A DNA stretch of 35,032 nt from Chloroflexota bacterium (lineage in GTDB: Bacteria > Chloroflexota > Dehalococcoidia > JACVQG01 > JAHKAY01). Location of the stretch: NCBI GenBank assembly GCA_018825785.1, contig JAHKAY010000007.1, positions 1 through 35,032 of the forward strand, given 5' to 3'. Position numbers and translations under genes: made by a program. Of this stretch, positions 1 through 35,032 are shown in pieces; within the stretch, counting starts at the first letter, position 1, and each line of letters opens with the position of its first letter. Under the pieces are notes generated by a model. That model did no database searches. It saw only the letters and a list, made by a program, of their open reading frames with translations, and was not told the DNA's origin.

Positions 1-1164
1 AATGGCGTCCCGGCTCAGCCACGCCCTCACCTCATCATCCGTCCGGTAGGGCAGGCCCCAGGCAGCGTCCACGCCTGCCTTGGCCCCGGCGAAACCAGAA
101 TGGTCATACCATCGCCAAGTCATGACCTCAAGATGGCTGGGACCCTCAAGGGCCCTGGCCCTGTCCCCCAGCTCCTTACCCTTGAAGTAGACATCGGCTA
201 CACTGTTCCCATCCGCCACAACACCCGGCAGACCAAGACCCACGCCGTAGTCAGCCAGGTAGGGCGACGGAGCCAGCGAGGCGATGGGGTTGCCCATGCC
301 CGTGAAGTTGTTCTCGGTCACGAATATCACGGGGAGCTTGTAGTTGACGGAGCTGCGGACCGTGTTGAACCAGTGCCGCGAGTTGTTAGCGCCATCGCCG
401 ATGTAGGACACGGCAATCTGGCCGGACTTCCGGACCTTGGCGCTCCACGCCGCACCAGCAGCCAGGGGGGGGTTGGCACCCACGACAGGGTTCGCCCCCA
501 GGAAGCCCAGGTCCACGAAGCAAAGGTGCATGGTCCCACCGTAGCCCTTGTTAGCCCCCGTCTTCCTCATGAAGAACTCGGCCGTCATCCGCTTGGCATC
601 GGCACCCCTGCCCGCCATGTCATGGTGAGCAGCATGGGTGCCTACGGCGTAATCGTCAGCCCTCATAACTAGGGTCCCGATAGCACAGGCCTCGGCCTCC
701 TGGCCGACCCTCATGTGCCCACCGCCATAGACGCCCGGCGCGAGCTTCTGGGCTGTCCCTGTTGCCCCTAGCGGGTAGCCCCCAAGGCTGGTGTCCTTCA
801 TCGTGGTTTCAAAGACCCGGCTTCTGCACATCCGTGTGAAGCATTCAATTTGCTGGGCCTTGGGCACCTTGGCCAGCGCATCCGACGCGGCATTGTCCAG
901 GTACTTCGCCGGTGGCAGCCACTTAACGGTGTCGCCATACTTCCAGGTGAGCATGGCCCCGCCGTAACCGGGGGCGGCCCGCACCAGGGACTTGGGGTGT
1001 ATCCAGGCCGGCCCGGTAACAGTCGGGGGACCTACCGGGGCCGCCGCTGTTGGAGCTGGGGCCGCTACAGGAGCGCACGCAGCAACGGTGACCGTGGCCC
1101 CCGCCGCCAGCATGCCCTTGATGAAGCTACGTCTGTCCAGAACATTGCGTTCTGAGACTTTCAA
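1..1164 (-). CDS. TPP-dependent dehydrogenase E1 component, alpha subunit, with Tat/lipoprotein-type N-terminus (3' end cut by window edge)
   Basis: The frame is open from a TTG at 1164 to base 1, giving 388 residues without a stop. The TTG start is supported by a strong ribosome site (gaggagg, 5 bases upstream). The protein aligns along its length with the second alpha subunit at 5827, whose 435 residues suggest about 50-60 residues are missing beyond the edge. Residues 10-16 read DRRSFIK, a twin-arginine motif, followed by a hydrophobic stretch and a lipobox VAAC (Cys30). The TPP/Mg motif is GDG at 256-258 with ENN at 284-286. The family decarboxylates a 2-oxoacid or acetoin-like substrate on TPP; substrate here is unknown. 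The loop that reads HRGHGH in the other copy is HAAHHDM here, so the two may differ in substrate. Its beta partner would lie to the left. Confidence 0.88.
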   Translation of the reverse strand, partial: MKVSERNVLDRRSFIKGMLAAGATVTVAACAPVAAPAPTAAAPVGPPTVTGPAWIHPKSLVRAAPGYGGAMLTWKYGDTVKWLPPAKYLDNAASDALAKVPKAQQIECFTRMCRSRVFETTMKDTSLGGYPLGATGTAQKLAPGVYGGGHMRVGQEAEACAIGTLVMRADDYAVGTHAAHHDMAGRGADAKRMTAEFFMRKTGANKGYGGTMHLCFVDLGFLGANPVVGANPPLAAGAAWSAKVRKSGQIAVSYIGDGANNSRHWFNTVRSSVNYKLPVIFVTENNFTGMGNPIASLAPSPYLADYGVGLGLPGVVADGNSVADVYFKGKELGDRARALEGPSHLEVMTWRWYDHSGFAGAKAGVDAAWGLPYRTDDEVRAWLSRDAI

Positions 1165-1327
1165 TTCGACCTCCTCTTTTTTGTCTCTTGGGGTCTAAAT
1201 TTCCCTATCACTCTAGTATGCTGTAAGACCCTTTCCTCGCGCGGCACCACCTCCTTTTTCCAGGGCCTGGAAACCGAGAGAAAACGTCACAGATAGCGCA
1301 GCCCCAGGCACCTATTATAACGACTAT

Positions 1328-1356
1328 AGGATATACGATTTTTTTCGTCTTGTCAA
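1328..1356 (-). promoter_or_regulatory. Sigma70-type promoter for the left E1 alpha gene
   Basis: On the minus strand, TTGACA (1356-1351) and TATCCT (1333-1328) are separated by 17 bases. The -35 box is a full consensus match and the -10 matches at four of six positions. It sits directly after the pabC stop and implies an untranslated leader of roughly 155 bases before the TTG start. The leader holds a possible 28-codon reading frame from GTG 1247 whose TGA overlaps the TTG. Confidence 0.6.
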
Positions 1357-1375
1357 GTGGGCCAGATTAGAGAGT

Positions 1376-2239
1376 CTATGGGGATGTTTCAGCCTCCACC
1401 CGCTCCCGGTAAGAGGCCAGGAGCCTCAGGCTCAGCTCACCGGCCTCCCCCGAGCCCACAGGCCTCCCCCCCACCCTGGTGAGGGGCATCACCTCCAGCA
1501 GGGAGCTGGTGAGGAAGGCCTCTCTGGCTTCTGCCAGTTCCTCGGGGCGGACCGCCCGCTCCCGACAGGGGATACCCCACCCCCGGGCCAGTTCCAACGC
1601 CACCCCCCGGGTTATACCCAGGAGGGGACCACTCCCCTCCTCCGGGGTAACCAGGCCCTCCCCCACCACCAGGAAGAGGTTGGCATTGCTGGCCTCCACC
1701 AGGAAGCCCTTTTCGTTAAGGAGGAGGGCCTCCTGGGCATCCGCCTGGCGCGCAAACCGCCGGGCCAGGAGGAAGGGGATATAGTTGGTGGACTTGACCC
1801 CGCTGAGAGCGGAGCGGGAGGGCACGGGAAAGGGGAACAAAACGGCGGAGTAGCCCCTCTGGTAGGCCTGGGGCGGGGGTGGGGTGAAGGGCTGGGCGGT
1901 GATGACCACGGGAGGGGAGGAGGGGAGGGGCTCGGGGGCCGCCTCCCCCTCGCCGGCGGAAACGGTGAGCCGGACCCGGGCATCCTCGAGGCCGTTGGCT
2001 TTCAGGGTCCGGTGGAGGGCGGCGGCCAGCTCCTCCCGGGGGAGGGCCAGGGCTATCCCCAGGCGCTCCAGGGAGCGGAAAAGGCGGTCCAGGTGGCTAT
2101 CCAGGCGAAAGAAGCGCCCCCGGTAGCTGCGCAGGGTCTCAAAGGCTCCGTGCCCGTAGAGGAAGCCGTGGTCCAGGGCAGAGACCCGGGCCCGGGGGCG
2201 TGGCACCAGCCTGCCGTTGATGTAGATGAGCTCCACCAT
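1376..2239 (-). CDS. pabC: Aminotransferase class IV, probable 4-amino-4-deoxychorismate lyase
   Basis: The 287-residue product is a fold-type IV PLP enzyme. The PLP lysine is K149 in the segment SGVKSTNY, and the family signature EASNANLFLV follows. Branched-chain and D-amino-acid aminotransferases share this fold, so sequence alone is not decisive. The position four bases after pabB strongly favours PabC, which releases pyruvate from aminodeoxychorismate to give p-aminobenzoate for folate synthesis. The ATG at 2239 is chosen because the frame upstream only shadows pabB and because a purine-rich GGAGGGATGAGGGG site precedes it. Translation is probably coupled to pabB. Confidence 0.85.
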   Translation of the reverse strand: MVELIYINGRLVPRPRARVSALDHGFLYGHGAFETLRSYRGRFFRLDSHLDRLFRSLERLGIALALPREELAAALHRTLKANGLEDARVRLTVSAGEGEAAPEPLPSSPPVVITAQPFTPPPPQAYQRGYSAVLFPFPVPSRSALSGVKSTNYIPFLLARRFARQADAQEALLLNEKGFLVEASNANLFLVVGEGLVTPEEGSGPLLGITRGVALELARGWGIPCRERAVRPEELAEAREAFLTSSLLEVMPLTRVGGRPVGSGEAGELSLRLLASYRERVEAETSP

Positions 2240-2243
2240 CCCC

Positions 2244-3701
2244 TCATCCCTCCGGTGGGACCAGCCCCAGGGCCAGGAAGAGGGCCCGGGCCTTGTCCAG
2301 GGTCTCCCGGTATTCGGCTTCCGGCATCGAGTCATAGACCACCGCCCCCCCCACCTGGAAGTAGGCCCGGCCCTCCTTGACCACGAAGGTGCGGATAGCC
2401 ATATTGAGCTCCATATCCCCGTGAAAGGAGATATAGCCGATAGCCCCGGTGTACACGCCCCGGCGGGTGGGCTCCAGCCCATCAATGACCTCCATGGCCC
2501 TCACCTTGGGCGCCCCGGTCACCGAGCCGCCGGGGAAGGCGGCCCGGAGGAGGTCCACCACCCCTAGCCCAGGGCGGAGCCGGCCTGCCACCGTGGAGGT
2601 CAGTTGCCAGACGGTAGCGTATTTCTCCAGGGTATAGAGCCGGGGCACCCGGACGGTGCCGAAGCGGCACACCCGGCCGATGTCGTTGCGCATCAGGTCC
2701 ACTATCATTACATTCTCCGCCCGGTCCTTGATGCTCCCCCGTAGGTCCCGGGCCAGGGCCCGGTCCTGCCCCGGTTCCGCTCCCCGGGGGCGGGTGCCCT
2801 TCATAGGCCTGGTCCTCACCCTGTCCCCTTCCAGCCGGAGGAAGAGCTCCGGGGAGGCGCTCACCACCTGGACACCGGGGAAGTTGAGATAGGCGGCGAA
2901 GGGCGCCGGGTTGCACTGGCGCAGTCTCCGGTAGAGCTGGTAGGGAGGGAAGGGTAAGGGCACCTCAAAGCGCTGGGAAAGGTTCACCTGAAATATGTCC
3001 CCTGCGGCGATATACTCCCGGGCCCGCTCTACTGCTCCCAAGTAGCCCTCCCGGCTGAAGTTCGCCCGGACGTCACCGACAGGGGGGCAGGGGCTCTCCT
3101 CCTGCGGTAACGCCGGCTGCTGGAGCCTGGCCAGAAGCTCCCGCAGGCGCCTTTGCGCACGGAGCTGCCTGGCTTCCGGGTCCACTTCTGGAAGCCCGGT
3201 GGAGACCAGGTAAGCCCTGCCCCGGCGGTGGTCGAAAGCCACCAGGGCATCGTAGAAGCCCAGATAGGCTTCGGGCAGCTCCAGGTCATCCCGGGCCTCA
3301 GCGGGCAGATGCTCTATGAAGTGGCACAGGTCGTATCCGAAGTAGCCAACAGCTCCCCCCACCAGGGGCAGGTCCGCCAGGCGAGCTACCCGGTAACACT
3401 CCAAGAATCCCCGCAGGACCTCAAAGGGGTCGCCCACCACTACCTCCTGCTTGCCATCCTCCCAAAGCAATAGCACCTGATTGCCTCGGCTACGGAGCAC
3501 GAGGAAGGGTTTGCTTCCCATAACGGAGAACCGTCCCAGCCCGCCGGCGAGGAGGGCGCTGTCCAGGAAGAAGCCGTAAGGTTCGCTCTGTAACCGTTGA
3601 AACGCCTGGAGCGGGGTAAGGCCGGTGAACACGGGCTCCACCAGCGGAACAAACGCCCCAGGCAACCGCACCAGTCCCCCTGTCTCAGTCAATACACCCA
3701 A
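2244..3701 (-). CDS. pabB: Aminodeoxychorismate synthase component I
   Basis: The 485-residue chorismate-binding enzyme has the signatures of the TrpE/PabB family: PMKGTRPRG near 299-307, KDRAENVMIVDLMRNDIGR, and FPGGSVTGAPK. The lysine at K301 in PMKGT is the nucleophile typical of PabB; TrpE carries alanine there (PIAGT). With pabC directly downstream this makes PabB the better call. The glutamine amidotransferase subunit (PabA/TrpG) is not in the window. The start used is TTG 3701, with TGGAG seven bases upstream. A promoter-like pair whose -10 overlaps this codon would put the transcript start near 3694, in which case an in-frame TTG at 3689 could be used. Confidence 0.9.
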   Translation of the reverse strand: MGVLTETGGLVRLPGAFVPLVEPVFTGLTPLQAFQRLQSEPYGFFLDSALLAGGLGRFSVMGSKPFLVLRSRGNQVLLLWEDGKQEVVVGDPFEVLRGFLECYRVARLADLPLVGGAVGYFGYDLCHFIEHLPAEARDDLELPEAYLGFYDALVAFDHRRGRAYLVSTGLPEVDPEARQLRAQRRLRELLARLQQPALPQEESPCPPVGDVRANFSREGYLGAVERAREYIAAGDIFQVNLSQRFEVPLPFPPYQLYRRLRQCNPAPFAAYLNFPGVQVVSASPELFLRLEGDRVRTRPMKGTRPRGAEPGQDRALARDLRGSIKDRAENVMIVDLMRNDIGRVCRFGTVRVPRLYTLEKYATVWQLTSTVAGRLRPGLGVVDLLRAAFPGGSVTGAPKVRAMEVIDGLEPTRRGVYTGAIGYISFHGDMELNMAIRTFVVKEGRAYFQVGGAVVYDSMPEAEYRETLDKARALFLALGLVPPEG

Positions 3702-3730
3702 TTATATTCTCCAGGAACAGCGGAACTCAA
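3701..3730 (-). promoter_or_regulatory. Possible promoter for pabB-pabC
   Basis: On the minus strand TTGAGT (3730-3725) and a perfect TATAAT (3706-3701) are 18 bases apart. The -10 box overlaps the annotated TTG start of pabB, so if it is active the mRNA would be nearly leaderless from a start a few codons further in. Confidence 0.45.
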
Positions 3731-3740
3731 AGGGCCAAAA

Positions 3741-3776
3741 TTCAAGGGGCTGTCTCGCTTGAGACAGCCCCTTGAA
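3741..3776 (-). terminator. Rho-independent terminator of the 39-residue-repeat protein gene
   Basis: A perfect 16-base-pair stem (3741-3756 with 3761-3776) closes a four-base loop. Read on the minus strand, it lies just after the stop at 3793 and is followed by TTTT, the layout of an intrinsic terminator. It separates that gene from pabB. Confidence 0.85.
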
Positions 3777-3792
3777 TATTCTGCCTTACTGC

Positions 3793-5487
3793 TTAAATCT
3801 TCTTCCGTCCCAGTATTGGCTCATCTTCGGTCTGAGCCTTGGCCAGAGGCACGCGGAGGCTGACGACGAACAGGACTGCCCCTGTCAGGATAAACAGAAT
3901 ATAGGTTAGACACATATAGAGCTTTAGACTGCTCAGGGCAGAGTTGACCGCATCGCCGAGCTTGACATCGCTAAGGCTCTTGACCGTGTCCCTATAGTCT
4001 ATTGCTCCCTGGTCCATGTCTGCCTTGGCCGCAACCAGGGAAGGGCTCAGGTCTGTTACCAGTTTGGTCACCGTCGCCTTTGAGGCCCCCAGGTCCCTGG
4101 AGGTAGTGCCGAGGCTGGTGGTAAGGCCTGCCAACTGGGTATTGGTTGTATTCAGGAAAGTAGTCGCCTGGCCTACCACATTGGTCACCGCCCCCTTGGT
4201 CGCCCTCACACTTCCCGCCGCTGCCGTAAGGCTGGTGTTAAGGGTGCCCAGACTTCCGGCGGTATCGTTCAGGGCACTGGTCACCTGCCCAACTACACCT
4301 GTCACCGCTGCCTTGCTCGCCTTCAAATCGTTGGCTGCCTTAGTCAGGCTCGCACCCAGGGTGCCCAGGTCTTTCCCGGTGGCATCAAGGGAGGTCCCAA
4401 CCTGCCCCACCATACCCCCAACCGTGGCACTGATCGCCCTCACACTACCGGCGGCGGTCTTGAGGCTCGCATCGAGGGCACTCACCTGCTTACCTGTGTC
4501 GCCCAGTACCACCCTTATCTGCTGGACCTGGCTGTCCACCAGGCCTATATTCTGGTCCACTTGCGCTATGGTGGCGGCAGTACCCAGGTCCAACGCATAG
4601 CCCAGACTCCTATAGGCGGTCCCCTGGGCCACCAGCAGGGAAGCGTCAATCCCAAAGGTGCTCTGGACGTACTGACCGATGGCTATCAGGTCATCGCCCG
4701 TAATCCGGTTCAAAGGTATGGGTACGGCAATCCCCGGCAACTGTATGGCGCTTTGCTTCGCCGCTGCCTGGATGGTCGCTCTCAACCCACCCGTCGCCTG
4801 TTGCAGGCTGGCGACGCTTTGGTCAGCGGCCACCAGGGCCCCACCGACCGCAGCCACCGCCCCAGAGGCTGAATCCAGGCTGGCGGCTGCGCCGTTCACT
4901 ATCTGAGCCACCTGCGTCTGGACCCCGGGCAGGCTGGCAGTCACCGACCCCAGCCCCGCTGCCACCTGTGTCACAGACGCGCCGGCCGCATCCAGGCTGG
5001 CAGCCGCGCTATCAACTATCTGAAGCACCTGCGTCTGTAGTGCCGGCAGGCTGGCAGTCACCGACCCCAGCCCAGTTGCCACCTGTGTCACAGACGCGGC
5101 GGCCGCATCCAGGCTGGCAGCCGCGTTATCCATTATCTGGCCCACCTGGATCTGGGCCGTGGGGAGGCTGGCACCCAGCCCGCTCAGGCCTTTCCCTACC
5201 TCGGTCAGGGACCTAGAAGCCGTGTCCAGGGTAGCAGTCGCGTCATCTATGATGAGGGATGCCTGCTTCTGGACATCGGGCAAGTCAGCATTCAACCCGC
5301 CCAGGAGAGCTGACATGTCCTCCCACGATGCGGCCTCACGGTTGAAGGAGGTGACAATGTCGGCCACCGCCTTGTCAGCATTCTCCGCCTGGGGCCCCAC
5401 TGCACCAAAGGCCACCAGCGACGCCACTAACCCTACAATGCCCAGGACCATCATAACGATAGAGACTACCTTTACCAAAATCTTCAT
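3793..5487 (-). CDS. Membrane-anchored repeat protein with two blocks of 39-residue repeats
   Basis: The 564-residue protein is not a family I recognise. A hydrophobic segment lies at about residues 7-29 and another near 523-546, so it seems anchored at both ends with a large helical region between. That region contains two arrays of 39-residue repeats. Block one starts at 76, 115, 154 and 193, with the motif (I/V)xxAAASLDxA. Block two starts at 335, 374, 413 and 452, with LGTLxxSL. A less repetitive part (about 245-330) joins them. The composition is Ala/Ser/Thr/Val rich, with few charged residues, like coiled-coil domains of chemoreceptor or tape-like proteins. The ATG start has an AGGAGGT site seven bases upstream. 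It has its own promoter and terminator and is divergent from the E1 operon. Confidence 0.85.
   Translation of the reverse strand: MKILVKVVSIVMMVLGIVGLVASLVAFGAVGPQAENADKAVADIVTSFNREAASWEDMSALLGGLNADLPDVQKQASLIIDDATATLDTASRSLTEVGKGLSGLGASLPTAQIQVGQIMDNAAASLDAAAASVTQVATGLGSVTASLPALQTQVLQIVDSAAASLDAAGASVTQVAAGLGSVTASLPGVQTQVAQIVNGAAASLDSASGAVAAVGGALVAADQSVASLQQATGGLRATIQAAAKQSAIQLPGIAVPIPLNRITGDDLIAIGQYVQSTFGIDASLLVAQGTAYRSLGYALDLGTAATIAQVDQNIGLVDSQVQQIRVVLGDTGKQVSALDASLKTAAGSVRAISATVGGMVGQVGTSLDATGKDLGTLGASLTKAANDLKASKAAVTGVVGQVTSALNDTAGSLGTLNTSLTAAAGSVRATKGAVTNVVGQATTFLNTTNTQLAGLTTSLGTTSRDLGASKATVTKLVTDLSPSLVAAKADMDQGAIDYRDTVKSLSDVKLGDAVNSALSSLKLYMCLTYILFILTGAVLFVVSLRVPLAKAQTEDEPILGRKKI
4018..4485 (-). 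repeat. Second array of four 39-codon tandem repeats
   Basis: Codons 335-490 of the repeat protein form four units of exactly 39 residues. They begin VSALDASL, LGTLGASL, LGTLNTSL and LAGLTTSL. They are less alike at DNA level than the first array, which suggests older duplications. Confidence 0.8.
4795..5262 (-). repeat. First array of four 39-codon (117-base) tandem repeats
   Basis: Codons 76-231 form four 39-residue units, with the last one diverging toward its end. The central units are close to identical at DNA level: the blocks around 4920-5000 and 5040-5120 share long exact runs. This points to recent unequal duplication inside the gene. Confidence 0.85.
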
Positions 5488-5574
5488 AACTTGACCTCCT
5501 GCCTTTTAGGATTGGACCCTTCCGGGGGCAAGCGTTTTCGACCTAGCCACCCTAGCATTCGCAATTCAGGCCTA

Positions 5575-5604
5575 ATTCTAGGCCCATGTCATAAAGGTTG
5601 TCAA
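5575..5604 (-). promoter_or_regulatory. Sigma70-type promoter of the 39-residue-repeat protein gene
   Basis: On the minus strand a perfect TTGACA (5604-5599) and TAGAAT (5580-5575) are separated by 18 bases. The start codon lies about 80 bases downstream, behind AGGAGGT. Confidence 0.7.
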
Positions 5605-5691
5605 TAGGGGAACTGAAATCTAGTTAAATTCTTCACACAGCTACGCCGGCACTGTGAGACGGCCCCGCCTGGTCCGGGCCCGGCCCTCTTG

Positions 5692-5720
5692 TTGAAAGCC
5701 TCAGGACGTTGTAGTACAAT
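5692..5720 (+). promoter_or_regulatory. Sigma70-type promoter of the E1 alpha/beta operon
   Basis: TTGAAA (5692-5697) and TACAAT (5715-5720) are separated by 17 bases. Transcription would begin near 5727 and leave a leader of about 100 bases before the ATG at 5827. Confidence 0.7.
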
Positions 5721-5826
5721 AGTAATAGTTCCGCGCTGAATGGGGGTGGAGGGCAAGTATGACCAAGATAATGGTTTCCACTTTTTCCAGCAGTTATCTT
5801 TTTCCAGCAACTAAAGGAGGAGTCCT

Positions 5827-7134
5827 ATGAAGCAAGCTTCTGTTCTTGACCGCCGTTCCTTTGTAAAAGCCTTGCTGGCAGCGGGGGCTACCAGCGTTGT
5901 GGCTTCTTGCCGTTCTGCTCCTGCAGGGGACACACCGTCTGCCCCGGCCGGGGGCAAAATAGACGCGCCATCGTGGATCCATCCTGCTTCCCTCATCCGG
6001 CCTCTTCCGGGGCCGGGGGGCAACCTGGCCTGGAAAGCGGGCGACACCCTGAAGTGGCTGACCCCCGAGAAGATAGCCCCGGGGAAGCCCGCCGACCTGC
6101 TGGCCAGCCTGCCCAAGGAAAAGCTGGCCGATATGTACCACAAGCTGTGGGTCATCCGCCTCTGGGAGACCGCCGTCAAGGACCTTTCCGTCACCGGCAA
6201 GGATGGGCTCTATGGGGTGGTCCACCTCTATGTGGGCCAGGAGGCCATGGCGGTGGGGTCCATTGCGGCCCTGAACCCCGATGACTATATCACCTCCACC
6301 CACCGGGGCCATGGCCACGTGATTGCCAGGGGTACCGACATCAACAAAATGATGGCCGAGATGTTCATGAAGGCGACGGGTTCAAATAAGGCCTACGGCG
6401 GGTCCATGCACATCTGTGATGAGAGCAAGGGGGTCCTCAGCGCCAACCCCATCGTTGGTGCCGGGGCCTACATCGGCGCCGGTGCCGCCTACAATATGAA
6501 GGTCCGGGGCTCCAAACAGGTGGTGATGACTTTCCTGGGCGATGGGGCCACCAACAGCCCCTACTACTTCAGCGCCCTCCGGCAGGCCACCATGTATAAG
6601 TGCCCCCTGGTGGTGGTGGTGGAGAACAACTTCCAGAACATGTGGATATCTATGGCAACGGTCAGCCCTACCCCCTGGTGTGCCGACCTGACGGTGGGCC
6701 TGGGTATCCCCTCCGTGGTAGTGGACGGCAACGACATCGCAGCCATGTACGCGGCCACCAAAGAGGCGGCGGAGCGGGCCCGGGCGGGCGAGGGGCCCAG
6801 CGTGGTGGAGGGCATCACCTATCGCTGGCTTGACCATGACGGGTTCGCCGGGGCCAAGGAACGGGTGGACGGCGCCTTCAACCTCCCCTACCGCACAGAC
6901 GACGAGGTCCGGCAGTGGATAGCCCGGGACCCCATCAAGCGGTTCCACTCCTTCCTGGTGGAGAAAAAGCTGTTCACCGACGCCGACCTGAAGGCGGCGG
7001 AGGCAGGTGCGCGCAAGGCGGTGGATGACTCTATTGACTTCGCCCGCAAGAGCCCGCTGCCTGCCCCGGAGGACGGGGTGAAGAATGTGTGGTCCCTCGG
7101 CCCGCTCCCGGCCACCCAGTTCGGAAAGGGATAG
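5827..7134 (+). CDS. TPP-dependent dehydrogenase E1 alpha subunit with Tat/lipoprotein-type signal
   Basis: The 435-residue protein resembles acetoin and pyruvate dehydrogenase E1 alpha. It has YVGQEAMAVG, the loop STHRGHGHVIARG, YGGSMHI, and the TPP/Mg motif GDG (238-240) with ENN at 266-268. Unlike those enzymes it begins with a twin-arginine motif DRRSFVK (residues 8-14), a short Ala/Val core and a lipobox VASC (Cys28), then a Pro/Ala/Gly linker. This predicts export in folded form by Tat and lipid anchoring. The start has an aaaggagg site. The E1 beta gene follows after 14 bases, so the pair is an operon. No lipoyl E2 or E3 gene is nearby, so the electron or acyl acceptor is unknown. The E1 alpha family call is firm; export and substrate are inferred. 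Confidence 0.92.
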   Translation: MKQASVLDRRSFVKALLAAGATSVVASCRSAPAGDTPSAPAGGKIDAPSWIHPASLIRPLPGPGGNLAWKAGDTLKWLTPEKIAPGKPADLLASLPKEKLADMYHKLWVIRLWETAVKDLSVTGKDGLYGVVHLYVGQEAMAVGSIAALNPDDYITSTHRGHGHVIARGTDINKMMAEMFMKATGSNKAYGGSMHICDESKGVLSANPIVGAGAYIGAGAAYNMKVRGSKQVVMTFLGDGATNSPYYFSALRQATMYKCPLVVVVENNFQNMWISMATVSPTPWCADLTVGLGIPSVVVDGNDIAAMYAATKEAAERARAGEGPSVVEGITYRWLDHDGFAGAKERVDGAFNLPYRTDDEVRQWIARDPIKRFHSFLVEKKLFTDADLKAAEAGARKAVDDSIDFARKSPLPAPEDGVKNVWSLGPLPATQFGKG

Positions 7135-7148
7135 AGAGGAGGCAAGGC

Positions 7149-8141
7149 ATGCCAAGAAAGTCTCGCATTCTTGCTCAGCTAGAGGCCGTCCAGTACTGGA
7201 TGCACAAGGACCCCACCATGCAGATCTTCTGGGAATACAGCAGCCTGGCAGGAATAACCCCGGAGGGCCGGAGCATCAATCTGTCTGCCGAGTTCCCCAG
7301 ACTGACCACCTGGCGGACCCCGGGCCCATGGGGTGAGCCCATAGATGAGACGTGGATCGCTAATGCCTCTATAGGTGCCGCCACCACCGGCGCCCGCGCC
7401 CTTGCCCGACTGCCGTCTATGGCTATCACCTATGCCCTGGAGTTCATCTTCAACCAGGCGGCCAAGTGGCGCCAGGGCAGCGGCGGGCAGTCAGGTCTGA
7501 GGTTTGTGGCCTGGCTCGATTTTGCCGGCCGGCGGGCGGGGATGGGTTCCCAGCACGCTGATGCGGGGCAGGAGACCTTTTACGCCAATATGCCCGGCCT
7601 CATCGTGGTAGTGCCGGGCACCGCCTACGATGCCAAGGGCCTGATGAACGCTGCCCTCGCGGGCGAGGACCCGGTGGCCTACTGCGACTACCTGGTCCTG
7701 GCCGCCCTCCCCATTGAGGACGTCCCCGATGACTACTACACCGTGCCCATCGGGAAAGCGGCTGTCCGGCAGGAGGGGAAAGACCTGACCCTGGCCTACT
7801 GGGGGGAAGTCACCCTGGATGTGGTGAGGGCCCTCCCTCTGCTCAAGTCGGCGGGGATCAGCGTGGAGGCCATTGACATCCGGACGCTGAAGCCCTTTGA
7901 CGAGAAGACTGTCGTCGATTCGGTAACGAAGACAAAGCGCCTCCTGGTGGTGACCCACGGGCACTTCACCGCCGACTTTGCCTCCCATGTGGTGGCTATC
8001 GCCGCCCTGAACGTGTCGGGGGCCAAGTTTGACATCATGGCCTTCCCCGACGCACCATCCCCAGCCTCCTATGATATGATGACCTGGATGACACCAGATG
8101 CGCAAAAGATCGTGGAGCGGGTCAAGAAGCTGGTGGGCTAA
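7149..8141 (+). CDS. TPP-dependent dehydrogenase E1 beta subunit
   Basis: The 330-residue protein is a transketolase-like E1 beta. Expected elements are present: an early glutamate in IFWEYSSL, the IDETWIANASIGAA segment matching the usual ISE(M)xFxGxAxGAA, and GSQHAD with His136. A C-terminal transketolase domain follows (about 205-330). The ATG at 7149 is chosen over an upstream in-frame ATG at 7089 because of the gagagGAGG site just before it and because the extra residues shadow the end of E1 alpha. There is no signal peptide, so if the complex is exported beta would have to be carried by the Tat-targeted alpha subunit. Confidence 0.9.
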   Translation: MPRKSRILAQLEAVQYWMHKDPTMQIFWEYSSLAGITPEGRSINLSAEFPRLTTWRTPGPWGEPIDETWIANASIGAATTGARALARLPSMAITYALEFIFNQAAKWRQGSGGQSGLRFVAWLDFAGRRAGMGSQHADAGQETFYANMPGLIVVVPGTAYDAKGLMNAALAGEDPVAYCDYLVLAALPIEDVPDDYYTVPIGKAAVRQEGKDLTLAYWGEVTLDVVRALPLLKSAGISVEAIDIRTLKPFDEKTVVDSVTKTKRLLVVTHGHFTADFASHVVAIAALNVSGAKFDIMAFPDAPSPASYDMMTWMTPDAQKIVERVKKLVG

Positions 8142-8168
8142 GCGGCATCGGGTTCTGGTGCCTGGCTT

Positions 8169-8196
8169 GAGGGGCCCCGAGGGCTCGGGGCCCCTC
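8169..8196 (+). terminator. GC-rich hairpin after E1 beta
   Basis: A 12-base-pair stem (8169-8180 with 8185-8196) closes a four-base loop, 28 bases after the E1 beta stop. No T tract follows, so termination may be partial or the hairpin may protect the 3' end. Confidence 0.55.
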
Positions 8197-8227
8197 GGCT
8201 ATCCGATAGGTTTCAGGAGGACGGAAA

Positions 8228-8629
8228 ATGGGTGTTGAGGGAGTGGGACCAGGGCCAGGGGAGCACCCGGAAGTGGAGCCGTATCAGTTCGTTGAGGAGC
8301 CGGAGGCAAAGGAGGTCCCGCTCGAGGTCTCCTGTCCGCGCTGTGGCGGGCCTACCAGGGTAGATATGGTAAGGAGCGACATCTGGCAGGGGGACCATCT
8401 GATTGTGGTGGAGGACATCCCCGCCCTTGTGTGCGATAGATGTGTAGAACAGTTCTATTCCGAGCCGGTGACCGACGCCCTGCGGAGGCTGGTGCAAGAG
8501 GGGCTGGAGTCGGCTAAGCCGAAGAGGGAGATGGTTGTCCGAGTCTATTCCCTGGCCGGGCGGGTAAAGGTGCCACAACCGCCACCTGAAATGGGCTACT
8601 GGTCCAGGGTGCCCCCGGAGGGGGCATAG
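8228..8629 (+). CDS. YgiT-type zinc-finger protein
   Basis: The 133-residue protein has paired cysteines at 36/39 (CPRCGG) and 69/72 (CDRC). The segment IPALVCDRCVEQFY is typical of the YgiT-type zinc finger, the N-terminal part of MqsA-like antitoxins. It has no recognisable helix-turn-helix and no toxin gene beside it, so it is probably not a toxin-antitoxin system. The first 30 residues are Gly/Pro/Glu rich and the C-terminus is unassigned. The start follows a good caggagg site. It has no export signal although its neighbours do. Confidence 0.75.
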   Translation: MGVEGVGPGPGEHPEVEPYQFVEEPEAKEVPLEVSCPRCGGPTRVDMVRSDIWQGDHLIVVEDIPALVCDRCVEQFYSEPVTDALRRLVQEGLESAKPKREMVVRVYSLAGRVKVPQPPPEMGYWSRVPPEGA

Positions 8630-8668
8630 AGCACCGACCAGCGCCAGGGGGTTGCTTTCCAGGCCTGC

Positions 8669-8698
8669 TTGCCCTCAGGGCCGGTGCCCTGCTATAAT
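8669..8698 (+). promoter_or_regulatory. Promoter of the heme lipoprotein cluster
   Basis: TTGCCC (8669-8674) and a perfect TATAAT (8693-8698) are 18 bases apart. The ATG at 8719 lies only about 14 bases after the predicted transcript start and has no clear Shine-Dalgarno site, so the first gene would have a very short leader. Confidence 0.55.
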
Positions 8699-8718
8699 AG
8701 ACCCCAAAATTAAGACTA

Positions 8719-9102
8719 ATGTTACGGCGAGGTATTGCTATTCTAATGAGTACCGGTATTCTGTTGGGGGCGGCCTGCAGACCTGCTGCCAAGCCAACAC
8801 CAGCTCCCATCCCGACACCTACTCCCCTCCCAACGCCCTCTTCAACACCAACGCCTGGCAGCCTGGCCGGGTTTTTCCCGCCGGGCCCGGGGCGGGAGGA
8901 GGTTATTTTCTACTGTGGGAACTGTCATAGCCTATCCCTTCCTCTGGTAGCGCGGAAGGCTCCAGAAGCCTGGGTGGACTTCATTAAGAGCCACCCGGGG
9001 GCAGAGTTCCTGCCCGAGGAGACACTGAAACCCCTGCTGGAATATCTCACCGCCAACTTCGGACCCGATGACCCGGTCCCGGAGATTCCCCCTGGACTAT
9101 AA
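8719..9102 (+). CDS. Heme c lipoprotein, copy 1
   Basis: The 127-residue protein has a signal peptide with lipobox LGAAC (Cys20), a Pro/Thr linker (about 25-47), and a small C-terminal domain with one heme c site, CGNCH (66-70). It is predicted to be lipid-anchored outside the membrane. A shared pattern RKxPxxW...F(I/L)xxH follows the heme site in this set. At the place where copy 4 has Met (a usual sixth heme ligand), this copy has Leu (EFLPEET). A conserved His 22 residues after the heme His could serve instead. It is the first of four tandem paralogues. Confidence 0.82.
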
Positions 9103-9679
9103 GAAGGAGGCGACAATCTCGCGGCGACGGGTTCTAGTCCTGGCGCTCTCCGGAGGGCTTCTGCTGGCGGCCTGCGGCCCAAAAGCCACTCCCCAACCTG
9201 CACCCACTCCCACTCCTACGCCTAGAATAACTCCTGCCCTCACTCCCACACCTACACCCGCACTCACCCTGACGCCTACACCCAACCCGACACCTGCCTC
9301 TACCCCAACGCCTACTCCCGTTCGTACCCCCACGGCTACACCTACCCCCACGCCTCCCGCAACACCCACACCAGCGCCTGCCCCCTGGTCTCCGCCTGCC
9401 GGCAGCCTCAACCTAAACGATTACCTCCCACCGGGTCCAGGAAAAGATGCAGTCATCAATGAATGCGCCAACTGTCACAATATAATACGTATCCTAATCA
9501 GCCGGAGGTCTCCAGTAGGGTGGGAGAACTTCCTCAGAGACCACCCGAACGTGGTCATCAGTGAGCAGACAATCAGACTCCTGACAGAATATCTCGCTGC
9601 CAGCTTCGGCCCCGATGACCCGATCCCTCACATACCCCCGGAGCTGTCCGCCGGAGATGGCGGCGCAGGTGAGGTCTAA
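9068..9679 (+). CDS. Heme c lipoprotein, copy 2 (start uncertain)
   Basis: The frame encodes a lipobox LLAAC, a Thr/Pro linker of about 65 residues, and a CANCH heme site at 9464-9478, followed by the shared RRSPxGW...FLxxH pattern. The only canonical start upstream is ATG 9068, which overlaps copy 1 by 35 bases, lacks a Shine-Dalgarno site and gives 203 residues. By alignment with copies 3 and 4 the expected start is at 9116, right after a strong aaggagg, but the codon there is ATC. Initiation at ATC (187 residues), a G-to-C change, or use of ATG 9068 are the options. The Met ligand position is Ile. Confidence 0.78.
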
Positions 9680-9689
9680 ACGCTATTTA

Positions 9690-9850
9690 GGGAGGTGTCA
9701 TCGTTACTGCGAAGCCCATGGCTATGGTGAGCGCAGACGGACCTCTGGCGGCATGGCCTGGTCCGTCCAAGCGAGGAGCAGTTGAAGCCCATCTTAGAGT
9801 ATGCTAGCATGTGCTTCGGTCTCGGGGCTCCGGTCCCGGATATGCTTATG
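9690..9850 (+). pseudogene. Decayed heme c lipoprotein copy
   Basis: Between copies 2 and 3 lies DNA matching both ends of the paralogues with the middle missing. Near 9691-9712 ggaggtgtca is followed by a start-like region, and near 9742 ctggcggcatggcc recalls the lipobox region. From 9773 the frame reads EEQLKPILEY...FGLGAPVPDM, matching the copy 1 tail [10 protein letters not shown]...[10 protein letters not shown]. The heme site is absent, so this is a deleted, non-functional copy. Confidence 0.65.
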
Positions 9851-9888
9851 GAACCGAGAGACCGGTTAGGCTGTTTGAGGAGGCGCCA

Positions 9889-10287
9889 ATGCTACGGGGG
9901 ATTTTGATACCCTTGACGCTCATTGTACTGCTGGTGGCGGCCTGTGGCCCGAAAGCCACCCCCCAGCCAACAGCTACCCCCACGCCCACCCAGGTGCCCC
10001 ACCCGGGGCCTGACCCCACCCCACCCCCCGGCGCCCAGGTTGCCTCGTTCTTTGCAGACGGTCCGGGGAGGGACCTGGTCTTGGAGTGGTGCGGGACCTG
10101 CCACAGCCTGACCCGTATCCTGACCACGCGGAAGGACCCGGCGGGATGGGCCACCTACATGAAGAATCGCCGGGCCGATATAGCCTTCCTGGGGGACGAG
10201 GAAGTGAAAACCATAACAGACTATCTCGTTGCCAACTTCACCCCCGATAAGCCCATTCCGCAACTCCCCCCGGCGCTGACCCGGTGA
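9889..10287 (+). CDS. Heme c lipoprotein, copy 3
   Basis: The 132-residue protein has a lipobox LVAAC (Cys19), a short Thr/Pro linker and a CGTCH heme site at 68-72 with the shared RKDPAGW pattern. The ATG at 9889 is chosen over an in-frame ATG at 9811 because it follows gaggagg at good spacing and begins a proper signal peptide. The Met ligand position is Leu, and the His conserved in the other copies is Arg here. This makes copy 3 the most divergent in possible heme ligands. Confidence 0.82.
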
Positions 10288-10327
10288 TGAGGCTATTCAA
10301 AAGATGAGACTACTTAAGGAGGTGTCA

Positions 10328-11083
10328 ATGCTACGGCGATGGGTCCTCATCCTGGTACTCGCCAGCGCGTTGCTGCTGGCAGCCTGCACCTGTGGCGGGG
10401 GGGCCAAAACCCCAACCCCCACACCTACCCGGACTCCAACTGCCACCCTGGCGCCGACTGCCACGCCTGCGCGAACGCCTACACCTACACCAACATCTAC
10501 AGCCACCCTGACACCTGCTTCCACCTCAACACCTACTCGCACCCCCACCCCTACCCCTACAGCGACGCCTACACCTGCACCTACTCCCACACTTACTCCC
10601 ACACCTACCCCTACACCTACACCTACACCTACACCTACACCTACACCTACATCTACCCCTACGCCTACACCTACTCCTACTCCTACACCTACACCTACAT
10701 CTACCCCTACGCCTACACCTACACCTACTCCTACTCCTACTCCTACATCAACACCCACGACTACCCCGGCTCCCACGGCAACGCCAGCATGGACGCCACC
10801 TGCCAACCCTACCAGCCTGGCCGACTTCCTCGCGCCTGGTCCAGGAAGGGCCGTGTTTCTCAATAACTGCTCGGGCTGTCATAGCGTGGCCACTACCCTG
10901 ATCTCGCGGAAGGCCCCGGACGGCTGGGAGAGCTTTATTCACGACCACCGAGTCAACACCGGTATGAACGATGCCGATGCGAAGACCCTCACAGACTATG
11001 TCATTGCCAACTTCAACACCAATGTGCCTGATTTCGATATCCCCCCGCAGCTGCTTGCTGGTGAAGTTATTACACCCTTCTAG
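10328..11083 (+). CDS. Heme c lipoprotein, copy 4, with very long Thr-Pro linker
   Basis: The 251-residue protein has a signal peptide with lipobox LLAAC (Cys20), then about 130 residues of almost pure Thr-Pro repeats, then a CSGCH heme site (181-185) and the shared RKAPDGW...FIHDH pattern. It is the only copy with Met (in NTGMNDAD) where a class I cytochrome ligand is expected, so it is the best candidate for normal His/Met heme. The ATG at 10328 follows aaggaggtgtca. The linker would lift the heme domain well away from the membrane or through a surface layer. Confidence 0.85.
10420..10770 (+). repeat. Hexanucleotide microsatellite encoding the Thr-Pro linker
   Basis: The linker of copy 4 is made of repeated six-base units of the CCTACA type, nearly pure from about 10560 to 10760. 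Each unit adds one Thr-Pro pair, so slippage by whole units changes linker length without breaking the frame. Confidence 0.85.
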
Positions 11084-11084
11084 G

Positions 11085-11337
11085 GAGATGTCAGCGCTGT
11101 GGCCATGAGCTCTTGTCCTGGTGGTAGGCAGTCTTGGGGGGTAGGCGGCGCGCCAAGAAGGGCGCCGCCTACCCCCCGCCCCGCCCCACCCCCCAAAGCT
11201 AGCCCCGGCGGGAAAGCTTAACCTTGACCAGACCTTTCCCCAAGCTCGGGGGAGACCTGGTCATTATATATTGTGATGCCTGTCACGGTGTCCATCCGGA
11301 CGTCGTCGCGGGGCCGGCAGGCACGACGCCGGAGTAG
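11085..11337 (+). pseudogene. Second decayed heme c lipoprotein copy
   Basis: After copy 4, 11085-11135 resembles a paralogue 5' end (gggagatgtca, then a ctcttgtcctggt stretch). From 11215 a frame reads SLTLTRPFPKLGGDLVIIYC and then DACH, ending at TAG 11335-11337. This matches the pre-heme segment and heme site of the intact copies (for example [14 protein letters not shown]). It has no start codon or usable linker and is truncated after the heme site. The region also contains a strong hairpin. I see nothing else in 11084-11443 apart from the aaaggag site before 11444. Confidence 0.6.
11136..11177 (+). terminator. Strong hairpin after the heme lipoprotein cluster
   Basis: A perfect 16-base-pair GC-rich stem (11136-11151 with 11162-11177) closes a 10-base loop, about 50 bases after the copy 4 stop. 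No T tract follows. It may end or stabilise the cluster transcript. Confidence 0.6.
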
Positions 11338-11443
11338 AGAGGAGGGATAGTGCGTGCCAAATATACTAACGAAGGGGCGGTAGAAGTGGGGCCTACAGGT
11401 CCAGACCGGCAGGGGCAGGGCCTGATGGCGGCAAAGGAGTAGC

Positions 11444-12898
11444 ATGCTTCACAACTTGCTTCCCAACACCCTTCCTTTTCTGGGCTTCTTCACCGGGCTG
11501 GTTATCGTCTACTATCTGATTCCTCACAGGTTCCGCTGGCTTCTCCTGCTATTGGGCAGCCTCTTCTTCTACGGGACCTTCAACGTGGGTTATGTGGCGT
11601 TGCTGGCCGGGTTCACCCTGTTCATCTACCTGATGAGCCTGGTGACAGCGGCCCGTCAAGGTGGCCTGCGGCGGGTCCTCCTGGTGGTGGGGTTGGTGGG
11701 AGGGGTGATACCGCTGTTAGTGTTCAAGTACTACGATAACTTCTTCCTGCGCTACCTCTTGACCGCCCCCTCCATTCCACGGCTCAATTGGCTGTTGCCG
11801 GCGGGACTTTCCTTCTACACCTTCTCGTGTTTGAGTTACCTGGTGGATATATACCGAGGAAAACTCCCCGTGGAGAAGCACCTGGGGCGGATGGCGCTCT
11901 ATGTGGCCTTCTTCCCGAAGCTGCTGGCAGGGCCTATTGACCGGGCCACGACCTTTCTGCCACAGCTTTTGAAGCCGGCGCGGTTCAATCGGGAGGAGGT
12001 CGCCCTGGGGCTCCAGATGGTGCTGTGGGGGCTGGTGAAAAAGGTAGTGATAGCGGACCGGCTGGCGGTCTTTGTCAACCAGGTGTACCAGTCGCCGGGG
12101 ACGGCTTCACCGGTTGACCTGGTGCTGGCCTCGTATTTCTTCGCCTTCCAGATTTACTGCGACTTTTCGGGCTACACGGACATGGCCATCGGGATGGGAC
12201 GGGTGCTGGGGATTAATCTCATGGAGAACTTCCGGCGGCCATACTTCTCTACCTCAATAAATGAGTTCTGGACGCAAAGGTGGCACATCTCACTCACCCG
12301 CTGGTTCCGAGACTACATGTTCATCCCGCTGGGTGGGAGCCGGGTGGCGAAGTGGAGGTTTTACCTCAACCTGATAGTCGTGTTCGCGGTCAGCGGCCTG
12401 TGGCACGGGTCCAACTTGGTCTTCTTAATCTGGGGGACGTTGCAGGGGGTATGGCAGGTGCTGGCGCTGATGACGGCCCCCGCCAGGAACTGGATAGCAA
12501 AGCTGCTACGGGTGCCGGGGAAGGTGGGGACGGTTATCAGTGCGCTAGCGGTGTTCCACATGGTGCTGACGGGCTGGGTTTTCTTCGCGGTGGGGTATGT
12601 GAGGGGCACAGCGGCCACATTGAATGACGCGCTGACAGTGTTTAGACAGGTGGGGAAGGACTTCACTGACCTGCCCAGCCAGTTCGCACATAAGTCATAC
12701 AGCCCGGAACTGCTCCTCTCCTTCGGGCTGCTGGGATTTCTGATCCTGATGGAGGTCATGGAAGAAAGGTGGAACCTGTGGGCGAAGATGAGGGTGCGGC
12801 CGGTGTACCTGCGCTGGGCGGTGTACTACGCCCTCATCCTCGGCCTGTTGGCCTTTGGGGTCTGGCAGCAGACCAGATTCGTCTACATGGCATTCTGA
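11444..12898 (+). CDS. MBOAT family O-acyltransferase (AlgI/DltB-like)
   Basis: The 484-residue protein has many membrane segments and the MBOAT landmarks: AGPIDRATTFLPQL, CDFSGYTDMAIGMGRVLGI, RWHISLTRWFRDYMFIPLGG, and the catalytic His321 in SGLWHGSN. In alginate or teichoic acid systems, such proteins pass an acyl group across the membrane to an extracellular acceptor. The start follows aaaggag. The SGNH-type partner begins just after its stop, the typical AlgI-AlgJ/X arrangement. The acceptor here is unknown; a surface polysaccharide is likely. Confidence 0.92.
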   Translation: MLHNLLPNTLPFLGFFTGLVIVYYLIPHRFRWLLLLLGSLFFYGTFNVGYVALLAGFTLFIYLMSLVTAARQGGLRRVLLVVGLVGGVIPLLVFKYYDNFFLRYLLTAPSIPRLNWLLPAGLSFYTFSCLSYLVDIYRGKLPVEKHLGRMALYVAFFPKLLAGPIDRATTFLPQLLKPARFNREEVALGLQMVLWGLVKKVVIADRLAVFVNQVYQSPGTASPVDLVLASYFFAFQIYCDFSGYTDMAIGMGRVLGINLMENFRRPYFSTSINEFWTQRWHISLTRWFRDYMFIPLGGSRVAKWRFYLNLIVVFAVSGLWHGSNLVFLIWGTLQGVWQVLALMTAPARNWIAKLLRVPGKVGTVISALAVFHMVLTGWVFFAVGYVRGTAATLNDALTVFRQVGKDFTDLPSQFAHKSYSPELLLSFGLLGFLILMEVMEERWNLWAKMRVRPVYLRWAVYYALILGLLAFGVWQQTRFVYMAF

Positions 12899-12920
12899 GA
12901 TGGACAAAGGGAGAGAGACA

Positions 12921-14366
12921 ATGCAGAGTGGACAGAAGGTTCCAGAAAAAGGCCAGGGCGGCCAGCCGCCCAAGCTCCCGAAGGCAATGGGGGCCGGGGG
13001 GTTCCTGTGGCGGGGCCTCATCTTCCTGCTGGTGGGGCTGGTGCTGTACAGCGGAGTGTATGCGTGGTCCGAGAACCTCGTACACAGTAACACCGAGCTT
13101 AACCGCTTCTACAAGATAAAGACCGCCGAGAACAGCCCCTACGACTGGGTGTTCTTCGGGGCCTCCCACGCTCTGGTGATGGACCTTCAAGATATGAACG
13201 CCCAGCTTGAGGAGATCACCGGGTCCAAGATATTGAACCTCGGCGAGATGGGAGGGGGCCCTGCCGTCAGCGGGGTATTGCTCGACTACTTCCTTGCGAA
13301 GCACGAGACGCGCGGGGCGGTGTACTTCGTAGACTCATTCGTCTTCTATTCCGACTTCTGGAATGAGGGGCGTCTGGCAGACGTGGGGCTGTACCAGCGG
13401 GCGCCTTTTGACCCGGCACTGGCTAAGGTTCTGCTCCAGAACTCCGCGACGCGGTGGAAGGGGCTGGACTACCTCTTCGGATTCTCCAAGAACAACTTCT
13501 GGGTGACCGGGAAAATCAATAGCTTGCGGGAGTTCAATGAGACTACATTCAGAAGCTCGCAGGAGTTCAAGGAGGCTACTACCAAACTGGACAACAAGGC
13601 AGACTGGCCACGCATCTTCCCAGGCATCGCAGCCTGGAGGGACAACTCGCAGGCGTTCAAGTCCGATATCTCCGGCTTCCCGCAGGCGGCCTCTTTCACC
13701 AAGAGATGGGGTGGGGTGCCCCAGCTTGATAGGCAGCGGATGGACTACCTCTACGGCGTGGTCACCGGCACGCACAGGGGCGTGGCCGACGCCGTCTCGC
13801 TCACAGACACTACCAAGGACTTCTCCAACCCCAACTTGGGTGTGAAAGTCGGCGGTACACTCACCAACATCACCGACGGGTCGTCCACAACGATTACGGC
13901 CATCACCACGACCACGGAGCCCAACGACACGCTTGTGGGAGTTCTCTCCGGCGGTGCGGAGAATGACTGGGACGAGGGCGATGTCTACGTGTATGGCAAT
14001 ATGGAAGTGGACATGGTCTTCTACGAGCGCTACATGACGGACTTCGAAAACCAGATTGAACGCCTGAAAGAGAAGAACGCCCGCGTAGTCCTCATCCGGT
14101 CGCCGCTCCCGAACTGGGTGCGCAACATGACGCCCTCAGATGCCTGGAAGAAGATACTCTCTAACAAAGAGAACTGGTTTGACGAGCAGATAAGAGGTGT
14201 GGCGGAGAAGCACGGCGTGGAACTGTATGACTTCTCGAAGAGTGTTCCCTCACAGAGCCAGTACTGGATGGACACTGACCACTTGAACCAGGCCGGCATG
14301 CTGTACTTCGCACAGCAGGCGAAGGCCGCATCCGGGGAGCTATTTAAGGATATCCTGAAGCCCTAG
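12921..14366 (+). CDS. SGNH/AlgJ-like membrane-anchored acyltransferase partner with inserted beta-rich module
   Basis: The 481-residue protein has an N-terminal membrane helix (about 29-48), a nucleophile-like motif GASHAL (80-85) and a C-terminal DTDHL (D451, H454) that would complete an SGNH/GDSL catalytic set. With the MBOAT gene upstream it probably transfers acyl groups onto an extracellular glycan. Between these motifs, at about 290-362, lies a Thr/Gly/Val-rich stretch (SLTDTTKDF, VGGTLTNITDGSSTTITAI, GGAENDWDEGDVYVYG) that looks like a small beta module seen in adhesin or tail-fibre-like proteins. The ATG at 12921 is preferred for its gggag site; ATG 12900, directly after the MBOAT stop, is possible. 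Confidence 0.78.
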   Translation: MQSGQKVPEKGQGGQPPKLPKAMGAGGFLWRGLIFLLVGLVLYSGVYAWSENLVHSNTELNRFYKIKTAENSPYDWVFFGASHALVMDLQDMNAQLEEITGSKILNLGEMGGGPAVSGVLLDYFLAKHETRGAVYFVDSFVFYSDFWNEGRLADVGLYQRAPFDPALAKVLLQNSATRWKGLDYLFGFSKNNFWVTGKINSLREFNETTFRSSQEFKEATTKLDNKADWPRIFPGIAAWRDNSQAFKSDISGFPQAASFTKRWGGVPQLDRQRMDYLYGVVTGTHRGVADAVSLTDTTKDFSNPNLGVKVGGTLTNITDGSSTTITAITTTTEPNDTLVGVLSGGAENDWDEGDVYVYGNMEVDMVFYERYMTDFENQIERLKEKNARVVLIRSPLPNWVRNMTPSDAWKKILSNKENWFDEQIRGVAEKHGVELYDFSKSVPSQSQYWMDTDHLNQAGMLYFAQQAKAASGELFKDILKP

Positions 14367-14391
14367 CCAAACTGCACGCTTCGCGATGTCA

Positions 14392-14425
14392 GGAGCCTCC
14401 CTCCCCGGCCGGGGAGGGAGGCTCC
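14392..14425 (+). terminator. Intrinsic terminator after the acyltransferase pair
   Basis: A perfect 15-base-pair stem (14392-14406 with 14411-14425) with a GGCC loop, followed by ctttgt, sits 25 bases after the stop at 14366 and upstream of the rpmH promoter. Confidence 0.8.
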
Positions 14426-14475
14426 CTTTGTCGCAGTCCCCACAAGCCCCTGGGCCTGTGTGTAGCCTCTTTCAA

Positions 14476-14504
14476 TTGACACCACTTGGATGGTGGGCTA
14501 TAAT
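14476..14504 (+). promoter_or_regulatory. Full-consensus promoter of rpmH-rnpA-yidD
   Basis: Exact TTGACA (14476-14481) and exact TATAAT (14499-14504) are separated by 17 bases, the ideal sigma70 arrangement. Transcription would begin near 14511, leaving almost no leader before the rpmH ATG at 14515. Confidence 0.88.
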
Positions 14505-14514
14505 CCCCTGAAGA

Positions 14515-14658
14515 ATGCCGAAGAGAACTTATCAGCCCAAACGGCTCCGCCGTAGCCGCGTCCACGGCTTCCGGGCGCGAAACAGCACCCGGACAGGTAG
14601 GCTAGTGCTCAAGAGGAGAAGGCTGAAGGGCCGCCAGCGGTTGACAGCCACCGCATAG
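14515..14658 (+). CDS. rpmH: Ribosomal protein L34 (bL34)
   Basis: The 47-residue protein is rich in Arg and Lys. It begins [19 protein letters not shown] and contains [17 protein letters not shown], a clear bL34 (usual length about 44-47). It lies directly upstream of rnpA, as in most bacteria. The ATG is at most a few bases from the predicted transcript start and has no Shine-Dalgarno site, so translation may be leaderless. dnaA is not present upstream in this window. Confidence 0.95.
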
Positions 14659-14673
14659 AGAGCCCCTAGTTGC

Positions 14674-15003
14674 ATGGAAAGGCTCAGGAAGAGGGAAGAG
14701 TTCTCGGCCCTCCTGCGCCGGGGCAAGACCTTCCGCCACCCGCTGCTCACCCTAAAGGTCCTGCCCAACGGGCTCCTCTTCAGCCGGGCTGGCTTTCTCA
14801 TAAGCCGGAAGGTGGGCAAGGCCGTGGTCAGGAACACCATTCGCCGCCGCCTCCGGGAGGTCCTCAGACTTGTACCCCTGGCCGAGGAACGGGACTTATT
14901 GATTATCGCCTCCCCCGAGGCGGGGGCCGCCGGCTTCCAGGAACTGAAAGGGGCGCTAATGGAGGTCCTCTCCCGAGCCGGTCTATTGAAGGAGAAAAGG
15001 TGA
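14674..15003 (+). CDS. rnpA: Ribonuclease P protein component
   Basis: The 109-residue basic protein has the family pattern: [20 protein letters not shown] at the start, [14 protein letters not shown], then the RNR-type motif [10 protein letters not shown] and the closing [10 protein letters not shown] segment. It binds the RNase P RNA and helps mature tRNA 5' ends. It starts 15 bases after rpmH and its stop overlaps the yidD start. Confidence 0.94.
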
Positions 15004-15209
15004 AGGCCTTTGCCCTTGGACTTATCTGTCTTTATCAGCGCACCTGGTCCCGGGTGACGCCCCCTTCCTGCCGTTTTGTCCCCTCCTGCTCCCATTACGG
15101 CCATGATGCCATAGAGAAGTTCGGGCTCCTCAAGGGGGGCTGGCTCACCCTGATGAGGCTGGCCCGCTGCCACCCCTTCTCCCAGGGCGGATATGACCCG
15201 GTGCCCTGA
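15000..15209 (+). CDS. yidD: Membrane protein insertion efficiency factor YidD
   Basis: The 69-residue protein starts at GTG 15000, overlapping the rnpA stop (GTGA), behind a ggagaaaa site. It shows YidD hallmarks: [49 protein letters not shown] and GGYDPVP. YidD assists YidC-dependent membrane insertion. Its place between rnpA and yidC is standard. Confidence 0.93.
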
Positions 15210-15230
15210 GGGCGGAGAGGGAGTCAAGCT

Positions 15231-16298
15231 GTGACTTCCCGTCTCTTTCCCTTTCTCTTTTTGGCGCTGTTGCTTCTGTCCTGTACCTCGGCCCCGGCGA
15301 GGGGCGGTTCCGGGGTGGCGGTAGCCGGGGAGAGGGTGCTGGTGGCCTCGGCCAAGGGCAAGGTCTTTGCCCTGGATGTCGGTGCCCGCTCCAGAGGCCT
15401 GCCCTTCCCGGCACCCGGGGAATGGGCCTTCCCGGAGAAGGGCAGCGCAGGGGCCATCTATGCCGCCCCCCTGGCCGAGGGGGAGAGGGTCTATGTGGCC
15501 AGCTATCAGGGCCAGCTCTCCGCCCTGGACGGGGTGACGGGGAAGGCCCTGGGGGACAAGGCCCTCTTCAAAGGGGGGTCAGTAGTGGGGGCACCCGTCC
15601 TGGAGGGAGGGGTCCTTTACCTCGCCTCCGGGTCAAAGCTCTTCGCCCTCAACCCCCTCACCGGCCAGCCCCTGTGGCCGAAGCCCTTCCAGGCCGGGAA
15701 CCGCATCTGGGGCTCCCCGGTGGTGGCAGGGGAAACCATCTACCTGGGCAGCCTGGACCACCATGTCTATGCCCTGAGGACAAAGGATGGCTCCGTCATC
15801 TGGGAATACAAGGCCGGTGGGGCCATCGCCTCCAGCCCCACCCTGGGGGATGGGGGGCTTTTCTTCTCGGCCTTTGACGGCCTCTATTCTCTGGAGGCGG
15901 AAACGGGGTCCCTCCGATGGCACTTTCCTTCCCGCTCCTGGTTCTGGGGCCGTCCCCTCCTCTGGCAGGGGAAGGTCTTCGCCGGCTCCCAGGAGGGGAG
16001 ATTCTACGGTCTGGATGCCAGGACGGGAAAGCAACTGTGGGAGCCCGTGCCTACCGGCGGCACCTTCAATTTTGCCCCCGCCCTGAGGGAAGGGGTGCTG
16101 CTGATAGGCTCAGACAGGGTCTATGCCCTGGACCCGGAGGGGGGCCAGCTTCTCGGGACCTGGGAACTGCCGGCACCGGTGGCGGGGGACCTGGTGGTGG
16201 CAGAGGGGGTGGCCTATGTTCAGGCCAAGAACCAGACCCTTTTTGCCCTGGGGTCGAAGTGGGGGGAAGTGCTGTGGAGCTTTTCCCTGGACCGGTGA
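15231..16298 (+). CDS. PQQ-type beta-propeller repeat lipoprotein (BamB-like fold)
   Basis: The 355-residue protein starts at GTG 15231 with a gagaggga site. It has a signal peptide with lipobox LLLSC (Cys18). The rest consists of propeller blades with the repeated pattern xVYAL(D/N)xxTGxxxW, for example GSLDHHVYALRTKDGSVIWE and GLDARTGKQLWE. BamB belongs to the outer-membrane assembly complex of diderm bacteria; in a monoderm-like genome that role is unlikely, so I call only the fold. It lies between yidD and yidC with gaps of 21 and 6 bases, suggesting co-expression with the insertase. Confidence 0.85.
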   Translation: MTSRLFPFLFLALLLLSCTSAPARGGSGVAVAGERVLVASAKGKVFALDVGARSRGLPFPAPGEWAFPEKGSAGAIYAAPLAEGERVYVASYQGQLSALDGVTGKALGDKALFKGGSVVGAPVLEGGVLYLASGSKLFALNPLTGQPLWPKPFQAGNRIWGSPVVAGETIYLGSLDHHVYALRTKDGSVIWEYKAGGAIASSPTLGDGGLFFSAFDGLYSLEAETGSLRWHFPSRSWFWGRPLLWQGKVFAGSQEGRFYGLDARTGKQLWEPVPTGGTFNFAPALREGVLLIGSDRVYALDPEGGQLLGTWELPAPVAGDLVVAEGVAYVQAKNQTLFALGSKWGEVLWSFSLDR

Positions 16299-16304
16299 GG
16301 CGTT

Positions 16305-17228
16305 ATGGGTGAGCTGTGGAACTTGGTCTTCCGGCCCATGCTCAATGGGCTTATCATCCTGTACAGCCTCCTCTTCCAGAATTTCGGCCTCACTATCATC
16401 GTCTTCACCGTCCTCATCCGCCTGATACTGCTGCCCCTCACCCTGCAGCAACTTCGGTCCACCAGGGCCATGACTGCTGTCCAGTCCAAAGTCCTGGAAC
16501 TGCAGAAGAAGTATGCCCGGGACAAGAAGCGTCTGGCCGAAGAGCAGATGAAGCTCTACAAAGAGGCGGGGATAAGCCCCACGGGGTGCCTCTGGCCCAT
16601 GCTTATCCAGATACCCATCTGGATAGCCCTCTACCAGTCCATCCTCAAGGGCCTGGCTGCCACCCCGGAGGAGCTCCAAAGCCTCTCCGCTTACCTCTAC
16701 TCCTCCTCCCTTATCCAGGGGATAGTGCCTCTCAGGGGAGAGTTCCTCTGGCTGAACCTCGCCCAGCCCGACCCGACCCTTGTCCTGCCCCTCCTGGTGG
16801 GGGTGAGCATGTGGGTGCAGCAGAAGATGGTCACCACCACCGCCGGTGACCCCCGCCAGCAAAGCATGAACCGCTTTATGCTCTGGATGATGCCCATGAT
16901 GTTCGCCCTGTTCACCTTCCAGTTTGCCAGCGGGCTGGCAATCTACTGGGCCGCATCCAACATCATCGGCATTGTGATTCAGTATTTTGTCACCGGATGG
17001 GGCGGGCTCCGCCGCCAAGCCACCCCTCCGGCGGGAAAGAAGGCATCCTATGGAACGGCAGGAATTCCGAGGCAAGACAGTGGAAGGAGCGATAGAGACC
17101 GCCCTGGAAAAGCTGGGGCTCAAGAGGGAAGAGGTAGAGGTAACCGTCCTCTCAAGGGGACGCCCGGGGCTCCTGGGGATAGGGACGCAGGAGGCCCGGG
17201 TGCTGGTGAGTCCCCGCCCCGGCCCTGA
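16305..17228 (+). CDS. yidC: Membrane protein insertase YidC/Oxa1 family
   Basis: The 307-residue protein is the short, Gram-positive/Oxa1-like form without a large periplasmic domain. Landmarks are FGLTIIVFTVLIRLILLPLT, the charged loop QKKYARDKKRLAEEQMKLYK, GCLWPMLIQIPIWIALYQS, and the late segments FALFTFQFASGLAIYW. Its last roughly 59 residues are Arg/Gly/Pro rich and overlap the start of jag in another frame (17050-17228). A basic tail can help ribosome contact in YidC relatives, but the base pattern there is also constrained by jag. Confidence 0.93.
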   Translation: MGELWNLVFRPMLNGLIILYSLLFQNFGLTIIVFTVLIRLILLPLTLQQLRSTRAMTAVQSKVLELQKKYARDKKRLAEEQMKLYKEAGISPTGCLWPMLIQIPIWIALYQSILKGLAATPEELQSLSAYLYSSSLIQGIVPLRGEFLWLNLAQPDPTLVLPLLVGVSMWVQQKMVTTTAGDPRQQSMNRFMLWMMPMMFALFTFQFASGLAIYWAASNIIGIVIQYFVTGWGGLRRQATPPAGKKASYGTAGIPRQDSGRSDRDRPGKAGAQEGRGRGNRPLKGTPGAPGDRDAGGPGAGESPPRP

Positions 17229-17712
17229 CCCCGCTTCCTACGGAAAAGAGGTCCTGGAGGAGCTCCTGGACATAATGAAAATACCGGCCTCCATCCGCAT
17301 TTCCCAGCCCCCGCCAGGGCTGGGCCCCCCACCCCCCGTAGCCCTGGATATAAAGGGGCAGGACCTTGGCATCCTCATCGGCCGCCAGGGCCAGACCCTG
17401 GCCTCCCTTCAGTACCTGGTCAATGTTATCGTGGCCCTGAAACTCAAGTCCCAGGCCCCCATCTGGGTGGATGTGGAGGGCTACAAGAAAAGGCGCTATG
17501 AGAACCTGCGCACCCTGGCCAACAGGATAGCCGAGCAGGTGGAGAAGACCGGCCAGCCGGTGACCCTGGAACCCATGCCGGCTCACGAACGGCGCATTGT
17601 GCACCTGGCCCTGGCCGACCACCCCGATATCACCACCCAGAGCACCGGCGAAGGGCCAGCCCGGAAGGTGGTCATCGCCAAGAGGCCACTGAGAGAGGGA
17701 AGGGAGGAGTAG
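17050..17712 (+). CDS. jag: Jag/SpoIIIJ-associated RNA-binding protein (KhpB/EloR family)
   Basis: The 220-residue protein has the three expected parts. A Jag-N domain spans about 1-52 (FRGKTVEGAIETALEKLGL, GRPGLLGIGTQEARV). A KH domain has the GxxG-type loop ILIGRQGQTLASLQYLVN. A C-terminal R3H domain holds MPAHERRIVHLALAD. The ATG at 17050 is chosen because the Jag-N domain begins there. The gene starts inside yidC and overlaps it by 179 bases. The family binds RNA and is linked to cell-wall growth and division in Gram-positive bacteria. Confidence 0.93.
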   Translation: MERQEFRGKTVEGAIETALEKLGLKREEVEVTVLSRGRPGLLGIGTQEARVLVSPRPGPDPASYGKEVLEELLDIMKIPASIRISQPPPGLGPPPPVALDIKGQDLGILIGRQGQTLASLQYLVNVIVALKLKSQAPIWVDVEGYKKRRYENLRTLANRIAEQVEKTGQPVTLEPMPAHERRIVHLALADHPDITTQSTGEGPARKVVIAKRPLREGREE

Positions 17713-17749
17713 AGAAAGCCCCCTTTCAGGGGCATAGTATCTACCCACC

Positions 17750-20700
17750 ATGTTTGAACCGGTTTCCAGCAGGGTCTCTTTTCCAGAGATGGAGGAGAAG
17801 GTCCTCCGCTTCTGGAAGGAGAAGCGCATCTTTGAGAAGAGTGTAGAACAGCACCAGGGCTCCGAGCATCGCTTCATCCTCTACGAAGGCCCCCCCACCG
17901 CCAACGGCAACCCCGGCCTCCACCATGTCCTGGCCCGGGTCTTCAAGGACCTCTTCCCCCGCTATAAGACCATGCAGGGATTCTATGCCCCCCGCAATGC
18001 GGGCTGGGACTGCCACGGGCTCCCTGTAGAGCTGGAGGTGGAGAAGGAGCTGGGGCTCTCCTCCAAGACCCAGATCGAAGAATACGGAATAGAGGCGTTC
18101 AACGCCCGCTGCCGGAAGAGCGTCTTCCGCTACCTCAAGGACTGGGAGGCCCTCACCGAGAGGATAGGCTACTGGCTGGATATGGAGCACCCCTATATCA
18201 CCCTGGACCGGGACTACATCGAGTCCTGCTGGTGGATAATAAAGAAGCTGTGGGATAAGGGCCTCATCTACCAGGGCCACCGGGTAACCCCCCACTGCCC
18301 CCGCTGCGTCACCTCCCTCTCCTCCCACGAGGTGGCCCTGGGCTACAACGAAAACGCCGAGGACCCATCGGTTTATGTCAAGTTCCGCCTCACCTACCAT
18401 GCCAGGGGAGCACCCAGCCCCAAGGCCCTTCCCAACCTGGTGAGGTTCGGGCGCCCCGTCTATCTCCTGGCCTGGACCACCACCCCCTGGACCCTCCCCG
18501 CCAACACGGCCCTGGCAGTAGCCCCCGAGGCGGAATACTCCCTGGTGGAGCACCAGGGGGAGGGGCTGCTCCTGGCCACGGCCCTCCTGGGGGCCTCGGG
18601 CCTGGGGGAGGGGAAGGTCCTGCGCAGCTTCAAGGGCCGGGACCTGGTGGGGCTCTCCTATGAACCCCTCTACAACCCCCACCGCTACGCCATAGAACGG
18701 ACCCGCTATACCGGGCAGGGGCTCCAGCCCCAGCACCCTGATGAAGACCTCACCTACCCCGTTATCGGGGCCGGTTTTGTCTCTCTGGATGAGGGGACGG
18801 GCATTGTCCACATTGCCCCGGCCTATGGGGAAGTGGACTATGAGGCGGGGGAGAAGGAGGGGCTAGACTTCCTCCACACCGTGGACCTCCAGGGTAAGGT
18901 CCTGGGGAAATACCCCTTCTCCGGCCTCTTCGTCAAGGACGCCGACTCCCTCATCATGGATGACCTGAAAGGGAGAGGGCTTCTCCTCAAGGCGGGCCGG
19001 ATAACCCATACCTACCCCTTCTGCTGGCGCTGCAATGCCCCCCTTCTCTACTATGCCAAGAAGACCTGGTTCATCCGCACCACCGCCATGAAAGAGAAGC
19101 TCCTGGAAGGGAACCAGGAGATAAACTGGGTTCCCGGATACATCAAGGAAGGCCGCTTTGGCGACTGGCTCAGGAACAATGTTGACTGGGCCCTCTCCCG
19201 GGAGCGCTACTGGGGGACACCCCTCCCCATCTGGGTGTGTGACTCCGGGCATTATCAGGGCATCGGCAGCCTGGGGGAGCTGAAAGAGAAGGCCCACCGG
19301 GAGAAGATGGAAGAGTCGGGCTACTCCCTGGAGGAGGCCCTGAAGGACCCCCACCGCCCCTTCATTGACCGCGTCATCCTCAGGTGCCCGGAATGCCAGA
19401 GCCCCATGCATCGGGTGCCCGAGGTGATAGACTGCTGGTTCGACTCCGGGGCAATGCCCGTAGCCCAGGTCCACTACCCCTTTGAGAATGCTCAGCTTAT
19501 AGATAAAGACCTCAATTTCCCCGCCGACTATATCTGCGAGGCGGTGGACCAGACCCGGGGCTGGTTCTACACCCTGCATGCCCTCTCCACCCTCCTGTTC
19601 CAGAGGCCCTGCTTCAAGAATGTCATCTGCTTGGGGCTCATCCTGGACGCCAAGGGGGAGAAGATGAGCAAGGCCCGGGGGAATGTGGTGGACCCCTGGG
19701 CGGTGATTAAGGCCTATGGAGCCGACGCCCTTCGCTGGTATATGTTCACCGCCTGCCCCCCCGGGAATGTGCGCCGCTTTGACCCGGAGCAGGTGAAAGA
19801 GGTCATGCGCCAGCCCTTCATGACCCTGTGGAACACCTACTCCTTCTTTGTGACATATGCCAACATAGACCGCTTCGACCCAAACACCCCCGCACCCCCC
19901 GTTACATCAGAGCTGGACCGCTGGATAATATCCGAGCTGAACGGGCTTATTGCCCAGGTGACCCAGCATCTGGACAGCTATGAGCCGGTGGAGGCGGGCA
20001 GGGAAATAGAGAAGTTCATAGAATCCCTCTCCAACTGGTATGTCCGCCGCAGCCGCCGCCGCTTCTGGAAAGGCGAAAACGACCAGGAGAAGCGCTCCGC
20101 CTATCACACCCTGTATAACTGCCTGGTCACCCTGGCCAAGCTTATGGCGCCCTTTGCCCCCTTTGTTGCGGAGGAGCTATACCAGAACCTGGTGAGGACC
20201 CAGGACCCCGCCGCCCCCGAGAGCGTGCACCTTTCCCGCTTCCCGGTGGCTGTTCCCTCCCTTGTCGACCAGGAGCTGATGGCCGCCACGCGCCTGGCCC
20301 AGACAATCTCCAGCCTGGGCCGGGCGGCCCGGGCCCGGGCGGGCATCAAGGTCCGCCAGCCCCTCTCTTTGGCCTATGTAGGCATTGAATCTTCCGGTAA
20401 TCTGAAACTGTGGAATAGGGTGATTGACCAAGTCAGAGAAGAGATGAACGTTAAGGAGCTAAAGATAGCCATGGATGAGAATTTGGGCTATCCAGACTTT
20501 TTCAGTAAACCTGACGCCTACGCTGCTGAAATGATGCAGGCTACTGGCTACTTTGTAGCTATTGACAAGAGGATTCCTCCCGGGCTTAAGAAGGAGGGCC
20601 ACGCCCGGGAAATCGTCCACCGCCTGCAGAGCATGCGCAAGGCGGCAGGCTTTGATATCGCCGACCACATCGCCACCTACTACCAGGCTGAAGGGGAGCT

Positions 20701-20848
20701 AGAAGAGGTGATGCGGGAATTTGCCCCCTATATCCAGCAGGAGACCCTCTCCCGGCAACTCGTAGCAGGCCCCCCACCCGACGGGGCACATCAGGAGACC
20801 CACAGTGTAGACAGAGAAAAGATAGCCCTGGCGGTGAAGAAACTCTAA
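17750..20848 (+). CDS. ileS: Isoleucyl-tRNA synthetase
   Basis: The 1032-residue class I synthetase charges tRNA-Ile. The active-site motifs are GPPTANGNPGLHH (residues 47-59, where HIGH normally sits) and KMSKA (638-642). The editing insertion contains AWTTTPWTLPANTALAV, and zinc-type cysteines occur in CPRC and CPEC. WDCHGLPVELEVEKELG and DWALSRERYWGTPLPIWVC are typical of the IleRS type related to eukaryotic and archaeal enzymes, often found in Chloroflexota and Thermus. Length fits that type. The start has no clear ribosome site. Confidence 0.96.
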   Translation: MFEPVSSRVSFPEMEEKVLRFWKEKRIFEKSVEQHQGSEHRFILYEGPPTANGNPGLHHVLARVFKDLFPRYKTMQGFYAPRNAGWDCHGLPVELEVEKELGLSSKTQIEEYGIEAFNARCRKSVFRYLKDWEALTERIGYWLDMEHPYITLDRDYIESCWWIIKKLWDKGLIYQGHRVTPHCPRCVTSLSSHEVALGYNENAEDPSVYVKFRLTYHARGAPSPKALPNLVRFGRPVYLLAWTTTPWTLPANTALAVAPEAEYSLVEHQGEGLLLATALLGASGLGEGKVLRSFKGRDLVGLSYEPLYNPHRYAIERTRYTGQGLQPQHPDEDLTYPVIGAGFVSLDEGTGIVHIAPAYGEVDYEAGEKEGLDFLHTVDLQGKVLGKYPFSGLFVKDADSLIMDDLKGRGLLLKAGRITHTYPFCWRCNAPLLYYAKKTWFIRTTAMKEKLLEGNQEINWVPGYIKEGRFGDWLRNNVDWALSRERYWGTPLPIWVCDSGHYQGIGSLGELKEKAHREKMEESGYSLEEALKDPHRPFIDRVILRCPECQSPMHRVPEVIDCWFDSGAMPVAQVHYPFENAQLIDKDLNFPADYICEAVDQTRGWFYTLHALSTLLFQRPCFKNVICLGLILDAKGEKMSKARGNVVDPWAVIKAYGADALRWYMFTACPPGNVRRFDPEQVKEVMRQPFMTLWNTYSFFVTYANIDRFDPNTPAPPVTSELDRWIISELNGLIAQVTQHLDSYEPVEAGREIEKFIESLSNWYVRRSRRRFWKGENDQEKRSAYHTLYNCLVTLAKLMAPFAPFVAEELYQNLVRTQDPAAPESVHLSRFPVAVPSLVDQELMAATRLAQTISSLGRAARARAGIKVRQPLSLAYVGIESSGNLKLWNRVIDQVREEMNVKELKIAMDENLGYPDFFSKPDAYAAEMMQATGYFVAIDKRIPPGLKKEGHAREIVHRLQSMRKAAGFDIADHIATYYQAEGELEEVMREFAPYIQQETLSRQLVAGPPPDGAHQETHSVDREKIALAVKKL

Positions 20849-20902
20849 GATGGGAAATCTCGGACTGGAACAGGTCATGGCAAACTCGGAAAGGAGGAAA
20901 AC

Positions 20903-21421
20903 ATGGCTGTAGCGCGCACACCGAAGGGTGTACTGCTGGACGGAGCCCAGATGACCCTTATGTCATTGCTGGCAGGCACTGCGGGGTTTCTGAAGGAGAG
21001 AGACATCTCAATTGCAGAGTGGGTCTCCTATATTGGGGAGACTTTTGCAGACTCCTGGAGTGCTCTGGAGGGCGAGGGGGCCGATGAAGTCATGAAGCAC
21101 CTTCTCGCTTTGCAGCTCCTGCCACTCGGGGTGGAGGTGCTCTCCAGTGAACTCAAACCCGATAAGGCTGAAGTGGTCTTAACCGCTTTGCCCGGCAAGG
21201 CTGTCCTGGAGAAGTTTGGCACCACCACCCGGGACCTCCTCAGGGGCTTTGGCGTGGACTCGCAGGAGGTCGCCCTGATATACGGCATGTTTGAGCCCGC
21301 CGCCAAAGCCATAGGCATGCGGTGGACTCACCAGCTCAAGGGAGGCAAACAGACCCTCCGGCTGGAGTCCAAGGCCGCCAGCAGAAAGACAGGAGCTCGC
21401 CGCCCGGCAAAGAAGTCCTGA
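20903..21421 (+). CDS. Conserved-looking hypothetical protein, 172 residues
   Basis: I do not recognise this family. The start is clear: ATG after aaaggagg. The protein begins with an apolar stretch (about 10-30) that could be a buried helix rather than a membrane segment, has mixed alpha/beta character, and contains YGMFEPAAKAIGMRWTHQLKGG. It ends in a basic Lys/Arg/Ala-rich tail (RKTGARRPAKKS) that could bind nucleic acid or acidic lipid. No cysteines and no signal peptide are seen. It follows ileS after 54 bases and is followed by hairpins. Confidence 0.7.
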   Translation: MAVARTPKGVLLDGAQMTLMSLLAGTAGFLKERDISIAEWVSYIGETFADSWSALEGEGADEVMKHLLALQLLPLGVEVLSSELKPDKAEVVLTALPGKAVLEKFGTTTRDLLRGFGVDSQEVALIYGMFEPAAKAIGMRWTHQLKGGKQTLRLESKAASRKTGARRPAKKS

Positions 21422-21478
21422 TACCTGCTGTTCATCCCCCCGAGCGAGCGAGGAGCGGGCCCTATCTTTGATGGCCCC

Positions 21479-21533
21479 GGGCCATGGCTGACATGGCCCA
21501 ACCTGTGGATTTTCCGGTCCCGGTCGGGACCGG
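21479..21533. terminator. Pair of hairpins between convergent genes
   Basis: Two inverted repeats with 8-base-pair stems lie between the converging genes. One is 21479-21486 with 21492-21499. The other is 21514-21521 with 21526-21533, directly after the stop of the minus-strand gene. T tracts are weak, but the location suggests a bidirectional terminator. Confidence 0.5.
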
Positions 21534-21534
21534 C

Positions 21535-22203
21535 CTAGCGGCGGCCCTGGAGGAGCCCTACCATTTCCAGCTCCAGGTTTCGCAGTCGCGAAGCGGTGAT
21601 GCTGGCGATGTCCTGCATTATCAGGAGGCCCATCCTGGGGTCTGACCGCATCAGTGCCAGAAGGGCTTCTCGCTCAACGGCACGGACCCGGGTCGGGGAC
21701 AACGCCACCACAGTGGCGGTGAACTGGTAGGGCCGCACGAGGGCTGACCAGCCGAAGGCTCCACCCGCAGATACAGAGGTAATAGGGACGCGTTTCCCAT
21801 TTTGGAGCTCGCACTCCACGGCTACCTGCCCCTCCTCCACCAGGTATAGCCTGTGGGCCTCAGCGCCCTGCTTGCAGATTATGGCGCCCGCCTCGTAAGT
21901 CTCGGTGCGCTCCAGGCTTTCTACCCGCTGCCTTTGCTCCTCGGTGAGGCTACCGAAGATATACACCGTGGGCAGGGCTTCCATAACAGGCACCGCTCTG
22001 GACCGGGCTTGTTGGGGCGTCCCTGCCAGTGCCTTCAGGGTGGCCCCCACAAGCAACGGGTCTATGTTCCCCTCCCCACCGCACTCAGGATGATAACAGG
22101 TGACGTTGTTGAAGAGACAGGCCTGCTGGCAGCCGGGGCAGCGCTCAGGGGGGCTGGCCGCTTGAAGGTGATAGCCGCAGTTCGTACACATCCAGTGGGC
22201 CAC
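21535..22203 (-). CDS. Rubredoxin-like metal-binding domain fused to a cyclic-nucleotide-binding domain
   Basis: The 222-residue protein begins with a rubredoxin/rubrerythrin-like knuckle pair, CTNC (Cys6/Cys9) and CPGC (Cys22/Cys25), plus three more cysteines at 29, 36 and 41. From about 80 it is a CRP-type cyclic-nucleotide-binding domain (YEAGAIICKQGAEAHRLYLVEEG, GGAFGWSALV). The usual phosphate-binding Glu and Arg of FGExALL...R are not kept, so cAMP binding is doubtful. There is no C-terminal DNA-binding helix-turn-helix. The start is GTG 22203, six bases after AGGAGG, rather than the in-frame GTG at 22218. A redox- or metal-linked sensor is possible; function unknown. Confidence 0.82.
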   Translation of the reverse strand: MAHWMCTNCGYHLQAASPPERCPGCQQACLFNNVTCYHPECGGEGNIDPLLVGATLKALAGTPQQARSRAVPVMEALPTVYIFGSLTEEQRQRVESLERTETYEAGAIICKQGAEAHRLYLVEEGQVAVECELQNGKRVPITSVSAGGAFGWSALVRPYQFTATVVALSPTRVRAVEREALLALMRSDPRMGLLIMQDIASITASRLRNLELEMVGLLQGRR

Positions 22204-22239
22204 AGGACACCTCCTCACCGGGATTATGGAGTCAGGGAT

Positions 22240-22268
22240 AGAATACTATAGCCAGAACCGCTAATCAA
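22240..22268 (-). promoter_or_regulatory. Likely promoter of the rubredoxin/cNMP-domain gene
   Basis: On the minus strand TTGATT (22268-22263) and TATTCT (22245-22240) are separated by 17 bases, about 37 bases before the GTG start. Both boxes are only partial matches to consensus. Confidence 0.4.
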
Positions 22269-22405
22269 CACGGCGAAGGGCTTCATCAAGGTGTTACTTC
22301 GTCATCCTGTATAATAACGGCAAGGGGGCCTGAGGCCTTGTCCCTATCCCCCTAGCCTGTTAAAATTGATGATTATGCCTCTGCCCGAATTGGCAAAGGA
22401 GAGCG

Positions 22406-23653
22406 GTGGCCACGGGTAAGCGGGTGGTGGTAACCGGCATGGGGGCAGTCTGCCCCCTCGGCCTCAGCCTTTTGGAGATGTGGGAAGGCCTCATCTCCGG
22501 CCGGTCGGGGGTGGGGCCCATCACCCACTTTGACCCGTCACCCTTTCGCACCCACTTTGCCGCCGAGGTGAAGGACTTTGACCCCCTGGGCTATATGGAC
22601 AGGAAGCAGGCCCGGCATATGGACCGCTTCTCCCAGTTTGCTGTCGCCGCTGCCCTCCAGGCGGTGGGGATGGCCAGGCTGAAGATAGATGACGCCAACC
22701 GGCATGATATCGGTGTCATCATCGGCAGTGGCATCGGCGGCCTCACCACCCTCATTGAACAGCACCATGTCCTCCTGGAGAAGGGGGCCGAGCGCGTGAG
22801 CCCCTTTCTCGCCCCCATGATGATAGCAGATATAGCGGCGGGGGAGGTCTCCATCCTCCTGGGGGCGAGGGGGCCCAACTTCTGCACCACCTCCTCCTGC
22901 GCCTCGGGGGCCGATGCCATAGGGGTTGCCTACGAGACCGTCCGCCGGGGGGATGCCCGGGCCATGCTGGCTGGGGCGAGCGAGGCCACCATCAATACCC
23001 TGGGCTTCGCCGCCTTCAACGCCGCCCGGGCCCTCTCTACCCGGAATGATAACCCCCAGGGAGCCTCTCGCCCCTTTGATGCCCTTAGAGATGGTATGGT
23101 CATGGGGGAGGGCTCCGCTGTCCTGGTCCTGGAGGACCTGGAGTTTGCCCTGAGGCGGGAGGCCCCCATCCTGGGGGAGCTGCTGGCCTACATCGGCACC
23201 GCCGATGCCTACCATGTCACCCAGCCCGCCCCTGCCTGCGAGGGGGGGGCCAGGGCCATGGCCCTGGCCATCAAGAAGGGCGGGCTGAGGCCGGAGGACA
23301 TAGACTATATCAATGCCCACGGCACCTCTACACCTATCAATGACGGGCACGAGACCGCCGCCATCAAGACGGTCTTCGGCCAGCATGCCTATAAGGTCCC
23401 CATCAGTTCCACCAAGTCCATGATGGGGCACCTTCTGGGGGCGGCGGGGGCCGTTGAGGCGGCCATCTGCCTCCTGGTATTGGAGCGGGGGGTCATCCCC
23501 CCCACCATCAACCTCAACCACCCGGACCCGGAATGCGACCTGGACTATGTCCCCAACACGGCCAGGAAGGCTGCCGTGAAGACGGCCATGTCCAACGCCT
23601 TTGGTTTTGGGGGCCACAACTCTGTCCTCATCTTCCGCCGCTACGAAAGATGA
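22406..23653 (+). CDS. fabF: Beta-ketoacyl-ACP synthase II
   Basis: The 415-residue thiolase-fold enzyme elongates acyl chains in fatty acid synthesis. The catalytic triad is complete: Cys165 in TTSSCASGAD, His305 in NAHGTSTP, and His342 in KSMMGHLLGAAG. The C-terminal GFGGHNS loop is also present. It starts at GTG 22406 after aaaggag. An exact TATAAT at 22310-22315 may be part of its promoter, but no good -35 box is seen. Its stop overlaps the recJ start. Confidence 0.96.
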   Translation: MATGKRVVVTGMGAVCPLGLSLLEMWEGLISGRSGVGPITHFDPSPFRTHFAAEVKDFDPLGYMDRKQARHMDRFSQFAVAAALQAVGMARLKIDDANRHDIGVIIGSGIGGLTTLIEQHHVLLEKGAERVSPFLAPMMIADIAAGEVSILLGARGPNFCTTSSCASGADAIGVAYETVRRGDARAMLAGASEATINTLGFAAFNAARALSTRNDNPQGASRPFDALRDGMVMGEGSAVLVLEDLEFALRREAPILGELLAYIGTADAYHVTQPAPACEGGARAMALAIKKGGLRPEDIDYINAHGTSTPINDGHETAAIKTVFGQHAYKVPISSTKSMMGHLLGAAGAVEAAICLLVLERGVIPPTINLNHPDPECDLDYVPNTARKAAVKTAMSNAFGFGGHNSVLIFRRYER

Positions 23654-25302
23654 AACAGCAAAGCTGGAATCTCCTTCCCCCGGCCCCCCGGGACTTCCTT
23701 GAAGCGGAGAAACTCCCGCCCCTTATCCTTCAGGTCCTCTACAACCGGGCACTCCGGGACCCGGCCTGCTGGGAGGCCTTCCTGACTGCCGATGAGAGGC
23801 TGGGCCATGACCCCTTCCTCCTCCCAGAGATGGAGAAAGGGGTGGAGCGCCTGCGCCAGGCCATTCATAGCGGTGAGAAGGTTGGTATCTACGGCGACTA
23901 TGATGCCGATGGGATTACCGCCACCGTCTTGCTCGTCCAGGGGCTTGAGGCCCTGGGGGCCCAGACCGTCCCCTTCATCCCTACCCGCCTCCACGGCCAC
24001 GGCCTCCACTCCCCCGCCCTGGAGAGCCTCTTCCAGCAGGGGGTCTCCCTGGTCCTCACCGTTGACAGCGGGACCAACGGCTATGATGAGGTAGCCCAGG
24101 CCCAAAGGCGTGGGCAGGATATAATCATCACCGACCACCATGTCTGTCCCCCCCTCCTCCCCCCAGCGGTGGCCGTTGTAAACCCCAAAAGGCCCGATTC
24201 CCTTTACCCTTTCCCCGACCTGACGGGTGTGGGGGTAGCCTACAAGCTCCTCCAGGCCCTGCTGGGGGACGTCGCCCCCGGCCTGGATCTGGTGGCGCTG
24301 GGGACGGTGGCCGATGTAGCCCCCCTGCTGGGGGAGAACCGCTACCTGGTGAAGGAGGGGCTGAGGCTCCTCAACGCCCCCCGCCGCCCCGGCATCAGGG
24401 AGATGCTCCGCTTCTCCGGCCTGGCGAGAGTGGATGCGGAGAGCATCGCCTGGGTCCTGGGCCCCCGCCTCAATGCTGCCGCCCGCCTGGAACATCCCCT
24501 TGTCAGCTACCACCTCCTCCTCACCCCTTCCACCGAGGAGGCCCAGCGCCTGGCAGAGGAACTGGAGGGGATGAATGCCGAAAGACAGAGGCTCACCGGG
24601 GAGGCCCTGGTCTGGGCCCGGGAGCAGGCCCTGGCCCAGGGCGACAACCGTTTCCTTCTGGTCCAGTGCAGAGATGTCCCCCTGGGGGTGGCCGGCCTGG
24701 TAGCCAACCGGCTGGTGGAGGAGTTCTGCCGCCCGGCGCTGGTGGTGAGACTGGGCCCAGAAACCTCCAGCGGCTCGGGGCGCAGCATCGCCCAGTTCAA
24801 CCTCTTCTCCGCCCTCCAGGAAAATGAAGACCTACTGCTCCGCTACGGCGGCCACCCCAGGGCCGCCGGCTTCACCATCGCCAGCGAGAACATCCCCCGC
24901 CTCCAGGAGAAACTGGTGGAGAGGGCCAACCGGGAGCTAAAGGGGCTGGACCTGAGGCCCGAGATAGTGATGGATGCCCGGATATCCCTGGCCGAACCTG
25001 ATGGCCAGTTCCTCCAGTTCCTCCCCAGGCTGGCCCCCTTCGGCTTCGGCAATCCCAACCCGGTCTTCCTGAGCCAGGGGGTGAAGGTGGTGGAGGCCCA
25101 CCAGGTAGGGGACAAAGGGGACCACCTAAGGCTCAAACTCAGGGCCGGGCCGGTGACCTGGGATGCTATCGCCTTTGACTGCGGGGGGGAGGAGAGAAAG
25201 CTGTCACCCTATCTGGATATAGTCTATTCCTTCAGCACCGACTGCTGGGGGCCAAGAGAGACCTTGAAGCTGGAACTCCACGACTTCAGGACATCAGTCT
25301 AA
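23650..25302 (+). CDS. recJ: Single-stranded-DNA-specific exonuclease RecJ
   Basis: The 550-residue DHH-family nuclease has the metal-binding motifs GDYDADGITAT (82-92), TVDSGTN (138-143) and TDHH (161-164), and a DHHA1 domain with YGGHPRAAGFTI. RecJ degrades single-stranded DNA 5' to 3' in repair and recombination. The ATG at 23650 overlaps the fabF stop (ATGA), which implies coupling; an upstream in-frame ATG at 23533 only adds a shadow of fabF. Confidence 0.93.
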   Translation: MKQQSWNLLPPAPRDFLEAEKLPPLILQVLYNRALRDPACWEAFLTADERLGHDPFLLPEMEKGVERLRQAIHSGEKVGIYGDYDADGITATVLLVQGLEALGAQTVPFIPTRLHGHGLHSPALESLFQQGVSLVLTVDSGTNGYDEVAQAQRRGQDIIITDHHVCPPLLPPAVAVVNPKRPDSLYPFPDLTGVGVAYKLLQALLGDVAPGLDLVALGTVADVAPLLGENRYLVKEGLRLLNAPRRPGIREMLRFSGLARVDAESIAWVLGPRLNAAARLEHPLVSYHLLLTPSTEEAQRLAEELEGMNAERQRLTGEALVWAREQALAQGDNRFLLVQCRDVPLGVAGLVANRLVEEFCRPALVVRLGPETSSGSGRSIAQFNLFSALQENEDLLLRYGGHPRAAGFTIASENIPRLQEKLVERANRELKGLDLRPEIVMDARISLAEPDGQFLQFLPRLAPFGFGNPNPVFLSQGVKVVEAHQVGDKGDHLRLKLRAGPVTWDAIAFDCGGEERKLSPYLDIVYSFSTDCWGPRETLKLELHDFRTSV

Positions 25303-25835
25303 TGGGCATGCAATCCATCCCGGCGAGGCAAGGGTCGGATGCCTATCTCGACATTGAGACCACGGGCCTATCCTGGCTGGACTCTAAGATAACAGTAGTT
25401 GGCTTATATCTGGTTGATGGCAGTGACAGCCGACTGGTGCAGATGGTGGGCAAAGAGATAACCAGGGACAGCCTGCTGGAAGCGCTCAGGATGGTAAAGA
25501 CGATTTTCACCTACAATGGCAGCCGCTTTGACCTCCCCTTCATCAATGCTGCCCTGGGTATAGACCTCTCCGGCCTGTTCGTCCACTGCGACCTTATGTA
25601 TGACTGCTGGCAGAGCAATCTATACGGCGGCTTCAAGGCGGTAGAAGCGCAGCTAGGCATTCGCCGGCAGTTGAAGGGCATCAAGGGGTGGGATGCAATA
25701 GTGCTGTGGCAGAAATACTCGCACTATGGTGACCAGAATGCTCTGGCCCTATTACTACAATACAACAAAGAAGACGTGATAAACCTGAAAGCCTTGAGGG
25801 AAAGGCTCATCCTGGCACGCAACAGGCCGGTGTAA
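25302..25835 (+). CDS. RNase H-like DEDDy exonuclease (YprB-type domain)
   Basis: The 177-residue protein shows the DEDDy exonuclease pattern: DIETTG (Asp17, Glu19), TYNGSRFDLPF (Asp77), and YNKEDV (Tyr154, Asp158). This is the YprB/RNase_H_2 type. Its ATG overlaps the recJ stop by one base (TAATG), so it is probably made with RecJ and may act in the same repair or RNA-processing step. Substrate is unknown. It ends exactly against the stop of the convergent tlpA-like gene. Confidence 0.85.
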   Translation: MGMQSIPARQGSDAYLDIETTGLSWLDSKITVVGLYLVDGSDSRLVQMVGKEITRDSLLEALRMVKTIFTYNGSRFDLPFINAALGIDLSGLFVHCDLMYDCWQSNLYGGFKAVEAQLGIRRQLKGIKGWDAIVLWQKYSHYGDQNALALLLQYNKEDVINLKALRERLILARNRPV

Positions 25836-26339
25836 CTACCTGGAAACGGCCCTCACCCGCGGCAGAATGGCTTCCTTGCTGGAGAAGGCCCCCACAGTGA
25901 TGCTCCGCACCACACCCTCCCGGTCCAGGATAAAGGTGGTGGGGAGAGTGCTGATATTGTACAGCGTTGCCACATCCCCCGTCTGATTCATGACCACAGG
26001 AATGGTGATGCCCCTTTCTTTCATGAACTGGGCCACCATCTCCGGGCCCTCCTCCCCAATATCAACAATTAGGAACGCCACACCCTCGTCCTGGACCTCC
26101 TCCCAGGCCGCCTGGAGGAAGGGCATCTCCGCCCGGCAGGCAGGGCACCAGCTGGCAAAGAAGTTCAGCAGCACCACCTTCCCCCGGAACTGGGCCAGGG
26201 AAACAGGGGACCCATCCGCCAGGGAGGGAAGGGTAAAGGCAGGGGCCGGCCGGCCGAGCTGAACTGACGTAGACCCCCGGCAGGCCCCCAGAAGGAGAAG
26301 GCCCAGGACAAAGGCCAGGAAAATCAGCCTAGAGCGCAT
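25836..26339 (-). CDS. TlpA/ResA-like thiol-disulfide oxidoreductase lipoprotein
   Basis: The 167-residue protein has a lipobox LLGAC (Cys20) and a thioredoxin fold of the AhpC/TSA-Redoxin type with active site WCPAC (Cys65, Cys68) and the cis-proline segment TLPTTFI. The ATG at 26339 follows aggagg and overlaps the ccdA stop by 11 bases; an in-frame ATG at 26378 is less likely. ResA-like proteins take electrons from CcdA and reduce CxxCH cysteines outside the membrane so heme can be attached. This fits the four heme lipoproteins in this window. Confidence 0.92.
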   Translation of the reverse strand: MRSRLIFLAFVLGLLLLGACRGSTSVQLGRPAPAFTLPSLADGSPVSLAQFRGKVVLLNFFASWCPACRAEMPFLQAAWEEVQDEGVAFLIVDIGEEGPEMVAQFMKERGITIPVVMNQTGDVATLYNISTLPTTFILDREGVVRSITVGAFSSKEAILPRVRAVSR

Positions 26340-27024
26340 ACGAGACCTCCTGATAGACAATATATACCCCAGCCACAATCAGGACAAGGCCGGTTATCCA
26401 CCTCATCCAGGGCAGCAGAGAGCGCAGGCGCCGGATGATGGCTTCTTTGGCCAGGGCGCTGGCGAGGCTGACCACCACTATCACCGACCCCATCCCCAGC
26501 CCGTAGCTTATGAACTCCCTCAGTCCCCCCACCGCTCCCTGGGAAGAGAAGGCCCAGCCCACCAGTACCAGGAAAATGGGCAGGGAGCAGCCCAGGGAGA
26601 CCACCCCGTACACCAGGCCAAAGAGGAAGAAGGCCAGAGGCCCCCTCCCTTTGGGGAGCTGGAGGGGGGAGGTGAAGCCCAACAGCTTCCCCCGGAGGTG
26701 CCAAATCCCCACCCCTATAAGTCCCACCCCCGCCACCACCCCCAGCCAGGGGAAGGCCTGCGTGAGCGACTGGCCCGCGTAGTGCAGTACTATCCCCGCC
26801 ACCGAGAAGAGGACGGCAAAGCCCAGCGTGGCCAGGAGGCCCAGGCCCAGGGCCCTCAGGAGCCGCCTCTCACCCCCTTCCAGATAGTAGCCCACATAGG
26901 CCACCAGCAGGGGAAATCCGCAGACGCTGACCGAAGCCAGGACCCCCGCCCCAAAAGCATACCCCACGGGCAGGTTCTGGACAAAGGTCTGCAGGAGGCC
27001 CCTCAGCGGGGAGGAAAGGTCCAA
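26329..27024 (-). CDS. ccdA: CcdA-like transmembrane electron carrier for cytochrome c maturation
   Basis: The 231-residue membrane protein has about six hydrophobic segments and the paired conserved cysteines of the DsbD/CcdA family, in VSVCGFPLL and SLGCSLPIF. It moves reducing power from thioredoxin across the membrane to the TlpA/ResA-like protein encoded next. The start used is TTG 27024, three bases after the lgt stop. No ATG near the N-terminus fits better. Confidence 0.9.
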   Translation of the reverse strand: MDLSSPLRGLLQTFVQNLPVGYAFGAGVLASVSVCGFPLLVAYVGYYLEGGERRLLRALGLGLLATLGFAVLFSVAGIVLHYAGQSLTQAFPWLGVVAGVGLIGVGIWHLRGKLLGFTSPLQLPKGRGPLAFFLFGLVYGVVSLGCSLPIFLVLVGWAFSSQGAVGGLREFISYGLGMGSVIVVVSLASALAKEAIIRRLRSLLPWMRWITGLVLIVAGVYIVYQEVSYAL

Positions 27025-27027
27025 GGC

Positions 27028-27813
27028 TCAGCTGCCCAACGCCTCCTTCTTAACCCAGTGGGCCCGGGCCACCAGCCAGGGCACCGCCACCAGGAGGATG
27101 AGCAAGGCAATAAGCTGGGCCTGGACCAGCCCGAAAAGCCAGGGATTGTTCACCCGGGTGAAGGTGATGAAAAAACGCCCCACGGAATAGAGGGCCAGGT
27201 ATAAGACAAATAGGGAGCCATCGGGCCGGAGCCTCCCCCTCAGCCGGAGGACAATCGCCAGCACAATCAGGTCCCAGACAATCTCATAGACAGGGGAGGG
27301 ATGAGTGGGGACCCCCTGGGGGGCATAGGTATCGGGATTGGTATAGGTGAAGGCCCAGGGCAGGTCTGTAGGCTTGCCGGTGGCATCCCCGTTGACGATA
27401 TTGGCCAGGCGGCCTATGGCCTGGGCTATGATAAGCCCCGGGGCAAACAGGTCGGCAAACTTGCGGAAGGGAATACGGTGGACCCGGGAGCCTATCCAGG
27501 CGGCCAGGGCCCCCCCCAGGATGGCCCCGTAGATGGCCTGCCCCTCCCCGCCGATGATTTTCCCCGGGTTCTCCAGGTAGTAGCTCAGCTGGTCTATAAC
27601 ATGGACCAGCTTGGAGCCGATTATCCCCCCCGGGATGCCCCAGAGGGCCAGGTTGGTAACGTCATCAGGTTTGAGCCCCAGCCTCTTGGCCTCCCTCCAG
27701 GAAAAATATAAGGCCGCCAGCACCGCTACGATGATAATCGAGCTGTACCAGCGCAGGCTGAAACCCCCCACCCTGAAGATGGTCGGGTCTATGTTTATCA
27801 CGATACCGGCCAT
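27028..27813 (-). CDS. lgt: Prolipoprotein diacylglyceryl transferase
   Basis: The 261-residue membrane enzyme adds diacylglycerol to the lipobox cysteine of prolipoproteins. The family signature IGRLANIVNGDATG with Arg135 is present, as are the C-terminal YSVGRFFITFTR residues. At the place of the E. coli His103 the sequence has Tyr95 (QAIYGAILGG), a substitution that may be normal for this lineage. Its substrates here include the lipoproteins encoded at both ends of the window. The ATG overlaps the end of the FAD oxidoreductase gene by 16 bases. Confidence 0.94.
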   Translation of the reverse strand: MAGIVINIDPTIFRVGGFSLRWYSSIIIVAVLAALYFSWREAKRLGLKPDDVTNLALWGIPGGIIGSKLVHVIDQLSYYLENPGKIIGGEGQAIYGAILGGALAAWIGSRVHRIPFRKFADLFAPGLIIAQAIGRLANIVNGDATGKPTDLPWAFTYTNPDTYAPQGVPTHPSPVYEIVWDLIVLAIVLRLRGRLRPDGSLFVLYLALYSVGRFFITFTRVNNPWLFGLVQAQLIALLILLVAVPWLVARAHWVKKEALGS

Positions 27814-29114
27814 TTTTCTCCTTTCAGACCCTCCAGCACAAGGTCTGCCGCCACCCTCCCCAGGCGGATGCTGTAGTTCATCCCCCGGTCCTGGGGGTAA
27901 ATCTGGGACGTGTTGGCCAGATACAGCCCCCGGATGGGGGTGCGGTGGGGCGGCAACCTCTGGGAATATCCAACGGTGATAACAGGCTGGGCATAGGCTT
28001 CCTTAAAGAGATGATACTCCACCACCCAGTCAGGTGTAAACCCCGGCGCTATCCTCTTGAGGGCCGGCAGGTAGTAGTCCAGCAGGGCCTCCTTCCCCAG
28101 GGCATAGATGGGGCTGGAGACAGGCAGGTAGTTGCTGAGGTAGGCTATCCTCCTCCCGCCATATTCCTCGGGGGGGACAAGATTGGTGTGCTCAACCAGG
28201 GCCACGAAAGGGACCTGGGGGTCGGCAATATTGAGCCAGTATACAGAGGTGAGAGGCCGGTCCAGCACCAGCACCAGGCACATGGCCCCCAGGTAGGATA
28301 TGCCACCCCCGAAGTCAGCCGGCAGCTCCGGCGCCAGCCTCCGCAGGACCTCCAGGGAGCTGGTAACGATAGCGGCATCACAGGGCTGGGATTTACCCCC
28401 CGCCTCCACCGCCTCCACCCCGCCCCCAGCCAGTCTTATCCTGTCCACTGGGGCGGCGGTGTGGATTTCCCCCCCCTTTCCTTCAATGCTCTCCTTCAGG
28501 ACGTCAACCACCCGGCCGAAACTGCCGTTGAGATACCCCAGGAACTCCCGCTGCATTGCCCTGCCCCGGGAGCCAAAGCGGAGCCTCATCTTGGACCAGA
28601 GCCAGACCATACCTATCTCCGGAGCCCTCTCCCCAAACTTACCCCGGAGCAGAGGCTCCCAGACTACCCGGTAGACCCTCTCGCCGGCGTGGCTCCTCAG
28701 CCACTCCTGGGCGGTAAGGTCCTCAAACCCCTCCCCTGAAGCGACGCGCTGGAGGCGGAGGGAGAAGAGGCCCAGGCGCAGGCGGTCGCAAATAGCCAGA
28801 GGCGAAAAACGGAGGAGGTCCAATGGTGTGCCGAAGGGATAGACCCTCCCATCATAGAAGAACCCCACCCTGGATGGTATCCAGCCCAGGTCTGCCCCCA
28901 ACCCCAGCTCATGGATAAGGTCAATGATATCGACATCGCTGCGGAAGATATGGTGGTAGAAGCCCTCCAGCCTCTTCCCCTCCACGCTGAAGGTACGGAC
29001 CTGCCCCCCCAGGTCCCTATCCTTTTCCCAGAGATGGACCTGCGCCCCGGCCCTCAAGAGCCGCCAGGCGGCGCTGAGGCCGGCCATCCCCCCTCCCACC
29101 ACCCCCACCCTCAA
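27798..29114 (-). CDS. FAD-dependent oxidoreductase of the protoporphyrinogen oxidase/amine oxidase type
   Basis: The product is 438 residues from TTG 29114. It begins with a dinucleotide-binding motif VGVVGGGMAGLSAAWRLL followed by the acidic residue in LWEKDRDLGGQ. It ends with the matching FAD motif RGLYLANTSQIYPQDRGMNYS. The TTG overlaps the stop of the membrane protein gene upstream (TTGA), and a longer frame to 29423 is only a shadow of that gene. Relatives act in porphyrin, carotenoid or sugar (UDP-galactopyranose mutase-like) chemistry. With flippase and glycosyltransferase-like neighbours, an envelope role is possible, but the substrate is unknown. Confidence 0.82.
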   Translation of the reverse strand: MRVGVVGGGMAGLSAAWRLLRAGAQVHLWEKDRDLGGQVRTFSVEGKRLEGFYHHIFRSDVDIIDLIHELGLGADLGWIPSRVGFFYDGRVYPFGTPLDLLRFSPLAICDRLRLGLFSLRLQRVASGEGFEDLTAQEWLRSHAGERVYRVVWEPLLRGKFGERAPEIGMVWLWSKMRLRFGSRGRAMQREFLGYLNGSFGRVVDVLKESIEGKGGEIHTAAPVDRIRLAGGGVEAVEAGGKSQPCDAAIVTSSLEVLRRLAPELPADFGGGISYLGAMCLVLVLDRPLTSVYWLNIADPQVPFVALVEHTNLVPPEEYGGRRIAYLSNYLPVSSPIYALGKEALLDYYLPALKRIAPGFTPDWVVEYHLFKEAYAQPVITVGYSQRLPPHRTPIRGLYLANTSQIYPQDRGMNYSIRLGRVAADLVLEGLKGEKWPVS

Positions 29115-30076
29115 GGGGTCCCCCCGGGGAACGGACGGAACGAGCCACGATACCACCAGATAAGGGCCAGGCCTATAACGGTGCTGGGGACCAGCAGGAC
29201 CAGGTGGACAACCCCAATATAGGCCGTGGCCACAGCCCCTTCCACCCCAAAGAGGACAATGGTCTGCCTGCCGAAATACTCGTAGGGGCCGACACCCCCG
29301 GGGAGGGAGGGAAGGGTGATAGCCAGGTTGGCAATAGTGGAGGCCAGGAGGAGGACGTTGAAGGGGAGCTTCAGCTGGAATGCCAGGGCCATGAAGTAAA
29401 ATACCCCCGCCTCCGCAAACCACACCAATAGAGAGAAGAAGATGACGAGCGCCAGGGTCCCCGGACTACGGATAGCCTTTACCCCGGAGAGGGCCAGCTC
29501 CAGATACCTCTCGCCTTTCTCCTTCCAGCGCGAGCGCAGAAAGGGCCGGGCCAGCCGGCGGGGAATTTGGGGGGAGGAGATGGCGATGAAGAAGAGGAGC
29601 AGGAAGGCCCCGTAGAGGGTCAGGGCCAGGGTGGCTATGTGGCGGGCCCATCCGGTGAGGGGGAAGAAGAGGCTGAGGCCCACAAGCAGTAGCATCAGGG
29701 CCAGCCCGTCAAAGACCTGGTCCAGTACTACCGTGGCCCCCATGGCTACATTGCTTATGCCCTCCCTCTGCCCTGCCATATAGGTCCTGGCCACCAGTCC
29801 CACCTTGCCCGGCAGGATGTTGTTGAGGGCAAAGCTTATCACCATGGGAACGAAAAGGCGCTGGGGGCTCACCCGGGCAAGGGGCAAAAGAATATACCTC
29901 CAGCGTACCGCCCGGAACCACAGCCCCCCCAGATAGGCCAGCACCGCCGGGATAGCCCAGAGGTAGTTGACCCGGCTCAGGCTTGCCACTACCTGCCTCA
30001 TATCTACCCGGTAGAAAAACAGATAGAGGAAAACCAGGGCCAGAATAAGACCTATCCAGAACCGCCTTCGGAACAC
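29111..30076 (-). CDS. YbhN/LPG-synthase-type integral membrane protein (UPF0104 family)
   Basis: The 321-residue protein has about eight membrane segments and matches the lysylphosphatidylglycerol synthase membrane-domain family: WFRAVRWRYIL near the N-terminus, NNILPGKVGLVARTYM, and LPGGVGPYEYFGRQ near the C-terminus. It lacks the soluble aminoacyl-transferase domain of MprF, so it is more likely a lipid or lipid-linked-glycan flippase-like protein. The start is GTG 30076 after aaagg. It overlaps the FAD oxidoreductase gene. Confidence 0.88.
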   Translation of the reverse strand: MFRRRFWIGLILALVFLYLFFYRVDMRQVVASLSRVNYLWAIPAVLAYLGGLWFRAVRWRYILLPLARVSPQRLFVPMVISFALNNILPGKVGLVARTYMAGQREGISNVAMGATVVLDQVFDGLALMLLLVGLSLFFPLTGWARHIATLALTLYGAFLLLFFIAISSPQIPRRLARPFLRSRWKEKGERYLELALSGVKAIRSPGTLALVIFFSLLVWFAEAGVFYFMALAFQLKLPFNVLLLASTIANLAITLPSLPGGVGPYEYFGRQTIVLFGVEGAVATAYIGVVHLVLLVPSTVIGLALIWWYRGSFRPFPGGTP

Positions 30077-30080
30077 CTTT

Positions 30081-30100
30081 GGGGGGTATTATAACCCCCC
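30081..30100. other. Small inverted repeat with TATAAT in the loop
   Basis: Six G and six C residues flank an eight-base AT-rich centre. On the minus strand it contains TATAAT 10 bases before the GTG of the downstream gene. It could be a weak hairpin or a -10 element; a TTGTAG 18 bases upstream is a poor -35. Confidence 0.35.
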
Positions 30101-30111
30101 TATCCCCTTGC

Positions 30112-31869
30112 CTACAACCGCGGCAAGAGGGCTACTCCCTCGCTGCTCCAGTAGGGGAGGACATCGCGCCGGGAGAAGTAGCCCCACCACCACCTGGCCG
30201 CCTGGGGCAGGTCCCGCAGTCCCCACCCCTTGTAGTCCTCCCGGAACCACACCAGGAGAGTGAATCTCTCCGCCCGGTAGTCATCCTTAGAGAGCTTGAG
30301 GGAGTCCGCCTGGGCGGGCCGGGCCAGGACGGCGTCACCGGGGGCGACGCCAGAGATGGAATAGAGGACGTCCTTGTTGTTCCTAAGATACCATGTCCAG
30401 GGCCAGCTCACTTCAGTCTCCACCCGCAACCTGAAATCTTGCTGGCGGGAAAGGACGTCCAGTTCCTCCTTCACCCTCACGATGTCCCAGGAGCCCTGTG
30501 CATAGACCAGCATCTGAGCCGGCTCGTCGCTACGGTTGAAGCTGGCCTGGAAGGAGGCCCTGGCCCAAAAGACGAACAGGAAAAGGAAGGCTATGGCCCC
30601 CACGGCCAGGGGGAAACCCTTTACCCTGCCCAGAAGCTCCCCCCCAAACCTCCCCGCCAGCAGTATAAGGGGCAGGGCGATGTGCAGGACCAGCCAGGGG
30701 GCCTTCTCCCCAACGAAGGTGAACATCAACAGAGCCCCCACCGCCCAGTAGAGGAGAAAGCTGGTAAAGCGCTGGCGGCGGCGGAGATAGTACACAAAAC
30801 CCACCCCCCCCAGGATGAGGGGCAGGAACTCGTATATGGAAAGGAGGAGGGGATAGTAGAACCAGGGCTGGGACAGGCGGTCCCTTCCGTGCTGCACCAG
30901 CCAGTAGCCCAGGGACCCCCACGCCCCCGTCGCCAGCCCATCCGTCGTATTCTGGAAGAAGGTGGTGTAAAGGGTTATATAAATCCCGTAGAAGAGCACC
31001 GCCGAAAGGAGCCAGCGCCGGGGAGACCAGCGGAGGCCCAGGAAAAGAGAAACCCCAAAGAGGAAGATGCCAACCCCCGCCGCCACCCACATTCCCACCC
31101 CCACAGGCGACCCCTCTGGCGCCGTGGAGCTGGCCAGGGTTATCCCCAGAAGGCCCTGAAAAATACTCGCCCCCGCCGCGTAGAAAGGCAGGGCCAGGGA
31201 CAAGAGGAGCAGGAACATGGCGGCCGGTGGGGAGAGGGAGGAGAAACTAAGGCCCCTCTTCAGGGCCTGAAGGAACTCCCGCCAGGTGAAGAAGAGGAGA
31301 AAGAGGAGGAAAAGGGGGAGGAACAGCATCGTGGTCTCCATGGTGACAAAGCCCATCGCCAGGGCAAAGGCCCCCAGATAAAGGTAGCCGTCCTTCCCAT
31401 CCTCCCAGTAGCGCCATATTGCCGTGACCAGGAGCAGGACCCAGAAGGTCATAAAGATGTCGTCCCGGATGAAACGGCTGAAATAGAGAAAAGACGGAGA
31501 AAAAGTCAGAAAGACCGCGGTGAGGAAGGCCCCCTTCTCCCCCAGCCCCTTTCTCAGGAGGTAGGGGAGGAGAACCAGCAGGGCCCCCATGAAGGCGGGC
31601 AGGAGGCGGGCGGTGAAATCGCTGTCCCCGAGAAACTGAAAGATGGCGGAGGTGAACAGGAACTTGAAGGGGCCATGCATCATGGGGTCGTGGGCATAAC
31701 CCCTCCCCATATAGAAATCCCAGCTGTAATAGGCGTGGAGGGACTCATCATAATGGTAGGGACGGGCCTCCAGGTCCCAGAGCCTCATCCCCAGGGCCAC
31801 GAGGAAAAGCAAGAGATAGGGCCAGAACCTGCTATCCCACCTGATGGATGGCCGCTGCCTCATTCCCAT
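30112..31869 (-). CDS. TIGR03663-type (Agl23-like) GT-C membrane protein
   Basis: The 585-residue protein has many membrane segments. An early loop has ARPYHYDESLHAYYSW, with the Asp-Glu pair typical of GT-C glycosyltransferases. HDPMMHGPFKF and SRFIRDDIFMTFW follow, as in the TIGR03663/Agl23 family known from archaea and Chloroflexota. Agl23 is described as associated with flippase activity in archaeal N-glycosylation. A soluble part follows at the C-terminus (about 420-585). It lies 15 bases after the DUF2298 gene, a pairing typical of these lineages. Confidence 0.87.
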   Translation of the reverse strand: MGMRQRPSIRWDSRFWPYLLLFLVALGMRLWDLEARPYHYDESLHAYYSWDFYMGRGYAHDPMMHGPFKFLFTSAIFQFLGDSDFTARLLPAFMGALLVLLPYLLRKGLGEKGAFLTAVFLTFSPSFLYFSRFIRDDIFMTFWVLLLVTAIWRYWEDGKDGYLYLGAFALAMGFVTMETTMLFLPLFLLFLLFFTWREFLQALKRGLSFSSLSPPAAMFLLLLSLALPFYAAGASIFQGLLGITLASSTAPEGSPVGVGMWVAAGVGIFLFGVSLFLGLRWSPRRWLLSAVLFYGIYITLYTTFFQNTTDGLATGAWGSLGYWLVQHGRDRLSQPWFYYPLLLSIYEFLPLILGGVGFVYYLRRRQRFTSFLLYWAVGALLMFTFVGEKAPWLVLHIALPLILLAGRFGGELLGRVKGFPLAVGAIAFLFLFVFWARASFQASFNRSDEPAQMLVYAQGSWDIVRVKEELDVLSRQQDFRLRVETEVSWPWTWYLRNNKDVLYSISGVAPGDAVLARPAQADSLKLSKDDYRAERFTLLVWFREDYKGWGLRDLPQAARWWWGYFSRRDVLPYWSSEGVALLPRL

Positions 31870-31884
31870 TCCCTCGGCCCTATT

Positions 31885-34143
31885 CTACCTGAACTGCCCA
31901 GCGCCAGGAACCCCCTCCCCATAGACCTGATAGATAACAACCTGCTCATTCCTGAAAGCCACCGGGAAAATCGTTTCCAACTCCTCCAGGGCACCATACC
32001 GGGCCCTCTCCAGGGCCCCCACATAAATATACTTCACTTTGTAGCTTTGGAGAAGCCCCCGCACATCGGGGTCTCCCGGGTTCCTGTACATCCTGTCCAC
32101 ATCGCCCCGGCGTCCTACCCAGGGCCCTGCCCCCCTCCACCCTATCTCGTGGCTCACCTGGCCCATAACCGCAGGCATGCCACTTAGGGCCGATACCCGG
32201 CCTGCCAGGCTGTATTCTTCCCCCACCGCCTCCAGCACCACCCCCTGCCTCCCCCTCAGCCATTCTATGGCCTCCCTCTCCCCGGGCATGGCCCTCTCCA
32301 GAAAGGCCATGCCGTCCAGGCTCAGGGGCCGGGCCCCAGAGCGGAGGGTGGCTATCGCCGCCAGGGGATAGAAGAGGACACCCAACAAGAGCAGGACAAG
32401 ACTGCCCCTCCACACCCACCACCCCCAGGACTTCAGGGAAACCAGACAGGAAAGCCCGTAAGCCGACCCCAGGGCCAGCAGTGCCCAGGCCTGGAAAGAA
32501 AACTTGAAGACAGTGTTCTGCCGGTTACCCATGTGGTCGCGCAAATAGAAGAGGTCCACCCCCATCAGGACAAGAAAGCCGGCAAAGACGAGGACGAGGG
32601 CCAGGGCCTCCTCCCTCCGCCCCTCCTCCGCCCGGCGCAGAAGGCTGGCCAGGGCCACCGCCAGGAGCAGGGAGAGGCCCAGGATGAGGGGCAGTCTCCC
32701 CACAACCAGGCCGGATTCGCCCAGGGCCAGGGCCACAAGTGTCCAGAGGACCCCGGGGAAGAGGGCAACCCCCCAGGCCATCAGCCCCTCCCCCCACCTC
32801 AGCCCACGGGCCTGCCTGAGGAGGAAGCCCAGGGAGACGAAGAGGAAAAGGCCCCACACGATGACGAAGGCCAGGGGCCTGGTGCCCGGTCCCAGCCAGG
32901 GCCAAACGCCTTGCACCGGATTCCTCAGGCCCAGGTAAAAGGGGATATAGAGAAAGAGGGCCAGGGCCAGCACCAGGGCCGCCACAAAGATGGCCCCTCT
33001 CCACCGCCCCTTCAGGGCATAGGTATGGACAGACAGCACCACCAGGAACAGGAAGCTGTAGAGCAGAAAGTCCCAGGTATTCAGAAGGCCCAGGGCCCCC
33101 AGGGAGAGGGCCAGGACCAGGAGGGAGGGGAGAAGAGTAAGAGAGAGGGCCCAGGGCCTGGGGGAGAAGAACATATTCACCAGGAGGCCCAGGCCCAGGA
33201 GGGCAAAGGGCAGGGCCATGAGGTGGGGGTGGAGGTCGCCGAAGTAGAAAGAGAAGAAGGGGAACTCGGTGATGGTGTAGTCCAGGTTCTGGCCACCTTC
33301 GTAGGTGGCTATGACCCTGGTAGCCCGCCACCACCAGACATGCTGGGTGGGATACCAGGTAGCCGCTTCATAGGGGCGCTCCAGCCCCTCTATCCCTATC
33401 CAGGACCAGAAGCCGGGGGGGCCCCAGCCCCGGGCATAGAGGGCCTCCAGCACCCCCTCCAGGTTCCCCAGAACGAGGAGAAACCCCACCCCCACCAGTC
33501 CCCACATCGCCGCCGTCCTGGGCTTGTCCCCCGCCCTCAGGTTGTAGAGAAGACCGAAGGCCCCCAGGGCCACCAGCCCGGCCAGGAGGGCCAGGGCCAG
33601 GTTATAGCCCAAGGCAGGATGAATCCCCACCAGCTTTATCACCACCCCCCACATCACATAGCCAAAGTAGTAGTAGTTCACCGGCTCCCCTGCCAGCCAG
33701 AAGTCCTCCGGCGGGAAATACCTTGCCCCCAGGACGCTGTTCAAGAAGCCGAAGTCCCCCAGCTTCTCCCCGGAATTGAGGTCGGGGTTCAGGGCCCGGA
33801 GGTAGGCCTCGCCAAGAAATACGACAACAAAGAGGCCCTCCACCAGGAGCACATAGGCCCAGCGCTGGCGGAAAAAGGCTGCCAGCTCCCCCCAGTGACG
33901 GGCGACAACCCAGACGGAAAGGAGCCCCATAAAGAGGAGGACCAGGAAAATACTGATGCGGGAGAAGGGTACGAGACGCAGGCTCCCCCCCAGCCAGAGC
34001 ATATAGGCTAGAAAAAGCAGGCCCAGGGCTTTGGAGAAGGCATAGCCCCTATCCCGGAGGAAGGGGAAAAGGGCCCGGGCCAGGGGGAAGGAAATGAGGC
34101 CGATTAGCTGGAGGGCTGCCCAACCCAGGATTAAGTGGAGCAA
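31885..34143 (-). CDS. DUF2298 (Chlor_Arch_YYY) integral membrane protein
   Basis: The 752-residue, very hydrophobic protein has more than a dozen predicted membrane segments. It shows the family's hallmark features: GEPVNYYYFGYVMWG, EFPFFSFYFGDLHPHLMALPF and YLRDHMGNRQNTVFKF. The family is found in Chloroflexota and archaea; by fold it looks like a GT-C glycosyltransferase, but its function is not established. The start is TTG 34143, inside the last codons of ftsY, without a good ribosome site, so translation is probably coupled. Confidence 0.88.
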   Translation of the reverse strand: MLHLILGWAALQLIGLISFPLARALFPFLRDRGYAFSKALGLLFLAYMLWLGGSLRLVPFSRISIFLVLLFMGLLSVWVVARHWGELAAFFRQRWAYVLLVEGLFVVVFLGEAYLRALNPDLNSGEKLGDFGFLNSVLGARYFPPEDFWLAGEPVNYYYFGYVMWGVVIKLVGIHPALGYNLALALLAGLVALGAFGLLYNLRAGDKPRTAAMWGLVGVGFLLVLGNLEGVLEALYARGWGPPGFWSWIGIEGLERPYEAATWYPTQHVWWWRATRVIATYEGGQNLDYTITEFPFFSFYFGDLHPHLMALPFALLGLGLLVNMFFSPRPWALSLTLLPSLLVLALSLGALGLLNTWDFLLYSFLFLVVLSVHTYALKGRWRGAIFVAALVLALALFLYIPFYLGLRNPVQGVWPWLGPGTRPLAFVIVWGLFLFVSLGFLLRQARGLRWGEGLMAWGVALFPGVLWTLVALALGESGLVVGRLPLILGLSLLLAVALASLLRRAEEGRREEALALVLVFAGFLVLMGVDLFYLRDHMGNRQNTVFKFSFQAWALLALGSAYGLSCLVSLKSWGWWVWRGSLVLLLLGVLFYPLAAIATLRSGARPLSLDGMAFLERAMPGEREAIEWLRGRQGVVLEAVGEEYSLAGRVSALSGMPAVMGQVSHEIGWRGAGPWVGRRGDVDRMYRNPGDPDVRGLLQSYKVKYIYVGALERARYGALEELETIFPVAFRNEQVVIYQVYGEGVPGAGQFR

Positions 34144-35032
34144 AGGGCCTCGGCGAAGGCCCGGGGGTCAAAGGCGGCCATGTCCTCCAGCTTCTCCCCG
34201 GTGCCGATGTAAAGGATGGGTATCCTGAGCTCCTGGGCAATGGCCAGGACAATCCCCCCCTTGGCCGTGCCGTCCAGCTTGGCCAGGAAGATACCGCTTA
34301 CCTCCACCGCCTCGGCAAAGTGCCTGGCCTGGATAAGGCCGTTCTGCCCGGTGGTGGCATCCAGGACCAGCAGGACCTGGTGGGGGGCGGTGGGGTCGTG
34401 GCGGGAGGCCACCCGCTTAATCTTCTTCAACTCCTCCATCAGGTTGTACTTGGTATGGAGGCGTCCAGCGGTGTCTATCAGCACCACCCCCGCCTGCCGC
34501 TTCCTGGCCGCCTCTATAGCGTCAAAGACCACCGCCCCCGGGTCTGCCCCCGGCTGGTGAGCGATCACCTCCGCCCCCGCCCTCTCCCCCCACACCCGGA
34601 GCTGGTCTATGGCCGCCGCCCGGAAGGTATCCGCCGCCGCCAGCACCACCCGCTCCCCCTGCTCCTTGTAGCTGTGGGCCAGCTTGGCGATGCTGGTAGT
34701 CTTGCCCGACCCGTTCACCCCGACAAAGAGGATGACCAGGGGGGAGACAGACGGAGGGGCTGGCCTCGTATCCACCCGGAGGAGGCCCTCTATCTCCGCC
34801 GCCAGGGCCCCCTGCACCTGGGCCCCGGCGGTCAGGCCCTCCCGGCGGGCCCTATCCTTGACCTTTTCCACCAGGAGGCGCGTGGTGGGGACCCCCACAT
34901 CGGCCAGGAGCAGCAGCTCCTCCAGCTCAGCCCAGAGCTCCTCCCCAAAGCGGGGCCTCTCCAGGAGCTGGCCCAGTCTGCCGAGGACCCCCTCCCGCGT
35001 CCGCCTGAGGGCCTCTCTTGTTCTCCTCAGCA
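34131..35032 (-). CDS. ftsY: Signal recognition particle receptor FtsY (5' end at window edge)
   Basis: The frame is open from the stop at 34131 to the right edge, giving about 300 residues. It covers the N domain (LRRTREALRRTREGVLGRLG at the edge) and the full SRP GTPase G domain: GVNGSGKTTSIAKLA, DTFRAAAIDQL, DTAGRLHTKYNLMEELKK, LAKLDGTAKGG and the closing IGTGEKLEDMAAFDP. The last two bases of the window on this strand are TG, so the start codon may sit exactly at the edge. That would make this a short FtsY without an acidic A domain. It docks SRP-ribosome complexes at the membrane. Confidence 0.95.
   Translation of the reverse strand, partial: LRRTREALRRTREGVLGRLGQLLERPRFGEELWAELEELLLLADVGVPTTRLLVEKVKDRARREGLTAGAQVQGALAAEIEGLLRVDTRPAPPSVSPLVILFVGVNGSGKTTSIAKLAHSYKEQGERVVLAAADTFRAAAIDQLRVWGERAGAEVIAHQPGADPGAVVFDAIEAARKRQAGVVLIDTAGRLHTKYNLMEELKKIKRVASRHDPTAPHQVLLVLDATTGQNGLIQARHFAEAVEVSGIFLAKLDGTAKGGIVLAIAQELRIPILYIGTGEKLEDMAAFDPRAFAEALCST

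Follow-up and report, generated by a model that had tools for sequence, protein, structure and literature searches.

The window is the whole stretch of 35,032 nucleotides analysed here. On its forward strand, the gene at 5827–7134 encodes the alpha subunit of a thiamine-diphosphate dehydrogenase E1 component with a Tat-type lipoprotein signal (copy 1), as assigned from a Pfam E1_dh match, a structure match, and conservation of the signal. The reading frame runs from an ATG at 5827 to the stop codon at 7134 and gives 435 residues with the N-terminus MKQASVLDRRSFVKALLAAGATSVVASC; AAAGGAGGAG lies a short way before the start codon. A promoter-like site, TTGAAA-17-TACAAT, is placed upstream (5692–5720, forward strand) by consensus match only. 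Residues 1–28 (5827–5910, forward strand) form the predicted signal peptide, in which DRRSFVK is followed by an apolar core and the lipobox VASC. Pfam E1_dh (PF00676) matches residues 124–414 with E = 1.2e-65 over profile positions 18–299 of 300, indicating a complete domain. The beta subunit gene (7149–8141, forward strand; Transketolase_C, 1.7e-20; Transket_pyr, 2.9e-08) starts 14 bases past the alpha stop and encodes 330 residues with no signal. A sequence-only reading had described this combination of signal, complete alpha domain, and adjoining beta gene, and it is confirmed here.

Compared with solved structures, the window alpha subunit matches human pyruvate dehydrogenase (PDH) E1 alpha with E = 2.3e-41, and its predicted fold (model pTM 0.72) matches PDH and BCKD E1 components of both human and bacterial origin. 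The score against TIGR03182, the equivalog model for acetyl-transferring PDH E1 alpha, is 255.6 bits and lies under the cut-off of 393.85. The closest E1 alphas outside the family described below are 42–44% identical over the E1 domain.

The genes following beta, all on the forward strand, should be noted. A YgiT-type zinc-finger protein with no signal (8228–8629; TIGR03831, E = 1.2e-09, above the cut-off) is followed by four monohaem c-type cytochrome lipoproteins, recognized from sequence and alignment. Their haem motifs are CGNCH in cytochrome 1 (8719–9102), CANCH in cytochrome 2 (9068–9679, where the start may lie further in), CGTCH in the SorB-like cytochrome 3 (9889–10287; SorB model, E = 4.9e-5, below the cut-off), and CSGCH in cytochrome 4 (10328–11083). 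A very long Thr-Pro repeat linker separates the lipobox from the haem domain in cytochrome 4, and linker length differs widely between the cluster cytochromes. Next come an MBOAT acyltransferase (11444–12898; PF03062, E = 8.6e-21) with FVYMAF, the FxYxxF acyl-shuttle motif, at its C-terminus, and an SGNH/DltD-like MBOAT partner (12855–14366), assigned from its GASHA and DTDH motifs, with a start that is probably further in. The reverse strand carries a thioredoxin-like lipoprotein of the ResA/TlpA type, named from sequence (25836–26378), which may help cytochrome c maturation, and a prolipoprotein diacylglyceryl transferase, Lgt (27028–27813; PF01790, E = 1.5e-59). Also on the reverse strand are a long membrane protein with a coiled coil, repeated segments, and a weak DUF1664 match (3793–5487), transcribed away from the E1 operon, and a rubredoxin-like zinc finger fused to a cyclic-nucleotide-binding domain (21535–22218).

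The order alpha, beta, YgiT-type zinc finger, cytochromes, MBOAT, and SGNH/DltD-like protein is found in full at three loci (the window, L166, and L168), which span two phyla by record label and contain four, two, and four monohaem cytochromes, respectively. It is partly kept in L053, L100, and L167. The 8-kb locus read for L100 extends from alpha through the SGNH gene, with a beta-lactamase-fold lipoprotein between them. On L167, the contig that holds L109, cytochromes accompany two alpha/beta pairs; genes of ResA-like, HtrA-like, and NapH-like type were named there by eye. At 2928–14440 of this contig, two HtrA-like protease genes separate the alpha/beta/cytochrome sets, and the ResA-like thioredoxin and NapH-like genes come after. 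Past the cluster in L168 (16409–20000) lie a Tat signal-bearing ferredoxin-like subunit and xanthine-dehydrogenase-like subunits (by eye). Cytochrome genes adjoin every family copy with a readable downstream flank. Most of the clusters read include the YgiT-type zinc finger, which could act as a regulator in the cytoplasm or as a Tat chaperone.

The own genome (G000; 1.59 Mb, 60 contigs, 97% complete) contains further E1 loci. A search of this genome located a second signal-bearing alpha (copy 2) at 1–1164 on the reverse strand, which has a TTG start, runs off the contig edge, and shows LDRRSFIK and the lipobox VAAC. Copy 2 is 50% identical to copy 1 and carries VLDRRSFIKGMLAAGATVTVAAC. The end of contig C11 repeats the gene order of the window, with a beta fragment, an ORF for a zinc finger, and a lipoprotein with CxxCH; C11 also has another CxxCH stretch whose frame seems to be broken. 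It is probable that C7 joins C11 and that the beta fragment is the partner of copy 2. At G000:C60:15533-15700 (L004), all that is left of a further, degraded family alpha is the signal region plus an N-terminal motif. The third E1 alpha/beta pair of this genome (L003, G000:C6:74101-75972) lacks a signal, lies beside a nucleotide-sugar epimerase-like gene, and may be a non-lipoyl thiamine enzyme acting in sugar metabolism.

A scan of 84,980 species with a DNA pattern for DHxGFAGAK returned 37 stretches, and the family is present in five of them. This added six alphas from five genomes: L100, L102, and L109 (two copies), titled Chloroflexi bacterium in their records, and two whose record title is 'Comamonas sp. 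lk' (label only), L096 and L112. Because the scan needs exact matches, five genomes is a lower bound. Beyond the own genome, a search of 60 relatives and full-length surveys of 393 genomes of the class and 400 genomes of the phylum gave no family member, and the two-copy alpha alignment found no relative in the genome and viral contig collections. A survey of the class to which G743 belongs (298 genomes) found members only in G743 and G742, and one of the order of G739 (399 genomes) only in G739. When 400 genomes of the phylum were searched with the N-terminus, all matches outside the own genome were unrelated proteins; among them, by eye, are a molybdoenzyme-like protein with a Tat signal (L041) and a lipoprotein of the solute-binding kind (L042). 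In G002 and G008, coverage that seemed to reach the N-terminus came from read-through, and both alphas are in ordinary clusters with lipoyl-E2-like genes. The plasmid collection gave only what appear, at less than 60% identity, to be ordinary E1 alphas. All eight family alphas match PF00676, and a tree of the E1 domain from which the signal was left out unites them in a single clade (100/100).

The eight-alpha alignment, which covers six genomes and includes both copies of the window genome, is important for judging the signal. The Pfam TAT_signal match of the window alpha is weak (residues 7–26, E = 0.027, below the cut-off), so the case for a signal rests on comparison across the family. Arg9, Arg10, Phe12, Ala19, and Gly20 are invariant, and RRxF is present in all eight sequences. 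TIGR01409, the NCBIfam TAT signal model, detects six of the eight at E ≤ 0.1 (best, 3.6e-4), and PF10518 matches four. In the signal region of both close pairs, dN is well under dS: the values for L109b and L100 are 0.095 and 0.76, and L096 and L112 differ by two silent changes with no amino-acid change. No credible Tat signal was found in the 86 best-scoring non-family E1 alphas; a regular-expression flag on one of them was spurious, being upstream of the E1 domain and showing no family resemblance.

Shine-Dalgarno-like sequences stand before the alpha starts. Their position, together with the conservation, rules out a start downstream of the signal, and orthologues starting downstream of the signal region were sought and none was met. 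Mis-assembly as the source of the signal is ruled out by its recurrence in five other genomes. The own genome encodes TatC (E = 6.4e-60) with adjoining TatA-like ORFs (by eye), and no complete copy of beta (window, L096/L112, L109, L100, and L168) has a signal. These observations make predicted Tat export of the alpha/beta pair, with beta as a passenger, well supported. The same export with beta hitchhiking had been proposed from the sequence, and it agrees with the invariant signal in the orthologues, the signal-less beta, the presence of TatA and TatC, and neighbours predicted to act outside the membrane. The cytochromes, the acyltransferase pair, and the second copy had no part in that proposal. 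The lipobox tether proposed along with export holds for the own genome only. Both copies of the window genome have the lipobox Cys (VASC and VAAC), whereas the other six alphas lack it; the N-termini of these six look like standard Tat signals, and several have AxA-like sites.

The residues expected for thiamine catalysis are largely retained. The thiamine-diphosphate motif of the window alpha, GDGA...ENN, is kept, while the third Gly of GDG is replaced by Asn or Gln (GDN/GDQ) in three of the eight alphas. Glu67 of beta aligns with Glu60 of Thermus E1 beta and is Glu in all complete copies. His136 of beta and the loop residue His337 of alpha are invariant in the family copies compared. The retention of Glu67, His136, His337, and ENN argues for an active thiamine enzyme. 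The loop at DHxGFAGAK differs from that in human E1 alpha.

The cytochromes resemble small haem subunits. A profile built from six of them matches SorB (2blf_B, E = 3e-5) and the haem domains of quinohaemoprotein amine dehydrogenase (2.2e-5 and 6e-5), which are parts of exported dehydrogenases. The SorB model detects nine of 17 cytochromes at E ≤ 0.1, the best at 4.9e-5, well under the curated cut-off. The predicted cytochrome fold (pLDDT 85.7) also has SorB as its best PDB match, though a weak one (Foldseek E = 0.18). CxxCH is present in all 17 sequences and an aligned Trp in 16. The residue at Trp+7 should be noted. It is His in 16 of the 17, whereas SorB has Met there, which we take to be its haem ligand. 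This pattern suggests that the cluster cytochromes probably have a bis-His, lower-potential haem. Cytochrome 3 of the window is the only one of the 17 without His at Trp+7, and it is the best SorB match.

The sequence-only reading had pointed to the possible absence of E2 and E3 nearby. Neither is present in the fully read clusters (window, L166, and L168), and a search of the 97% complete own genome with PF00198 (2-oxoacid_dh, E2) detected none, while control genomes were positive. The five other family genomes all have E2 domains elsewhere, so the absence of E2 stands for the own genome and is not a rule of the family. For cytoplasmic 2-oxoacid oxidation, the own genome has three POR-type proteins.

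The export signal is conserved and the cluster encodes membrane-anchored cytochromes; therefore, in the bacterium of the window and a small number of others, this E1 probably works on the outer side of the membrane and passes its electrons to haem proteins. We favour, with moderate confidence, a Tat-exported, cytochrome-linked thiamine-diphosphate dehydrogenase for a 2-oxoacid or acetoin-type substrate, with beta hitchhiking. Alpha and beta would fold with thiamine diphosphate in the cytoplasm, as in the E1 family. The twin-arginine signal of alpha would carry the complex through Tat with beta as the hitchhiker, as the sequences support. In the window genome, the lipobox Cys would anchor alpha on the outer face of the membrane; in the relatives, the signal may be cleaved or the protein held in some other way. 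Once outside, the enzyme would attack a 2-oxoacid or acetoin-like substrate. Its electrons would bypass the lipoyl group of E2 and pass to the monohaem, probably bis-His, cytochrome lipoproteins encoded downstream, and the acyl product, for example acetate, might be released or consumed by the MBOAT-SGNH pair. We infer the partnership with the cytochromes from gene order and resemblance. Ferricyanide, DCPIP, and similar artificial one-electron acceptors can take electrons from E1 enzymes, and a haem acceptor is therefore chemically reasonable.

The exported complex might instead be non-oxidative, decarboxylating or condensing 2-oxoacids outside the membrane while the cytochromes serve another step. 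Thiamine enzymes with related folds do perform such chemistry, and both the alteration of the DHxGFAGAK loop relative to human E1 alpha and the lack of E2 in the own genome fit this idea. However, the nearest families are oxidative E1 components, and cytochromes stand beside each copy whose downstream flank can be read. We regard non-oxidative chemistry as rather unlikely.

What fits least well is the recurrence of the MBOAT-SGNH pair, which electron transfer alone does not explain. The FxYxxF motif, present in all four cluster MBOATs as a C-terminal FxYMxF, is the acyl-shuttle motif of PatA and relatives, and MBOAT-SGNH pairs acylate envelope polymers (PMC12148441). A specific combination, in which E1 oxidizes a 2-oxoacid outside the membrane, transfers the electrons directly to a bis-His cytochrome instead of lipoyl E2, and the pair puts the acyl group made outside onto an envelope polymer, would be a system not described before and seems to us unlikely. 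A related explanation makes polymer modification the function itself: the exported E1 would make or remove an acyl or keto group together with the pair, and the cytochromes would take the electrons. In favour of this explanation, the two acyltransferase genes come after the cytochromes in one and the same order at four loci (the window, L166, L168, and L100). Such pairs, however, normally take acyl groups from cytoplasmic acyl-CoA (PMC12148441), which makes an exported E1 unnecessary, and no polymer-synthesis genes were seen among the cluster genes. Polymer modification as the main function is, in our judgement, distinctly unlikely.

The N-terminus could also be a hydrophobic extension of a cytoplasmic E1 with no working export signal. 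The below-cut-off Pfam TAT match of the window protein would agree with this, and to our knowledge all known E1 components are cytoplasmic, mitochondrial, or plastid. Against it stand RRxF, which is invariant over eight diverged alphas under purifying selection and lacking from other E1 alphas, the conserved neighbours placed outside the membrane, and the own genome without E2, and we consider it very improbable. A conventional lipoyl-complex E1 (pyruvate, branched-chain, or acetoin dehydrogenase), as the full E1 fold and the identity to the nearest non-family alphas would allow, can be set aside in view of the signal, the separate clade, the absence of E2 and E3 from the three full clusters, and the absence of an E2 domain from the own genome.

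The 2-oxoacid dehydrogenase E1 is a cytoplasmic, mitochondrial, or plastid part of a lipoyl machine. If the exported, cytochrome-linked dehydrogenase is real, E1 chemistry would also take place outside the membrane, with electrons going straight into a haem chain. It would offer a testable case of thiamine-haem electron exchange, of a thiamine enzyme exported by Tat, and of a gene cluster found in two phyla (by record label). The sequence-only reading knew of no described exported E1, and none was found in the collection of open-access papers searched. Dehydrogenases that are exported and use cytochromes as acceptors, and hitchhiker subunits, have been described (PMC6719666, PMC4760952); a thiamine E1 as the catalytic part appears to be the new element.

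The E1 components of PDH, BCKD, and AcoAB share the alpha/beta architecture, the fold, and the thiamine-diphosphate and active-site residues with the enzyme described here. Unlike them, it has a Tat signal, an inserted GFAGAK loop, and cytochrome and acyltransferase neighbours; E2 and E3 do not adjoin it, and the own genome has no E2 domain. PoxB and pyruvate:ferredoxin oxidoreductase are thiamine enzymes that oxidize pyruvate without E2, but they are cytoplasmic, use flavin/quinone or Fe-S/ferredoxin, and have other domain layouts. The MBOAT and SGNH genes share FxYxxF and the SGNH motifs with PatAB, AlgI/AlgJ, and DltBD, whereas the pair here sits after an E1/cytochrome operon. Sulfite dehydrogenase SorAB is an exported dehydrogenase with a small monohaem cytochrome, as proposed here, and the cluster cytochromes appear to be distant relatives of SorB. 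SorA is a molybdoenzyme, in contrast to the thiamine E1, and SorB differs at Trp+7 as described above. The direct-electron-transfer FAD glucose dehydrogenase is a Tat hitchhiker with an electron-transfer subunit (PMC6719666). As proposed for the alpha/beta pair, the signal of one subunit carries a signal-less partner, and an electron-transfer subunit takes the electrons. Its chemistry is that of flavin and Fe-S, and its signal is on the small subunit, whereas the signal here is on alpha, the catalytic subunit.
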